64,000 nt of DNA from Cytophagaceae bacterium (GTDB lineage: Bacteria > Bacteroidota > Bacteroidia > Cytophagales > Flexibacteraceae): NCBI GenBank assembly GCA_027490155.1, contig JAIXYP010000005.1, positions 124,001 to 188,000 on the forward strand. The letters run 5' to 3'. Below are positions 1 to 64,000 of the stretch, in pieces (the first letter of the stretch is position 1; each line of letters begins with the position of its first letter). The position numbers and the translations under genes are program-made. The notes under the pieces are model-generated. The model was not told the origin of the DNA, made no database searches, and saw only the letters and a program-made list of their open reading frames with translations.

Positions 1-700
1 CAATGGGGCCCAAGGTCTGACCATTGATGCCTCTAGGCTCACCTTTCTCAAACTCGATGGTAATGTCTTGCTCCTGACTGGCAGTTTTGGTTGTTGGCCA
101 AGCCTCCTCAGGCAAGTATAGATGGCTTGTCAGGGTTTCAGCCCCTCCAACACTAGTACCCCATAGGCCTTTATTGACCGAATATTTGGCCTTGCTCCAA
201 TCTAGGACCACTCCTTTTTCGATTAAGTAATCAATTTCAGCTTGACGGCTTAGGCTCAAGGACCGAATAGGAGCAATGAGTTCCATCCCTGGGCATAGAA
301 TTTGGAACGCAAGGTCAAACCGGACTTGGTCATTGCCTGCCCCCGTACTGCCGTGTGCGATGGCATCGGCCCCAATCTCAATTGCGTATTCTGCAATGGC
401 TTTGGCCTGTGCGATGCGCTCGGCAGATACCGATAGGGGATAGGTATTGTTCTTGAGCACATTGCCTGCGATCAGGTACCGTACCACCTCTTGATAATAT
501 TTGGTGGTAGTATTCAAGCAAGTATAACTAGCCACACCAAGCAAATTAGCTCGGGCCTCTATAAGGGCCAGCTCTTCTGGCAAGAATCCACCTGTTTGAA
601 CCAGTGCGGCATGTACCTCATAGCCAAGCTCTTGACCAAGGTACTTAACGCAAAAACTGGTGTCAAGCCCACCGCTGTAGGCCAACACTACTTTTTTCAT
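1..700 (-). CDS. argG: argininosuccinate synthase, 3' end cut by window edge
   Basis: Joins citrulline and aspartate with ATP to make argininosuccinate, the penultimate step of arginine synthesis, in the cytosol. The reading frame opens with ATG at 700 and runs off the left edge without a stop, so about 233 of the roughly 400 residues usual for the family are present. Residues 7-15 read AYSGGLDTS, the P-loop of the N-type ATP pyrophosphatase fold. Further on, the segment ADAIAHGSTGAGNDQVRFD (around residue 115) is the citrulline/aspartate-binding region typical of ArgG. The upstream side is 375 bp of non-coding DNA with a possible -7 box at 925-932. The family assignment is secure; completeness cannot be judged. 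Confidence 0.95.
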   Translation of the reverse strand, partial: MKKVVLAYSGGLDTSFCVKYLGQELGYEVHAALVQTGGFLPEELALIEARANLLGVASYTCLNTTTKYYQEVVRYLIAGNVLKNNTYPLSVSAERIAQAKAIAEYAIEIGADAIAHGSTGAGNDQVRFDLAFQILCPGMELIAPIRSLSLSRQAEIDYLIEKGVVLDWSKAKYSVNKGLWGTSVGGAETLTSHLYLPEEAWPTTKTASQEQDITIEFEKGEPRGINGQTLGPI

Positions 701-924
701 TTGCTGAGATTGAAAGGGATTGGGAGGGCTGAATTACTGCGATAAAGACCGATGGATAGCTGCCAAACAATGGATTTGGTCTTAGCTTCACTGGTAGGGT
801 CTATCAAGATCTAAACTGGCTACTACATTCGGGTAGGCGAGATGGATGTTGGGGGCAGTAAACGTAATTAGAATCGCTGGTCGAGAACAATGCTCGCAAC
901 AGGTGTATCAGCCAACAGGCGAAA

Positions 925-932
925 CAAATGTA
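925..932 (-). promoter_or_regulatory. possible Bacteroidota -7 box for argG
   Basis: On the minus strand the bases read TACATTTG, an exact match to the Bacteroidota -7 consensus TAnnTTTG. I find no convincing TTG-type -33 element at the expected 19-21 bp spacing, so this is a half-match only. Transcription would start near 918 and leave a leader of over 200 nt before argG. Confidence 0.3.
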
Positions 933-994
933 ATAAACAAGTTGATTTTCTAAGTATTTATTTGAATTTGGGTTAACTTTTTGTCAAAATAACC

Positions 995-1040
995 AAAAAA
1001 GTAAACCTAGGCCCTAAATCTGTTCAGATCAAGGCCTAGG
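995..1040 (-). terminator. terminator of the tolC-like gene
   Basis: CCTAGGCC at 1006-1013 pairs with GGCCTAGG at 1033-1040, and an inner ATCTG/CAGAT stem extends the hairpin. Read leftward, the stem is followed by a T-rich tract (the A-rich run at 995-1005 on the plus strand). It lies about 35 bp past the stop codon of the leftward TolC-like gene. Confidence 0.7.
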
Positions 1041-1075
1041 CTCAGAAGGTCAAGGATATTACTTATGGCTCAGGC

Positions 1076-2554
1076 CTAAAATGCAAGCGGTTTTCCTAAG
1101 TAAAAATCCAGCACCTTAACTCGGAACAAATAATCATACTTGAACCGTATAAGATCTGTTTCGGCTTTGTTGAGGTTGGTTTTGGCTAAGGTATAGTCGA
1201 AAGCATTGAGGGCACCAGCATTATAGCGCTGCTCAGTGCTACGGAATGCCTCCCTTAGGCTCTCGACCTGCTTGACGTTTGCACTGAACCTACGGCTAGC
1301 AAGTTTGGCATCTAGCCAAGCCTGCTCTATGGTTTGGCGCAAAGTGTTACGGGCCGTTTCGGTGCTTAGCTCTGCATTCCTGACTGCTAGCCGCGCGTTC
1401 TGGACATTGTATTTGGTCTGAAAGCCATTGAAGATCGGAATACTAAGGTTCATTCCGGCCCGCCAGCTAAGGTTATTGTTGAGTTGGTCTCCCCAGCCAA
1501 TGTATTCGGAGCTAATATTAGGCGACGTTTGGCTGATGAAGGCTGTTGTGCTACCAGTGCCCGGGATTGTGATTGTAACGGGTATTTCGCTAGTAGTCGT
1601 CCCGTTGAAGGTTGATCGTTGGGCTAATTGCGAATAAGATGTACTGTAAGATCCACTAGCAGATAGCGATGGCATATAACCGCCTTCGGCACTACGGAGC
1701 GAAAACAATGCCTGCTCAACTCGCTCTTTGGCTGCCGTGATGCTAGGCTGCACACCTTCGGCATAGGCATAGACTTCTTGGGCCGAGCTACCAAAGTCCA
1801 TTACCTGGATTTTACTAATGTCAGGCGCCACGATGCTGAAGTTGGGGTCTGCAGCAGCTTGCATAAGTTGCTGGAGCTGCAGTATGGCAATATCAATGCT
1901 ATTTTGGGTCGTGATGATGTTCAGCTCCTCCGTTGCGAGTTGAGCCTTAATATTCAGGTAGTTGGCCTGGGGCAAAGAACCTGCATTGACCAGTTTTTCG
2001 GTACGGGCAGCTTGCTCGACGGTACTGGCAACTTGGAGATCGGCAACCTTGAGCTGCTCTTGAGCCGCCACAATGTTCAGAAAGGCCTGGGCAACGCGCA
2101 GCTTGATGTTTTGCTCTGCATCGAGTAGGTCAGCTCGGCTTGCTGCAACGCTACTAGCATTACGATTGATGTTGTTATAGGTCTGGAATCCGTTGAACAC
2201 ATTTACAGAGGAGCTAATAGAGTAGCTATTGCTACTAAATACCTGATTGCTAACGGTGCTATTCGTAAAAGGGTTGACCGAAAGACCACCACCATTGAGG
2301 CCGTATCCACCATTGGCGTTCACTGTTGGTAGCACGTTATACCGGCTTTGTTGATGCGTGTTTTCATTGGTCTTCACGCTGATCATGCTCTGCTTAAGCT
2401 GCACGTTGTTCTCGATTGCATAATCAACGCAGGCCTGCAATGTCCATTTTTTGCCTGGAGCCAACGGAGCGCTTGTTTGCGCAAAACTATTGGCAGAAAC
2501 AAACATCCCGCCCAAGAGGCTGAGGAAAAGAAACGTATTTTTGGCAGGGTTCAT
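1076..2554 (-). CDS. TolC-family outer-membrane efflux channel
   Basis: Outer-membrane channel subunit of tripartite efflux or type I export systems. The 492-residue product begins with a clear signal peptide (hydrophobic core FLFLSLLGGMFVSA, cleavage after SFA around residue 25) and continues with the alternating alpha-helical and beta-strand pattern of TolC, in two related halves. Helix-rich segments such as NIKLRVAQAFLNIVAAQEQL (residues about 140-160) and the RQTIEQAWLDAK segment of the second half are typical. Length fits the family. No inner-membrane pump or HlyD-type adaptor gene lies beside it. It sits 73 bp downstream of sdaAB on the same strand and may be cotranscribed with it; substrate unknown. 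A hairpin terminator follows at 995-1040. Confidence 0.9.
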   Translation of the reverse strand: MNPAKNTFLFLSLLGGMFVSANSFAQTSAPLAPGKKWTLQACVDYAIENNVQLKQSMISVKTNENTHQQSRYNVLPTVNANGGYGLNGGGLSVNPFTNSTVSNQVFSSNSYSISSSVNVFNGFQTYNNINRNASSVAASRADLLDAEQNIKLRVAQAFLNIVAAQEQLKVADLQVASTVEQAARTEKLVNAGSLPQANYLNIKAQLATEELNIITTQNSIDIAILQLQQLMQAAADPNFSIVAPDISKIQVMDFGSSAQEVYAYAEGVQPSITAAKERVEQALFSLRSAEGGYMPSLSASGSYSTSYSQLAQRSTFNGTTTSEIPVTITIPGTGSTTAFISQTSPNISSEYIGWGDQLNNNLSWRAGMNLSIPIFNGFQTKYNVQNARLAVRNAELSTETARNTLRQTIEQAWLDAKLASRRFSANVKQVESLREAFRSTEQRYNAGALNAFDYTLAKTNLNKAETDLIRFKYDYLFRVKVLDFYLGKPLAF

Positions 2555-2627
2555 ATTCGGTACTGGTGAGTTGTATGCGGGAATGGGTGGGTATTAGGTA
2601 CAGAATATAGGTTGGTTTAGTCTGGCG

Positions 2628-3302
2628 CTATCTTAGGTCGGAAAAGCTAATGACATCGTGTACCCAGCTCAGGGACTTAAGGTATTGGTTGGTTAAGGGG
2701 CGTAAAGGAGTGTCCATCTCGATCGTTAGGCAGGCAATATCATTACGCCCCTTACGCGAGCATGACATGGTCGCAATATTGCAATCGTCATGGCTTAATA
2801 CACTGCTGATGAATGCAATGCTACCTTTTACATCATCAGCTGTGATGATCAGGGTATTTAGTCCCGCAGAGAAGTTGGCCGTAAATCCGTTCACCTCCTT
2901 AATGTTGACTACCCCCCCACCTAGGCTTTCACCTAATACAGTGATGGATCTATCAACATGGCTACACTCGACCAAAATAGTGTTAGGGTGCATTGTGCTA
3001 GCATTACCGATGGGCTTAAACTTGTAGTCAATGCCAAGGTCGGTGGCAAGCGTTAGCGCCTCCCTAATCCTGAGATCATCGGTACGGTAGTCCATTAGGC
3101 CAGCCATAATAGCACGGTCAGACCCATGGCCTTCGTAGGTCGTTGCAAACGAGTTGTAAAACGTAATCTCGACCTTATCTGGAGACTGGCCCAATATGTG
3201 GTGCGCCACGCGACCTATCCTGACCACGCCCCCCGTATGAGAGCTACTAGGGCCGATCATGATGGGGCCTATCATGTCAAAAATACTGCTTCTTTCGGCC
3301 AT
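2628..3302 (-). CDS. sdaAB: L-serine dehydratase, iron-sulfur type, beta subunit
   Basis: Beta chain of the two-subunit iron-sulfur L-serine ammonia-lyase, which converts serine to pyruvate and ammonia. The first 150 residues form the SDH beta domain with the signature GPSSSHTGGVVRIGRVA (about residues 15-31). The C-terminal 75 residues form an ACT domain (begins near NTLIITADDVKGSIAFISS), usually a regulatory small-molecule fold. The alpha subunit, which carries the [4Fe-4S] cluster, is not encoded next door or elsewhere in the window, which is usual for the split form in some genomes but leaves the enzyme incomplete here. The ATG at 3302 faces the aminotransferase gene across a 190-bp divergent spacer. 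Confidence 0.92.
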   Translation of the reverse strand: MAERSSIFDMIGPIMIGPSSSHTGGVVRIGRVAHHILGQSPDKVEITFYNSFATTYEGHGSDRAIMAGLMDYRTDDLRIREALTLATDLGIDYKFKPIGNASTMHPNTILVECSHVDRSITVLGESLGGGVVNIKEVNGFTANFSAGLNTLIITADDVKGSIAFISSVLSHDDCNIATMSCSRKGRNDIACLTIEMDTPLRPLTNQYLKSLSWVHDVISFSDLR

Positions 3303-3492
3303 AGGGCTTAATTTGTGTTTTACTGTTAGGATTAATCTCTACTGCGGTGGGTTGTAGAAGGGCGCAATCAACCAAAACACCCTGCTAATTTCTACTTTGT
3401 AGTCCTTACTGACGTAGTCCTTAGGGATATGCGGATATATTACATCATAAACGGGCCAATTAGCAAGTACAGTGGCCTCCAAAGAACTAACT

Positions 3493-4344
3493 ATGCCACT
3501 GATTTTTGATGGACGCGAGACTGACAGCATCAACATTAGTCCTGAGGATAGAGGCTTACTCTACGGTGATGGGGTATTTGAGTCTATTATCATCTCTAAA
3601 GAGGACAAAGTGGATGCCTCTATACCATTTCATATTCACCGGCTTCAGCAGGGGTGTAACCTCCTGAAATTCGCGCATCCCGAAGGCCTTCCAAATGAAA
3701 CGGCGGTCCTGACGCAATACTTGCATGACGTAGCCTCCTTCCTATGTCCAGATGTCGAAGTTGTTCGGCTCCGACTTTGTGTTTGGCGCAAACCAGGTGG
3801 CCTATATACTCCGTGCACGAACGCTTCCCATTTTCTAATTACAGGTACTGAGTACCAACCAATTCCGTATAAGGCCGCCTACACTGGTATCGCAACCAGC
3901 GTAAGGCTAAGCAGCCAACCAATTGCGGCCTGCAAAACGATAAGCGCCCTCGCCTACGTTTTGGCCGCACAAGAAAGGGCCCAAAACAATTGGGATGAAA
4001 TCCTGATCAGGAATACCGAAAGTAATCTAGCAGAGGCTGGTAGTGCTAATCTCTTTTTTATAGACCAAGATGGGCAGATTATTGGCACTCCAGCCAACAA
4101 TGGTGCCATTGCAGGCGTGATGCAAGCCATGGTTATTGAGCACATGCGTCAAGCAGGCAAACCTGTCCTTTTCAAAAATGTAAGGGCACTTCGTCAACAG
4201 GACTTTATGGCTGCCTTTGTCACCAACGTGGCAGGGATCAAGTCCTTAACCAACATCGATGGGTATAAATTTGCTGAAAACCCTGAGGCAAAGGCAGTAA
4301 TCCAGGCATTACGTGATAAGCTGTGTCCTTATCAGCAAGCCTAG
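3493..4344 (+). CDS. class IV PLP aminotransferase / aminodeoxychorismate lyase-like
   Basis: PLP enzyme of fold type IV, the family holding branched-chain aminotransferase, D-amino acid aminotransferase and 4-amino-4-deoxychorismate lyase (PabC). The motif DRGLLYGDGVFES (about residues 18-30) is the family N-terminal signature. The PLP lysine is probably K148 in ACKTISALAYVLAAQE, and the following EILIRNTESNLAEAGSANLF segment is the cofactor phosphate-binding loop. At 283 residues the length fits. I chose the ATG at 3493 because the alternative GTG at 3472 adds seven residues outside the conserved core. Since pabB is also in the window (33132), PabC is an attractive role, but the sequence alone does not settle the substrate. 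Confidence 0.85.
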   Translation: MPLIFDGRETDSINISPEDRGLLYGDGVFESIIISKEDKVDASIPFHIHRLQQGCNLLKFAHPEGLPNETAVLTQYLHDVASFLCPDVEVVRLRLCVWRKPGGLYTPCTNASHFLITGTEYQPIPYKAAYTGIATSVRLSSQPIAACKTISALAYVLAAQERAQNNWDEILIRNTESNLAEAGSANLFFIDQDGQIIGTPANNGAIAGVMQAMVIEHMRQAGKPVLFKNVRALRQQDFMAAFVTNVAGIKSLTNIDGYKFAENPEAKAVIQALRDKLCPYQQA

Positions 4345-4388
4345 CAAGGAAGGAAGCCTGGTCTATCATTAGGATTACCTAAGTTATA

Positions 4389-5195
4389 TCAGTCAAAGCT
4401 ATTGACGTAATCTAGGAAGTTTTTGACCATCAATAGGGTTTCCTTTGGCCGCTCAAGCATACCCATGTGGCCTGTGTTGCTCAAGACCTGGATCATACTT
4501 TCATAAGGCAGGCCAAACTGTAGCATACTGTTCGTGAACGGGATGGCGGTGTCATTTTTGCCAGCGATCATCAAAACAGGGCAGGTTAATTTCTCAAGCA
4601 CCCGGCTGCGGTCCTTGCGGTCTCGCATCGCCTTTATGACCTCCATGACGGTTTCTTTGCTGGTTGCCTTCCCGATGTCAGTCAAGAATTTGATCTCATC
4701 CTTAAGGTCCTTGCGGCGTCCGTCAAAAAACAATGGTGTGAAGAATTGGTCTACAAACTCCTCAAGACCGTAGCGCTCAATGAACTCGATGGTTTTGTTA
4801 CGGGCTTGTTTTTTCTCAAAACTATCGTTCTGGGCAGTAGAGTGAAACAACCCAAGACCACGAAGGCGCTGAGGGAACTTCTCGGCAAAAGCCAAAGCAA
4901 CATATCCACCCAATGAGTGGCCAATCATGACGGGATGTTCAACACCGATCGTAATCAGAAAGTGGTACACTGCCTCAGCTAGGTCACCGATTGTGACGGG
5001 TGTGGTAAGAGGGGCGTTGGCGCCAAAACCTGGGAGGTCAAGGGCAATTATCCGGAAATGTTGGGATAATGGACCAACGAAGTCCCGCCACAACTCGCGT
5101 GACTCACAAAAACCGTGTATAAGGACGACTGGCATTCCCTCGCCTGCTTCTGTATAGGCAAGGGGCAGATTAAATTTGGGTGGTTCTTGGCTCAT
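4389..5195 (-). CDS. alpha/beta hydrolase
   Basis: Serine hydrolase of the alpha/beta fold, probably an esterase or related enzyme in the cytosol. From the ATG at 5195 it has 268 residues. Near the N-terminus VVLIHGFCESRELW gives the HG oxyanion motif. The nucleophile elbow is GHSLGG, with the serine around residue 95. An acid residue in AGKNDTAIP and the final histidine in SNTGHMGMLERP complete a plausible catalytic triad. A longer frame opens upstream at 5345, but those 50 residues lack family similarity and cross the promoter region shared with hemH, so I reject that start. It converges on the aminotransferase gene with a 44-bp gap. Substrate unknown. Confidence 0.88.
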   Translation of the reverse strand: MSQEPPKFNLPLAYTEAGEGMPVVLIHGFCESRELWRDFVGPLSQHFRIIALDLPGFGANAPLTTPVTIGDLAEAVYHFLITIGVEHPVMIGHSLGGYVALAFAEKFPQRLRGLGLFHSTAQNDSFEKKQARNKTIEFIERYGLEEFVDQFFTPLFFDGRRKDLKDEIKFLTDIGKATSKETVMEVIKAMRDRKDRSRVLEKLTCPVLMIAGKNDTAIPFTNSMLQFGLPYESMIQVLSNTGHMGMLERPKETLLMVKNFLDYVNSFD

Positions 5196-5215
5196 TTGAT
5201 TTCGTATTAGATTTG
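5187..5215 (+). promoter_or_regulatory. possible promoter for hemH
   Basis: TTG at 5187-5189 and TAGATTTG at 5208-5215 are separated by 18 bp, close to the Bacteroidota TTG-N19-TAnnTTTG layout. Transcription would begin around 5222, some 140 nt before the hemH start. The -33 element overlaps the first codons of the divergent hydrolase gene, which lowers confidence. Confidence 0.35.
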
Positions 5216-5360
5216 GCCCTATGTTGCACCTGTTCAAACAAAGGACATCTAGAGGCAGTTTCTGACAGTAAGTGTTATTGGCAGTTCTGGTCAAGAATCC
5301 CCCCCCCCTAGAAGCAGCAATTTCTGAAAAATAATCGGCCCACAAAGCCTTTTGCCATTT

Positions 5361-6503
5361 ATGTCTGATAACATTTCGTTGAGCCCATCACAGCAAACCG
5401 GTATTCTCTTGGTCAACCTTGGTACACCAGACTCGACCTCCGTGCCTGATGTACGGAAATACCTCAGGCAGTTCCTGATGGACTGGCGGGTCATCGATAT
5501 CCCGGCCATACCACGCTGGATTTTGGTGAACGGAATCATTGGCCCTTTTCGTGCGCCCAAGTCCGCAAAGGTTTATCGCAGTGTCTGGACGCCAGAGGGT
5601 TCACCCTTGATGGTCTATACCCAGTCCTTCAAGGCTAAGTTAGCCAAGGCTCTCGGACCCGAATATGTAGTCGAGCTAGGAATGCGGTACCAGAGCCCAA
5701 GTGCCGAAAGTGCCCTTGAGAAATTCAAAAACAAGGGCTTTGAACGCATAGTCGTCGTGCCTTTGTTCCCTCAGTATGCTTCTGCATCATCCGGATCTGT
5801 CCATGACGAAGTCATGCGCTTGGTCCGGAATTGGCAAATTGTGCCAGAGATCGTGATGTTGCATCAGTTTTTCGCTCACCCTGGATTCCTAAATGCTGTG
5901 ACTCAAGTTTGGGCTGATTACTTTGAAGCAAAACTTAAGGTCCAGCTACCTGTAGATCAATATTGGACCAGTCAGCAACTCCAGAAAGATGAAAAGGGCC
6001 ATGACCATGGCTACCAACATGTCGTTTTCAGCTACCATGGCCTACCCGAGAGGCAAATACGCAAAGGGGATTGCAGCAACGGAGGTTGCCTATCTGCCAC
6101 CTGTTGCGATACGCTCAGAGCCGACAACCGCAGCTGCTATCGGGCCCAGTGTTTTGCCACCACTCGCTTACTTGTCGCCAAATTAGGCATCCCAGAAGGT
6201 AGTTATACTACCTGTTTTCAGTCCCGTCTCGGCAATGACCCTTGGATCAAACCGTACACCGATGATAAAATCGAGGAACTTGCCAAAAGTGGTGTCCATC
6301 GGGTTTTGGCTCTAAGTCCCTCCTTTGTTTCTGACTGCCTAGAGACCATTGAGGAGATTGGTGTGGAGTACAAAGAAAAGTTTGAAGAGGCTGGCGGCCA
6401 TGTCTGGGATTTGATCCCTTGTGTCAACGATCATGACAGTTGGGTCGAGGGTATGGCTGACCTGCTCAGGACCTACAAACCTGCTCACTTTTTGGTAGGT
6501 TAG
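5361..6503 (+). CDS. hemH: ferrochelatase with internal cysteine-rich segment
   Basis: Inserts ferrous iron into protoporphyrin (or coproporphyrin) in the last part of heme synthesis. The N-terminal GILLVNLGTPDS is the family hallmark. The conserved histidine is H226 in SYHGLPE, and the glutamate helix is SDCLETIEEIG. Length, 380 residues, is somewhat above the bacterial norm. Between residues 238 and 285 seven cysteines cluster (KGDC, GGC, ATCC, SC, QC, TTC). A described class of bacterial ferrochelatases has an internal multi-cysteine segment that binds a [2Fe-2S] cluster, so an iron-sulfur cluster is a reasonable inference. Start chosen at ATG 5361; a TTG nine bases upstream is less likely. 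Divergent from the hydrolase gene. Confidence 0.95.
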   Translation: MSDNISLSPSQQTGILLVNLGTPDSTSVPDVRKYLRQFLMDWRVIDIPAIPRWILVNGIIGPFRAPKSAKVYRSVWTPEGSPLMVYTQSFKAKLAKALGPEYVVELGMRYQSPSAESALEKFKNKGFERIVVVPLFPQYASASSGSVHDEVMRLVRNWQIVPEIVMLHQFFAHPGFLNAVTQVWADYFEAKLKVQLPVDQYWTSQQLQKDEKGHDHGYQHVVFSYHGLPERQIRKGDCSNGGCLSATCCDTLRADNRSCYRAQCFATTRLLVAKLGIPEGSYTTCFQSRLGNDPWIKPYTDDKIEELAKSGVHRVLALSPSFVSDCLETIEEIGVEYKEKFEEAGGHVWDLIPCVNDHDSWVEGMADLLRTYKPAHFLVG

Positions 6504-6728
6504 GGTTCTATTGATCGACAAGTGATGCTTTATTAAGAACTAAACTGATGATTTAGCGGACAAAATTGCATTGTTGATAACCTTGGGTTGATATGTTACC
6601 TATAGTATTCGCATTAGCTTAATCTTAATTTCAAGTTAAGGCAAGCTGCCAATGCCACCTTTGTATGGTCAGAAATCAGTGTGTAGGTGTGCCTATACAC
6701 TGCCTCCAAAGCTGACAAATCTGGGTGT

Positions 6729-9700
6729 ATGAAACATGTTTTACAAACGATTTCCTTTGCTGCCTTGCTCCTAACATTTTTTGCCTCAATGCAGGCTAGG
6801 GCAACAGTTTATTATAGCAAATCCACAGCAACCAACTTTAATACCCTCTCACAATGGGGCGAAAACACTGATGGTACTGGCACCGCACCAACAGCAATCA
6901 ACAATACCCATGACTTTGTTGTAGCCAATGGTGCTGCCATCACGACCAGTGCCACCGCTAGTGTCCGTCGCCTCACAGTTTCAGCTGGTTGTTCCTTAAC
7001 TGTCAGCCACTTGATTACTGTTCAGACCTCAGGTAACAATGGCCAATTTAACCTCAATGGTACCCTGATTTTTAATACCGCAATCACCGCTAGTGCAGGG
7101 TCCTCCTGGTCCACTACTCTGTTCGGAGGTACGACAGTGATAGGTGCAGCTTCTGTTTTTGTTGTCCAATCCATCGGGACTGCACCAAATACTGGAACAT
7201 CTTTGAGCAGCGTATCAATCACTGGCAATAGTTGGGGGACATTTATTTGGACGTCTAACAGTTTTGGTAGCTCATCCCTTAATCTGACCTTGCCTTCCGG
7301 AACAACCTTTAACGGTAAGTTTCAAATCAACCAAAGTGGTACTCGAAGCAACACCATTGTTCGGCTTGCAGGTTCTGGTGGTAGTCAAAACTTTACCTTT
7401 AAGGATGATTTTGATATTGCCAATGGTTCGTTTGAGATGACTAACTCTGGTTCTGGTAATACCTATAACTTCGAAAAGGGATTTCTAGTAAGCTCTACGT
7501 CCGTGTTCGCTAACGGTACAACCAATGGTTCTACCTATAACTTCAATGGTTCTGATTGTCAATGGACTGTCAACTCCTACGGGACTAATAGTACCAGTAT
7601 CGTTATTGCCTCATCTGCCAAGTTGACATTAAATACCAATCTCGCCGTTGCTTCAAGTAGGACTTTGACAGTTAACGGTAGCCTCGATGCCAAAACTGCT
7701 GTTATCAGCGGTTCTGGTGCCTTTACCTTAGGGTCTACCGGCACAATGATCTCAGCCAATGTAAATGGCTTCAGGACTTCAGCCTCAAGTGGAAGCGTGC
7801 AGGTCTCGGGTACGCGTACTTGGAACGTAGCTTCCAAATATGAACTCAATAGTGCAGTTGCCAACCAGAACGCTGGGTTTGTCACGCATCCGACTACGAG
7901 TGGTGATGTCTTGATGGCCAATTTGACTGTTAGTAACAGTGCTGGTTTCGTAGTCACACTTGACGCGGATGTTGCTATAAGTGGCCCAATGACAGTTTCA
8001 GCTAATGCCATTATCCGAACCGAAGATGGCGTAAACATCAAAAAAGGAACTGGAGGTACTGTTGTCCTCAATGGTACCATTCAGGTTGGTGACGATGATG
8101 GCTTTGCGGGTGGTGCAAGTGCTGGTACCAATGTATCTGGATATAATGTTGGGGATATCACTATCGGTTCAGCATCTACTGTAAACTATCGAGGTGGTTC
8201 TCAGGTCGTCACTAGCTATACCAGCTATAACAACCTGTCAGTCACAACATCTGGGACTAAGTCTTCGGATGGGGACATCACTGTGGCAGGAACCTTAACT
8301 GTTAGCTCTGGCACATTCAACTATAATGATGACGATGTTACGGTTTCTACTGGCCTGGCCTCTGGTGGGGCACTAGCCGACAATAGCAGCTCTAGTTTCA
8401 TCATCGGTGGTAATACAGGCGCTATGAACTGGCCCTTCGCCTCAACTTTAGCAGGCGGCTTAACAATTAATAGAACCGGTGGCTTGAGCCTAGGTGCCAA
8501 CCTAACAGTTGGTAGTGTGACGGCCCTGACTAGTGGTGGCATTACCCTCAATAGCCAGACTTTGACCCTCAATGGGCAAATCACTGGTACCAATGCCATC
8601 ACCGGTAGTACAACTGCAGGTCTAACAATTGGCGGCACTGGTACCATTTCTGCCTTCGCCACACCTACTCAATTGGCTACATTGTCTGTTAGCCCAACAT
8701 CAGCGCGTTCCTTGGTCCTGAGCCAAGGTCTCACGATCGCAACCTCATTGACTGTGGGTGCTAATGGGATACTATCGGTTGGAAATAATACGCTGAACTT
8801 AGCTGGGACTTTTGCAGCTACTTCAGGCGCGATTCTGACTTTGGGATCGACTTCAGGAGTTTTGGGCGTGACAGGATCCAGCACTACCTTAAGTTTCCCT
8901 GCTGCTATAACATCGATAACTAATGGCACCGTCTCCATATCAAGGCCTAGCGGTATTACTCTCAATGCTGACCTTGCATTGAATAACCTATCATTTGCAG
9001 GGGGAGGGCTAGACTTATCAGGGGATAAGCTGATCATTAATGGAAATTTTAACGCCTCTAGCGGTGTTTTTACAGGCTCCAACTCCAGCAAACTCGATAT
9101 TCTAGGATCAGGAACGCTTACTTCTGCACTGACGTTTGACCAAACTGGCAATAATGGCAACCTTAATCAGCTAACCATCAATCGCAGCTCTGGGCTAGTC
9201 ACTTTGGGCTCCAATCTTGGCATTTCCGGTGGCTCCAATCTATTGACCATCACCGCTGGAACGCTTAATGCTTCAACATTTACTCTTGGTAGTGGCAGCA
9301 GCAACCTAACCATGACTGGTGGGACCTTACAACTAGGCAAACTGCTTACTACCTTGCCCGAAATAGATGGCACCATCACCCTGTCATCTGGCAGCACAAT
9401 TGAGCTTAACGGTGCAGGTAACCAAACGGTTAGAGGTGCCCGCAATTACCAAAACCTAACCTTGAGCGGTGGTGGTACCAAGTCCTTTTCGTCCGCCATC
9501 ACCTCAGCAAACAAAATTTTTGGGACCCTTACCATAGCTGGGGCTACAACGATTGTGGATGTGGCTAATACAGCAACTGGCGGCAATTATGACGATGCCA
9601 CTGCTACCAACTTTACGATGACTGGTGGTGAGTATAGGACGAGCAATTTGTCGCTCACTGTACCAGTCATGTCAGGGACCTATAACATCACAGGAGGCAA

Positions 9701-11471
9701 GATTGTCCTATACGGTGCCTCAGGCACACAATCTCAGTCCTTACGTGGCGGCCGTACTTACCACAATGTGGACATTACTGCCACTGCCGCGAACTACCGC
9801 ACAGGCACAGACCAGGCAGGGAATGTCGTTCAAGGATCTGGGGCGATCACCGTTACGGGAACTTTTGCAGTCAAGTCGCCAGCTGTATTCGCTACTGGTA
9901 CTGACAATATCAATGGGTCAGGCACCTTCACCATCGAGGATGGTGCAGGCCTAGTTTACGGGTCAGCTGATGGAATTACTTCTTCAGGGGCTACTGGTAA
10001 CGTCAGGACCACAACCAGAAATTTTAGTGCTGATGCCTATTATGGTGTGCGTGGGTCAACAGGATCCATCGTCACAGGTAACGGTCTACCTAGCTCAGTT
10101 TTAGGTTTCATTGCAGGCAAAAGCACCGGTAGCTTGACTTTCAGCTCGCCATGTACCGTCAACAATAACTTCTACCTCAGTGGAGGCACAGTAGCTGGTA
10201 CTAACCTAAGCATTGCCAATACTGCTCTTATTACCCGTACTGGCGGTTCATTTTCTTCTGCCCCAACATTCGGGGCCGGTGTAAATATTCTTTATGCCCA
10301 TACGGGAAGTGCCATCACAACAGGACCTGAAATTCCTAGCGCAACATCAGTGCTTAACAACCTCGAGGTCAATTCCAGCAATGGCGTCATCGGTGGAGGT
10401 AACTTTACCGTCAATGGAAATGTTACATTTACCCTTGGTCATTTAAACACGAATGGCAATACTGTCACTTTGGGTAGCACCTCCACTTTGGTGGGCGAAA
10501 CTTCTACCAAATACCTTAAAGGCATCAGCCGCACTACAAGGTCAGTCGGTACAGGCAGCGGCACATTTGGCAATCTGGGCTACGAAATCGCTTCTGGGTC
10601 TGATGACCTCGGCACAGTTACAGTTATTCGTAAAGCCGGAGCAGGTTACAACCTTACTGGCCTAGGCAATCAAAGCATCTCTCGCCATTATGATGTTAGC
10701 CAGACTGGTAGTCAGCCATCGTCAGGTCGGGACATCACCTTGCGCTGGACCAGTGATGAAGATAACGGCAAAAACTTCGGCGCCTCTAATGCTGCCATTT
10801 TCCGCAGGGATAACAGCAGCTCCCCTTGGATGCGCCTACGTTTGGGCAACAAATGGATGCCTGTTACGATAGCTGGGACCATGCGCTCCCTGCTTACCCG
10901 CACCTACCACTTTAGTGACTACACTGTCACCGACCAGAATGCTCCATTACCTGTTGTTTTATCTGCTTTTGACGGGGAGGCCAAGCCAACTGGTGCAATC
11001 CTGACCTGGACCACGGAACAAGAGGTCAACAATCACGGCTTCCTAGTAGAGCGAAGCTGGGATGGTGATCGGTTTGATAGTATTGCCTTCGTCAAGGGTA
11101 AAGGGACCACAGCTGCCAAACAAATGTACGAGACAGTAGATTTAGGCTTCAAGCAATTGGCCTATTATAGGTTGGTACAGCAAGACCTAGACGGACAACG
11201 CGAGGTTTTCAAGACCATCATCGTCAAAACGACTAGTACAGCTCGGCCGATCTTTTCGGTGTATCCTAATCCTGCCATTAGCCAAGTAATTATCAAACTT
11301 GACCAACCAAGCCAACTTGCTAACATCACGGTGCAAGATGCCGTAGGCAAAACAGTCTATGAGGGTAAAGACCAGACCCTAATGGTCAGCAGCTGGCCAA
11401 AAGGAATGTACCAAGTGACTGCTAACTACAAAGACGGTAGTCAAGACATCCAGAAGCTAATAGTCCAGTAA
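6729..11471 (+). CDS. giant secreted surface protein with T9SS sorting domain
   Basis: A 1580-residue exported protein, probably cell-surface or released. From ATG 6729 it has a signal peptide (AALLLTFFASMQARA, cleavage near residue 27). A GTG start 42 bases upstream would spoil this signal. Residues 30-1390 are extremely rich in Thr, Ser, Gly and Asn with recurring short strands such as TLTVSSGTF, pointing to a beta-solenoid or stacked beta-sandwich adhesin-like stalk. Around 1410-1500 comes a common Bacteroidota module (LPVVLSAFDG ... LTWTTEQEVNNHGFLVERS ... AYYRLVQQDLDG). The last 75 residues (VYPNPA to DIQKLIVQ) are a type A T9SS sorting domain. Recognition of the ends is firm; ligand and function of the stalk are unknown. 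It converges on the CotH gene and shares its terminator. Confidence 0.88.
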   Translation: MKHVLQTISFAALLLTFFASMQARATVYYSKSTATNFNTLSQWGENTDGTGTAPTAINNTHDFVVANGAAITTSATASVRRLTVSAGCSLTVSHLITVQTSGNNGQFNLNGTLIFNTAITASAGSSWSTTLFGGTTVIGAASVFVVQSIGTAPNTGTSLSSVSITGNSWGTFIWTSNSFGSSSLNLTLPSGTTFNGKFQINQSGTRSNTIVRLAGSGGSQNFTFKDDFDIANGSFEMTNSGSGNTYNFEKGFLVSSTSVFANGTTNGSTYNFNGSDCQWTVNSYGTNSTSIVIASSAKLTLNTNLAVASSRTLTVNGSLDAKTAVISGSGAFTLGSTGTMISANVNGFRTSASSGSVQVSGTRTWNVASKYELNSAVANQNAGFVTHPTTSGDVLMANLTVSNSAGFVVTLDADVAISGPMTVSANAIIRTEDGVNIKKGTGGTVVLNGTIQVGDDDGFAGGASAGTNVSGYNVGDITIGSASTVNYRGGSQVVTSYTSYNNLSVTTSGTKSSDGDITVAGTLTVSSGTFNYNDDDVTVSTGLASGGALADNSSSSFIIGGNTGAMNWPFASTLAGGLTINRTGGLSLGANLTVGSVTALTSGGITLNSQTLTLNGQITGTNAITGSTTAGLTIGGTGTISAFATPTQLATLSVSPTSARSLVLSQGLTIATSLTVGANGILSVGNNTLNLAGTFAATSGAILTLGSTSGVLGVTGSSTTLSFPAAITSITNGTVSISRPSGITLNADLALNNLSFAGGGLDLSGDKLIINGNFNASSGVFTGSNSSKLDILGSGTLTSALTFDQTGNNGNLNQLTINRSSGLVTLGSNLGISGGSNLLTITAGTLNASTFTLGSGSSNLTMTGGTLQLGKLLTTLPEIDGTITLSSGSTIELNGAGNQTVRGARNYQNLTLSGGGTKSFSSAITSANKIFGTLTIAGATTIVDVANTATGGNYDDATATNFTMTGGEYRTSNLSLTVPVMSGTYNITGGKIVLYGASGTQSQSLRGGRTYHNVDITATAANYRTGTDQAGNVVQGSGAITVTGTFAVKSPAVFATGTDNINGSGTFTIEDGAGLVYGSADGITSSGATGNVRTTTRNFSADAYYGVRGSTGSIVTGNGLPSSVLGFIAGKSTGSLTFSSPCTVNNNFYLSGGTVAGTNLSIANTALITRTGGSFSSAPTFGAGVNILYAHTGSAITTGPEIPSATSVLNNLEVNSSNGVIGGGNFTVNGNVTFTLGHLNTNGNTVTLGSTSTLVGETSTKYLKGISRTTRSVGTGSGTFGNLGYEIASGSDDLGTVTVIRKAGAGYNLTGLGNQSISRHYDVSQTGSQPSSGRDITLRWTSDEDNGKNFGASNAAIFRRDNSSSPWMRLRLGNKWMPVTIAGTMRSLLTRTYHFSDYTVTDQNAPLPVVLSAFDGEAKPTGAILTWTTEQEVNNHGFLVERSWDGDRFDSIAFVKGKGTTAAKQMYETVDLGFKQLAYYRLVQQDLDGQREVFKTIIVKTTSTARPIFSVYPNPAISQVIIKLDQPSQLANITVQDAVGKTVYEGKDQTLMVSSWPKGMYQVTANYKDGSQDIQKLIVQ

Positions 11472-11508
11472 CTTAATAATCGCCGCAAATCATTCGGCGA
11501 ATATGAAA

Positions 11509-11549
11509 CCAAAGAGGCCCATCTGCATTTTGCAGATGGGCCTCTTTGG
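11509..11549. terminator. bidirectional terminator between two T9SS cargo genes
   Basis: A perfect 19-bp stem (11509-11527 with 11531-11549) closes on a 3-base loop TTT. It lies 38 bp after the stop of the rightward giant gene and 35 bp after the stop of the leftward CotH gene. The outer pairs are A/T-rich (CCAAAGAGG/CCTCTTTGG), though no long T-run follows on either side, so efficiency without a run of T is uncertain. Position and symmetry favour service in both directions. Confidence 0.75.
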
Positions 11550-11583
11550 CTAATCGGGAGTCGTATTGTTGGTTATTGCCTTA

Positions 11584-13692
11584 TTACTGTTTCATGATCC
11601 TACGGCTAATCACCACACCATCACTAGCGATTATTTGTGTTAGGTATAAGCCTTGAGCTAGGTTTCTAATGTCCAACGTAGTGGCACCTGATGGTGCGAT
11701 GGTCTCGGGGCCAAAGCTTGCCACCAGTCTGCCATCTGTGCTCAAGATCCTGATTGACTGAACTGACTTATTAAATGGCGGAGCCACATAGAGCTGACGA
11801 CTAGTTGGGTTAGGCCATAATTGCCACTGTCCTTCCTGTGCTATTGGGTCTGGGTTAGATACAAAGACAGGATTGCAGGTCATACCAATGGCGCTGTCCA
11901 TCCAGACAATCCGGTTTTTGAGCCAGGTCTTGAGGTAGGTAATTTCACCTTCATAAGTCTGCTGCAGGGGTTGCGGGTTTGGCCATACGTAAGAACCTAA
12001 CGTAGTCCACCAGCTATAATTGCGCCCAATAGCAGGCCCCATGGCCAAGGCACATGAGTCAATCACACGGGCTAAACGGAAAGTATCCAAGACATTTTGC
12101 CGCAAGTTGATCCAGCGGCAACGACGTTGTCTAACGTAGTTGCTATCAGTTGCGAGGCGGTGCCACCATGCAGGGAAAACTTGGCCTGTTGTTGGTTCTT
12201 CATACCGCCAACCTCTTGTCACTGGGCCAAAACTGAAGTTAAGGTTGCCATAGGCAATATCAAGGTCCCAGATCGGTCCCATGCGGAGTTTATTGCCCCG
12301 TGTGATTTTGAGTTTATGCAAATAGGTACTGAACCGATAGCCATCTACATTCTTGCCTAGCTCCTGCATCACTTGGAAGTCAATGAACGAATTGACATCA
12401 ATATATTTGGCGTACCCACTGTTAACGTCTGCAAAGTTGGGGCCCATCATAGCTGTTTCCATGCTGTCTATATAGCCCTTAATGTAGGCCGCTTGTTTGG
12501 GTAGAATATCTTCAGCTTTGGGGTATTCGTACTGGAAAAAGGGGAAGTCCGTCCGGTTATCTCCCTGAAACTGCGAATACCAACCAGGCACATTGGCCGA
12601 GTCCAGCTTATCTAGTTTGACGATATATCCTCCTGTGACATCAGCCCCCGAAGTATCGGTAGTACGCAGTCGGCTAATGTCCACCCTCGAGGCACCTCTT
12701 TTGAGTCGCTCCATAAACTGATAAACACCCTGATAACGCCCATTCAGGATTACCTCGACATATCTTGACCTAGATGCATATTGGCCCATTTTTCGGGATA
12801 GGTCATAAGTAAGCGCGTTACGAAGCATAGTCTTGTCCGAATAGTTCGGGATCAAAACCCAGTCACTTTCGGCAGGCATACCAAGTAATGAACGATTTAT
12901 TTCGATACCAGCGGTGTCCCTGAGCTCGATGCTATATGGCTTTTTCGGAAATTCTTGGCTGCTATTTCCACGAAACTCGATACCCATTTCGCCCCAATAG
13001 CTATTAAATGGCCCGCTCGATAGATTTTGGTTTCCTGGGCCGTTATCAACAATGCCGAGTCGGGCCGCAATCTTTGGGTCGTCCAAGATCTGGAGGCCAC
13101 GTGTATCAATAACCACAATTGGCAGATTACTGCTCATGAGTTTGAACACCTGGGCGGGATTGCCTCCAAAGGAAAGATCAGCCCCCGTACAGTTGCCAGT
13201 GTTACCATCACGTTTAGTATCCTGGATAAGTAGTATCCAAGTACCATCGCCATTTTCGCCTACAGCGTTTAATTCACCTAGCTGCCCCTTTGTTCGATAG
13301 ATACCACTATATGGAGGGCTTGCGTATTGGACGATGTTGTTGACATCGGCCCGTAGGCAAGTGTTGTTATAATTGGGTCCGTTACGGTCTGTGGGTGAGG
13401 CGAGCTCTACCTCGCGGCCAGTTGGCGATACTAAAACAAGGTGGAGGGTACTGACGTCTGGGTGGATGATATTGAAGCACACTTGCTCTAGGCCAAAGCT
13501 AGTACCTAGTAAGTTGGCGAGCCCTGTCACGGAGATGCCAACCCGTGCATCGCCAGAGTCTGGGATGGCCACTGCGTTCCCACTAAAGGTTTGGCTTCGT
13601 GTTTGGCCAGCCAAAAACAACCAAATCCCGAGTATGAGAATTACAAATGCTGGTTTTTGGCGCCTAGGAGACTGATGGGTATAGATAGTCAT
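11584..13692 (-). CDS. secreted CotH-kinase protein with P-domain and T9SS sorting domain
   Basis: A 702-residue exported protein with three recognisable parts. After a signal peptide (ILILGIWLFLAGQTRSQ, ending near residue 35), residues about 45-165 form a proprotein-convertase P-domain-like beta-sandwich (hallmark GDGTWILLIQD). Residues about 175-530 are a CotH kinase domain: FRGNSSQEFPKKPYSIEL, DWVLIPNYSDKTMLRN, the GVYQFMERLKRG segment and MGPIWDLDIAYGN. CotH of Bacillus spores is an atypical kinase that phosphorylates secreted protein. The final 75 residues (LWPNPTSRQL onwards, ending ISRRIMKQ) are a T9SS sorting domain. ATG 13692 was preferred over ATG 13725 because it gives a better signal peptide. 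Catalytic activity is inferred. Confidence 0.9.
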   Translation of the reverse strand: MTIYTHQSPRRQKPAFVILILGIWLFLAGQTRSQTFSGNAVAIPDSGDARVGISVTGLANLLGTSFGLEQVCFNIIHPDVSTLHLVLVSPTGREVELASPTDRNGPNYNNTCLRADVNNIVQYASPPYSGIYRTKGQLGELNAVGENGDGTWILLIQDTKRDGNTGNCTGADLSFGGNPAQVFKLMSSNLPIVVIDTRGLQILDDPKIAARLGIVDNGPGNQNLSSGPFNSYWGEMGIEFRGNSSQEFPKKPYSIELRDTAGIEINRSLLGMPAESDWVLIPNYSDKTMLRNALTYDLSRKMGQYASRSRYVEVILNGRYQGVYQFMERLKRGASRVDISRLRTTDTSGADVTGGYIVKLDKLDSANVPGWYSQFQGDNRTDFPFFQYEYPKAEDILPKQAAYIKGYIDSMETAMMGPNFADVNSGYAKYIDVNSFIDFQVMQELGKNVDGYRFSTYLHKLKITRGNKLRMGPIWDLDIAYGNLNFSFGPVTRGWRYEEPTTGQVFPAWWHRLATDSNYVRQRRCRWINLRQNVLDTFRLARVIDSCALAMGPAIGRNYSWWTTLGSYVWPNPQPLQQTYEGEITYLKTWLKNRIVWMDSAIGMTCNPVFVSNPDPIAQEGQWQLWPNPTSRQLYVAPPFNKSVQSIRILSTDGRLVASFGPETIAPSGATTLDIRNLAQGLYLTQIIASDGVVISRRIMKQ

Positions 13693-13899
13693 CTGCAGAT
13701 TGTTGCTAATATGTTGACATAACATTACGCAATTTCTGTATACCAGCTAAATTTTGAACAAACAAATCAGGGTTTTTCGGGTTAGATGTATACTTTTATG
13801 TCGCTGCTGGGATCGCGTTTTCCTGATCGGCAATTATTTTAGTTGGAGACATATCTGGTTTTGGTCCAAATTTTTTACACTATCAGTATCTGAGGGCGT

Positions 13900-14103
13900 A
13901 TGTATATCATCAAGGTGAAGGGCAAAGCAAAAATCCCGGACTACATCCAGCTACGTGACGACACCTTTGTGTTGGTGGCATACTTTAGGGCTGATAGGCC
14001 GCTCAAGAATCTGGATCGTTATGGTCTGGATGGTAAAGAGATCCAGCTTGAGCAATTAATAGCAAGTTTGCCGTTCGGTAAACTTCAGATGCTTACTTTG
14101 TAG
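13900..14103 (+). CDS. small conserved-looking protein upstream of ftsE
   Basis: A 67-residue soluble protein that I do not recognise. It has alternating charged and hydrophobic strands (MYIIKVKGKAKIPDYIQL, DTFVLVAYFRAD) and a short C-terminal helix (QLEQLIASLPFGKLQML), suggesting a small alpha/beta fold. No signal peptide, membrane segment or cysteine. Its TAG stop is only 2 bp before the ftsE ATG, so the two are almost certainly translated from one message, which is the main reason to call it a real gene. A role with FtsE is inference from position. Confidence 0.7.
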   Translation: MYIIKVKGKAKIPDYIQLRDDTFVLVAYFRADRPLKNLDRYGLDGKEIQLEQLIASLPFGKLQMLTL

Positions 14104-14105
14104 TT

Positions 14106-14825
14106 ATGATCGGCACTGAGCCCATAATTACACTCCAACACCTCCGGGTTGACCAAGCAGGTCAACCAATCCTGACCAACGTTACGTTAGAGCTAGGTAA
14201 AGGCGAACTGGCTTACCTGATTGGCAAAACAGGCCAAGGTAAAACCAGCCTGCTCAAGACTTTATACGCTGACTTGCTAATCGGCAAGGGACAGGACGCT
14301 GGGGCTAAAGCCATCGTCACAGGTCATGATCTCTTGACCATTAAGCCGGGCCAGATCCCAGACCTTAGGAAAAGTATCGGTATTATCTTTCAGGACTTCC
14401 AGCTGTTTTTTGATCGTTCGGTGGCTGAGAACCTCACCTTTGTGATGAGGGCCACGGGCTGGACTGATTCTTCCAAAATGAAATACCGCCAGGCTGAAGT
14501 CCTGATGCAGGTTGGACTTGGGACTATTGCCAATAAAATGCCTTACCAGCTCTCAGGAGGCGAACAGCAACGGGTGGTAATTGCCCGTGCTTTGCTTAAT
14601 GAGCCCAAACTCCTGATCGCTGACGAGCCCACTGGCAACCTTGACCAAGAGGCCAGCAACGAAATTATGTCCATTTTCCAGCGAATCAGCAATGCTGGCA
14701 CTACTGTGTTGATGGCTACCCATAACTTAGGCTTAGTCAAAAGCTTTAGGGGTAGGATCTTGCAGGTGGCAAATGGTACTTTGTCAGAGCGAGATATCGC
14801 CAGTTTCAACGGCCAAAATCTGTAG
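14106..14825 (+). CDS. ftsE: cell-division ATP-binding protein FtsE
   Basis: ABC-type ATPase that with the membrane protein FtsX activates peptidoglycan hydrolysis at the division site. The 239-residue product shows Walker [10 protein letters not shown] (around residues 40-48), the Q-loop in [11 protein letters not shown], the ABC signature LSGGEQQRV, Walker [10 protein letters not shown] and the H-loop MATHN. The phrase [15 protein letters not shown] resembles FtsE rather than other exporters. No ftsX follows: the next gene, 3 bp downstream, is a glycosyltransferase, so the partner must lie outside the window. A LolD-type role cannot be fully excluded from sequence alone. Confidence 0.88.
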
Positions 14826-14828
14826 TCA

Positions 14829-15773
14829 GTGGAGGCCAATCCCCATATTGCCCCTGCTCTACCCGGTCTGTCGGTGCTGATCCCGGTCTATAATGTGGAC
14901 GCACTGGATTTAGTCTGTGACTTGTTGGCACAGCTGCGGTTGAGCCGCATCAAATATGAGGTTTTGGTTTATGACGACGCCTCGCCTCTGCATAACCCCA
15001 ATTGGCAATTCTTGCAGGATATCAAGTCCCCGGCTTTGTTGCTTAAAAGGATGCCTGCCAACATAGGGCGTTCGGCCATCCGGAATCTTCTGGCTAAGGA
15101 TAGCCGCTACAGCCATCTTTTATTTATCGATGCGGACTCTGGCCTGCCAGATGAGACTTACATACAGCATTACTTGATGTATTGGCAGGACTATGATGCT
15201 ATTGTGGGCGGCACCATCTATGAGGAAAAATGTCCTTCGCCTTCGGTTATGCTGCGTTGGGTCTATGGGCGGCGGCGTGAGCAAATCTCCGCTGATTTGC
15301 GTAACAGAGCCAAACACGCCTCCATCACCCTCAACAATCTTCTCATCAAACGGTCCGTTTTCCTAGCCACTGGTCTTGACGAGCAAATCAGGACATACGG
15401 ACATGAGGACACCAAACTGGGGTATGCCCTAGACATGGCACGTGCTACTGTCCACCATATCCAGAATCCTGTAATCCATCTTGGCCTTGAGCCAAGTCCA
15501 GAATATCTGGAAAAGGTCAAGGCGGCAGTCCAGAACTTTTATGACCTAAGTGTGCACCAAGGTATCGGACTAGATACGCGCCTGCACTCAACCTTCAAAC
15601 GATTTGATGGTCATTTTTTAGGGTGGTTTTTGAGAGTGTTTTTTGCGGTTTTTGGTTGGTATGTGCGTCTAAACCTTTTGTCTAGGCAGCCATCGCTTTG
15701 GCTGTTAGATGCCTATAAACTCGAGTTAATGCTCAAGCATAGCCGAGCGGATCGGAGAAAATCTAAAACTTAG
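14829..15773 (+). CDS. family 2 glycosyltransferase
   Basis: GT-A fold transferase that adds a sugar from a nucleotide donor to a surface or envelope glycan. The N-terminal [11 protein letters not shown] opens the Rossmann-like core, VLVYDDASP gives the nucleotide-binding region, and FIDADSG is the DxD-type metal site (about residue 100). The C-terminal end has a hydrophobic stretch ([19 protein letters not shown], residues 258-276) that may attach it to the membrane. It has 314 residues. The start is GTG at 14829, three bases after the ftsE stop, because no in-frame ATG precedes the conserved core. Operon position with ftsE hints at envelope growth; the sugar is unknown. Confidence 0.85.
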
Positions 15774-15864
15774 TTATCATATTGGGCAAGGTCTAAGCCC
15801 GGTCTGGGAGGTTCATTTTTGCTTGGCCCTGCTAACTAAAAATTTGCTGAAGGCTTATAATCCC

Positions 15865-15902
15865 TAAACAACAATAGCAGGCCAAAGACCTGCTTCTATT
15901 GC
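15865..15902 (-). terminator. probable terminator of recQ
   Basis: GCAGG at 15877-15881 pairs with CCTGC at 15889-15893, and an outer CAATAG/CTATTG stem (15872-15877 with 15896-15901) continues it across a small bulge. Read leftward the hairpin is followed by a T-rich TTGTTTAGG tract. It sits just past the recQ stop; the bulge makes it weaker than others in the window. Confidence 0.5.
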
Positions 15903-15922
15903 TGACAATCATGTCTAAGGGC

Positions 15923-18112
15923 CTAGTTAGCTACATCTGACATGAATTTGATGCGCATCACTCGCAGCTCGTCTTCTGTATATTCGTTTCCTAAGGTCTC
16001 CAAAGCTACATTGAGCTCATCAGACTCCGAGGTCATGAAATAGTCAACGATCTCTTGCTGGCGTTCATCGTCCAGGATTTGGTTAACATAATAACCCAAA
16101 TGAAGCTTGGTTCCGCTGTAGCATATATGTTCGATCTCGGTGAGGAGATCGTTCATCTCGATGTTTTCGGACTCCGCAATTTCCTCTAGGTCTACCTTGA
16201 GGTCGATTTTGCGGATGATACTGATCTTGGACTTGCTTTTATTAATAGCAGACTTGACAACGACATCACTAGCAGTCTCAATGTCGTTTTCTTCGACATA
16301 TTTCTTGATCAGCTCCATGAAGGGCTTACCAAACTTGGTCGCCTTTCCTTGGCCCACACCCGATACCTGCAACAGGTCATATTCGTTGGTAGGATAGGTA
16401 GTAGCCATTTCTTCTAACGATGGGTCAGAAAAAATAACGTAAGGTGGCAGACCCTTTGACTTGGCTATGCGTTTCCGCTCTTGTTTCAGAAGCTCAAATA
16501 GCTTTTCGTCGCAGGCAGCAACACGCTGGTTGTCATCTTCGCCATCGGGGTCAGCTTCTGCAGAGCTGAAGTCATGGTTCTTGTAGATGACAACAGGGTA
16601 GGGGTGCTTTAGGTATTCTTTCCCTTTTATTGAGAGTTTGACTAGGCCAACTTGGTCGATATCCTTTTCGAGCAGATCTGCCAGAAGGACTTGACGAAGC
16701 AGGCTCTTCCAGAACACAATATCCCGATCGTTGCCTTTGCCCCAAATCGGTAGATTTTGGTGGCTATAACTTTCGGTATAGTCATTGATGGTACCGGTCA
16801 GGACGTCTGCCAAGTGCGGGATCGCAAATCTGGCATCTGTTTGGTCGACAGCCTCAAGGGCCAAGACGACTTCTTTTTCGTACTTATGATGCTCAGCTCT
16901 GGTTTTGCAGTTGTCGCAGAATCCACAGTCCTTCTCCATGTACTCGCCAAAGTAGTGCAACAACTGCCGACGACGACAGACACTACTATTGGCATAGTCA
17001 CTCATTTCCTCAAGGAGGTACTTAGCATTTTCACGCTCTGTGACCGACTTATCCTTATGGAATTTTTCGAGCTTAGTGATGTCCTCTTCGCTAAAGAACA
17101 TCAGGCAGTGACCTTCTAGACCATCCCGACCAGCACGTCCTGTCTCTTGGTAATAACCTTCTAGCGATTTAGGGGCATCATAATGGATCACGAACCGAAC
17201 ATCGGGTTTGTCGATCCCCATTCCGAAGGCAATAGTTGCGACAACTACCTCACAGTCTTCGTTCAGGAATGCGTCCTGATTTCTCATACGTGTTGCAGCA
17301 TCCAGCCCTGCATGGTACGGAACGGCGTTGACGTCATTGACTTGGAGGAACTCTGCAATTTCCTCTACCCGTTTGCGCGAGAGGCAATAAATGATGCCAC
17401 TCTTACCTTTGTGGTTCTTAATAAACCGAACTAATTGCTTTTTCGGATCATCCTTAGCACGGACTTCGTAATAAAGGTTAGCCCTGTTGAACGATGTCTT
17501 GAACAGGTTGGCATCCTCCATATTGAGGTTCTTCTGGATATCCAGCTGGACCTTGGGGGTTGCAGTAGCTGTTAAGGCGATGATTGGCAGTTGACGATCT
17601 AGCATCTCGACGATGTTCTTGATCCTGCGGTACTCTGGCCTAAAGTCATGTCCCCACTCGGAGATACAATGGGCTTCGTCGATGGCGACAAACGTAATGT
17701 TAGCCTTTTTAAGGAAGATAATGTTCTCCTCTTTAGTCAAGGACTCTGGCGCAACGTATAGTAATTTGACTTCGCCATTCAGAACCTCCTTCTTGACGCG
17801 GGTCATTTCTGCCTTCGTAAGGGTGGAGTTCAGGAACTGGGCATTGACGCCAACCGCATTTAGCTGATCGACCTGGTTTTTCATTAGGGCGATAAGGGGT
17901 GAAATCACCACGGCTGTACCTGTCTGGACGATAGCTGGCAGTTGGTAACACAAGGACTTGCCAGCGCCTGTTGGCATTATGACAAAGGTGTTGTGCCCAG
18001 CTAGAATATTCTGTATGATCTGAAGTTGCTCCCCCCTGAAGGTTGAGTAGCCAAAAACAGACTTTAGGGATTGCCTGAGTTCCTCAGGCTGAAAAATTGG
18101 TTCTTCTGTCAT
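15923..18112 (-). CDS. recQ: RecQ-family ATP-dependent DNA helicase
   Basis: 3'-5' DNA helicase acting in recombination and stalled-fork repair. Near the N-terminus are Walker A MPTGAGKSLCYQLPA and the DEAH box AIDEAHCISEWGHDFRP with the RecQ aromatic loop. Helicase motif VI is YYQETGRAGRDG. The zinc-binding cysteines (CRRRQLL, then CGFCDNC) and winged-helix region follow around residues 370-480, then an HRDC domain (about 530-605). The product is 729 residues, longer than the ~600 of enterobacterial RecQ. The extra ~110 C-terminal residues are helical (IRKIDLKVDLEEIAESE onward) and look like the helix-turn-helix tail of other Bacteroidota RecQs. It is monocistronic. Confidence 0.95.
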   Translation of the reverse strand: MTEEPIFQPEELRQSLKSVFGYSTFRGEQLQIIQNILAGHNTFVIMPTGAGKSLCYQLPAIVQTGTAVVISPLIALMKNQVDQLNAVGVNAQFLNSTLTKAEMTRVKKEVLNGEVKLLYVAPESLTKEENIIFLKKANITFVAIDEAHCISEWGHDFRPEYRRIKNIVEMLDRQLPIIALTATATPKVQLDIQKNLNMEDANLFKTSFNRANLYYEVRAKDDPKKQLVRFIKNHKGKSGIIYCLSRKRVEEIAEFLQVNDVNAVPYHAGLDAATRMRNQDAFLNEDCEVVVATIAFGMGIDKPDVRFVIHYDAPKSLEGYYQETGRAGRDGLEGHCLMFFSEEDITKLEKFHKDKSVTERENAKYLLEEMSDYANSSVCRRRQLLHYFGEYMEKDCGFCDNCKTRAEHHKYEKEVVLALEAVDQTDARFAIPHLADVLTGTINDYTESYSHQNLPIWGKGNDRDIVFWKSLLRQVLLADLLEKDIDQVGLVKLSIKGKEYLKHPYPVVIYKNHDFSSAEADPDGEDDNQRVAACDEKLFELLKQERKRIAKSKGLPPYVIFSDPSLEEMATTYPTNEYDLLQVSGVGQGKATKFGKPFMELIKKYVEENDIETASDVVVKSAINKSKSKISIIRKIDLKVDLEEIAESENIEMNDLLTEIEHICYSGTKLHLGYYVNQILDDERQQEIVDYFMTSESDELNVALETLGNEYTEDELRVMRIKFMSDVAN

Positions 18113-18461
18113 CTCCGTTTTTTGGTGCGCAGTCCTGCAAAAAGTTCTGGCCCTATTCTCCCGCAGTAGCTAACCGATGGCCGCTGCGTGCAACGATCAC
18201 GACCTCTTGGGTTTGATATGTCCCTGTCGTGATAATCGTAATACAATATACTACAAGATAGCTAACTTTTTGCTATAGCTAGATAACCTAAGTATTTGTT
18301 TGCATAAGCTTAAAGCAAGTCAGCTGCCTAATTTTATTTGGATAATCCGACTAAAATCCACCTCATTACCTATCTAACTTGCGAAAAGGATAAATATTGC
18401 AACTGAAAATTATCAGATAGCCAAATTTTTGGTGTTAGCGAAAAATGCCCTAATGTTCAAA
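18113..18461. other. intergenic region upstream of recQ
   Basis: About 350 bp of A/T-rich DNA between the recQ start and the terminator of the E2 gene. It must carry the recQ promoter, but I find no exact TAnnTTTG box on the minus strand; the nearest likeness is TATCTTG around 18253. No open frame or RNA gene is apparent. Confidence 0.5.
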
Positions 18462-18499
18462 AAAAAGCTCAGCGTTACTTGACAGACGCTGAGCTTTTT
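18462..18499 (-). terminator. terminator of the E2 acyltransferase gene
   Basis: AAAAAGCTCAGCGT at 18462-18475 pairs perfectly with ACGCTGAGCTTTTT at 18486-18499, a 14-bp stem with a 10-base loop. Read leftward the stem runs into a T-tract. It lies 57 bp past the E2 stop codon. Confidence 0.85.
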
Positions 18500-18555
18500 G
18501 CATGATACGGAGCAAAGGATTGGCTCGGACCCTTTTGCGGGTACCAGCCTTGTGA

Positions 18556-20211
18556 TTAGGCCAGTAGCCTAATCGGATCCTCGAGGAGGGCTTTGAGAGT
18601 CTGTAAAAATGCAGAACCTACTGCTCCATCTACCACACGGTGGTCGCAGCTGAGCGTAACCTTCATGATGTTACTAGCGACAAAGGATCCATTACGGACA
18701 ATGACGGTCTCCTTGATGCCACCTACTGCCAGGATGCAAGCGTCTGGTGGGTTGATGATGGCAGTAAATTCATCGATGCCAAACATTCCCAGGTTGCTAA
18801 TCGTGAAGGTACTACCTTCCCAATCGGCAGGTTGAAGTTGTTTGTTTTTGGCACGTGCGCCTAAGTCCTTGACTGTTGAACTGATGTTGGTCAGGCTGAG
18901 CGAGTCAGCAAAGCGCACAACTGGTACTAGCAGTCCTTCCTCAACAGCTACAGCGACACCAATATGGACATGGTGGTTATACCGGATGCGATCACCCAAC
19001 CATGAGCTGTTCACCTTAGGGTTTTGTTTTAGGGCTGCGGCTGCGGCCTTGATCACTAAGTCATTAAAAGACACCTTAGATGCTGCAAAGTCATTGATGC
19101 TTTTGCGTGCTTCGATGGCCTTGTCCATGTTGATTTCCATCGTCAGATAGAAATGTGGAGCAGTAAACAAACTTTCGCCTAACCTACGTGCGATGGTTTT
19201 ACGCATTTGGGTCAATGGCACATCCTCATAGCTTTCGACGCCGACAGCACTTGCCGGGCGAGGTGCTGATGGAGATGCAGTGCCTTTGGCAGGTGCTTCT
19301 GCTTTAGCTGGGGCAGCTGCGGCTGGTTTGTAGCCTTCGATATCCCTTTTAACAATACGGCCATTCTCACCTGAGCCTGGCACCAGGTCTAGTTTGATGC
19401 CTTTATCCTCGGCCAACTTGCGCGCCAAAGGTGAAGCCTTTACATGTCCATCTGCTAAAGTAGATGCAGATGCCTGAGTGGTTGTGCTGACTGAATCTAC
19501 AACTGTTTTAGACACGGAAGTATCCGTAGCTTCGGTAGTGGCAACTGTGGCAGTAGTACCACCATTGAGTAGGACATTATAGTCAGCACCTGCTTCGCCT
19601 ATGATAGCAATGATGCCATCCACCTGTACTGATTCACCGGCTTTGACGCCAATATAAAGCAAGGTGCCATCTTCATAGCTTTCGAGCTCCATAGTGGCTT
19701 TGTCGGTTTCGACTTCTGCCAGCAGTTCGCCCGACTTGACTTTATCACCAACTTGTTTTTGCCATGATACGATTGTCCCTTCGGTCATCGTGTCAGACAT
19801 TTTGGGCATCAGGATGGCTGTTGCGTTGACAGATTTGGATGGGGCCGCAGCAGGAGGGGTAGCAGGAGACACCACAGGTGCAGCGGCTGCAGGTTTTACC
19901 TCTGAATGAGCTGCCTCTTTTTGTACTACTGCACCACCACTATTGCCAGATAGCAGAGCCTGAAAGTCTTCGCCAGGTTTGCCAATCACTGCGATGACAC
20001 CATCAACAGCAACTGACTCCTTTTCTTGAACGCCGATGTATAACAGTGTACCGTCATTGTAGCTTTCTAGCTCCATGGTGGCTTTGTCTGTTTCTACTTC
20101 TGCGAGAACGTCGCCCGATTTTACGGTGTCGCCGACTTTCTTACTCCACGATGCGATGACACCTTCGGTCATCGTGTCGCTCATTTTGGGCATCCTGATT
20201 ATCTCTGCCAT
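18556..20211 (-). CDS. dihydrolipoamide acyltransferase (E2), two lipoyl domains
   Basis: Core enzyme of a 2-oxo acid dehydrogenase complex, most likely pyruvate dehydrogenase: it carries acetyl groups on lipoyl arms and passes them to CoA. Two lipoyl domains lie at residues about 1-80 and 125-205, each with ETDKATMELES, whose lysine takes the lipoate. Alanine/proline-rich linkers follow, then the peripheral subunit-binding domain (SPLARKLAEDKGI, GRIVKRDI) and the catalytic domain ending with the active-site motif DHRVVDG. From ATG 20211 it has 551 residues; ATG 20220 and an upstream start at 20310 are less likely because the lipoyl domain begins at MAEIIRMPKMSD. E1 and E3 genes are not adjacent. 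Confidence 0.93.
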   Translation of the reverse strand: MAEIIRMPKMSDTMTEGVIASWSKKVGDTVKSGDVLAEVETDKATMELESYNDGTLLYIGVQEKESVAVDGVIAVIGKPGEDFQALLSGNSGGAVVQKEAAHSEVKPAAAAPVVSPATPPAAAPSKSVNATAILMPKMSDTMTEGTIVSWQKQVGDKVKSGELLAEVETDKATMELESYEDGTLLYIGVKAGESVQVDGIIAIIGEAGADYNVLLNGGTTATVATTEATDTSVSKTVVDSVSTTTQASASTLADGHVKASPLARKLAEDKGIKLDLVPGSGENGRIVKRDIEGYKPAAAAPAKAEAPAKGTASPSAPRPASAVGVESYEDVPLTQMRKTIARRLGESLFTAPHFYLTMEINMDKAIEARKSINDFAASKVSFNDLVIKAAAAALKQNPKVNSSWLGDRIRYNHHVHIGVAVAVEEGLLVPVVRFADSLSLTNISSTVKDLGARAKNKQLQPADWEGSTFTISNLGMFGIDEFTAIINPPDACILAVGGIKETVIVRNGSFVASNIMKVTLSCDHRVVDGAVGSAFLQTLKALLEDPIRLLA

Positions 20212-20594
20212 AAGTCTCATGTGCCTGCCGCCGAGCGTTTTTCGAAGCGTATCAGCAAGCAGGAAAATGGGGGATTTCTTGTGTTTATTTTTTGGTAGGA
20301 CTACCACCAAAAGTTCGCCAAATTAGTGCTTTTCTGGCTAGCTGACCCAAATATCAGCAGTTATTGTTAACTTTTGCTAAAATGCGAAAAGCTTAATAGT
20401 AATTGGGTTCTGTATTATCAAAATCGCAAAATTGGGGTAAGTATTTTGCGTCTTTCGTTTCGTTGGTTATGACCAGAAATGCAAAAAGCAATGGCTAGTA
20501 ATCTGGCCTCAAAACAACAAAACTGGCCTCTGGGGCCAGTCTTGTCAGTATATTGAGGTTACGATGCCTAGGTAATGTTGTAGGCTAGAAATTA
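20212..20594. other. intergenic region upstream of the E2 gene
   Basis: 383 bp between two leftward genes. Apart from the terminator at 20513-20540 it holds only a near match to a minus-strand -7 box (plus-strand CAAATATC at 20348-20355, 7 of 8 positions), which would give E2 a leader of about 130 nt. I see no coding frame or RNA gene. Confidence 0.5.
20513..20540 (-). terminator. terminator of the IscA-type gene
   Basis: ACTGGCC at 20522-20528 pairs with GGCCAGT at 20534-20540 around a 5-base loop. Read leftward, the stem is followed by TTTTGTTGTTTT. It lies 55 bp beyond the stop of the iron-sulfur assembly gene. Confidence 0.75.
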
Positions 20595-20921
20595 CTAGAG
20601 GGCAAAACTCTCGCCACAGCCACAGGTACGGGTTGCATTCGGGTTGATGAACTGGAACCCCTTGCCGTTTAGACCATCCGAAAAGTCAAGCGTGGTACCG
20701 ATTAAGTAAAGCAGGCTTTTTTTGTCCACAAGCACCTTGATGCCGTTATCTTCAAAAATCTGATCCACTGGTTTGATCTCGTTGTCAAAGCCAAGGTCAT
20801 ACATCAGCCCGCTGCAGCCACCTCCTTTAACGGAGACTCGCACATTAAACTCTGGGGTGTAGCCTTCGGTAGCGCGAAGCTCTCCGATTTTTTCCACTGC
20901 TTTGGAGGTTACTTTTATCAT
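20595..20921 (-). CDS. HesB/IscA-type iron-sulfur cluster assembly protein
   Basis: A-type carrier that passes iron-sulfur clusters to client enzymes in the cytosol. The product of 108 residues contains the three family cysteines: one in GGGCSGLMYDL (about residue 45) and two in CGCGESF at the C-terminus. Start placed at ATG 20921 (MIKVTSKAVEKI), which matches the family N-terminus; an in-frame start at 20957 adds 12 residues without support. No suf or isc genes are adjacent. A -7-like box occurs at 20962-20969. Possible clients in the window include the serine dehydratase, HemW and perhaps HemH. Confidence 0.93.
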   Translation of the reverse strand: MIKVTSKAVEKIGELRATEGYTPEFNVRVSVKGGGCSGLMYDLGFDNEIKPVDQIFEDNGIKVLVDKKSLLYLIGTTLDFSDGLNGKGFQFINPNATRTCGCGESFAL

Positions 20922-20961
20922 AGTGAAGGTGTCAGTTTGGTTGAATGCCAAAGCCACAGGT

Positions 20962-20969
20962 CAAAGGTA
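20962..20969 (-). promoter_or_regulatory. possible -7 box for the IscA-type gene
   Basis: The minus strand reads TACCTTTG, an exact TAnnTTTG match 41 bp upstream of the chosen start codon. No TTG element stands at the expected distance upstream, so only half of the promoter is supported. Confidence 0.4.
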
Positions 20970-21055
20970 CAACTATTATTCCAACACTGGTTTGGCAGGA
21001 AGATTGGCGTCTAGTTCTGCTAGTTTGGCAGCCATAAAAATCAAAAGATCAGCCC

Positions 21056-22171
21056 TCAATGTCTATCGTTTTTCCTCAACAGCTCCGAAAAAACCTCGTT
21101 CTGGACTTTAACCTGTCGCTCGACCACATAGCCATCTTGGATGAATGCCTCGGCCTTGATAGACAAATTGCTGCGCTCGGCCGAGGATAATGATTTGGCT
21201 TGCTCTAGCCCTGCAATAATGTCATTGACAGATTGGGTTATCTTTATGCCGATGCCTGCCTCAAAGGCCTCAGGGAAGTTGGCTCCATCGCTCATTATCG
21301 GGATCAACCCGTGTTGCATCGCCTCAACGACAGAGGTCGGGAATCCTTCGCTCATAGTTGGTAGGATGTAGAACTGAGCAGACTCAAGCACAGCCGATTT
21401 TTGCTCCTTATATACAGCCCCAAGGTATTTAACATTGCTATCAAGGCCAGCAGCTGCCAGTAACCCCTGAAGCTGGGGTAGTTCACCATCATCGGGACCA
21501 GCGATCAGGAGCTGCCAAGAACCATCGTTGTTCAGACTGGAGGCTAACCAAGCCTCGACAAGCGGTATGATGCCTTTTTTGTGGTGTAGCCTTGCCATGA
21601 ACAGAATTGTCGTGACGGGAACGTCCTGCAGGCGAGGCGTTTGCGTGCCGCGGTTTGGGACTGAGTTTGGCAATAGGTTAGTGGTAGAAGGGAATAGTTT
21701 GCGCAGGTTATTGCCCTCAGGGGTGCTTACGGCACGTACCATACTGGCCCTACGTGCTAATCGGCCTTCTATCAGCTGAAAGTATATTTGCTTTTTGAAA
21801 GCCTTTTGGGCCATTGACCAGGGCTCGAGCATACCCTGTGGGACATAAACCCAGACAAAACCAAGTTTGCGGAAGGCTGCCCCCCATTTGGTCGGGTATC
21901 GCCAGCTGCCATGCGTACAAATCACTGTATCAGCAGGCGATAGCTCTTGGCTCTGGATTAGTCCTTCAAGCTCGGCAACACTGGTAGATGCCAATGCAAT
22001 CCCCTTAGCACCATATAGATGTGGCAAGGGCTCTGGTGCAGACACTGCTGGATACCAAATCTGACTATCGACATGATATTCATCCTTGAGTGCTTGGGCG
22101 GTGATGATGGAAGCTGACCAAATGCCAAAATTTACTGGTCGGATGTCGTCAACAATATTGATGATTTTCAT
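21056..22171 (-). CDS. family 4 (GT-B) glycosyltransferase
   Basis: Retaining GT-B fold transferase, probably for a capsular or surface polysaccharide. Of 371 residues, the N-terminal half starts KIINIVDDIRPVNFGI and contains VPQGMLEPWS, the phrase typical of the acceptor-side domain in exopolysaccharide GT4 enzymes. The C-terminal half has TTILFMARLHHKKGIIPLVE (donor domain start, about residue 190) and the E-x7-E motif PTMSEGFPTSVVEAMQHG (about residue 285). No signal peptide. It stands alone between the IscA-type gene and the divergent Hpt gene, 207 bp away. Sugar and acceptor unknown. Confidence 0.88.
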   Translation of the reverse strand: MKIINIVDDIRPVNFGIWSASIITAQALKDEYHVDSQIWYPAVSAPEPLPHLYGAKGIALASTSVAELEGLIQSQELSPADTVICTHGSWRYPTKWGAAFRKLGFVWVYVPQGMLEPWSMAQKAFKKQIYFQLIEGRLARRASMVRAVSTPEGNNLRKLFPSTTNLLPNSVPNRGTQTPRLQDVPVTTILFMARLHHKKGIIPLVEAWLASSLNNDGSWQLLIAGPDDGELPQLQGLLAAAGLDSNVKYLGAVYKEQKSAVLESAQFYILPTMSEGFPTSVVEAMQHGLIPIMSDGANFPEAFEAGIGIKITQSVNDIIAGLEQAKSLSSAERSNLSIKAEAFIQDGYVVERQVKVQNEVFSELLRKNDRH

Positions 22172-22378
22172 GCGCTGGGGCTTACCTTCTTCGTTTTACG
22201 GATATAAAGGCAAGATTACGTCAAATTTTAGCACCATCAAGCAACCATCTGTACGTAATTGTTGTCATTAGTTTCAACGCAAGGTTGGCATCATACCTAT
22301 CTAAAGCACAGGCAGCTGTCCTTTGCATTGTTCGACTAAGGCATTTTGCCAAAGATAAGTCGATGAAGTCCACAAATT

Positions 22379-22768
22379 ATGACTAGATCTGAAAACGAAA
22401 CCGCCATAACTATGGAGTTGGTCCTTGACGAGGCGATGCTTCAGCAACTGGGTAAATACCTCACAAAAGCCGAATTGGACCAATCCATTAAAGAGTTTTT
22501 GGTCGATGCCTACGTTATTTTGACAGAAGTAGAAGTGGCTTTAGTCGATAAAAACATGACTGTTGCCATCCGTGCTTTTCATACTCTGAAAGGTAATAGC
22601 CGTACCCTAGGTGCAAATGCCTTAGCTGTATTATGCCAAGATGCTGAAAATGAGCTAAAAAAAACCGCAGAATTGTCAGACAGATCGTTAATATTGCAGC
22701 AATTGGCTGGGCTTATCAGTCAATACAGCGTCGCCGTTAGGCTCGCTGGGTACTGCACAAGTGAATGA
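22379..22768 (+). CDS. Hpt-domain histidine phosphotransfer protein
   Basis: A 129-residue single-domain phosphotransfer protein that would shuttle phosphate between receiver domains of a phosphorelay. The motif FHTLKGNSRTLGA places the phospho-accepting histidine at H68, in a helix of a four-helix bundle. No kinase or membrane part. It lies 7 bp upstream of a single-domain receiver gene on the same strand, so the two probably form one operon. Start ATG 22379; a second in-frame ATG 33 bases later is possible. The sensor kinase feeding the pair is not in the window. Confidence 0.85.
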   Translation: MTRSENETAITMELVLDEAMLQQLGKYLTKAELDQSIKEFLVDAYVILTEVEVALVDKNMTVAIRAFHTLKGNSRTLGANALAVLCQDAENELKKTAELSDRSLILQQLAGLISQYSVAVRLAGYCTSE

Positions 22769-22775
22769 CACTGCG

Positions 22776-23150
22776 ATGAAAAAAATATTGATAGCCGAAG
22801 ATAGCTCTGTGATCCAGAACCTAGCCAAAAGGGTGCTTGAGTTCAGTGACTACGAGATCAAACTCGCCAAGAATGGCCAGGAAGTTCTGGACCTCACTAC
22901 CATCGAAACTTATGACTGCATCATCCTGGATATCATTATGCCAGTGATGGACGGTATGGAATGCGTACGCCGGCTCAGGCAGCGTGACCGCAATCCGAAC
23001 CAAAAAGTGCCGATCATTGCCATTTCTGGCAACGCCCGCAATTACTCAGCTGCTGAGTTTCAACAAGCTGGTTTCACGGCATTTCTGGCCAAGCCACTTG
23101 ACTATGACAAACTAATGGACACTGTCAATATCCTGACCGGAGTTATGTAG
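22776..23150 (+). CDS. single-domain response regulator (CheY-like)
   Basis: A 124-residue receiver domain with no output domain. The acidic pair is ED in LIAEDSS (near residues 7-8), the phosphorylation site is D52 in ILDIIMPVMDG, the switch threonine/serine is in IIAISGN, and the conserved lysine is in FLAKPLD. It follows the Hpt gene by 7 bp, and starting at ATG 22776 rather than the GTG at 22761 avoids overlapping the Hpt stop. Phosphate probably passes between D52 and the Hpt H68. Output partner unknown. Confidence 0.9.
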   Translation: MKKILIAEDSSVIQNLAKRVLEFSDYEIKLAKNGQEVLDLTTIETYDCIILDIIMPVMDGMECVRRLRQRDRNPNQKVPIIAISGNARNYSAAEFQQAGFTAFLAKPLDYDKLMDTVNILTGVM

Positions 23151-23218
23151 TATTGTGACGGCCTACAAGATGCTTAGGCGATACTAGGATCTGTTGCGCT
23201 CATCTAAAACTTAATAAA

Positions 23219-23255
23219 AAAGCCCCTCCTTTGCTAATTGCATCTGAGGGGCTTT
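23219..23255. terminator. bidirectional terminator between receiver and dehydrogenase genes
   Basis: AAAGCCCCTC (23219-23228) pairs with GAGGGGCTTT (23246-23255), a 10-bp stem with a 17-base loop. An A-run precedes and a T-run closes the stem, so it can stop transcripts from both converging operons. Confidence 0.8.
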
Positions 23256-23332
23256 ATCGTTTCGGAATGCTATCCTTGGGTGGATTTTTGGCTATTGGGG
23301 TCCCCCAAATTCTGCTGAATGCAAACTAGTTC

Positions 23333-24181
23333 TTAGTGATAGCTATAAAATCCTTTCCCGGTCTTCTTCCCAAGATGACCAGCCAATACCTTTTGTTGCT
23401 GGATCCTGGAGGGTCTAAACCGAGGTTCCTGCCCAAATGCATTGTATAATGAAGTGGTCACTGCAAAGTTGATGTCGTTACCTATCAGGTCCATTAGCCG
23501 GAAGGGGCCAAGTCGGAACCCTGCAGCCTGCAACAAATTGTCGATTGTCTCGATATCAGCTGCACCTTCTTCCGCCAGCTTTAAGCTTTCTGTATAGTAG
23601 GGACGCGCCACTCGATTGACAATAAAGCCAGGAGCGTCGGTGCATGCAACAGGTTGTTTCTGGACATCTCGGACAAAAAAACTCAAGGTATTGGTAGTTT
23701 CAGGGCTTGTTTCGGGCCCACTTACTACCTCCACCAACTTCATCAATGGGGCAGGATTAAAGAAATGCAGCCCCGCAAACCGTCGTTTGTGTACCAAGCC
23801 AGATGCCAACTCGGTGATCGACAAAGAGCTGGTGTTGCTCGTTAGGATTGTCGTTGGCTGATTGATATGCTCGAGTTGGCTAAAGAGTTTTTGCTTGACC
23901 GCCATCACCTCAACGATGGCCTCGATGATGATATCACCGATGCAGTCTTCAATATTGCTAGAGACTGTGATTAGTGCCAGCGTTTGTAGGCGTTGCTCCT
24001 CAGTCAGCTTGGCTTTGGAAACCAATCCGCTTAGGATTCTGGCGATATTGTCTTTTGCTTGCTCGGCTTTAGCAAGGTCGAGGTCAAACAAGAGGGTAGG
24101 GTACAAGGAGGCTGCCGATACTTGGACAATGCCCTGTCCCATTGTACCTGCCCCTATCACAACTATTTTTTGCTCTTTCAT
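23333..24181 (-). CDS. 3-hydroxyacyl-CoA dehydrogenase, PaaH/Hbd type
   Basis: NAD-dependent oxidation of a 3-hydroxyacyl-CoA to the 3-oxo form. The N-terminus VVIGAGTMGQGIVQV is the dinucleotide-binding glycine loop. The catalytic histidine lies in AGLHFFNPAPLMKLVEVV, and the C-terminal domain begins at DAPGFIVNRVARPY. The 282-residue length suits 3-hydroxybutyryl-CoA dehydrogenase. The late segment RLMDLIGNDINFAVTTSLYN followed by RFRPSRIQQQ strongly resembles PaaH, the 3-hydroxyadipyl-CoA dehydrogenase of phenylacetate degradation, which fits the presence of paaN at 34555. The start codon directly abuts the cphA stop, so the two are co-expressed; a metabolic link between them is not obvious. 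Confidence 0.9.
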   Translation of the reverse strand: MKEQKIVVIGAGTMGQGIVQVSAASLYPTLLFDLDLAKAEQAKDNIARILSGLVSKAKLTEEQRLQTLALITVSSNIEDCIGDIIIEAIVEVMAVKQKLFSQLEHINQPTTILTSNTSSLSITELASGLVHKRRFAGLHFFNPAPLMKLVEVVSGPETSPETTNTLSFFVRDVQKQPVACTDAPGFIVNRVARPYYTESLKLAEEGAADIETIDNLLQAAGFRLGPFRLMDLIGNDINFAVTTSLYNAFGQEPRFRPSRIQQQKVLAGHLGKKTGKGFYSYH

Positions 24182-26833
24182 CTAGCGCATTTGGTTCGGA
24201 ATGTCCTCTGGCCTAATTGTCACTTTGGCGATTTGCTCGCGCATACGCATAACGGTCTCTACAGCCTCAGCTACTACATCACTACAAATAGTGATATAGC
24301 TGCCAGGGGTGGCTTGGGTTATTGCATACTCGATGGCCTCTACCTCCTTGAGGATAACCTTGACGGGTTTGTTCGGATCCACTGATTTGATGCCAACAAG
24401 CAGGAGATTGACAATGTCGTCCTCAGTCCGGCCACGGAGGTGTCGGTCTTGCCGGACGATGAGCTCATCAAATATCTGGGCCGATACGGCACCAAGAGAA
24501 ATGATGTCCTCGTCCCTGCGGTCACCAACGCCTGTGATGATACCTACCTTGAGAACGGAGTCAACCCTTGCCATATACTTGCCAAGTGCCTCCATGCCTG
24601 GGGTATTGTGTGCATAGTCGATCAGAACCTGGAACTTGCCAAAGTCAAACTGGTTCATGCGGCCTGGGGTGGTGGCTGGCGAAGGGATGAAGGTTTCGAG
24701 GCCAACACGGATGTCTTCGATCTTGAAGCCCATCAGAAACATGCCTAAGGTGGAGGGCAAGATGTTCTGGACCATGAACAAGGCACGTCCGCCAAATGTT
24801 AGTGGTACGTTGACGATTTTATGCACCCTGATTTTCCAGTTTCCTTTGCAGATCGTGATGTAGCCATTCTCTGCGATACAGGCCATGCCACCTTCAGCGC
24901 AATGCGCCATGATGCGAGGGTTGGTTTCGTCCATGCTGAAGAGTGCGACTTTGCAGTCTAGCTCATGGCGCATACCATATACTAGGTCATCGTCCGCATT
25001 CAGGATGGCATAGCCGTCCTTCTTGACACTTTCGACTACTACAGACTTGACTTTAGCAAGGTCCTCGACAGTGTTGATATCCTTCAGGCCAAGGTGATCA
25101 GGGGCGACGTTAGTCACGATACCAATATCAGCCTTGGTAAATCCTAAGCCAGCCCTAATGATACCTCCACGGGCACACTCAAGTACAGCAAAGTCAATTG
25201 TAGGGTCTTTCAGGACGAATTCTGCACTCACAGGTCCGGTACAGTCTCCTTTCTCAACGAGGCGATTCTGAAGATAGATACCGTCAGTAGTTGTGTAACC
25301 TACTTTTTGTCCACAGGTTTTTGCAATATGGGCGGTTAAACGCGTGGTGGTCGTCTTGCCATTGGTACCAGTGATGGCTACAATCGGGATATGTCCTGTT
25401 GACCCGGGTGGGAACAACATATCCATCACGGGCTCGGCCACGTTGCGAGGCAATCCGTTGGTAGGGGCAATGTGCATACGGAAACCCGGGGCAGCATTTA
25501 CCTCTAGAATGGCGCCTCCTGTTTCGGGCAAAGGAACGCTGATATCATTAGTCATGACATCGATGCCGCAAATATCTAGACCTACAATGCGCGCAATTCG
25601 CTCGGCCATGAAGACGTTGTAAGGGTGGACCTGGTCGGTCACATCTGTAGCAGTGCCACCAGTGCTAAGGTTGGCCGTTGTCTTGAGGTATAACACCTCG
25701 CCCTCAGGCAGGATGGTATCGATGGTGTAGTTTTTACTTGCCAAGATCCCGTTGGTGTTAGCATCTACCTTGATTGCAGTCAGAACTTTTTCGTGGCCGA
25801 ACCCGCGCCTAGGGTCCTTGTTTACCTCATCGATCAGCTGTTGGATTGTTTGTTTTCCATCACCAGTGACGGCTGCAGGAGTGCGCAGGGCTGCTGCAAT
25901 AAATTTGTAGTCAATGACCAAAAGGCGGTAATCATCACCTACGATGAACCGCTCAACGATGACACCGCGGCTGATTTTTTTTGCAATTTCGAGAGCTAGT
26001 TCAGCTTCTTCCCTAGTCTTGATATTGATGGTAGCGCCACGGCCATGGTTTCCGTTGACTGGCTTAATGACCATCGGGAAGCCAATTCGACGGATGCAGG
26101 CATCGACGTCGTCCATATCATAGCACACAGAGCCCTTTGCAACCGGAATAGCCGATTTTTCGAGGAGGTTTTTGGTTTCTTCTTTATCGCAGGCAATCTC
26201 GACAGCGATGCTACTGGTAAGGCTAGACATCGTTGCCTGAATCCGCTTCTGGTTGATGCCGTAGCCTAGTTGAACTAGCGAGTGACGGTTTAGACGGATA
26301 TATGGAATGCCACGGCTGCGTGCAACATCGACGATGCTACCAGTGCTTGGCCCCAGTCGCTCATCCTCCCTAATTTCGCGCATATCTTGCAAATAGGTCT
26401 CCATGTCGATAGGGCTGCCTTCGACCAAGGCTTGTGCAATGGCCACGGATGCCTTAGCGGCGTATATGCCCACTTTTTCCTCCATGTAAGCAAAGACGAC
26501 GTTGTAGACACCTTCATTACTCGTTGACCTGGTGCGGCCAAAACCAACATCCATGCCAGCTAGGGTCTGGATCTCGAGGGCAATGTGCTCTATCACATGA
26601 CCCATCCAAGTGCCTTCCATCACACGTTTGAAGAAACCGCCTTCCGTGCTTTCGGAACAACGGTGGCTCTGAAGGCTCGGCAAAGCAGCTTTTAGCCGGT
26701 CATAAAAGCCCGTGATTTTGTGGGTCGGTTGTTGCTCTAGCTCCTCTAAGTCTAGCCGCATCACGATGAGTTTGTGCCGACGGATAGACCAGTTATTGGG
26801 TCCGCGCATCACTCGGGTTTCTAAAATCTTCAT
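24182..26833 (-). CDS. cphA: cyanophycin synthetase
   Basis: Polymerises L-aspartate and L-arginine with ATP into multi-L-arginyl-poly-L-aspartate, a nitrogen and carbon reserve. The 883 residues match the family: an N-terminal domain (about 1-200, with GHVIEHIALEIQ), an ATP-grasp domain that adds Asp (about 210-470, with GNHGRGATINI and GVIVERFIVGDDYR), and a Mur-ligase-like domain that adds Arg (from about 485, P-loop ITGTNGKTTTT, then VLECARGGI and DYAHNTPGMEAL). All key loops look intact. It is followed without a gap by the PaaH-type gene. No cyanophycinase or isoaspartyl dipeptidase gene is near, so breakdown enzymes must be elsewhere if the polymer is recycled. Confidence 0.93.
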   Translation of the reverse strand: MKILETRVMRGPNNWSIRRHKLIVMRLDLEELEQQPTHKITGFYDRLKAALPSLQSHRCSESTEGGFFKRVMEGTWMGHVIEHIALEIQTLAGMDVGFGRTRSTSNEGVYNVVFAYMEEKVGIYAAKASVAIAQALVEGSPIDMETYLQDMREIREDERLGPSTGSIVDVARSRGIPYIRLNRHSLVQLGYGINQKRIQATMSSLTSSIAVEIACDKEETKNLLEKSAIPVAKGSVCYDMDDVDACIRRIGFPMVIKPVNGNHGRGATINIKTREEAELALEIAKKISRGVIVERFIVGDDYRLLVIDYKFIAAALRTPAAVTGDGKQTIQQLIDEVNKDPRRGFGHEKVLTAIKVDANTNGILASKNYTIDTILPEGEVLYLKTTANLSTGGTATDVTDQVHPYNVFMAERIARIVGLDICGIDVMTNDISVPLPETGGAILEVNAAPGFRMHIAPTNGLPRNVAEPVMDMLFPPGSTGHIPIVAITGTNGKTTTTRLTAHIAKTCGQKVGYTTTDGIYLQNRLVEKGDCTGPVSAEFVLKDPTIDFAVLECARGGIIRAGLGFTKADIGIVTNVAPDHLGLKDINTVEDLAKVKSVVVESVKKDGYAILNADDDLVYGMRHELDCKVALFSMDETNPRIMAHCAEGGMACIAENGYITICKGNWKIRVHKIVNVPLTFGGRALFMVQNILPSTLGMFLMGFKIEDIRVGLETFIPSPATTPGRMNQFDFGKFQVLIDYAHNTPGMEALGKYMARVDSVLKVGIITGVGDRRDEDIISLGAVSAQIFDELIVRQDRHLRGRTEDDIVNLLLVGIKSVDPNKPVKVILKEVEAIEYAITQATPGSYITICSDVVAEAVETVMRMREQIAKVTIRPEDIPNQMR

Positions 26834-27032
26834 TCGCTGTTAGTAGTAGGTAAGGGTGCTTGTTGTTGAATCTTGGCCTGTATGCAAGCCTTGTGTTGTT
26901 GGTCCTTTTCTGGAGTTAGCACGCATAGGTAATATTCGCCATCTTTTAAGGGACCAGCAGAGCCATGCTAATGGTAGAATCTAGGTTGTAAAGTAGAAAC
27001 TAAATGTTAACGAAACATCATTTGGGCGCAAC

Positions 27033-27062
27033 AAAAAAGCCCCAAAATTTTAGTTGGGGCTT
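27033..27062 (-). terminator. terminator of murA
   Basis: AAGCCCCAA at 27037-27045 pairs with TTGGGGCTT at 27054-27062 with an 8-base loop. Read leftward the stem runs into six T (A-run at 27033-27038 on the plus strand). It lies about 45 bp past the murA stop. Confidence 0.85.
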
Positions 27063-27107
27063 ATGTTGCTCGGTGTTGATAATTTTGTGGGTCCTAGTAA
27101 GTGATTG

Positions 27108-28418
27108 CTATCCTGCAATCCGGGTAATATTGGCCCCTAAGGCATTGAGCCTACCATCTATATTTTGGTACCCTCTGTCGATTTGTTCGATGTTGTCGAT
27201 AATACTAGTACCCTCGGCACTTAGGGCAGCCATCAGCAAGGCAACACCCGCTCGAATGTCTGGTGACGTCATCCGGATAGCACGTAGCTTGGTCCGGCGG
27301 TCGAGGCCAATAACGGTAGCACGGTGAGGATCACAAAGGATGATATTAGCACCCATGTCGATGAGTTTGTCTACAAAAAACAGTCGGCTCTCGAACATTT
27401 TTTGGTGTATCAGTACAGTGCCTCTAGCCTGTATTGCTGTCACCAGTACAATGCTTAGTAGGTCAGGTGTAAAGCCTGGCCATGGTGCATCACTTACGGT
27501 CAGGATGCTACCATCAATAAAGGTATCTAGCGCATAATAGTCCTGCTGGGCCACAAACAAATCATTGCCCCGTATCTCTAGATTGATACCCAAGCGTTGG
27601 AAAACGTTAGGAATTATGCCTAGGTGTTCCACACCTGCATTCTTGATCGTTATCTGGCCACCCGTCATGGCTGCCATGCCGATAAATGATCCGATCTCGA
27701 TCATGTCTGGCAGCATGGTGTGCTCTGTACCGCCAAGGTAATCCACTCCCGTAATAGTCAGGAGGTTGCTACCGATGCCTTCGATTTTGGCACCCATCCG
27801 GACCATCATCTTGCAGAGTTGTTGCAAGTATGGTTCGCAGGCGGCGTTGTATATTGTGGTAACGCCTTTGGCCATCACGGCTGCCATCACAACGTTGGCA
27901 GTTCCTGTTACTGAGGCCTCGTCCAGCAAAATGTAGGTGCCCTGAAGGTGGGACCCATCAATCTGATAGAATGCGTTTTCGGCATCGTAATTGAATTTGG
28001 CACCTAGTTTCTCGAGCCCCAAGAAGTGGGTATCCAGTCTACGTCGGCCAATTTTATCCCCGCCTGGTTTCGGAATCCGTGCTCGGCCAAACCTTGCCAA
28101 TAGAGGGCCAAGTACCATAACTGATCCTCTTAGCTTGGCCGCATCTTGAGCAAATGCTTGACTCTCGAGGTAATCCATGTTGACATCTTTGGCTTCGAAA
28201 CGGTAGCTACCTGTGCCGAGTTTATCTACTATAACACCAAATGACCTAAGGAGGTCAATCAGCTTGTTGACGTCAACAATATCGGGGATGTTATTGATGG
28301 TAACGGCCTCTGGGGTCAGCAGGACGGCACACAAGATTTGCAGGGCTTCGTTTTTGGCTCCTTGAGGCGTGATCTCCCCATTGAGGCGATTGCCACCTAC
28401 GACTTTGAATGAATTCAC
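27108..28418 (-). CDS. murA: UDP-GlcNAc 1-carboxyvinyltransferase, Cys-to-Asp active site
   Basis: First committed step of peptidoglycan synthesis: transfers enolpyruvate from PEP to UDP-N-acetylglucosamine. The 436-residue protein has the inside-out alpha/beta repeats of the EPSP synthase family, with NRLNGEITPQGAKNEAL at the N-terminus (catalytic Lys and Asn). The active-site loop reads PKPGGDKIGRRRLDTHF: the residue at position 121, a cysteine in most MurA proteins, is aspartate (codon at 28056-28058). The same change in Mycobacterium and Chlamydia MurA keeps activity and prevents fosfomycin attachment. It lies downstream of a DUF4290 gene on the same strand across a 152-bp spacer containing a 20-bp palindrome. 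Confidence 0.96.
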   Translation of the reverse strand: MNSFKVVGGNRLNGEITPQGAKNEALQILCAVLLTPEAVTINNIPDIVDVNKLIDLLRSFGVIVDKLGTGSYRFEAKDVNMDYLESQAFAQDAAKLRGSVMVLGPLLARFGRARIPKPGGDKIGRRRLDTHFLGLEKLGAKFNYDAENAFYQIDGSHLQGTYILLDEASVTGTANVVMAAVMAKGVTTIYNAACEPYLQQLCKMMVRMGAKIEGIGSNLLTITGVDYLGGTEHTMLPDMIEIGSFIGMAAMTGGQITIKNAGVEHLGIIPNVFQRLGINLEIRGNDLFVAQQDYYALDTFIDGSILTVSDAPWPGFTPDLLSIVLVTAIQARGTVLIHQKMFESRLFFVDKLIDMGANIILCDPHRATVIGLDRRTKLRAIRMTSPDIRAGVALLMAALSAEGTSIIDNIEQIDRGYQNIDGRLNALGANITRIAG

Positions 28419-28512
28419 GAGCGATGAGTTTCGGTTCGGTTAACGATCAGATTGTTCGGCGAAGTTGGGCCTCGTGCTGGTGTATGGCAGGGTCCCTAAT
28501 GCAAGAAGGACG

Positions 28513-28532
28513 TCCAGTCCCATGGGACTGGA
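28513..28532. repeat. perfect 20-bp palindrome between DUF4290 gene and murA
   Basis: The bases at 28513-28532 are identical to their reverse complement, with centre at CATG (half-site TCCAGTCCCA). No T-run follows on either side, so it is not a canonical terminator. It could be an operator for a dimeric regulator or an RNA hairpin between two genes of one operon. Confidence 0.6.
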
Positions 28533-28570
28533 TCTAGTAAAGAACTTGTTGTCATACTGGCCAAAAATGG

Positions 28571-29317
28571 CTAGTATTTACGTTTCCGCTTATTGTATTT
28601 GTGCCCACCTCCAGTGTTGGCTTGGCCTTGTTGGTGTGCACCTTGTCCCGCATGTTGGCCTGGTTGGCTCTGTTGGCGTTTTTTGAATCGCGAGCGGGCA
28701 TCATCCATTGGCTGTGGTTTCCAGTTGTTGGTCATCGTAACTCCGTCAAACAGACCTTCGTTACGCACCTCTTCTATCGAGATACTCAGCTTGCCATTAG
28801 ACATCTGCTCGATTTGCTTGATGATGATTTCGTCTTCGGCGTTGTCGCGGTTCCAGGTGCTGTAGAAATTTTTCATCAGCCGGCAAATGAAGACTACGGC
28901 TTGTTTGCGTTCGGCAGGGTCCTCTAGCTTGATTGCCTCAGCAACCATAAGGTCCAGGTTTTGGCCATAGTGCCTAAACCTAACCTCACTTTTATGATAG
29001 GCCAAACGGGCTGGCTTTTTCTCTAGGATCGCAATCTCCGGTATCGGGTAGGGGCCATCAACATCTAGCTGCAAACCACTGATTAGGTGCATATGGTCCC
29101 AAAACTTCTGTAGATCCTCTTCGGTATCATGCAGAACGTTTGGGTTGAGTTTGCGCACCATCGCAATAAGGGTACCACACAACCGATTGCGGGTTTCGCG
29201 GTCCTCTTGCTTGACGATGTAGCGGACTAAATTTTCGACATTACGGCCATATTCCTTGAACTGGATATCTGGCTTTTCGTTGTAATACTCAAAAGACTGC
29301 CGAGCAGGTACGGCCAT
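28571..29317 (-). CDS. DUF4290 family protein
   Basis: A 248-residue soluble protein of a family found in Bacteroidota and of unknown function. The conserved part covers residues about 5-190 and is largely helical, with motifs such as FKEYGRNVENLVRYI and, later, VRFRHYGQNLDLMVAEAI. The last 45 residues are a low-complexity, Gln/Gly/Lys-rich basic tail (HAGQGAHQQGQANTGGGHK, KRKRKY), likely disordered and possibly able to bind nucleic acid. It precedes murA on the same strand, an arrangement I recall from other Bacteroidota, so a cell-envelope link is plausible but unproven. ATG at 29317 begins the family N-terminus. Confidence 0.85.
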   Translation of the reverse strand: MAVPARQSFEYYNEKPDIQFKEYGRNVENLVRYIVKQEDRETRNRLCGTLIAMVRKLNPNVLHDTEEDLQKFWDHMHLISGLQLDVDGPYPIPEIAILEKKPARLAYHKSEVRFRHYGQNLDLMVAEAIKLEDPAERKQAVVFICRLMKNFYSTWNRDNAEDEIIIKQIEQMSNGKLSISIEEVRNEGLFDGVTMTNNWKPQPMDDARSRFKKRQQSQPGQHAGQGAHQQGQANTGGGHKYNKRKRKY

Positions 29318-29597
29318 GTATAGAAAGATTTAAGCTTCAAATATCGGTTTTTTTTGCGGCTTTGCCATTGTCTATCTGGTAGCTGACCAGCATTTGGTCC
29401 AAAAAAAGCATCGATTTAGGCCCTAATATTTTCTTGGTTGTGGATATGAGGTGGCTGACATCAAATCAAACTCACCGAAATTCGGATACCATACCTTGTG
29501 CTACCCTTGTGCATGAGGGTATCTTGCAGCTATTTCTTGCAAAACCAAACTGCAGCATACCCATAAGTGACGTCCTTACCAATCACACCCCTTTGAA

Positions 29598-30722
29598 ATG
29601 GAAACTCAAACTGAAAACAACTTGCTAACCCTGACTTTTGAAGCCGTTGCAAATGCCTTAGCTCAAGTGGCACCTCCTTCCCTAGCCGAAAGTTATGACA
29701 ACGTAGGCCTTTTGGTTGGTGAGGCTAGTAAAATTGTCACAGAGGTGATGACCTGTCTGGACGTAACCGAAGAGGTGGTGGATGAAGCCATTTTGACCAA
29801 ATGTAATCTGATCGTGAGCCACCACCCGCTTATCTTCAAGGGGTTGAAACGGCTTAACGGTAGCAATGCTACCGAACGTACGCTCCTTAAAGCCATCCGA
29901 CATAATATCGGCATCATTGCCTGCCACACCAATCTAGACAACACGATTGATGGCGTTAGTATTCAGTTGGCGCATAGGCTAGGCATACAGTACCCCAAGG
30001 TGTTGCTGCCAATGAGCGGTCAATTAGGGCAAATGGCGATTTTTGTACCTAATGGATCCGTCGAGGCTGTTTTGGCTGCAGCCTTTGAAGCCGGTGCCGG
30101 CCACGTCGGACTATATGACCAATGTGCTTTTCGGGTGAATGGCGTAGGATCCTACAGGCCACTTGCAGGTAGTAACCCAGTGGATGGACAGATCAATCAG
30201 TTTAGCATCGGACCTGAGACCAAAGTGGAGTTTATCTACCCCAACTACCTTCAATATGCCATTTTAAGGTCCGTTAAGTCGGTTCACCCTTACGAGGAGG
30301 TAGCCTATAATGCCTTTTCTATGACCAACAAATGGGAACAAGTAGGAGCAGGAGCAATTGGTTTGCTACCAGAGCCTATGGCCTTGGTTGACTTTCTGGA
30401 TCATGTCAAATCTCAGTTGGGCATTACTCACCTCAAATATACAGACCTCGACAGGCAAGTGCAACGTATAGCCGTAGGTGGTGGGACTTGCAGTTTCCTT
30501 ATCGACCCTTCCAAACGGGCGGGGGCGGACGTATTGGTAACCGCGGACATCAAATACCATGAGTGGTTTGAGGCTGATGGACAGATCGCGATTGTGGATA
30601 TTGGCCACTATGAGAGCGAAATCCATACGATCGAGCAGTTGGCAAGCCTACTTAGTGAAAAATTTCCTAATATTGCGGTCCGTTTGACAACCGTCATTAC
30701 CAACCCGGTTAAACACCACTAG
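29598..30722 (+). CDS. Nif3-like dinuclear metal-centre protein with CutA1-like insert
   Basis: Member of the Nif3/YqfO/YbgI family, which forms hexameric rings with a two-metal site; sometimes annotated as a GTP cyclohydrolase I type 2 homologue, but its reaction is not established. Metal ligands are seen in IVSHHPLIFKG (about residue 77), ACHTNLDN (about residue 113) and near the C-terminus in DIGHYESE. Between the two halves, residues about 145-260, is the CutA1-like insert (MAIFVPNGSVEAVLAA, then SVHPYEEVAYNAF). The 374-residue length matches the insert-containing subfamily. The next gene begins on the base after its stop, so both are translationally linked. Confidence 0.92.
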   Translation: METQTENNLLTLTFEAVANALAQVAPPSLAESYDNVGLLVGEASKIVTEVMTCLDVTEEVVDEAILTKCNLIVSHHPLIFKGLKRLNGSNATERTLLKAIRHNIGIIACHTNLDNTIDGVSIQLAHRLGIQYPKVLLPMSGQLGQMAIFVPNGSVEAVLAAAFEAGAGHVGLYDQCAFRVNGVGSYRPLAGSNPVDGQINQFSIGPETKVEFIYPNYLQYAILRSVKSVHPYEEVAYNAFSMTNKWEQVGAGAIGLLPEPMALVDFLDHVKSQLGITHLKYTDLDRQVQRIAVGGGTCSFLIDPSKRAGADVLVTADIKYHEWFEADGQIAIVDIGHYESEIHTIEQLASLLSEKFPNIAVRLTTVITNPVKHH

Positions 30723-31472
30723 ATGGAAAATTCTGTAGCCCAGAACCTTGAATTCCTGACTCAACTGCAAGCAATTGACTCGCAGATAGATAGCATCATG
30801 AAGATCCGGGGCGACTTGCCTAACGAAGTTCGTGACCTAGAAGACGAGATCATGGGTATCGAGACCCGTATCTCAAAATTTGAGCAAGAAGCTGGCACCC
30901 TTAAGGACGAGATTGGCCGACTTAAACTATCCATTAAGGACAGTGATAAGCTGATCAAGAAGTACCAAGAGCAACAAGGCAACGTCAAGAACAACCGCGA
31001 GTTCGAGGCAATTGCCAAAGAAATCGAATCTCAAGAGCTTGACATCCAGCTCTATGAGAAGAAAATCAAGGAAGCCAATGTCAAGATCGAAGCTAAAAAT
31101 GTCGAGATCGAAGCCATCAAACTGACCTTAGGAGACCGCAAAAAAGATCTTCAGGTCAAGAAGTCTGACCTTGAAACCATCATAGGCGAAAGCCAAGAAG
31201 AGGAGTCTAAATTGGTCATCATTCGCGAAGAGGCGATGAAGAAGGTGGATGAGCGCCTTTTGTTTAGCTACTCGCGTCTGCGTGGCAATTATGCCAATGG
31301 CCTCTCTGTTGTATCCGTTAAGCGTGGTGCTTGTGGAGGTTGTTTCAATATGGTCCCACCCCAACGTCAAGCTGACATTCGGGATCGTAAAAAGATTATC
31401 GTCTGCGAACATTGCGGACGGATCTTGGCCAATGTCGAAACCACTGAGTTCGATACTTTCAAACTGAAGTAA
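30723..31472 (+). CDS. coiled-coil protein with C4 zinc ribbon
   Basis: A 249-residue protein of the DUF164 / zf-RING_7 family. Residues about 15-180 form a long charged coiled coil (DEIGRLKLSIKDSDKLIKKY is typical), ending in a C4 zinc ribbon: CGGC followed 20-odd residues later by CEHCGR. Such proteins are thought to bind nucleic acid or act as adaptors; function is unknown. The ATG directly abuts the Nif3 stop, and Nif3 plus zinc-ribbon gene pairs are widespread in bacteria, which suggests a shared role. No signal peptide or membrane segment. Confidence 0.9.
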   Translation: MENSVAQNLEFLTQLQAIDSQIDSIMKIRGDLPNEVRDLEDEIMGIETRISKFEQEAGTLKDEIGRLKLSIKDSDKLIKKYQEQQGNVKNNREFEAIAKEIESQELDIQLYEKKIKEANVKIEAKNVEIEAIKLTLGDRKKDLQVKKSDLETIIGESQEEESKLVIIREEAMKKVDERLLFSYSRLRGNYANGLSVVSVKRGACGGCFNMVPPQRQADIRDRKKIIVCEHCGRILANVETTEFDTFKLK

Positions 31473-31597
31473 TCAGCATTGATTGTGGTCCTGGCCTGTT
31501 ACCTGTACGCCACCAAGCGTATCCAGTAAGACAGAACCTGACACAACACCTGTCATCATGAGCGTTATGTCATGAAGCAGGCAAGACCCTGAACGAT

Positions 31598-33121
31598 ATG
31601 TATATCAAATCTACCCTCATTGCGGCCATACTAAGGCTCTCAATGAGGGTATTTTTATTGGTCATATTAGGGTGGCTTTACGTTCCGTTGCAGGCTTCGG
31701 CGACTTTGAGCTGGACACCGAACCTCCAGCACGCATACGACAGCCTGCTTGCCCTAAAGCTGGCTCGGGGTCGTGAGCTGATCGACTTAGAGCGGCAAAC
31801 CAATCCTAACAACCATTTGGTAGAGTATCTAGAAGACTATGCAGACTTCATCACCCTACTCATTACCGAAAACCGAAGCGAGTACAAGGTCTTGGAGAGA
31901 CGCGAAGCAGCACGGCTCAAAATTCTAGAGTCTGAGCCGACTAATTCGCCATGGCAACGTTTCGCAAGGTCGGAGGTTCTTTTGCATTGGGCCCTGCTCC
32001 GGATTAAGTTTGACAAGAGTGCGATGAGTGCCTTTTTTAGCATCCGGACGAGTTACAAGTTATTGCAAGCCAACGTCAAGGCCTATCCTGAGTTTATCCC
32101 CAATGGCAAAACGTTGGGCATGATGCAGGTCATTATCGGCACGACACCTAGTGGCTACAAATGGTTGCTAGGATTGCTCGGCTTTTCGGCAACTGTTCCT
32201 CAAGGGATGGCCAATCTATTGTTGGCTTCCTCTGTCAGCTCTCCCCAGAGTTTGGAGGCGAACTTGTTTAGAGCTAACTGCTTTACCTATGTGCTTAAGC
32301 AACCAGCGGTTGGCACAGCTATCCTAGACAGCCTTTACCAATCCAAACCACAACATTTGGTGCTCGGCTTTTTCCTCAGCGCAGCCCTAATTAAGGATGG
32401 GCAATCAGATAGTGCATTTTCGATCTTGAAGGCCTTGCCCAAAAGTTATCCTTATATGCCAATGTTCCTGATCAGCTACCAGATGGGAAATATACTGATG
32501 TACCAAGGTAGGTTCGGCGAGGCGATAAGGTATTACCATCACTTCCTGACTTACTATCAAGGCGAAAGCAACATTGCGGACAGCTGGTACAAAATGTACC
32601 TTGCTGCGACGCTCTTGGGCCAAAAAGAGCGTGCCAATAACTACCGCAGCAAGTGTCTTAGCGTTGATGAACTGGTGACTGAAGCCGACAAAAATGCCCA
32701 TAGCCAACTCAAGAAACAACAAGTGCTTGAGCCTAGCCTGATGACAGCAAGGCTCTATAACGATGGTGGATATCATCAGCAAGCCCTAAACTACCTTAAG
32801 CCCATAGGACTAGATGCATATACCACTCCAGAGTATAAAGCAGAGTATCAGTATCGGTTGGGACGAATCTACACAGGCCTTCGGCAGGAGGACTCTGCTG
32901 CGTATTATTACGGTCAGTCGCTAGACCTATCAGGCCAATCCTCCTTCCCCTTCACGGCAAAGGCGGCCCTTGAGCTAGGCTACTACTACAGTAAAAAGCA
33001 AGACTGGGTTCGTGCCAAACAATACCTAGAGCGCGCCATTAACGTCCCAAGCCATGCCTATTCAGAAGGTATTGAGCGAAATGCCAAGGCAGCACTCGCC
33101 GAAGTAGAAAAGCATCTCTAA
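31598..33121 (+). CDS. exported tetratricopeptide-repeat protein
   Basis: A 507-residue protein beginning with a hydrophobic export signal (MRVFLLVILGWLYVPLQASA, ending near residue 36) and otherwise built from helical hairpins. TPR-like repeats are clearest from residue 280 onward, for example MGNILMYQGRFGEAIRYYHH, YRLGRIYTGLRQEDSAAYYY and ALELGYYYSKKQDWVRAKQY. It would act as a protein-interaction scaffold in the periplasm or outer membrane. I do not recognise a named family. It is 125 bp downstream of the zinc-ribbon gene and 10 bp before pabB; the latter spacing suggests co-transcription, without an obvious functional link. Confidence 0.8.
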   Translation: MYIKSTLIAAILRLSMRVFLLVILGWLYVPLQASATLSWTPNLQHAYDSLLALKLARGRELIDLERQTNPNNHLVEYLEDYADFITLLITENRSEYKVLERREAARLKILESEPTNSPWQRFARSEVLLHWALLRIKFDKSAMSAFFSIRTSYKLLQANVKAYPEFIPNGKTLGMMQVIIGTTPSGYKWLLGLLGFSATVPQGMANLLLASSVSSPQSLEANLFRANCFTYVLKQPAVGTAILDSLYQSKPQHLVLGFFLSAALIKDGQSDSAFSILKALPKSYPYMPMFLISYQMGNILMYQGRFGEAIRYYHHFLTYYQGESNIADSWYKMYLAATLLGQKERANNYRSKCLSVDELVTEADKNAHSQLKKQQVLEPSLMTARLYNDGGYHQQALNYLKPIGLDAYTTPEYKAEYQYRLGRIYTGLRQEDSAAYYYGQSLDLSGQSSFPFTAKAALELGYYYSKKQDWVRAKQYLERAINVPSHAYSEGIERNAKAALAEVEKHL

Positions 33122-33131
33122 TTTAGCGGGC

Positions 33132-34466
33132 ATGAATCTGGTCCCGTTACCATTACAACCTCTCAAAGGAGCAGCTACATTATTAGCAGGTCAAACGCAG
33201 CAAGGTAACTATTGGGATGTATTGGCTTGGGCAATTGCCCATTACCCATACGTTTGGGCCAGCCATGGTGACGATCGGTTATTGGCTTGTGGCAATTTTC
33301 CCTGCCTAATCGCCTGGGCTGATCAGGCCATTAGCACCGATGATTGCGACTGGTTTACCAAGGCTAATGAGCAAGAATCAGTTCCTGATTGGTGGTTTGG
33401 TGTTCTGGGTTACGAGCAGGGCCAGTATGCGGATGCTGCCCCACCGATCAAACCAAAGTTAATCAACACGCCAAGCAATTTTGGGTTTTACCCAATTGGC
33501 CTCTGTGTTTTTGATGGAGATGATATCTACAATCCAATCGGCAAGGTTCCATCGCCATGTGCTTTTCATCAGGTTAAGGTTGAGCAAATAAAGTTAGCCC
33601 AAATTACAGACTTTGAGCCGCCCAAACCTTTAGTTACGGAGCCAGAATACTTGCTTAAGTTGGCGCAAATCAAAGCTTTGATTGCGGAAGGGCAGACCTA
33701 CGAACTCAATCTTTGCATTCCGATGATGGGCTCAGGTAAGATCAATCGACCAGCTGAGTTGTTCCGGCAGATGTTTAAGACTTCGCCAGCCCCATTTGCC
33801 ACGTTGGTCAAGGCTCAGGATCAGTATTTGTTTTCAGCTACTCCCGAGCGATTTTTGCAGAAGATTGGGCCAAACGTTTGGTCGCAACCGATAAAGGGTA
33901 CCGCACCAAGGCATTCTGATATCCGAATTGATGCAGCAATCGCTGAGATCCTTGAAACCAGCGAAAAGGAGCGAGCCGAGAATATGATGATTGTTGACTT
34001 GGTCCGAAATGACCTAGCACGACATGCCATTCCAGGTTCAGTTATGGTCGAAGAGCTAATCAAGCGGTATCAATTTCAGCATGTCCATCAGCTGATCTCT
34101 ACCATCTCAGCTAGGCCTAAGCTTGGTATCAAGATGGGGGAGGTGATACGGGCTGCATTTCCAATGGGGTCGATGACGGGTGCTCCAAAACAAAAGACGA
34201 TGGAGCTTATAACAGAACTAGAGCCTTTCCAACGAGGCTGGTTTAGCGGATCGGTATTTTATCGTACACCAGACAACGACTGGGATATGAACGTTGTGAT
34301 CCGGAGTCTTATTTATGACCAGAAAACAGGGCAATTGGTAGTATGGGCAGGTGGGGCAATCACCTGGGATGCCGACCCTGATAAGGAGTACCAAGAATGC
34401 TTGCTCAAAGCTAAAGCACTTGTCAATCTATTGGCTGATGTAGCTCAGCAAAATAGTGATGGATAA
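33132..34466 (+). CDS. pabB: aminodeoxychorismate synthase component I
   Basis: Chorismate-using enzyme that with glutamine amidotransferase PabA makes 4-amino-4-deoxychorismate for folate. The C-terminal 270 residues form the chorismate-binding domain: YELNLCIPM, LFSATPERFL, SEKERAENMMIVDLVRNDLA, GSMTGAPKQKTMELI. The motif PIKGT carries K255; this lysine marks aminodeoxychorismate synthase, whereas anthranilate synthase TrpE has PIAGT. Length 444 residues fits PabB. No pabA is adjacent, but a class IV aminotransferase that might be PabC lies at 3493. Confidence 0.9.
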   Translation: MNLVPLPLQPLKGAATLLAGQTQQGNYWDVLAWAIAHYPYVWASHGDDRLLACGNFPCLIAWADQAISTDDCDWFTKANEQESVPDWWFGVLGYEQGQYADAAPPIKPKLINTPSNFGFYPIGLCVFDGDDIYNPIGKVPSPCAFHQVKVEQIKLAQITDFEPPKPLVTEPEYLLKLAQIKALIAEGQTYELNLCIPMMGSGKINRPAELFRQMFKTSPAPFATLVKAQDQYLFSATPERFLQKIGPNVWSQPIKGTAPRHSDIRIDAAIAEILETSEKERAENMMIVDLVRNDLARHAIPGSVMVEELIKRYQFQHVHQLISTISARPKLGIKMGEVIRAAFPMGSMTGAPKQKTMELITELEPFQRGWFSGSVFYRTPDNDWDMNVVIRSLIYDQKTGQLVVWAGGAITWDADPDKEYQECLLKAKALVNLLADVAQQNSDG

Positions 34467-34554
34467 AACCGTAGTTGGTGCTATTTTTGGCCAACTATAG
34501 CGCCAAGCTTCCATAACGTTCCGGAAGGGCCTACTAACACATACACCAACGCAG

Positions 34555-36222
34555 ATGTCAATCAGCACAACGAACCAAGCGCTTTTGCAAGAGGCAACTA
34601 GCGCTCTTTTTAGCCGTCAGTTTTACGCCCCTTTTCCAGAGCATCCGTCGCCTAAAACTTACGGCGAAACCGCAGATGCAGATGGGCAAGCTGCCTACGC
34701 AGCCCAGCTTGGAAAACCCTTTTGTGGCCTAAATGCTGGTATTGGTGCGTCATGGGTAGGTCATGAGCTAAGTCCCTATATTCAATCCCCCCTCGGTATT
34801 ACCTATCCTGCCTTATCGGTAGATACATACATAGAACAAGCTAAAGCAGCATCCCAAATCTGGGCCAACCTTAGTGCCGATGATCGTGCGGATATCCTGA
34901 TCGAGAGCCTAATGGCTGTCCGTGATCGCTTTTTCGAAATAGCCTATGCCACAATGCACACCACTGGCCAAGGTTATATGATGGCCTTCCAGGCAAGCGG
35001 CCCACATGCGGCCGACCGTGCCCTCGAGGCAATCGCAATGGCGCATCATGAGCTAACCCGCTTTACCACTGAGACAATTTGGGATAAGCCAATGGGTAAA
35101 ACCAATATCACGCTACGCAAATGGTGGAAAGCAGTCCCTAAAGGTATCAATGTGGTGGTTGGTTGCGCTACATTCCCGACTTGGAACACTGTGCCAGGTA
35201 TGTACGCCGGTCTAATGACTGGTAACCCAGTGATTATCAAACCACATCCATCTGCTATCCTGCCTATTGCCATAGTGGTAGCTGAGTTGCAGAAAGTCTT
35301 GGCTAGTCGTGGGCTTGATGTCAATATTTGCCAGCTAGCCCCTGATACCCTCCAAGATCCGATCACCAAAGAGTTGGTGCAGCATCCTGCTGTCAAACTC
35401 ATAGACTATACTGGTGGCACCCAATTCGGTAACTGGATCGAGGCCCTGCCTGGCAAAATTACCTTTACCGAAAAGGCTGGCATCAACTCTGTCGTTCTTG
35501 AAAGTGTTGATGATATCGACGCTGTGGTCCAGAACCTTGCCTTTAGTGTTTGCCTCTATAGCGGCCAGATGTGTACCGCTCCTCAAAACTTCTTTGTGCC
35601 TGCTTCAGGAATCAAAACCCCTACTGGCCAAGTTACGCCAGCAGAATTTGCCCAAAAATTATCAGCTGGTATCACCGCCTTGGTCGATAATCCGAAGGCA
35701 GGCCCATTTGTGCTGGGTGCAATCCAGAACCCAGCCACCTTGATGCGTGTTAGCCAAGTTGATCAGCTGCCTGACGTAGAGGTGATTCTTGCCAGCCGTG
35801 TCGTATCAAATCCGCAATTTGCTGAGGCACGCACCGCTAGCCCAACTGTCTTGCTAACCGACATTGACAACGAAAAGGTCTATGGCGCAGAGCTATTCGG
35901 CCCTATTGCCTTTGTGATTAGCTGTCCCGATGCAGAAACAGCCCTAAGTAAAACAGCAAGCCTGATCGAGGGACATGGTGCCATTAGCTGCGGCGTTTAC
36001 AGCACAGATGTTCAGATTCGTAACCAAGCCGCCGAGCTAATCGCAAGCGTCGGTGCGCCAGTTTCGTTTAACCTCACAGGGGGGATCTACCTCAATCAGC
36101 ACGCTTCCTTCAGTGATTTCCATGTTACTGGCGGGAACCCAGCCGGAAATGCAAGCTTTACCAACCCGTCATTCGTTCTCCAACGCTTTACTTTGGTTGG
36201 TCTTCGGGAGCCTGTTCAATAG
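34555..36222 (+). CDS. paaN: phenylacetate degradation aldehyde dehydrogenase PaaN
   Basis: Aldehyde dehydrogenase-fold enzyme of the PaaN family, linked to ring opening and aldehyde oxidation in aerobic phenylacetyl-CoA degradation. Of its 555 residues, the N-terminal 100 (FYAPFPEHPSPKTYGE, GASWVGHELSPY) are characteristic of PaaN rather than general ALDHs. The catalytic domain shows the cofactor loop FPTWNTVPGMYAGLMTGNP, the glycine motif DYTGGTQFG and the catalytic C340 in SGQMCTAPQNF. It lacks the hydratase domain of PaaZ. The gene is followed 68 bp later by tryptophan 2,3-dioxygenase. The rest of the paa operon is not in the window apart from a PaaH-like gene at 23333. Confidence 0.9.
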   Translation: MSISTTNQALLQEATSALFSRQFYAPFPEHPSPKTYGETADADGQAAYAAQLGKPFCGLNAGIGASWVGHELSPYIQSPLGITYPALSVDTYIEQAKAASQIWANLSADDRADILIESLMAVRDRFFEIAYATMHTTGQGYMMAFQASGPHAADRALEAIAMAHHELTRFTTETIWDKPMGKTNITLRKWWKAVPKGINVVVGCATFPTWNTVPGMYAGLMTGNPVIIKPHPSAILPIAIVVAELQKVLASRGLDVNICQLAPDTLQDPITKELVQHPAVKLIDYTGGTQFGNWIEALPGKITFTEKAGINSVVLESVDDIDAVVQNLAFSVCLYSGQMCTAPQNFFVPASGIKTPTGQVTPAEFAQKLSAGITALVDNPKAGPFVLGAIQNPATLMRVSQVDQLPDVEVILASRVVSNPQFAEARTASPTVLLTDIDNEKVYGAELFGPIAFVISCPDAETALSKTASLIEGHGAISCGVYSTDVQIRNQAAELIASVGAPVSFNLTGGIYLNQHASFSDFHVTGGNPAGNASFTNPSFVLQRFTLVGLREPVQ

Positions 36223-36290
36223 CATACGACGGTTTTAGATTTCTTTCTTGCAATTACCTACCTCGTCCTTTTTACTCAGGATTACCCTCA

Positions 36291-37256
36291 ATGCGACCAA
36301 CCACACCTGCATCATCAGATAGATGGAAGGAACTCCTAGATCAGCTGGAGCATAAATATCAAGCCAGTGGGCAGGACCTCAACAGTTATCTCGAGGGCCT
36401 GCTGTACACTGAGTACCTCAACTATTGGGATTATGTGCAGCTTGACACCTTGCTCACGCTTCAGGTGCCCCGCACCGCATTCCCTGATGAAGAGATCTTC
36501 ATCATGTACCATCAGATAACTGAGCTTTACTTCAAACTAATCCTGAAGGAGATCAAACAGTTGGCGGCTGGGGACCAGACTACTGCCAATTGGGAAAAGA
36601 GGATTTCGCGCATCAATCGCTATATGGAGGCTCTTATCAAGAGCTTTGATGTAATGGTAGACGGCATGGACCCAGAGGAGTTTATGAAATTCCGGATGGC
36701 CTTATTACCTGCAAGTGGGTTTCAGTCTGTTCAGTTCCGGATCATTGAGCTGCTTAGTACAAAGCTAACTCAGCTAAGTAATGACCCAGATAAAGATTGG
36801 ACAGGAGCCTCTATTGAAGATCTAGTCGATCAAATTTATTGGCAAGCTGGCGCCACAGAGTTATCCTCTGGCAAACAGACCTTGACGCTCAAGCGCTTTG
36901 CCGAAAAGTATGGACGGCAGATGCGTACTACTGCCGCCGACTATCAGGATTCAAACCTCGCTACTTTGTTGGGGCGTCTGCAGGATGCCAATCAACTCAC
37001 TGATAATTTGCGTGTTATGCTCCGCACCTTTGATGCGAGCTTTAACATAAATTGGCGCCTGATGCACTTCAAATCTGCAGTACGGTATCTCCAGAGAGAA
37101 CCTGAGGTAATCGCAGCCACTGGTGGTACCAATTGGCAGAAATACTTGCCTCCACGTTTCCAGAACCGCACCTTCTTCCCAGAGCTCTGGACAACAGAAG
37201 AGCGAGCCAACTGGGGCCGTGCTTGGTTTGAGGAGGTTTTGGCAGGCGTGGCTTAA
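36291..37256 (+). CDS. tryptophan 2,3-dioxygenase family protein
   Basis: Heme dioxygenase family that opens the indole ring of L-tryptophan to N-formylkynurenine. All-helical, 321 residues. Family markers are YTEYLNYWDYVQLDTLL, the distal-histidine region IMYHQITELYFKLIL (about residues 80-95), and the signature EFMKFRMALLPASGFQSVQF (about residue 125). The C-terminus has WRLMHFKSAVRYL, whose histidine is a candidate proximal heme ligand, then GGTNWQKYLPPRF. This Bacteroidota subgroup is longer than classical KynA, so a related substrate is possible. Placed just after paaN, suggesting an aromatic compound catabolic operon. Confidence 0.88.
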   Translation: MRPTTPASSDRWKELLDQLEHKYQASGQDLNSYLEGLLYTEYLNYWDYVQLDTLLTLQVPRTAFPDEEIFIMYHQITELYFKLILKEIKQLAAGDQTTANWEKRISRINRYMEALIKSFDVMVDGMDPEEFMKFRMALLPASGFQSVQFRIIELLSTKLTQLSNDPDKDWTGASIEDLVDQIYWQAGATELSSGKQTLTLKRFAEKYGRQMRTTAADYQDSNLATLLGRLQDANQLTDNLRVMLRTFDASFNINWRLMHFKSAVRYLQREPEVIAATGGTNWQKYLPPRFQNRTFFPELWTTEERANWGRAWFEEVLAGVA

Positions 37257-37311
37257 CAAACCTTAACAGCCGATTCAGGAGTTAGGCAATGTAATAGCCA
37301 TCCTACTTGTA

Positions 37312-37319
37312 TATCTTTG
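37312..37319 (+). promoter_or_regulatory. possible -7 box for the M48 peptidase gene
   Basis: TATCTTTG is an exact TAnnTTTG match 43 bp before the start codon, a good distance for a promoter with a short leader. I do not see a clear TTG element 19-21 bp upstream. Confidence 0.4.
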
Positions 37320-37362
37320 TATTGTGTCGAGGGCAAGTTGCCAATGACACTTATCAGGTCTA

Positions 37363-38223
37363 ATGCTTATGAATTTGCAGAAAATAGCCTTCAGTGCAGC
37401 CATGATCGGAACTTTGTTCCTGACCGCGACCTGTAGGCCAAAGAGTGACTTTCCGGAATGTGACGCCACATTTCCGTCGTGTGATCAGGTCACTGAAGCC
37501 TTGTTAGTTGGGTTTAGTACCACACAAGACGATCAACTAGGTCAAAAAGTAGTAGCCCAAATTAATGGCGATCCAACAACTTATCCGATACTTCCGCGTG
37601 CACAATACATCTCGGCTTATGAAATGGTAGAGGGGTTGCGTGACAAAATCCTTAACGGCGGTAAGGTGAAAAACAAATCGGCCTTCCAGTGGCAGATAAA
37701 GATCATCAACAAACCAGACTTGAATGCTTTTTGCACACCTGGTGGGTATATATATGTTTACTCTGGCCTGATTAAGTACCTAGATGCAGAAGATGACCTT
37801 GCAGGCGTTATGGGGCATGAAATGGCTCATGCCGACCTTCGCCACAGCACCAAACAGTTGGTGCAGCAACAGGGTATTAATACAATCATCCAGATAGCGC
37901 TTGGTAATGGAACAGCTGCACAACTTGCAACCTTGGGCTCAAACTTTTTTGGCCTCGGTTTTAGCCGCTGTTTTGAGCAACAGGCAGATGCCCTTTCGGT
38001 GGACTACCTCAGTAGCACGAATTATAACTGCAAAGGCACAGGTAGCTTTTTTGCCAAACTCTTGGCTGCTGGTCAAGGAGGCACCACACCAGTGTTCCTG
38101 TCCACCCACCCAAGTGAGGCAAGCCGTGTCCAGAACATCAATGACCGCGGAGACTGCATTAAGTGCAACACGACCCCTGCGACGGGGACCAATTATGCTA
38201 CCATTAAAGCTACTTTACCCTAG
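37363..38223 (+). CDS. M48-family metalloprotease, predicted lipoprotein
   Basis: Zinc metalloprotease of the M48 (BepA/Oma1-like) family anchored in the envelope. The N-terminal 24 residues are a lipoprotein signal ending at the lipobox TATC. The zinc site is HEMAH at residues 152-156 (counting from 37363), and the third ligand is the glutamate in FEQQADALSVDYL about 60 residues later. Homologues trim or degrade misfolded outer-membrane proteins, so envelope quality control is the likely role. Two ATG codons (37363 and 37369) are possible starts. A stable hairpin terminator follows at 38247. Confidence 0.9.
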   Translation: MLMNLQKIAFSAAMIGTLFLTATCRPKSDFPECDATFPSCDQVTEALLVGFSTTQDDQLGQKVVAQINGDPTTYPILPRAQYISAYEMVEGLRDKILNGGKVKNKSAFQWQIKIINKPDLNAFCTPGGYIYVYSGLIKYLDAEDDLAGVMGHEMAHADLRHSTKQLVQQQGINTIIQIALGNGTAAQLATLGSNFFGLGFSRCFEQQADALSVDYLSSTNYNCKGTGSFFAKLLAAGQGGTTPVFLSTHPSEASRVQNINDRGDCIKCNTTPATGTNYATIKATLP

Positions 38224-38246
38224 GGCTTATTTTTGATGATATTATT

Positions 38247-38275
38247 AAAAGGTCTGACTTCGGTCGGGCCTTTTT
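38247..38275 (+). terminator. UUCG-capped terminator of the M48 gene
   Basis: AAAAGGTCTGAC (38247-38258) pairs with GTCGGGCCTTTT (38263-38274) through 12 pairs, two of them G-U, around a TTCG loop. C(UUCG)G is an unusually stable RNA tetraloop. The T-run is part of the 3' arm. It lies 24 bp after the stop codon. Confidence 0.85.
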
Positions 38276-38417
38276 AGGTTTTAGCTGTAGGTCCGTTTAG
38301 GCAATGCCTTCATCAGCTATAAAAAACCACCAAAACCCGCAAACAATCAGTATCTAGTGGCCGGACACTCCCATTAGGGTTTTAGGTTCCTTTTTTCAAT
38401 TCCCAACTATCCAATTG

Positions 38418-40274
38418 ATGCGCATCCTTCATATCCTGTCCCAATTTCAGGTAACCGGAGCTGAGGTCTATGCAGCGACATTAGCCAATCAGCAAGTTAA
38501 GGAGGGGCATCAGGTTACCATCATGTCAGACACCTGGCATACGGCCACCATAGCCACCTTTGTGCCCCAGTCAATCGGTGTCCGGACCCTGAAACAAAAG
38601 TGGAAAAATGTTTGGGCCATCCGTCGGTTTGTCCTCAACCAGCAGATAGAAGTAGTACATGCCCATAGCCGAGCGGCCAGCTGGGTATCTTTTTTTGCGC
38701 TCAAAGGCCTCAAGGTGCCACTAGTGTCTCAAGTCCATGGTCGTCAACATTTGCATGCTAGCAGCAAAGGCCTTGATATCTATGGAGATCGAATCTTGGC
38801 TGTGTGCGATAACCTATCTACCCACCTACGACTTGAACTAGGCATAGATCGAACAAAGATTTTTGTCTCGCCCAACGGGTTTGATTGGCGTAAACTCTTA
38901 CACTTGACCCAACCAGATGACTATGAGGAATTTCATGGTAAAACGATTGTCCTTGCCGGTCGTACCTCTGGTCCTAAAGGGCAGCACACAGGGCATCTTG
39001 TGAGCCATACAGTTCCTGCCATCCTGAAACTAGTGCCGTACAAATGGCGGCTAGTTGTGATTGGAGGACCGTTGGAGGATATGACCTCAGAAGTACAAAG
39101 CATCTGGAATGCCTTGGTAGAACGTTATCCTGATCGATTTTTATGGATAGGATTCAGCAGGCAGCTACCTAATTGGCTATCGGTCGCTGACGTAGTAATC
39201 GGCTCTGGCAGGGTTGCAATAGAAGCATTAGGCCTTGGAAAACCGATGATCGCGATGGGAGAGTGGTGCACCCATGGCCTAATCACGGACAAGAATATTG
39301 ACATTGCAGTCGCTAGTAACTTTGGAGATATTGGTGCAAAAATGCCGCACCCTGGTATCGATTGGGGCTGGCTGCAACAGGACCTCACTGCTGTTTTGCT
39401 GCAAGAAAATCCTGCTAAACCAAATGAGGCGTCGATCCAGAGGATTAGGGATGTATATGCGATCGATGATGTGCTAAGCGCTGTCATGGAGCATTATTAC
39501 AGTGCGAGAGCTAAAAAACTGCAGCCTCGGGAGATCCCCATCCTGATGTATCATAAGGTATTGTTGGAGCCTAGTAATAGCAAACACCGCATCTTTGTGA
39601 CTGTTGATACGTTCAAGGCGCACCTTTCGCATATCCGGAAGGAAGGCCTGACCCCGATAAACTTTAAACAGTATGAGGCCTGGAAAAAAGGGGAGTTACC
39701 TCAAACCTGGATGCCTAAACGCCCCATCATCCTAACCTTTGATGATGGTTACCTAGACAACTATACCAATGCTTGGCCCCTGCTGAAGCAATATGGCTAC
39801 ACGGCTGTTATCTATGCCCTTGGCGACCCTGATCTTGACCATAACAAATGGGATGTCGAGAAAGGCGAGCCACGAGAACCGCTGATGTCCATAGACCAGA
39901 AACGCGAAATGGCCAATGCTGGCATTGAGTTTGGGGCCCATACAATGCGGCATCTTGACCTCACAACTGTATCGGCCAAGGCCTTGCACTATGAACTCAA
40001 TGAGGCTAAATCACAGCTAGAACATGACTTGGGACATGATGTGATTAGTTTTGCCTATCCGTATGGCAGCATTAACCCCAGTGTCGAGCACCAGACCCGT
40101 AAAGCTGGGTACAAATATGCCGTCGTGATTAATGAGCATGCCGGCATACATCTAGAAGACAATCCGATGGCTATTTTTAGAGCCTATATCTTCCCAGAGG
40201 ACCTTGGTAGTCGCTTTTCGAAGAAAACAAGTTGGTGGTATCGCCGCTACTTTAAGTGGAAACGTGGAAGGTAA
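38418..40274 (+). CDS. glycosyltransferase fused to polysaccharide deacetylase
   Basis: A 618-residue two-domain enzyme. Residues 1-370 are a GT-B family 4 glycosyltransferase: RILHILSQFQVTGAEVYAA at the N-terminus, VVHAHSRAASWVSFF, and IVLAGRTSGPKGQHTGHLV at the start of the donor domain. Residues about 375-610 are a NodB-type carbohydrate esterase family 4 domain: PILMYHKVLL, then TFDDGY with D442/D443, and metal-binding H508 and H512 in AHTMRHLDL. FAYPYGSINP follows. NodB domains remove N-acetyl groups from sugars, so one polypeptide could add and deacetylate an amino sugar. No signal peptide or membrane segment, so action at the cytoplasmic face is inferred. Start at ATG 38418 rather than TTG 38415. 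Confidence 0.88.
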   Translation: MRILHILSQFQVTGAEVYAATLANQQVKEGHQVTIMSDTWHTATIATFVPQSIGVRTLKQKWKNVWAIRRFVLNQQIEVVHAHSRAASWVSFFALKGLKVPLVSQVHGRQHLHASSKGLDIYGDRILAVCDNLSTHLRLELGIDRTKIFVSPNGFDWRKLLHLTQPDDYEEFHGKTIVLAGRTSGPKGQHTGHLVSHTVPAILKLVPYKWRLVVIGGPLEDMTSEVQSIWNALVERYPDRFLWIGFSRQLPNWLSVADVVIGSGRVAIEALGLGKPMIAMGEWCTHGLITDKNIDIAVASNFGDIGAKMPHPGIDWGWLQQDLTAVLLQENPAKPNEASIQRIRDVYAIDDVLSAVMEHYYSARAKKLQPREIPILMYHKVLLEPSNSKHRIFVTVDTFKAHLSHIRKEGLTPINFKQYEAWKKGELPQTWMPKRPIILTFDDGYLDNYTNAWPLLKQYGYTAVIYALGDPDLDHNKWDVEKGEPREPLMSIDQKREMANAGIEFGAHTMRHLDLTTVSAKALHYELNEAKSQLEHDLGHDVISFAYPYGSINPSVEHQTRKAGYKYAVVINEHAGIHLEDNPMAIFRAYIFPEDLGSRFSKKTSWWYRRYFKWKRGR

Positions 40275-40319
40275 GTTTTTCCACTCATGAAAAGTAAGAG
40301 GTAGCTATTACCAGCCAGA

Positions 40320-42461
40320 CTACCATTGCAAGGGCTCATGGTCGGGTGGAGGAGGACCATCCTTAGGGCCAGTGACAAAGTACTGGGTCGCCAAGTCAGC
40401 CGCAATGATATGCATGAGCGGCTGGTAGGTATCGCTGGACATTGTGAGCTTTAACCAGTCTGATTGATGGTGCTGCCTCAGTAACTTTAATGGGCTCTGA
40501 ACCTCTAGGTCTAATTGGGTTGGCCCCATGGTCAGGTAAAGGTCCTGCTCAAATGTTAGCCATTGCACCAAAGTGTTGGCACCAAACAAACAACTAGCCT
40601 TTGGGCCTAGTTTGGCTTGGGTACCAATATTGAGCGTCCAGAACATGTTAAGATCGTGGTAGGCATAAAGTGCAGCTTGTGACCACAAGGTATTGCGTGC
40701 TAAAAAACCGCAACGGCTTAGACCTCGCACCGTCAGTATAAAACCCTCAGGATCAGCTACCACAAACTTAGCAGTAGGCTCTAGGGATAACAAATGGCCT
40801 AAAATTCCTGGCCCATTTGGGCTATCCATTGCCCGAATGATGTAGCGACAAAAGGTCAAGTATTGTTGCTCTCCTGTCAGTTGGTAGAGCTCGGCCAAAG
40901 GCAGTAGCAAGCTAGTGGCTTTGATGGCATCGTTTTTCCCATCCTTGACAATGCTAAGCTGAGAGGTAGTCGGTCCGAAGGTACTCATCCAGCAGCCGGC
41001 AAGGGCTTTGGCTATTAATAGGACATCATCGTTGCCCCAGGTGCGATACTGTGAAACTAACCCACTACAAAGGATACCTTGTCCCAAGATGGTTTCGGGT
41101 TGCCATCTTTCAGTTAACGAGGGCTGTTCCCGGTCATGAAATATCGTGTCAGGTATGTAGCCATCTGGTTGTTGCAGTCCCATTATCAAGGCCAGTACCT
41201 TCCTTGTGATAGCAGTATCATATGCCTTAGCGTTTAACCCCGAATGGTTGGCAGCTAGCAAATAGTAGCCGATATCCTTAAGGGCAGCAGGTTGATTGAT
41301 GCTGCATTTTTTATTCCCATAGATGATGCTATCCTTGGCTAGGCCAAATACCTCTGCAAATAACCCACCCATCGGATCGAATTTTGCGTTTAAAATAGCC
41401 TGATAGGGTGTTAGCAAGGTATCAATAGCCCTTGCGCCAGATTGGGAATTTGTACCAACAGAGCGCCAGAGCTTGAGGCTATCCAATTGGGGATAGGTCC
41501 TGAGTTTGTGATTTATTGGCCCTGCATTGACATTGCCCATTGGGCCAGGCACCACAGCAATCAGGCCACTATCCTGCGCTACACCTCGGTCGGCAGTTAC
41601 TAGGTCGAGGGTGGCAAAATAGCTGTCATGGCTAGATGTATTCACTTTAAAACTAAGCGGTTCGGTTGCCTTTGGTGGAAGCATAAAGTCCGAAATGCTT
41701 GTTTGGGACATCTTCGGGTTGTGGATAGGGTAGCGCCTAATGACAAGCTGGCCTTTGACAGTGTCGGGTCCGTCATTATATGCTTTGATGGATTGGTTTA
41801 GCTTCCGACCAACTTCGGATAGGAGGGTTTGGGCCTTGGTTGGCCACAAAAACCTAAGCCCAGGATAAGGCATCGGCACTAAAACCACTGGTCCTAAGCC
41901 GACAAGTCCACCAACGTTACCTTGGTTATATATCCTGATAGTGATCAGATTCAGCTGGCCCCACCTGATAGCAGGATGGTTAACAGGTATTTTGTAGCTC
42001 CGTCTTTGGTCCCATGCCGAGGCTATGGTTGGGGTCAAATGGCCCATGTTGCCAATTGACTTGCCATTAAGGTAGGTCTGGTCGATATCGTCTATGGCAC
42101 CAAGGTCAAAAATAAGACTGTCACCTGTGTTGAGGTTGGTCCGGCTAGGAAGCCTGAATCGTTGCCTAATCGTGATCCATTGGTTACGAATATCTCGCCA
42201 ATAATCAGCTGCAGACCGTGTGGCCCATAAGCTATCTCGATAGGTTGTGCTAAGCCAAAGGTCATTGTTGCCAAGGTGTGCCTTCCAGTTTTGACTTAAG
42301 TAAACTCGGCTGTATCGAACCGGTGGATTCCAATTGCTGATTGCATTGTTTGCAGCTTTCGTGATTGGAGATTGCCCCTTACTTGCAAATTGGAATCCTG
42401 CCCATAGGGCCATACAAACTAACAATGCCTTACAGTTAATGTATGGCAGATAAGACTTCAA
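40320..42461 (-). CDS. secreted sugar-active-like protein, jelly-roll plus helical barrel
   Basis: Unnamed exported protein of about 713 residues. The upstream open frame has no ATG before the conserved part; a TTG at 42461 gives a good signal peptide (MKSYLPYINCKALLVC..., ending near FASKGQ), so I use it. Alternatives are TTG 42557 and ATG 42411-42413. Residues about 45-195 look like a galactose-binding jelly roll similar to that in GH2 enzymes and sialate esterases (FDLGAIDDIDQTYLNGKSIG). A second beta-sandwich follows. Residues about 330-700 are helical with GLQQPDGYIPDTIF and LLLPLAELYQLTGEQQYL, suggesting an (alpha/alpha)6 barrel as in GH127-like glycosidases. Activity is unproven. Divergent from a GH2 gene. 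Confidence 0.65.
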   Translation of the reverse strand: MKSYLPYINCKALLVCMALWAGFQFASKGQSPITKAANNAISNWNPPVRYSRVYLSQNWKAHLGNNDLWLSTTYRDSLWATRSAADYWRDIRNQWITIRQRFRLPSRTNLNTGDSLIFDLGAIDDIDQTYLNGKSIGNMGHLTPTIASAWDQRRSYKIPVNHPAIRWGQLNLITIRIYNQGNVGGLVGLGPVVLVPMPYPGLRFLWPTKAQTLLSEVGRKLNQSIKAYNDGPDTVKGQLVIRRYPIHNPKMSQTSISDFMLPPKATEPLSFKVNTSSHDSYFATLDLVTADRGVAQDSGLIAVVPGPMGNVNAGPINHKLRTYPQLDSLKLWRSVGTNSQSGARAIDTLLTPYQAILNAKFDPMGGLFAEVFGLAKDSIIYGNKKCSINQPAALKDIGYYLLAANHSGLNAKAYDTAITRKVLALIMGLQQPDGYIPDTIFHDREQPSLTERWQPETILGQGILCSGLVSQYRTWGNDDVLLIAKALAGCWMSTFGPTTSQLSIVKDGKNDAIKATSLLLPLAELYQLTGEQQYLTFCRYIIRAMDSPNGPGILGHLLSLEPTAKFVVADPEGFILTVRGLSRCGFLARNTLWSQAALYAYHDLNMFWTLNIGTQAKLGPKASCLFGANTLVQWLTFEQDLYLTMGPTQLDLEVQSPLKLLRQHHQSDWLKLTMSSDTYQPLMHIIAADLATQYFVTGPKDGPPPPDHEPLQW

Positions 42462-42710
42462 TAAGCTAAAGTACGTTGACGAACCTGACAAATCATGAGG
42501 CCATATTGACCTAGTTAAACACCCGAAAATAAGATCTGACCTTGGCAATATGGGCAAGCGGAACTCAAAATGTTAGATTTGTTAAGGCCTGACTTGACAA
42601 TCATACCCAAATAGTTGCAATTTGCTAGCCTATCAACTTTGCTGTGTCGTTTTGGTGATGCCAAGGTCCGAAACTGGCCGAAACGACAAGACAAGACTAC
42701 CATTATCTAA

Positions 42711-45839
<3,129 letters not shown>

Positions 45840-45868
45840 CCCCTCAACCAGGGTCAAAACTCAGGACA

Positions 45869-46822
45869 ATGCAGACATCCAGATGGGAAATTTTCAAAGG
45901 GCAGATTAGGCGCTCCGTTATCCAGAAATCCACCACCGAGTGGTCAGTGGTAGGTGTTTGTCTCCTGCTGGCGGCTTCAGTTTGGCTCATTGCGGCATTG
46001 AGTAAAACTTATAGCTATAACATCAGTTTGCCTGTTCAGTTTGATGTTGACAAGGAGGCTTTTGTGTCTTCCGGACCTATTCCGAAACGTGTTAAGCTGA
46101 AAGTAACCGGCATTGGTTGGAGTTTAGTTAAGCACCAGCTAGGAGTAAGCAAGTCCCAGCTTGTCATAAAGCCCGAGTTTGTGTACCGGGATGGCACGGC
46201 AATCGTGACCAGCAAACACATTTACCAAAGCGCCAGCCAGCAGCTGCCAGATTTGTTGGTGGCCTATGCCTTAGCTGATTCGGTGAGTGTGCAGTTCTAC
46301 CCGATTCTGAAGATCAATTTACCATTAGCAGTTTCGACCAATAGCATACAGGTCGCCGAAGACAAGGCTGTTACAAGTCCCGTCCTAGTCCACCCAACCA
46401 AGATAGAGGTGCGTGGCCTAGCCGAAGACCTAAAGGCATTACCAGCAGTCTATTCCCTAGAGCTTTCTGGCAAAAACTATGACACTGATGTTGAGGAAGT
46501 TGTTGCCCTTGATATCAAACCCTATCCTAAGCTTAGGTTTGCACAAGCAGAGGCATTAGTTAGCTTCAAAGTCGGCAAGTTGGTCGGTTGGCAACACAGC
46601 ATTAAGGTCGAAAACCAGACCGGATCAGCTCTAACTAGGGATAGCGTTATGGTCTTCTGCCAAATGGATGAAAGGTTAATTTCAGTCATTAGATCAGATA
46701 GTTTCCGTGTGGTTGCCTCAGGAGTTAAAGGTCAGCCTTGGGCCACCATCAGGCTAAAACACCACCCCAGCAATGTGATTAACCCGATCATCATAAACCC
46801 TAGTATTGCATTGATGCCTTAG
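45869..46822 (+). CDS. YbbR-like membrane-anchored protein
   Basis: A 317-residue protein with one N-terminal membrane helix (WSVVGVCLLLAASVWLIAAL, residues about 25-45) and an extracytoplasmic part made of beta-rich YbbR-like repeats. In Firmicutes YbbR (CdaR) regulates the diadenylate cyclase CdaA; in Bacteroidota a related protein usually lies just before coaE, as here (62-bp gap). No diadenylate cyclase gene is in the window. Similarity is at the level of overall pattern and context, so the name is approximate. Confidence 0.72.
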   Translation: MQTSRWEIFKGQIRRSVIQKSTTEWSVVGVCLLLAASVWLIAALSKTYSYNISLPVQFDVDKEAFVSSGPIPKRVKLKVTGIGWSLVKHQLGVSKSQLVIKPEFVYRDGTAIVTSKHIYQSASQQLPDLLVAYALADSVSVQFYPILKINLPLAVSTNSIQVAEDKAVTSPVLVHPTKIEVRGLAEDLKALPAVYSLELSGKNYDTDVEEVVALDIKPYPKLRFAQAEALVSFKVGKLVGWQHSIKVENQTGSALTRDSVMVFCQMDERLISVIRSDSFRVVASGVKGQPWATIRLKHHPSNVINPIIINPSIALMP

Positions 46823-46883
46823 CAGCGATATTGCAGGCAAGCGCGTAGGGTGTCATTATAACAACATCAAAGATCAAAACCAG

Positions 46884-47504
46884 ATGTACCAAGTAGGCAT
46901 AACCGGCAATATGGGGAGTGGCAAAAGCCTCGTCTGTAGCCTATTTTCCCTTACTGGTCGCGTCCCCATTTATGACGCAGACTCTGAGGCTAAAGTCATG
47001 ATGCAAGATGATCCTGAAATTAAAAGACAGATTCTGGACTTGTTTGGCTCCCATGCTTATACCCCCGGAGGTACCTTAAATCGTAAGTATATTGGCGACA
47101 TAGCCTTTGGTGATCCTGACAAACTTGCAGCCCTTAATGCCATTGTGCACCCTGCAAGTATTGCTCGTTATGAGCGTTGGCTTGTTCGTCAGACTGCACC
47201 CTTTACCATTAAAGAGGCAGCTCTGCTGATTGAAGCTACCAAATGGCAGACACTTGATGCCATCATTGTTGTGACGGCACCTGAGGAAGTACGGCTCCAA
47301 CGAGTGATTATGCGAGATACTCATCGTAGTCCAGAGCAGATAAACCAGATTTTTGCCAATCAAATGCCAGAGGCAGAAAAAGTTGCCAAAGCCACTTTTG
47401 TGATCAATAATGATGGTAAGACAGCGTTATTGCCGCAGGTCTTGGCCATTTATACAGCCATCAAACAGGCTGCACTTGTCAAAGTCCATATCAATACCGC
47501 ATAA
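46884..47504 (+). CDS. coaE: dephospho-CoA kinase
   Basis: Last step of coenzyme A synthesis: phosphorylates the 3' hydroxyl of dephospho-CoA. The 206-residue protein starts YQVGITGNMGSGKSLVCSLF, whose GNMGSGKS is the P-loop, followed by the substrate motif YDADSEAKVM. The lid region contains RVIMRDTHRSPEQI. Family length is about 200. Downstream, ctlX starts 101 bp after the coaE stop; an open frame overlapping the coaE end in another frame is not the true ctlX start. Confidence 0.95.
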   Translation: MYQVGITGNMGSGKSLVCSLFSLTGRVPIYDADSEAKVMMQDDPEIKRQILDLFGSHAYTPGGTLNRKYIGDIAFGDPDKLAALNAIVHPASIARYERWLVRQTAPFTIKEAALLIEATKWQTLDAIIVVTAPEEVRLQRVIMRDTHRSPEQINQIFANQMPEAEKVAKATFVINNDGKTALLPQVLAIYTAIKQAALVKVHINTA

Positions 47505-47604
47505 AATTGGTTGGCACCAATCGAGACTCTCCAAAGCCAGCCTATTTGTTAGAACCAACAAACAAAACCTATTCACCAACCTCACCAAAAAAGCCACAAC
47601 AACG

Positions 47605-48546
47605 ATGCCTGCACAACTTACCAATACCGTGATGATGGTCCGCCCGGTTGACTTTGGCTTCAATGCCGAGACAGCAACCGACAACGCCTTTCAGCGCCAA
47701 CCTAGTGCATCTGCCACTGAGCTCAAACGCCTGGTGCTCGACGAGTTTGACGAGGCAGTCGTTAAGCTTATCCAAGCAGGGATCAAGGTCCTTGTTCTTG
47801 AGAAGGGTGACGGATTGCCGACAATGCCTGATGCAGTGTTCCCCAATAACTGGTTTAGCACCCGGCATGATGGCACCGTTGTACTCTATCCGATGGCAGC
47901 ACCTAACCGCCGGATTGAGCGCCTTCAGTACCCCGCCGTCGAGCGACTGCTAATCAGCAAGGGTTTTGCACTCAGCTCAGTCCTGACCATTGGCCCGAGT
48001 GTAAGCGAAGAAAAGTTTTTCCTAGAAGGTACCGGGAGCCTTATTATCGATCACGAACTTAATCGGGTCTATGCAAGTATTTCGCCCCGGACCACATTGC
48101 ATCAGCTCAATAACTATGCAGCCAAGTTTGGCTACGAGCTAATTACATTTGATGCCTTCGATGCAGCTGGTCAGCCGTTCTATCATACCAATGTTGTCCT
48201 TAGTATCGGAGACCGTTTTGCGGTCGTCTGTGCTGATGCCATCCCAGAGTCTCAGCGTGCAAACGTCATCCAGAAGTTGGGTGAAGGTCGCGAGGTCATC
48301 ACATTAAGTTTCCAGCAGACGCAGGCATCGTTTTGTGCCAATGTTTTACAACTGGCCGGACCAGTAGGCGAGACTCCACGGATCGTTATGAGCCAAACAG
48401 CCTTTAACGGATTTTCGGGAGGGCACAAGGCTCGAATAGAGCAATATGGACAGCTCGTGCCTCTCAATATCCCGAATATTGAGCTTGTTGGTGGAGGAAG
48501 TGCCCGCTGTATGCTGGCCGAGATTTTCTTGCCGAACTACAACTAG
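47605..48546 (+). CDS. ctlX: citrulline utilization hydrolase CtlX (guanidine-modifying superfamily)
   Basis: Member of the amidinotransferase / arginine deiminase superfamily. In Francisella, CtlX degrades citrulline. The 313-residue product keeps superfamily catalytic residues: an acidic residue in PDAVFPNNWFSTRHDG near residue 85, H194 in FYHTNVVL and C302 in GGGSARCM close to the C-terminus. I place the start at ATG 47605 (MPAQLTNTVMMVRP), discarding a 65-residue upstream extension that overlaps coaE. Its stop codon overlaps the stop of the convergent DUF6438 gene at CTAG. Whether it acts on citrulline, arginine or another guanidino/ureido compound is not settled. Confidence 0.85.
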   Translation: MPAQLTNTVMMVRPVDFGFNAETATDNAFQRQPSASATELKRLVLDEFDEAVVKLIQAGIKVLVLEKGDGLPTMPDAVFPNNWFSTRHDGTVVLYPMAAPNRRIERLQYPAVERLLISKGFALSSVLTIGPSVSEEKFFLEGTGSLIIDHELNRVYASISPRTTLHQLNNYAAKFGYELITFDAFDAAGQPFYHTNVVLSIGDRFAVVCADAIPESQRANVIQKLGEGREVITLSFQQTQASFCANVLQLAGPVGETPRIVMSQTAFNGFSGGHKARIEQYGQLVPLNIPNIELVGGGSARCMLAEIFLPNYN

Positions 48547-49079
48547 TCTTTAATAGGGGCACCTGGCTGCTCAGTGATTATCATCATGACCGCATCCTTG
48601 ATGGTTTGTTGCACCTTCAGCAAATCGTCAGGGATGTTAGCAGCGGTCTCGATGGTTTTTACTTTGCCGCCACTTCGATAGGTGATCTTGGTAACGGGAA
48701 AGTCAGGCGCCAAACCATAGTCATCCTTAAGTGTCATCGGTTTGATCGCCTCAAGTGCCGTGACTAAGTCTTTGACGATGTCTGACTTAATGGTGTAGCG
48801 GAATCTTCCGATCACCTTGGTGTGGGCTATGCCTTCAAAGTCCATTTGCCCAGCCATATAAAATGAGGCCCTGTATGCTGGGCATTTGCCGAAACAAGGA
48901 CCTAGTTCCAGCTCCAGCACAGGAGCGACTTCCTTCTTGGGGGTAGCTATTTTATCAGGAGCCTTTTCTTGCTTTTTGCTTTTGCACGATGCTGTTATGG
49001 CTAATATGGATAACAGGCACAATATCCCGAACATTGGCACAATACGGATAAATAGTTGTCGTTGCGGTATCAGTAGCAT
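48543..49079 (-). CDS. DUF6438 domain lipoprotein
   Basis: A 178-residue predicted lipoprotein with a DUF6438 domain of unknown function. From ATG 49079 the signal (MFGILCLLSILAITASC core) ends at C about residue 29, followed by a Lys-rich linker. The family core is LGPCFGKCPAYRASFYM with two cysteines, then ANIPDDLLKV near the end. A GTG at 49088 or the ATG at 49034 are alternative starts. The stop overlaps the ctlX stop. It is divergent from the coiled-coil gene at 49168. Confidence 0.82.
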   Translation of the reverse strand: MLLIPQRQLFIRIVPMFGILCLLSILAITASCKSKKQEKAPDKIATPKKEVAPVLELELGPCFGKCPAYRASFYMAGQMDFEGIAHTKVIGRFRYTIKSDIVKDLVTALEAIKPMTLKDDYGLAPDFPVTKITYRSGGKVKTIETAANIPDDLLKVQQTIKDAVMMIITEQPGAPIKD

Positions 49080-49167
49080 ATATTGCACCTTGAAGGTTGT
49101 GTAAGGACGAATAATATTTCGTAATATTACTGTTTAGGTTCACTTCCACACTAAGTAAACTCGCAAG

Positions 49168-50094
49168 ATGTCAGAAAAAAGTCAGAATAACGGACGTACC
49201 TCCCTAGTAATTGGGTTGGTCCTGCTCCTGTTAGGCCTCAACGGTTATCTGTTCTACCTAAACCAGAATGGCAACCAGAAGATCGCCCAGCAACAAGACA
49301 CCATCAAAACAAAGGATATTACCATTGCCTTAGCCAAAGACAATGCCGACTCCTTGACCTCAGAGCTTGATGCTAAAATAGAGCAGATCCAGCGTCTGGG
49401 TGGAGACACAACAGAGCTTCACCAGACACTTTTGAAGCTCCGCAAGGACCTAAGGTCAGCGCGCGGTGCACGTGCTGGGGATCTGAAAAAGATCGCAGAT
49501 CTAAATGATCGTATCGAGGACTATATCACCGAGCTCAGCAAAAAAGACGAAGAAATATCGACCCTAAAAAAGGAGCGTGAGTCAATCTACAGTGATAATC
49601 AGAACCTCAAGACCAACATCGCACGACGTGATGACTCCTTGAGTCGTTTGGCAACTGTCCAGAAACAATTAGACGAAAAAATCAGGCTTGCCCAGATCCT
49701 ACGAGCGGAAGGAATCCAGGTTTCGGTCATCGATCGTGGAGGCAAAGAGCGTAAAGAAGATCGGTACCGTGCTAGCAGGATAGACAAACTTAAAGTTGTG
49801 TTCAGCTTTGCTGATAACAAAGTCGCTAAAGTCGAAAGTAAGGATGTTATGTTGCGCATCATCGAACCAGAAGGCAGCAGCCTCAGTGATGCTAGCCAAG
49901 GAGGTGGTTCACTCCGAACTCGCGAGGGTAAAGAAGTGCCGTTCACGACCAAACAATCCATTATGTTCGACAACAGCCATGCGCCACAGACTTTCGTATG
50001 GGCTAAAGGCTCAGAATACAAGAGTGGTACCCACACCATCGAGATCTGGTGCGAAGGCAACATGATGGGCAGTGGAACCTTAGTTGTACGCTAG
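49168..50094 (+). CDS. single-pass membrane coiled-coil protein of unknown function
   Basis: I do not recognise this 308-residue protein. It has a short cytoplasmic N-terminus, one membrane helix (LVIGLVLLLLGLNGYLFYL, residues about 13-31), a long charged coiled coil (about 35-185, with ISTLKKERESIYSDNQNL) and a C-terminal beta-rich domain (about 190-308, with KLKVVFSFADNKVAK and THTIEIWCEG). The layout suggests an envelope-spanning scaffold with a periplasmic sandwich domain. It is monocistronic: a divergent gene lies upstream and a strong hairpin terminator follows at 50127. Confidence 0.75.
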   Translation: MSEKSQNNGRTSLVIGLVLLLLGLNGYLFYLNQNGNQKIAQQQDTIKTKDITIALAKDNADSLTSELDAKIEQIQRLGGDTTELHQTLLKLRKDLRSARGARAGDLKKIADLNDRIEDYITELSKKDEEISTLKKERESIYSDNQNLKTNIARRDDSLSRLATVQKQLDEKIRLAQILRAEGIQVSVIDRGGKERKEDRYRASRIDKLKVVFSFADNKVAKVESKDVMLRIIEPEGSSLSDASQGGGSLRTREGKEVPFTTKQSIMFDNSHAPQTFVWAKGSEYKSGTHTIEIWCEGNMMGSGTLVVR

Positions 50095-50126
50095 GCAAAG
50101 TGTTCAATATGTTTCTAATCAAAAGT

Positions 50127-50158
50127 GGGTCTGCTAGGTTGCTAGTAGGCCCGTTTTT
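50127..50158 (+). terminator. terminator of the coiled-coil gene
   Basis: GGGTCTGCTAG (50127-50137) pairs with CTAGTAGGCCC (50142-50152) over 11 pairs, two of them G-U, with a GTTG loop, followed by G and five T. It begins 33 bp after the stop codon. Confidence 0.85.
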
Positions 50159-50179
50159 GTTTCCGCAGAAAGGCCAAAG

Positions 50180-50209
50180 TTGGCCAACTATGCAGTGTAT
50201 TTATATTTG
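50180..50209 (+). promoter_or_regulatory. Bacteroidota-type promoter for the 50336 gene cluster
   Basis: TTG at 50180-50182 and TATATTTG at 50202-50209 are separated by exactly 19 bp, a full match to the Bacteroidota TTG-N19-TAnnTTTG promoter. It lies just after a terminator, so it starts a new transcript near 50216 with a leader of about 120 nt. It is the best promoter match I found in the window. Confidence 0.65.
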
Positions 50210-50335
50210 CCTTAAGGTCAGGACCTAAATTTGTGATCCTACCCCAGAGCAATGCTATCCTTCTCATCATCAACCTAATGAGGGTATATGGTCTTGATCT
50301 AGTAAATCCTAAATCCAGCTTTGGTCAATCTACCT

Positions 50336-52273
50336 ATGACAAATAAACCAAAACCCATCAATGCTTGCCTTTTTAAGCTGGCAACTTTGGTTATTGCCCT
50401 AATGTGCTGTTGCCAAATAGCCATGGCACAGACTGGCAGTCCAACACCTAATACCATGCAGGATGCAACCCAGCAGGCAGTCAACAAGGTGCTGGACCAA
50501 AGCATTAAGGCAGACTATACCCGCGCTGGCTTTACCCTCATCTTGCTCACGGACCGAAGCCAGGCTTACTACCAGGATATTGAGGCAGCTTTTAAACAAA
50601 TCACGATCCCGGCCAAATATGATAATAATGTTATCCAGACTAACATCTTAGAGCGAACCCCAGGGTTTACCATTAGTCCCAATCCTGATGCTTTAGTTGG
50701 CATGCTGACCCAGTGGAAAGTCCCTCAACAAATTGTTGGGCACCTATTTGGCGAGAAGAACGGATTGTACGGGTATGATAAGCTGTACGAACGCGCACGA
50801 TACGGACTTGATGACAACGCTGTCATGCGGCTGAAACAAAGCGCTCAGGGTGTGGAAGGTAATGCAAAAACAGATGCCTGGATTTTGCCTCTGCTGGCAA
50901 ATACCTACATCGCAGTCGTGGATGTAAGGAACGTACGGAACTGGAATGCCTACTATGACGAAATCGACAATAGGCGTCGGGAGATCGCACCTCGACAAGG
51001 AACAGTCTTCGTGCCTGTAAAACGAGAGCGTAATGGTTTTGATGTTGATGCCAGTGGGGCGGTGATGCGACTTAACCTTCGGGACACAACGCTTTATGCC
51101 TTCTTTGATCGGTATTGGGCTGACGCAAATACCCCAGCAGCCAAGGCCAAGGGGCAAATCGCAGCTCGTAGTTTTATGAAGCTGCCAATGCAACAAGTGG
51201 TTTACTTCAATAGCAAGAGTTCAAATGGCTTTGTTAAGTCTTATGATGAGTTGCGATCCCCAGGCGATGGCGTACGGAATGTAGTGAATGACGTTATGTC
51301 AAATGCGGTGTCATCATTGACGGACCTTAGGGCCAAACAAGCAGTCTATGATATCAAACCGCTTAGGGCCAAGCTCGGTACCAAGGATGGGCTCCATACT
51401 GATGATCTCTATAGTGTATATGAAAACGAACAGCGTTCGGATGGTAGCACCGTACCTGCGTGGCGTGGCTACGTTAGGGCCAGTGTTGGTGTCGTGGACA
51501 ACCAAAGCAATGCAACTGGTAGCACAACACCGTCAGAGTTCTATCAGGTGGCTGGGAACCCCCTTGACATCGGCATGATCATGCAAGAGGAGCCAAGTGC
51601 GAAAGCGTCCGTGATGATCGGTGTGAGCAATAATGGGCCTACTAGCGGCCTTATCCGGTTCGAGTTACTGGCTCGTGGTTTTGGTAGCTCGAACAAGTTC
51701 TGGAACAATAGCCGACTGTACCTCGATGCTAGTATATCAGGTAAGAGCTTTGATACCACTTTTAAGGAGCTTGTCGCAAAAGAAAATACTAGTACTACTG
51801 GTCCGCTTAGTACCCTCAAGAAGAGTAGTACTGGTGTCACTATTTTGTCCTTCGGCATCGGCGGAGTCAAGTACTTTAACTTTTGGCGCAATGTGCAGGC
51901 TGGCCCCTACCTTGGCTTGCGGGGGGACTATGCCATGTTTAGCAATAATGACCTTCATGAAGCTGCTAAGGCAGACTTTGGTGAGATCTATGGGCTTAAG
52001 GGAATTACGATCGATGCAGGAGTGCGTGCAGGAGTGGTGCTCTACAGGGGCATTAGGCTAATGGGTAGTGTCGGCATTGCACCCTATTTCACGAACTCAG
52101 CTTTTTTCGGGACCAAAAAACCAAATGGACTAGGCACTACTGTTACGGGCCGTCGTGTTGATTTCGATAATATCGCTCAAATCACCGCCTATAACGACCT
52201 AGGAACCACTAATCCGTTTTACATCAGGTATGACTGGGCACGCTATGACCTTGGCATACATTTTGAATTTTGA
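50336..52273 (+). CDS. exported protein with barrel-like C-terminus, unknown function
   Basis: A 645-residue protein without a name I can give. The ATG at 50336 opens a signal peptide (LVIALMCCCQIAMAQ, ending near residue 32); a TTG at 50321 is less likely. Residues about 45-330 are mixed alpha/beta. A middle part (RAKLGTKDGLHTDDLYSVYE, WRGYVRASVG, STTPSEFYQVAGNPLDIGM) recalls a recurrent family of Bacteroidota exported proteins. The C-terminal 200 residues have amphipathic strands and a final phenylalanine (DLGIHFEF), typical of outer-membrane barrels. First gene of a cluster of four, with a promoter at 50180. Role unknown; outer-membrane location is inferred. Confidence 0.78.
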   Translation: MTNKPKPINACLFKLATLVIALMCCCQIAMAQTGSPTPNTMQDATQQAVNKVLDQSIKADYTRAGFTLILLTDRSQAYYQDIEAAFKQITIPAKYDNNVIQTNILERTPGFTISPNPDALVGMLTQWKVPQQIVGHLFGEKNGLYGYDKLYERARYGLDDNAVMRLKQSAQGVEGNAKTDAWILPLLANTYIAVVDVRNVRNWNAYYDEIDNRRREIAPRQGTVFVPVKRERNGFDVDASGAVMRLNLRDTTLYAFFDRYWADANTPAAKAKGQIAARSFMKLPMQQVVYFNSKSSNGFVKSYDELRSPGDGVRNVVNDVMSNAVSSLTDLRAKQAVYDIKPLRAKLGTKDGLHTDDLYSVYENEQRSDGSTVPAWRGYVRASVGVVDNQSNATGSTTPSEFYQVAGNPLDIGMIMQEEPSAKASVMIGVSNNGPTSGLIRFELLARGFGSSNKFWNNSRLYLDASISGKSFDTTFKELVAKENTSTTGPLSTLKKSSTGVTILSFGIGGVKYFNFWRNVQAGPYLGLRGDYAMFSNNDLHEAAKADFGEIYGLKGITIDAGVRAGVVLYRGIRLMGSVGIAPYFTNSAFFGTKKPNGLGTTVTGRRVDFDNIAQITAYNDLGTTNPFYIRYDWARYDLGIHFEF

Positions 52274-52303
52274 GCCAACATTACATCCGACTCAGTTGTG
52301 AAT

Positions 52304-52342
52304 AAGTTGTTAATAACCTCATTAGCAGTTAATTAACAACTT
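52304..52342. repeat. A/T-rich inverted repeat between 50336 and 52475 genes
   Basis: AAGTTGTTAAT (52304-52314) is repeated inverted as ATTAACAACTT (52332-52342) with a 17-base spacer. The stem is too A/T-rich and lacks a T-run for a strong terminator; a regulator-binding site or weak attenuator is possible. Confidence 0.5.
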
Positions 52343-52474
52343 GACATTAATTCATTGCCTTTCTTTACATCAGGATCAGATCCTTAAAACGACAGGCCCT
52401 GTAATTGCCCAAATTACCCATTAGCTCCTATCCTACACACTGCGTAATCTACCTCAAAAAAAACTTCAACACCA

Positions 52475-53017
52475 ATGAAAAGCAACCTCAAACCCATCTT
52501 GTTTGCTGCCCTCCTGGTCGCAAGCAGTTTTGCCTACCTCTCATGCCGTCGTCCGCCGGAGAGTACTTCACTCAATTATGAGGTAAAGGCCATGGAACAA
52601 GGCAAACAAGGGACCATTCTGTTCAAAGTTTTTAGCTACGGTAACACGACGCGCCAAGGCATCGACCGGGCTAAAATGGACGCCATGCACGCTGTATTGT
52701 TCAAAGGCATACCGGGCAGCAACTCAACCCGCCCTTTGGTGGACCTGAGTATGCTGGAGGCCAACAAAAAGTACTTTGTTGATTTCTTTGGAGGTGCAAC
52801 AGAGATCAACCAGTACTCCCTTGGCTACATCAAGATCAAGGAGGGTAGCCACGAGGGTCCTTACCGCCTCTATGTTTCCGAAAGTGGAGACGGCAGTGTG
52901 GAAGATCGCCTCAAAGTTAACAACATGGTCAAGGTAGGCATTCCTGTAACAGTGAACCTAGACCAGCTGCGTCGTCGCCTCGAAGACGATGGCATCATCC
53001 GCAAGTTTGGCCTATAG
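52475..53017 (+). CDS. predicted lipoprotein of unknown function
   Basis: A 180-residue lipoprotein that I do not recognise. The signal MKSNLKPILFAALLVASSFA ends in the lipobox YLSC. The mature part is basic, mainly alpha/beta (TILFKVFSYGNTTRQGIDRA, YFVDFFGG) and ends in a charged helix. Second gene of the cluster, 201 bp after the barrel-like protein and 97 bp before the DUF6175-like gene. Probably inserted in the inner leaflet of the outer membrane or surface-exposed. Confidence 0.78.
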   Translation: MKSNLKPILFAALLVASSFAYLSCRRPPESTSLNYEVKAMEQGKQGTILFKVFSYGNTTRQGIDRAKMDAMHAVLFKGIPGSNSTRPLVDLSMLEANKKYFVDFFGGATEINQYSLGYIKIKEGSHEGPYRLYVSESGDGSVEDRLKVNNMVKVGIPVTVNLDQLRRRLEDDGIIRKFGL

Positions 53018-53114
53018 GCTATAGGACCTAGCCCTGTCCACCCCTATTTACTTTAAATCTCAGATGCCCAATCATAGTGGCATTCAACCTACATCACCCC
53101 CACCCGAACTAGCC

Positions 53115-54080
53115 ATGAAACGACTGTTCAAACCCCTAGTTATAGCTGCCACTGTTTGTGTTTTGAGCATTGGCCAACTGATAGCTCAGCAGCAACCCAC
53201 CATAATGGTCGTCCCGAGTGACGTCTGGTGCAACAAAAACGGCTTCATGACCACCTATTCTGACCAAGGAAGAATGGTCAAGGTGCCTGACTACAACAAA
53301 GCCCTGCAAGAAAACGACGATCTCGAGTTCGTGATCGGAAAAATCGGTCAGATGTTTGCCGACCGTGGTTTCCCGCTCCAGAACCTGAAGGAGACGATGG
53401 ACAAAATCGGCCGTGACAATGCCAACCGTGCAGCGCTGACCGGTAGCAAAGCGCAGATTAAGGAGTCACCTATGGACCTGCTGAACCGGACCGCAAAGGC
53501 AGACATCATACTCAAAACCGACTGGACGGTGATCGAAAAGGGTGGAGGACGCCGTACCGTACGGTTCACGATCACCCCAATTGATCCCTACACAGGATCT
53601 GAGGCGGGTGGAGGTGCCAGCGGCGAAAGTGTCAATCCATCTACCGAGCAAAGCGTAAGTAAACTCATAGAGGAGGCAGTTTTGGCTAACATTACCAACC
53701 TCCAAACCCGCATGGAGGATTACTTTAAGGACCTGAGGACCAATGGCCGCAAGGTCAGCATCAAGATCATGGTTGCCCAGGCTGCCAAGTTTAACCTCGA
53801 GGACGAGTGCGACGGTACCGAATATACCCAATGGCTGGATGATTGGATGACCGCTAACGCTGTCAATGGTAAGTACATTCAAGAAGATGCCACCGAGAAC
53901 GCTGTTAGCTATAACTCAGTTCGCATTCCGCTCAAGACCGCAGCAGGCCGTGACTTTAACGCCCAAATGTTTGGACAAAAGCTTCAGAAGGATCTACAGG
54001 CCAAATGTGGACTCAAAGGTAAAGTCAAACTCATCAGGAAAGGTGTTGCTGAAAGTTGGTTGGTACTCGGTGGCAAATAG
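53115..54080 (+). CDS. exported DUF6175-like protein
   Basis: A 321-residue exported protein. ATG 53115 starts a signal peptide (LVIAATVCVLSIGQLIAQ, ending near residue 25); the 17 residues from an upstream start at 53064 do not fit. The mature N-terminus PTIMVVPSDVWCNKNG is, as I recall it, characteristic of DUF6175 proteins of Bacteroidota. The rest has a long helix region (FVIGKIGQMFADRGFPLQNL), a beta segment with DIILKTDWTV, and YTQWLDDWMTANAVNG. The pattern of a ~140-residue alpha/beta unit reminds of lipoprotein-associated, CsgG-like periplasmic folds, but that is only an impression. Third gene of the cluster. Confidence 0.72.
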   Translation: MKRLFKPLVIAATVCVLSIGQLIAQQQPTIMVVPSDVWCNKNGFMTTYSDQGRMVKVPDYNKALQENDDLEFVIGKIGQMFADRGFPLQNLKETMDKIGRDNANRAALTGSKAQIKESPMDLLNRTAKADIILKTDWTVIEKGGGRRTVRFTITPIDPYTGSEAGGGASGESVNPSTEQSVSKLIEEAVLANITNLQTRMEDYFKDLRTNGRKVSIKIMVAQAAKFNLEDECDGTEYTQWLDDWMTANAVNGKYIQEDATENAVSYNSVRIPLKTAAGRDFNAQMFGQKLQKDLQAKCGLKGKVKLIRKGVAESWLVLGGK

Positions 54081-54173
54081 TCTGATCACCCTTGCTTTAC
54101 CCTAGGCATCACCCTGACCACCATCTTACTCATCTCCAGCCACTACTTTCTACCTAACCATCACCTTTCGATC

Positions 54174-55175
54174 ATGAAAACGATGTCCACCATATCCCGC
54201 CTAGCCCAAGCAACACGTCGTTGTTTGCAAATAGGCTCTCTAGGCCTGGTCCTAGTTTTTAGCCTAGGCGCCACAGCGACCATGGCCCAGTCAGAGGCAG
54301 GTAACCTGCCACTTTACCCTGTTGTTCCAGACAATGTCAAAGTGCCCGAAGGTGTCAAAGAGGTGCTCCAAGCACGCCTTGACCAAGCTGTCACTACTAA
54401 TGGTATGGGCGGCATGGCTAGCCTCACCAATCGGTTTGTGCTTGTACCGAAGATTATTGTCTTGCAGCGCAACATCACCCAAACTGCCCCAGCCATGACC
54501 CAAGTAAGCCTAGAGGCAGTCCTGCAGGTGGCTGATATGGGTAGTAAGCGCAGTATGGCATCCACAACAATTGCCCTCAATGGCGTTGGGGCGACTGAAG
54601 AAAAGGCCTATACCATGGCTTTCCAGAATATGGACGTCAATAGTGGTCCGCTAGCAGATTTCATGAAAACCTCCCGCGAAAAGATCCTGAATTTCTACCT
54701 CAATAACTGCGACAGGATCATCGCTCAGGCCAAAACCAGCATAGCCCGTAACGAGCCAGAAGAGGCCTTAGAGCAATTACTTTCGGTTCCGTTTGAGGCT
54801 ACAACTTGTTTCAACAAAGCCAATGCACTGGTGCCGAAGGCTTTTCGAGCCTACCAGCTAAAGCAATGTGACGTCTTTATGCAAAAGGCCCAAGCAGCCT
54901 TGGCATCAGGTAATGAGGAAGAAGCAGCCCAAGCCTTGGCTCAGGTACCTAGTTTTTCGGTCTGTGGCAAAAAAGCAGACGCCATCATCGCCAAACTCAA
55001 CAAACAATGGCTGATGAAGTACCAAAACGAGTTCAAGATCAGGAAAATGAAAATCGATGCCCAGAAGTGGGTCGCTGCCTCTTTGCTTGAGTCTGCTAGG
55101 CGTTTCTACCCGACTTACATCCTGCCTGGGATGGTGCAGCCCTACCAACAGCAAGACCTAGGATTTTTGAGGTAG
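54174..55175 (+). CDS. exported protein of unknown function, last of cluster
   Basis: A 333-residue exported protein; the signal peptide ends after ATATMA near residue 38, and a second ATG at codon 4 is an alternative start. The first half has a LQARLDQAVTTNGMGGMASL helix followed by strands (RFVLVPKIIVLQRNITQ, VSLEAVLQVADMGSK). The second half is helical with repeated alanine-rich units (NCDRIIAQAKTSIARNEPEE, QCDVFMQKAQAALASGNEEE), resembling TPR-like repeats with regularly placed cysteines. Similar proteins occur in Bacteroidales near DUF6175 genes as far as I recall. Function unknown. A strong terminator follows at 55204. Confidence 0.75.
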   Translation: MKTMSTISRLAQATRRCLQIGSLGLVLVFSLGATATMAQSEAGNLPLYPVVPDNVKVPEGVKEVLQARLDQAVTTNGMGGMASLTNRFVLVPKIIVLQRNITQTAPAMTQVSLEAVLQVADMGSKRSMASTTIALNGVGATEEKAYTMAFQNMDVNSGPLADFMKTSREKILNFYLNNCDRIIAQAKTSIARNEPEEALEQLLSVPFEATTCFNKANALVPKAFRAYQLKQCDVFMQKAQAALASGNEEEAAQALAQVPSFSVCGKKADAIIAKLNKQWLMKYQNEFKIRKMKIDAQKWVAASLLESARRFYPTYILPGMVQPYQQQDLGFLR

Positions 55176-55203
55176 ATCGCGGACTTTTACAGGATTAGAT
55201 TGA

Positions 55204-55236
55204 AACCACTGGTACTTAGGTGCCAGTGGTTTTTTG
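55204..55236 (+). terminator. terminator of the 50336-55175 cluster
   Basis: AAACCACTGGTAC (55204-55216) pairs with GTGCCAGTGGTTT (55221-55233), 13 pairs with one G-U, around a TTAG loop, and ends in six T (55231-55236). It closes the rightward cluster and faces a leftward gene whose stop is at 55264. Confidence 0.88.
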
Positions 55237-55263
55237 TTAGAATACAATCACATCCAAATCAAC

Positions 55264-55812
55264 CTAGCCCTCCATCATTTTCCTTACCTCAGAGCGCAAA
55301 TGGGCTAGGGCTGGTGCAGTTGGGTCCCCGCTGCCGCTATTGATGAGGTTTTCGAAGGCACGTGAGGCTAGCTGGATTGATGGCTGGTCACCATCTAGGG
55401 TCTCAGCTGCTTGGTTTATGAGGGACAATACGTTCTGCATGGCGCCTTTGATGTGCTCATAACTTTGGTCTGATATGTAGATCTGGGCCGACACGTTGTG
55501 CATAAACTCCTGATTCAGGACCTGATTGAGGTGTTGCTGCCAAAGTGCGACGTTGGCCTCTGGCGCATTCTCCCGGACGAATAAGTTCTGTGGGGCAATT
55601 CGCTCCAGAAACAAGACCCAACGTTCGTAGGCTTGCAGGCGTAGTGTCAAGGTTTGGTTGTCTGCTTTGGTCCGTAGGTCCAGCAAGGATTTCTCGATCT
55701 CGCGTGTGCTGTAGCTCCTTATCGTGAGGTACATGCCATAGACCGCTAGGCTTGCAGGGATCACAATCTTGAAAAAATCGGCCAATAGGCTCAGAATTGA
55801 CTCGGTTATCAT
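55264..55812 (-). CDS. small membrane-anchored protein, DUF7935-like
   Basis: A 182-residue protein with one N-terminal membrane helix (LADFFKIVIPASLAVYGMYL, residues about 7-26) and a cytoplasmic helical remainder (LLDLRTKADNQTLTLRLQAY, ISDQSYEHIKGAMQNVLSLI). Start chosen at ATG 55812; a frame extends to 55878 but the extra residues are not hydrophobic and delay the membrane helix. The form resembles the Bacteroidota family DUF7935, whose function is unknown, but I hold this lightly. Lies between hemW (same strand, upstream) and a convergent cluster. Confidence 0.65.
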   Translation of the reverse strand: MITESILSLLADFFKIVIPASLAVYGMYLTIRSYSTREIEKSLLDLRTKADNQTLTLRLQAYERWVLFLERIAPQNLFVRENAPEANVALWQQHLNQVLNQEFMHNVSAQIYISDQSYEHIKGAMQNVLSLINQAAETLDGDQPSIQLASRAFENLINSGSGDPTAPALAHLRSEVRKMMEG

Positions 55813-55909
55813 AAGGCGAATGTAGGGGTTTTGGCCATCATGGCCTAGTTTGTTAGTGATTAGGGTCTTGCACCCCAATCAAAATCAAAACTAAATTCGG
55901 GGGTGGGGA

Positions 55910-57055
55910 TCAAGGCAATAGCTTCAATGTTAGATGGTCAGCCAAGAGACGGCCAGCATCTGTCAAAATGAGTTTCTGACCAGAAATGTAATCTGCTAAT
56001 CCATCAGCCACCCATCCCAGGATCATGGTTTCGACAGAAGGCCCAAGGTGATAACCCAGCTGGTCCTTGAGGAAGATAAGGTCCGCACCCCATTGGGTCC
56101 TAAGGCTTGTCAATAGGTACTCTCCGATTTTTTCGTCACCTGTCAGTGTTTCGATGCTACGCCATACGGTTTTGTTGTCAGGGTCGATCTGGATACCACT
56201 GATGTACTTGATATTGTTTGCCACATTCGCATACCGATTTTGCCCATCAAAAGTATGGGCACTAGGGCCAATGCCGAGGTAGGGGTGGTAGCGCCAATAG
56301 TTGGTGTTATGGATGGCGTATTTGCCAGGAAGAGCAAAGTTGCTCACTTCATAGTGTTCATAGCCAGATTGTTTGAGCCGCTCTACTAACGTATCATATT
56401 GTTGGGCAGCTATATCCTCATCTATGGCGGTTAACTTGCCTATTTTGGCCCAATGACCAAAGGTAGTTTTGGGCTCTACCGTTAGGCAATAGGCAGATAT
56501 ATGCGGCACACCAAGCCCTAGAGCTGTCCTGATGTCATTGTCCCAAACAGCAGTATTACTGATCGGGATCCCGTACATTAGGTCGATGCTAATGTTATAG
56601 ATACCTGCCGCTTGCGCCTTTTGCACTGCCTGCATGGCCTCTGTTGCGTTGTGGGCTCGGTTGCAATAGGCCAAGGCCGCTTGGTCAAAAGTCTGGATGC
56701 CGATACTGAGGCGGTTGACCCCGAGCTGAATCCAGGATTCTAGCGCTGCGGAGGATATATCATCAGGGTTAGCTTCTAGCGTTACCTCAGCATTTGGGCT
56801 AATCTGAAAGTTCGAATGTATGGCTGTAAACAGTCTTTTCAACTGGTCCTTGGTTAGCAAGGATGGCGTGCCACCACCAAGGTAAACCGTCTCGATTGAG
56901 GTTGAGACAGGTCCGAAAAAGCCCTTCTGGAGCCTGATTTCTTGCGCCATAGCATCCACAAGTTCGTCAGCTCGGCTAAGATTGGTACTGAAGTGAAAGT
57001 CGCAATAGTGGCAAGCCTGCTTGCAGAACGGTATATGTAAGTAGAGGCCAGCCAT
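55910..57055 (-). CDS. hemW: HemW-type radical SAM protein
   Basis: Heme chaperone related to oxygen-independent coproporphyrinogen oxidase HemN, a radical SAM protein with a [4Fe-4S] cluster. The 381-residue product starts MAGLYLHIPFCKQACHYCDF: cluster cysteines C11, C15 and C18 in CxxxCxxC. GGGTPSLL and EANPDD are SAM-binding motifs, and HNTNYWRYHPYLGIGPSAH is the HemW-type signature. It lacks the long N-terminal extension and extra cysteine of true HemN. I prefer ATG 57055 over the start 57 bases upstream. Divergent from porW with a 254-bp spacer to the chosen porW start. Confidence 0.9.
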   Translation of the reverse strand: MAGLYLHIPFCKQACHYCDFHFSTNLSRADELVDAMAQEIRLQKGFFGPVSTSIETVYLGGGTPSLLTKDQLKRLFTAIHSNFQISPNAEVTLEANPDDISSAALESWIQLGVNRLSIGIQTFDQAALAYCNRAHNATEAMQAVQKAQAAGIYNISIDLMYGIPISNTAVWDNDIRTALGLGVPHISAYCLTVEPKTTFGHWAKIGKLTAIDEDIAAQQYDTLVERLKQSGYEHYEVSNFALPGKYAIHNTNYWRYHPYLGIGPSAHTFDGQNRYANVANNIKYISGIQIDPDNKTVWRSIETLTGDEKIGEYLLTSLRTQWGADLIFLKDQLGYHLGPSVETMILGWVADGLADYISGQKLILTDAGRLLADHLTLKLLP

Positions 57056-57175
57056 AGAGCAAAAGTAGACTAAATGGGGCCACACCAGTAGTTTGGGCAT
57101 GGTTAGAAGCATAATTTTGCCCGATATACGAAACCAATCCTGATGGGCGTTATAGGCAATAGGGCAGATTCATGC

Positions 57176-57183
57176 TATATTTG
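57176..57183 (+). promoter_or_regulatory. possible -7 box for porW
   Basis: TATATTTG matches TAnnTTTG exactly. It overlaps the first codons of the longest porW frame (ATG 57172), so if used, transcription begins near 57190 and that ATG cannot be the start. No strong -33 TTG is visible. Confidence 0.4.
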
Positions 57184-57309
57184 TCCATCATGCCTAGGTA
57201 TGGTCCTTGGTGGATATCAGGCCTTAATCAGGTCCTAGATGTTTGCCTTTCATCCACTGACTTTTGCCCATTGAGCGCTCATAACCTGATTGGCACCCGC
57301 CTCAACCCA

Positions 57310-60045
57310 TTGCTGCACAAGACGATTTCCTATTTGGCGATCGGACTTGTTGCTATGGGATTGTGGGCCTGTTCGCAGGAACGTAAGGGTAAGATCCCGG
57401 TGGCATGGCACAATCTCAATAGCAAATACAACGCGCACTTCTTGGCCCTAGAGAAGATGAACGAGGCTGAGACCATGGTGCGTGAGAACCACTCGGACAA
57501 TTACAACAGGATCTTGGATGTGATGCCTGTGCCTAGTGCCCAGACAGAGACCTCCCTAGCTCCCATGCTGACTGAGTGCCTCAAAAAGGCCTCAATTCCT
57601 ATCCAGCGACATAAGAATAGCGACTGGGTTGATGACTGCTATTTGTTGGTTGGCAAAGTGCGATACTACAAACGCGAAGAGTATGACATGGCTGTCTATA
57701 CCTTCAAATACAATTTCAGCAAGTCGAAGGACCCTGCCATGAAGCAGCAGTCCATTATCTGGCTGATGAGGACCTACCTCAAGGGTAATGACCTTAATGG
57801 GGCCTTCATCGCCGATGACTACCTGATGCGTCAGGCGATGTACAAGGATAATCTGAAGGAATACTATGTCACCAAGGCTTGGTTCCACCAGAAGAAGATG
57901 GAGTACAAAGAGGTAGCCTATTACCTCGAAAAGGCCGTCAAATTGATGTTGTTCCCGACAGACGAGAAGGCACGGTACTATTACATCATCGCTCAGATCA
58001 GGCAGCGTCTCGGAGAAGACAAGAGTGCCTTTGAGAATTATAGCAATGCCATCGGGTGTTTCCCGCCTTATGAAATGGACTTCTATGCCAAGGCTAACAT
58101 TGGTCAGGTAACCTCTTTGGCCAATCAGGATGACATTAATAAGATTAACAAGTACTTCAAGAAGCTACTGAAGGACGAGAAGAACAAAGAGTTTAAGGAC
58201 AAGGTCTATTACGAAATGGGCCGTTTTGAAGCCCGACAAGGCAACACCGAAAAGGCGATAGAGAACTGGAACCTAGCGGTTAGGAATGCTGGCGCCACCC
58301 CCTATGTCAAGTCCTATGCCTACCTCAGGATGGGGGAGACCTACTATGAAAAGCTCAAACAGTTCAACCAAGCTAAGTTCTATTATGACTCAGCCCTATT
58401 GACCCTAGACACCCTAGAGGAAAACTATGCTAGTATCAAGAAGCGTGGCAAGTACCTGACTGAGTTCATCAAGGCTTGGGAGGTTGTAGATCGGGAAGAT
58501 AGCCTACAGCGGATTGCCCGGATGGATAGCAATAGCCGCAATGCCATCATCGACAAGATGATTGCCAAGGCCGATGACAAAAAGAAGAAGGAGGACAAAC
58601 TCGCAAAACAACTCGCAAGAGAGGCAAAAATCGCTCAAGAGGAGGGTAGTGGTGCCAACTCCGTTTTTGACAATAAAAATAACCTAGGGATGGGAGCTGG
58701 CAACAAACCAGCCAGCAATGGGACGTGGTACTTCTATAACCCAGCAAGTATATCGGCAGGTCGGGATGCCTTTGTGCGGAAGTGGGGCAATCGTGTGCTA
58801 GAAGACAACTGGCGAAGGTCCAAAAAAGAGAAACAGGTTGCCGAAAATGAGCCAACGGGCAGCACTCCCGGTGCTGATACTAGTGCAAAAAAACAGTTAG
58901 CTACTGCCGAAAAGTCCGAGGTTGCCTCAAAGGAGGATAGCAAAGCCGATACTAAAAAGAAAGCCCCTGCTTCCGCAGCTGAAAAGCGTGCCTCATACTT
59001 GGCGGATCTACCCTTAACTGAAGAGAAGATGTTGGCATCAAATGCCAAAATTGAACCTGCTTTGTTTGATCTAGGCAAGGTTTATGATTACCGCCTAGAG
59101 GAGTACAAAAATGCTGAAATTACCTTCGAACGTTTGGTGAGGTCCTATCCCAATTTTGAGAAGCGAGCTGAGGCCATGTATTATCTGTATACCCTCCAGA
59201 GCAAACTTAACAGCCCATCGCGCCAACAGCACTGGAAGGATCAACTCCTGAAGGATCACCCAGAGAGTATCTATGCCAAGCTCTTGTTGAACCCGAACTA
59301 CCTTAAAGAGCAAAAGGCATCAAACGCTGTTGTTGCAGACTTATACAAGCAGGCCTACGAACAATATGAGTCTGAACGCTTTGCAGAAGCAACTACAACA
59401 CTAAACAGTATCCTTAAGACCTATCCAGATAATGATTTGAGGGATAAAATTGCGCTTTTGCAAGCCCTTCTGACTGGTCGTACGGTGGACTACGATACCT
59501 ACAAACAACAGTTGGTTGCTTTCCAGAAGGATTACCCCAAAAGCAAAATGGTACCTTTTGCTCGTGATATGATCAAGCAAGGGGATGAGTTTCTGGCCAA
59601 AATGAATGCCCGCGATACTGGCAAAGCCAAGCTTGATAGCGCCTTGATCGCCAAGGGCAAAACACCATACTCTACCTCCGTGGACGGACCTCAGATCTAT
59701 GTGGTAGTCATCAAACTCGGTAAGATGAGCGAAACGGAAGTCAAACAAAAGTTTGCCAACTACAATAGGCTCTATTATCCCGAAGACAACTTTAACGTCG
59801 AGGACCTGCTGCTAGGGGATGAAAAACACTTTGTGGTCCGGGTTCGAGAGTTTGCCACCAAGTTTCAGGGCCTGAATTATATGCGTAAACAGCAAGACCC
59901 CGGCTCTGCGTTTGACGAACTTGGGAATATCGATGCTAAGATGTTTGTGATCACACCCGACAACTTTAGGCTGTTCTACAAAAGCAAAAATATTCTTGAG
60001 TATTATCAGTTTTTCCAAACTAACTATGACATGAGTGAGCTGTAA
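57310..60045 (+). CDS. porW: PorW/SprE-type TPR lipoprotein of the type IX secretion system
   Basis: Lipoprotein needed for T9SS secretion and gliding in Bacteroidota. The longest frame starts at ATG 57172, but its first 46 residues are not a signal. A TTG at 57310 gives a lipoprotein signal (LLHKTISYLAIGLVAMGLWAC) ending at the lipobox LWAC, so I use it; ATG 57190 is another option. Family markers are VAWHNLNSKYNAHFLALEKM just after the lipid cysteine and many TPR units (VRYYKREEYDMAVYTFKYNF, YFYMAGR-like repeats). Residues about 480-630 are charged low-complexity, followed by a second TPR set and the C-terminal FRLFYKSKNILEYYQFFQTN. Total 911 residues. Two putative cargo proteins are encoded at 6.7-13.7 kb. 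Confidence 0.85.
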   Translation: MLHKTISYLAIGLVAMGLWACSQERKGKIPVAWHNLNSKYNAHFLALEKMNEAETMVRENHSDNYNRILDVMPVPSAQTETSLAPMLTECLKKASIPIQRHKNSDWVDDCYLLVGKVRYYKREEYDMAVYTFKYNFSKSKDPAMKQQSIIWLMRTYLKGNDLNGAFIADDYLMRQAMYKDNLKEYYVTKAWFHQKKMEYKEVAYYLEKAVKLMLFPTDEKARYYYIIAQIRQRLGEDKSAFENYSNAIGCFPPYEMDFYAKANIGQVTSLANQDDINKINKYFKKLLKDEKNKEFKDKVYYEMGRFEARQGNTEKAIENWNLAVRNAGATPYVKSYAYLRMGETYYEKLKQFNQAKFYYDSALLTLDTLEENYASIKKRGKYLTEFIKAWEVVDREDSLQRIARMDSNSRNAIIDKMIAKADDKKKKEDKLAKQLAREAKIAQEEGSGANSVFDNKNNLGMGAGNKPASNGTWYFYNPASISAGRDAFVRKWGNRVLEDNWRRSKKEKQVAENEPTGSTPGADTSAKKQLATAEKSEVASKEDSKADTKKKAPASAAEKRASYLADLPLTEEKMLASNAKIEPALFDLGKVYDYRLEEYKNAEITFERLVRSYPNFEKRAEAMYYLYTLQSKLNSPSRQQHWKDQLLKDHPESIYAKLLLNPNYLKEQKASNAVVADLYKQAYEQYESERFAEATTTLNSILKTYPDNDLRDKIALLQALLTGRTVDYDTYKQQLVAFQKDYPKSKMVPFARDMIKQGDEFLAKMNARDTGKAKLDSALIAKGKTPYSTSVDGPQIYVVVIKLGKMSETEVKQKFANYNRLYYPEDNFNVEDLLLGDEKHFVVRVREFATKFQGLNYMRKQQDPGSAFDELGNIDAKMFVITPDNFRLFYKSKNILEYYQFFQTNYDMSEL

Positions 60046-60172
60046 TCCGCAGTAAAATCATGGCCATAGGTACTCGGAATCAACATTACAACCTCATTCA
60101 CACTTATCATTGCATTGCTGACCACCGGATCTAATTATCCTGAGCGCAGAGCTACCTAATCACCAACCCAAA

Positions 60173-61330
60173 ATGACAAATCAAGACCAAGATTTTGGCA
60201 CACGTGCCATCCACGCAGGCGTAGAGCCGGACCCTACAACAGGTGCCATCATGACGCCTATCTTTCAGACTAGTACCTACGTACAACAATCGCCAGGGGT
60301 GCACAAAGGCTTTGAGTACAGCAGAACGCACAATCCTACCCGCAATGTGCTGCAGGACAACCTCGCTAGTCTCGAAAATGGCAAGTATTGCAATGCTTTT
60401 TCTTCGGGCATGGCAGCTACCGAAACCGTAATCAAATCGCTTCTTCCCGGAGATGAGGTCATTGCTGCTAACGACCTTTATGGTGGGTCATATCGGTTGT
60501 TTACCAAGGTTTGGGCCAACTTTGGTATCAAGTTTTCGTTTGCGGACTTCAGTACACCTAGCAACATCGAGCCACTCATCACCCCCAAGACTAAGTTAGT
60601 ATGGCTTGAGACACCAACCAATCCCTTACTCGGGATCATTGATATTGCTGGCATCGCTGCTATCTGCAAAAAACATGGAATCCTGCTAGTCGTCGATAAC
60701 ACATTTGGTACCCCATACCTTCAGAACCCACTAGACTTAGGTGCTGATGTCGTTATGCACTCTCTGACTAAGTACTTGGCCGGACACAGTGACGTGGTGA
60801 TGGGTGCCTTGATCACCAACAATGCTGACCTTGCCGCCAAGTTCCAATACCTAATGAATAGCACGGGTAACAATCCGGGTCCGTTTGACTCATGGTTGGT
60901 CCTTCGAGGTATCAAAACCCTGCACGTCCGGATGGATCGCCATTGCCACAATGGAGGTATCATGGCTAACTTCCTGAATGAACATCCACTTGTGGAGAAG
61001 GTTTTCTACCCAGGCCTTGCCCACCACCCCAACCATGACGTGGCCAAGCGGCAAATGCGTGGATTTGGTGGTATGATCAGTTTCATCCTCAAAGGAGATG
61101 ACTATGGCCAGGCTGTCCGTGTTATGGAAAGTTTCAAAGTGTTTAGCCTAGGCGAGTCCCTTGGTGGGGTTGAGTCAATCTGCACACACCCTGCAAGCAT
61201 GACCCATGCATCTGTGCCAAAAGAAGAACGCGAAAAAACAGGTTTCAGAGATACCCTTATCCGCCTATCGGTCGGGATCGAGGGCATCGATGACTTGGTG
61301 GCAGATGTCACACAGGCCCTAAAAGCCTAA
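60173..61330 (+). CDS. cystathionine gamma-synthase / gamma-lyase
   Basis: PLP-dependent Cys/Met metabolism enzyme of fold type I, 385 residues. The PLP lysine is K200 in HSLTKYLAGHSD. Other family motifs: FEYSRTHNPTRNVLQ, GMAATETVIKSLLPGDEV, VWLETPTNPLLGIIDI, DNTFGTPYLQNP and ESLGGVESICTHPASMTH. Close relatives are annotated as cystathionine gamma-synthase (methionine synthesis) or gamma-lyase (cysteine from cystathionine); the sequence alone does not separate them. Preceded by 127 bp of non-coding DNA and followed by a strong terminator. Confidence 0.93.
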   Translation: MTNQDQDFGTRAIHAGVEPDPTTGAIMTPIFQTSTYVQQSPGVHKGFEYSRTHNPTRNVLQDNLASLENGKYCNAFSSGMAATETVIKSLLPGDEVIAANDLYGGSYRLFTKVWANFGIKFSFADFSTPSNIEPLITPKTKLVWLETPTNPLLGIIDIAGIAAICKKHGILLVVDNTFGTPYLQNPLDLGADVVMHSLTKYLAGHSDVVMGALITNNADLAAKFQYLMNSTGNNPGPFDSWLVLRGIKTLHVRMDRHCHNGGIMANFLNEHPLVEKVFYPGLAHHPNHDVAKRQMRGFGGMISFILKGDDYGQAVRVMESFKVFSLGESLGGVESICTHPASMTHASVPKEEREKTGFRDTLIRLSVGIEGIDDLVADVTQALKA

Positions 61331-61351
61331 GTAGCCCATACCAATACAGGA

Positions 61352-61386
61352 CAATAGCACGGCAAATGACCGTGCTATTGTTTTTT
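61352..61386 (+). terminator. terminator of the cystathionine gamma-synthase/lyase gene
   Basis: CAATAGCACGG (61352-61362) pairs with CCGTGCTATTG (61370-61380), 11 perfect pairs with a 7-base loop, followed by six T. It lies 22 bp after the stop codon and shows the next gene has its own promoter. Confidence 0.9.
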
Positions 61387-61516
61387 GGCTCTATTTTTGG
61401 GTTTGCCCGCTTTCTCAATTTGCTTTTGCGGATACGGGACTAGTAGAATACCAACATTACAAACTGATGGCCAGACCAGAACGGGAACCAATCAGCAATT
61501 TTCAGACTCAGGATCG

Positions 61517-62812
61517 ATGTTAGACCAGTTAGGATCAAAACAAAAAACACTTGCCGTTATCGGCCTTGGCTATGTAGGTCTGCCGATTGCCTTGGCTTTT
61601 GCCCGCAAATTCAAGGTCATCGGTTTTGACATCAATGCTGATCGTGTCCAGATGATGCAAAACAATCAGGACCCTAGTGGTGAACTTGAGGCTTCGGATT
61701 TTGCAGGTACTGACATCGTCTTCACTGATCAACTGTCGGTCCTAGAGGAGGCAAGTTTTTATATAGTCGCGGTGCCAACACCGATTGATGCCCACACCAT
61801 GCCGGACCTCAAGCCATTGTTGGCTGCAAGCCGAACAGTTGGGCAGGTCCTGAAAAAGGGGGACTGTGTCGTTTTCGAGTCAACGGTCTATCCAGGCTGC
61901 ACAGAAGAAGATTGCCTACCTGTGCTTGAGGACCTTAGTGGCCTTAAGCTACATCAAGATTTTTCCATCGGTTACTCTCCAGAGCGAATCAACCCGGGTG
62001 ACAAGGAGCACACCCTGACCAAAATCATGAAGGTGGTCTCTGGTTCTTCGCCAGAAACACTTGAGCTGGTGGCAGGTGTTTACGGATCAATCATTGAAGC
62101 TGGTATCTACCGTGCCAGTAGCATCAAGGTGGCTGAGGCAGCCAAAATCATCGAGAACACCCAACGGGACCTAAACATTGCCTTGATGAATGAGCTGTCG
62201 ATGATCTTTGATCGGATGAAAATCAATACATACGAGGTGCTAGAGGCTGCAGGAACTAAATGGAATTTCTTGCGCTTTTCGCCTGGTTTGGTGGGTGGCC
62301 ATTGTATTGGGGTGGATCCTTATTACCTAACTTACAAAAGCAAAGCTTTGGGCCATGAGCCAAAGGTCATCCTATCTGGCAGGGCCATCAATGATGAGAT
62401 GGGTGCGCATATTGCAAAGCGCACAGTTCAGAAACTGGTCAAGATGGGTAAGGACCTGAACGAGTCTCGGGTGTTGGTTATGGGGGCCACTTTCAAGGAG
62501 GATGTTGGCGATATCCGTAACAGCAAGGTGGCTGACGTGGTACACGAGCTTGAGGCCTTTAGCCTTGCTGTTGATGTCATTGATCCCTATGCCACGCCAG
62601 CCGAAATGCTTCATGAATACGATATCAAGTTGATGCCTGATGAGGCCCTCAGGACCGACTATGATGCCATCATTCTAGCCGTGGCGCACAAGACCTACTT
62701 GGCCTTGCCTAGTACTTGGTTTGCAGATCACACGGCGTCACAAGCACTTTTGGTGGATGTCAAAGGGGTGATGCGCGGCAAAGTTCCAGAACTGGTCTAT
62801 TGGAGTTTGTAG
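61517..62812 (+). CDS. nucleotide-sugar dehydrogenase (UDP-HexNAc 6-dehydrogenase type)
   Basis: NAD-dependent four-electron oxidation of a UDP-N-acetylhexosamine to the uronic acid, feeding capsule or O-antigen. The 431-residue product has VIGLGYVGLPIALAF as the N-terminal dinucleotide loop, the substrate-binding segment NTQRDLNIALMNELSMIFDR, and catalytic C263 in GGHCIGVDPYYL. The C-terminal domain has MGATFKEDVGDIRNSKV. Motifs fit the TviB/WbpO-like subgroup (N-acetylgalactosamine/glucosamine) better than UDP-glucose dehydrogenase. I use ATG 61517 because the upstream 44 residues from 61385 overlap the terminator and have no family match. Other sugar pathway genes are not adjacent. Confidence 0.9.
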   Translation: MLDQLGSKQKTLAVIGLGYVGLPIALAFARKFKVIGFDINADRVQMMQNNQDPSGELEASDFAGTDIVFTDQLSVLEEASFYIVAVPTPIDAHTMPDLKPLLAASRTVGQVLKKGDCVVFESTVYPGCTEEDCLPVLEDLSGLKLHQDFSIGYSPERINPGDKEHTLTKIMKVVSGSSPETLELVAGVYGSIIEAGIYRASSIKVAEAAKIIENTQRDLNIALMNELSMIFDRMKINTYEVLEAAGTKWNFLRFSPGLVGGHCIGVDPYYLTYKSKALGHEPKVILSGRAINDEMGAHIAKRTVQKLVKMGKDLNESRVLVMGATFKEDVGDIRNSKVADVVHELEAFSLAVDVIDPYATPAEMLHEYDIKLMPDEALRTDYDAIILAVAHKTYLALPSTWFADHTASQALLVDVKGVMRGKVPELVYWSL

Positions 62813-62947
62813 CAGGCTAAAGCGACATATCGGTTAGTATTATTAGGGCAATGGCGCAGGTCATGACCCTTTTTTATGCCTCATTTTTTTTGGTTCTGAG
62901 GTATCAAACTGCGCTTTTGTATTCATATTTGCAACATTGTTGCATCT

Positions 62948-64000
62948 ATGAAAACCATAATCTGGGTTTTGCTGGTCCTGTCCTATCTAGCCACTTCGGT
63001 TGCCAAGGGTAGTGATTTGCTGTCTAGCTCAGAGCCAAGGGACTGGACTACGAACTTAGGCTCAGTACATAAGTTGACCCTTATTGTTCAGGATCAAAAC
63101 GGTAACCGCATTCCTGAAGCCATTGCTCAGGCGTCTCATGAAGGTCATGCCCACGTTCACAAGTCCAATAACGGGGTCATTACCTTCGACCTCAGCTCCG
63201 ACAGTGTTCGATTGGTGGTTCAGGCCATTGGCTATAACTCATACCGAGGTTCCATCTTACTCAGGCGGGACACGACTATCAACCTGACATTGAGCCCCGC
63301 AAGTGCTGACAAAGCTGAAATCGAAATCCTGACCCTCTACCAAAGGACTCAGACTCAAAGTATATCTAGACTTGGCAAAGAGGACCTTAACAAAGCAAAG
63401 GGCCAGATGTTAGGCGAGGTGTTGGGTGGCCTTAGTGGTGTATCCATGTTCAAGACTGGGGCTAGTATCGTAAAGCCTGTTATCCATGGGCAGTCTGGCC
63501 AGCGAATCATCATCATGAATGCTGGTGCCAAACAAGAAGGCCAACAATGGGGTGACGAACACGCCCCAGAGATCGATCCTTCGGTGGCTGATAGCCTAGT
63601 TGTAGTGAAAGGGGCGGCAGGTGTGCGGTATGGCCCAGATGCCATCGGCGGTGTTATTGTGGTGGAGCCGACTAAACCAAAGGCCAATGCAGGTACTGTT
63701 GGTGAGGCAACCTTTGCAGCTTCTAGCAATAACAGGATGGGATTTGGAAACCTGAGGCTAGAGACCTATCAACGGATTGGTGCCCTTAATTCAGGGGTTT
63801 ATGCCCGTATCCAGACATCAGGGAAATATGCTGGTGATGGCCAAACACCAACCTATAACCTTGTCAACACCGGCTATCGAGAACGTAACCTGAGTCTATT
63901 GACAGGTATTGAAGGTTATTATGGCCACCTAGAGGCTTTTTACAGCCTTTTCCAGACCGAACTTGGGATTTTTGCAGGCAGTCATATCGGGAACTTGTCA
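62948..64000 (+). CDS. TonB-dependent outer-membrane receptor, 3' end cut by window edge
   Basis: Outer-membrane receptor that imports a large or scarce substrate with TonB energy. The frame starts at ATG 62948 and runs off the right edge, giving the first 351 residues. After a signal peptide (TIIWVLLVLSYLATSVAKG) comes a carboxypeptidase-D regulatory-like domain (about 38-120), then the plug (LGEVLGGLSGVSMFKTGAS, PVIHGQSGQRIIIMNAGAK, GVRYGPDAIGGVIVVEP). Barrel strands begin near residue 265. In the regulatory-like domain the segment HEGHAHVH has four histidines in eight residues, which may bind a metal. Substrate unknown; the missing barrel prevents a guess. Confidence 0.92.
   Translation, partial: MKTIIWVLLVLSYLATSVAKGSDLLSSSEPRDWTTNLGSVHKLTLIVQDQNGNRIPEAIAQASHEGHAHVHKSNNGVITFDLSSDSVRLVVQAIGYNSYRGSILLRRDTTINLTLSPASADKAEIEILTLYQRTQTQSISRLGKEDLNKAKGQMLGEVLGGLSGVSMFKTGASIVKPVIHGQSGQRIIIMNAGAKQEGQQWGDEHAPEIDPSVADSLVVVKGAAGVRYGPDAIGGVIVVEPTKPKANAGTVGEATFAASSNNRMGFGNLRLETYQRIGALNSGVYARIQTSGKYAGDGQTPTYNLVNTGYRERNLSLLTGIEGYYGHLEAFYSLFQTELGIFAGSHIGNLS

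Follow-up and report, generated by a model that had tools for sequence, protein, structure and literature searches.

The 64-kb window (the whole stretch of DNA analysed here) contains, in a row on the forward strand, four genes for exported proteins to which no function has been attached. Do they constitute a single system and, if so, with which kind of envelope machinery should it be compared?

The four genes and the signals that bound them

Genes A (50336..52273, + strand), which encodes 645 amino acids, B (52475..53017, +), C (53115..54080, +) and D (54174..55175, +) all possess intact open reading frames with export signals, in agreement with the earlier note, which had described four exported proteins in a row. 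A, C and D begin with plain signal peptides. The small product of B, announced as a lipoprotein, is indeed exported; its lipobox (YLSC) is non-canonical and weak, so it should be regarded as a possible lipoprotein only. Comparison with the corresponding locus of a sister species (L056) indicates purifying selection on all four genes, with dN/dS of 0.10 for A, 0.03 for B, 0.02 for C and 0.03 for D.

Upstream of A lies a Bacteroidota-type promoter, TTG-N19-TATATTTG (50180..50209, +), with TTG at 50180-50182, TATATTTG at 50202-50209 and a spacing of exactly 19 nt. The exact motif occurs once in the 64-kb window versus 0 occurrences in 30 Markov (dinucleotide) resamples; the looser pattern TTG-N17-21-TAnnTTTG is found there at chance level (9 observed, 4.5 expected, maximum 9). 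The sister species has the block AAAGTTGGCCAACTATGCAGTGTATTTATATTTGCC without a single change, though the whole stretch is only 89% identical and the remainder of the promoter-side gap carries substitutions and indels, and this conserved footprint places the promoter above a mere motif match, so that the claim of a full Bacteroidota promoter holds. At 50180-50187 the promoter overlaps a palindrome, TTGGCCAA, also invariant in L056, within which the -33 element is situated and which could be an operator.

The strong hairpin described as closing the cluster (55202..55233, +; -22.6 kcal/mol, z -5.2, followed by T6) is corroborated by the sister species, in which every stem substitution preserves pairing. 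The preceding coiled-coil gene ends in an intrinsic terminator (50122..50157, +; -20.4 kcal/mol, z -6.6, followed by a U-run), and with the two terminators the cluster, which thus does appear to have a promoter and terminator of its own, is insulated at both ends. TAnnTTTG does not occur within the A-B, B-C or C-D gaps, and, with an A-B gap of 201 nt, a single transcript for A-D is no more than plausible. This gap also carries an AT-rich inverted repeat (52303..52343, +; z -2.5), conserved in L056, and the short palindromes GGATCAGATCC and ACAGGCCCTGT at about 52375-52420. The cluster is flanked upstream by a gene for a DUF6438 protein (48543-49088, -) and downstream by one for a DUF7935 protein (55264-55878, -), the latter adjoining it in the sister species too.

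Domain content of the four products

C was previously described as DUF6175-like, and it is a true member of this family (PF19672; E 9.4e-85, 284.7 bits against a cut-off of 23), with a full-length match (2-293 of 293 model positions) above the gathering score. We found no mention of DUF6175 in the openly accessible papers searched. The AlphaFold2 model of C (pLDDT 88) comprises an N-terminal CsgG/PelC-type domain (residues 25-206), which the earlier note had missed, and a second alpha/beta domain (211-321). The N-terminal domain aligns with CsgG (Z 10.3, 137 residues, rmsd 4.3), PelC (Z 9.1, 115 residues, rmsd 2.9), FlgT (Z 8.6, 133 residues, rmsd 3.5) and TolB (Z 7.5), which places it, as modelled, in the CsgG-fold superfamily with its CsgG/TolB-N-type alpha/beta domain. 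Cys39 is invariant in 38 sequences. None of the four proteins has a CsgG match in Pfam, there is no PF03783 match in the genome from which the window comes, and the combination of such a match with curli partner genes that would mark C as a CsgG/curli protein was not found. Domains of the CsgG fold serve many functions, as in PelC, LpoB, TolB and LptE, and the fold therefore does not fix the role, just as likeness in fold is not proof of function.

The AlphaFold2 model of A (pLDDT 74) has FlgT (3w1e) as its top Foldseek match (E 6.6e-5, prob 1.00); a further match is to the LPHT ring of the flagellum (8z5n). According to the model comparison, residues from about 60 to 420 resemble the middle and C-terminal domains of FlgT: they align with residues 118-377 of the FlgT-ring chain with Z 8.2, a low global TM (0.16/0.23) and an rmsd of 9.6, the last of which means that the two proteins have the domain order in common and not a rigid arrangement. 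With the reservation of the low global TM, the model displays the CsgG-type middle domain followed by a C-terminal domain that characterizes the FlgT family; this is a fold match, obtained from one predicted model of moderate confidence. By sequence, A matches no Pfam family and is not assigned to FlgT by either Pfam model: FlgT_C yields only E 0.093, in one homologue, and FlgT_M yields matches in 0 of 59 genomes, a weak absence since no control genome gave a match either.

The portrayal of A as a barrel-like exported protein is correct as to export, and as to the barrel only for the last 225 residues or so. Residues 421-645 (51596..52270, +) are modelled as a closed 8-stranded barrel of the OmpA/OmpW type (Z 16.2 to 3dzm, 14.9 to OmpA 1qjp), and A does end in the Phe that had been pointed out. 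A barrel-length extension (170-227 aa) is present in the A protein of the window, in its sister and in 8 of the 49 other aligned homologues, most of which end at a GML(I/L)RQxK motif immediately before the barrel position. The barrel is thus an optional part of A, and this point is an addition to what had been described, as are the likeness of A to FlgT and the domain of CsgG type in C. Two A paralogues occur near the cluster in four loci (L059, L068, L070 and L131), and in several of these only one of the pair has the barrel-length extension.

In L046 and L048, A's place is taken by a CsgG/LpoB-family protein, which in L048 (PF13036 2.9e-9, PF03783 1.9e-8) also matches the A profile (E 1e-5). 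It is tempting to consider the cluster as a secretion or export apparatus of the CsgG type, in which C (and A) would provide the outer-membrane channel through which some protein or polysaccharide passes, in the manner of CsgG for curli and PelBC for Pel. The replacement of A and the order of C's matches, with CsgG the best by Z and PelC close behind, agree with this possibility, which we nevertheless consider unlikely, since a closed 8-stranded barrel that is missing from most homologues does not suit a channel, no recurrent substrate gene adjoins the cluster, and genomes that lack DUF6175 can have bona fide matches to CsgG (E <= 1e-60). LpoB is a lipoprotein of the CsgG fold, and because the protein of L048 scores slightly better as LpoB than as CsgG, a regulator of peptidoglycan synthesis or a factor of outer-membrane/wall attachment can also be envisaged. 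This alternative is the least probable that we weighed: a set of four to seven proteins that includes LPP20, SH3-like and TPR modules goes beyond a single-domain activator, and the neighbourhoods examined contain no gene for a penicillin-binding protein.

B belongs to no known family, and the consensus sequences of A and B have no useful Pfam match. In particular, neither the members of B nor their consensus match LPP20 (PF02169), to which hhalign provides a weak link (prob 24-33%). A match of B to HTH_CodY (0.0026, below the cut-off) was dismissed as spurious, since B is exported. In other genomes B is often duplicated and the second copy is frequently a lipoprotein: among tandem pairs, lipoprotein-like second copies were seen in 23 of 42 loci and lipoprotein-like first copies in 0 of 42. 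D, accurately characterized before as a cysteine-bearing alpha-helical exported protein, consists of an N-terminal domain common to the C-terminus of LPP20-family proteins (prob 78% in profile comparison) and two TPR-like repeats, each with a cysteine pair (179/212, conserved in 34 of 49 sequences, and 232/264, in 45 of 49). Sequence-profile searches of the PDB with all four families returned nothing significant, and hhalign comparisons of C with D, A and a CsgG-like set were too weak for standalone use.

Conservation of the set across Bacteroidota

A DUF6175 alignment was scanned against 84,980 species genomes and 541 relatives were confirmed, from which the best 80 were kept. Among the 56 of these loci with enough flank, a sample that is not unbiased because the loci were picked by similarity to C, all 56 have A in the same orientation, 54 have D no more than 300 nt after C, and in 48 B is the gene directly before C. 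The orders are mainly ABBCD, ABCD and BBCDA, with C-D gaps typically of 1-40 nt. The conserved neighbourhood, previously indicated for Bacteroidales, is therefore a synteny of A-D across Bacteroidota. The gene set is a minority trait, DUF6175 being present in 19 of 395 Bacteroidota genomes.

A strong DUF6175 match was obtained in 9 of 59 related genomes. Of these nine, 8 contain D and 7 contain A, whereas neither gene is found in any of the 50 others; as some of the 59 genomes are congeneric, these counts are not independent. Linkage alone cannot account for the co-occurrence, because two genomes (G029 and G044) have the complete set although A, D and B-C are spread over three different contigs. 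B is fused to C in L020 and L050-L053, and more weakly in L054 and L055, and beside this fusion the N-terminal domain of D is joined to an LPP20 protein in L050-L055 (E 3e-5 to 1e-2); L055 retains the order A (with barrel), B-C, LPP20-D. In Bacteroidales loci a 430-aa LPP20-like protein, and in several of them also a 190-aa LPP20-like lipoprotein, is encoded 3' of D, both with Pfam scores below the cut-off. No cargo or substrate gene recurs beside the cluster in the neighbourhoods examined.

The synteny, the co-occurrence even of unlinked genes and the fusion of two pairs in deep lineages lend good support to the proposal of one undescribed system, and we have little doubt that A-D act together as a unit. 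Structure and sequence comparison did not distribute the proteins among unrelated systems; it put A and C, and D by its N-terminal domain, among related kinds of known domain. Together with the domain types held in common with the curli exporter and the Vibrio flagellar rings, the co-occurrence suggests that the four genes probably encode an undescribed outer-membrane-associated complex, in bacteria without any sign of a flagellum.

Two observations concern separate loci. The genome under study possesses elsewhere (G000:C3, about 95.3-99.6 kb; L159 3355-7560) a gene set that includes an LPP20-family protein of 445 aa (PF02169, 26.0 bits) and is conserved in L160, L166 and L167; its domain types are similar, and it is unlinked to the A-D cluster. 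In L161, L162 and L163, which lack DUF6175, a CsgG-family gene has an LPP20 gene directly after it, an arrangement that may represent a complex of this kind in simpler form.

A putative scaffold and its known counterparts

Our preferred reading, offered tentatively and at somewhat under even chances, is that the products of A-D form a flagellum-independent, outer-membrane-anchored periplasmic scaffold, probably ring-shaped, which works like the H-ring. It would be built from the domain types of the Vibrio flagellar H-ring and of other CsgG-fold rings, and would take shape on the periplasmic side of the outer membrane. C may oligomerise via its CsgG-type domain, with B as its anchor or cap; the FlgT-like part of A would link to the ring, while in this lineage the fused barrel would tie A into the outer membrane. 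D could serve as a disulphide-stapled TPR adaptor, and the whole might support or guide another envelope-spanning or secreted structure. FlgH, the L-ring protein, is absent from all 59 genomes (that of the window and 58 relatives), the Escherichia coli, Caulobacter and Thermotoga controls giving matches; the likeness to the H-ring, if functional, would therefore serve something other than a flagellum.

The CsgG-type domains might instead be binding modules only, within some other envelope complex such as a type IX secretion/gliding accessory or a stress or cell-division factor. SprA accompanies DUF6175 in every positive genome checked; however, it is present in 57 of the 59 genomes, which renders the association uninformative, and we regard this alternative as improbable, about on a par with the export channel.

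The scaffold reading has a bolder extension, which we find doubtful: that the cluster represents a flagellum-independent outer-membrane ring machine, present in a minority of Bacteroidota genomes and of common ancestry with the flagellar H-ring (FlgO/P/T). If this were true, the flagellum would have acquired its H-ring from an older outer-membrane scaffold of general use. DUF6175 and its partners, unnamed so far, are found together in lineages that range from Flavobacteriales to Bacteroidales, those of the gut included. Once placed with outer-membrane assemblies of the CsgG/FlgT type, the four hypothetical proteins become a single complex that can be tested. This complex may constitute a new scaffold of the outer membrane, in a phylum where most other envelope machines are type IX secretion or SUS systems, and it offers a non-flagellar comparison for the H-ring.

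Among known systems, the Neisseria lipoprotein GNA1162 (4hrv) gives the top Foldseek E-value for C (5.7e-4), but it is a single small domain, without the C-terminal domain of DUF6175 and without such a four-gene arrangement. The N-terminal domain of C also aligns with PelC, the dodecamer of the PelBC exopolysaccharide export ring (Z 9.1, rmsd 2.9), whereas the neighbourhoods examined contain no polysaccharide genes and the cluster has extra domains and partners. To the CsgG curli channel it is linked by the CsgG-type fold of C (Z 10.3) and by the replacement of A in L046 and L048; in contrast, PF03783 finds no match in its own genome, no curli-like substrate gene was noticed, and with only 137 CsgG residues aligned to C a CsgG-like membrane hairpin is not seen.

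The remaining comparison is with the H-ring. FlgP belongs to the LPP20 family and FlgO has a CsgG-type domain. The cluster differs in gene order and partners and by the presence of DUF6175, of the TPR protein D and, in some homologues, of an OmpA-type barrel; its genomes lack FlgH, the L-ring marker of a flagellum, and have no Pfam FlgT_M match (nor did any control). The H-ring of Vibrio, composed of FlgO, FlgP and FlgT (PMC6375700, PMC7990780), encircles the L-ring and aids the flagellum through the outer membrane, FlgO and FlgP being lipoproteins and FlgT periplasmic (PMC7990780). Like it, the cluster putatively forms an outer-membrane scaffold of several proteins: A resembles FlgT in its middle and C-terminal domains, the B-C fusion recalls the N-terminal and middle domains of FlgT, the LPP20-family neighbours recall FlgP and the CsgG-type domains recall FlgO. 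In composition, then, the exported CsgG-type, FlgT-like, LPP20-related and TPR parts, with their lipid or barrel anchors, resemble those of the H-ring.
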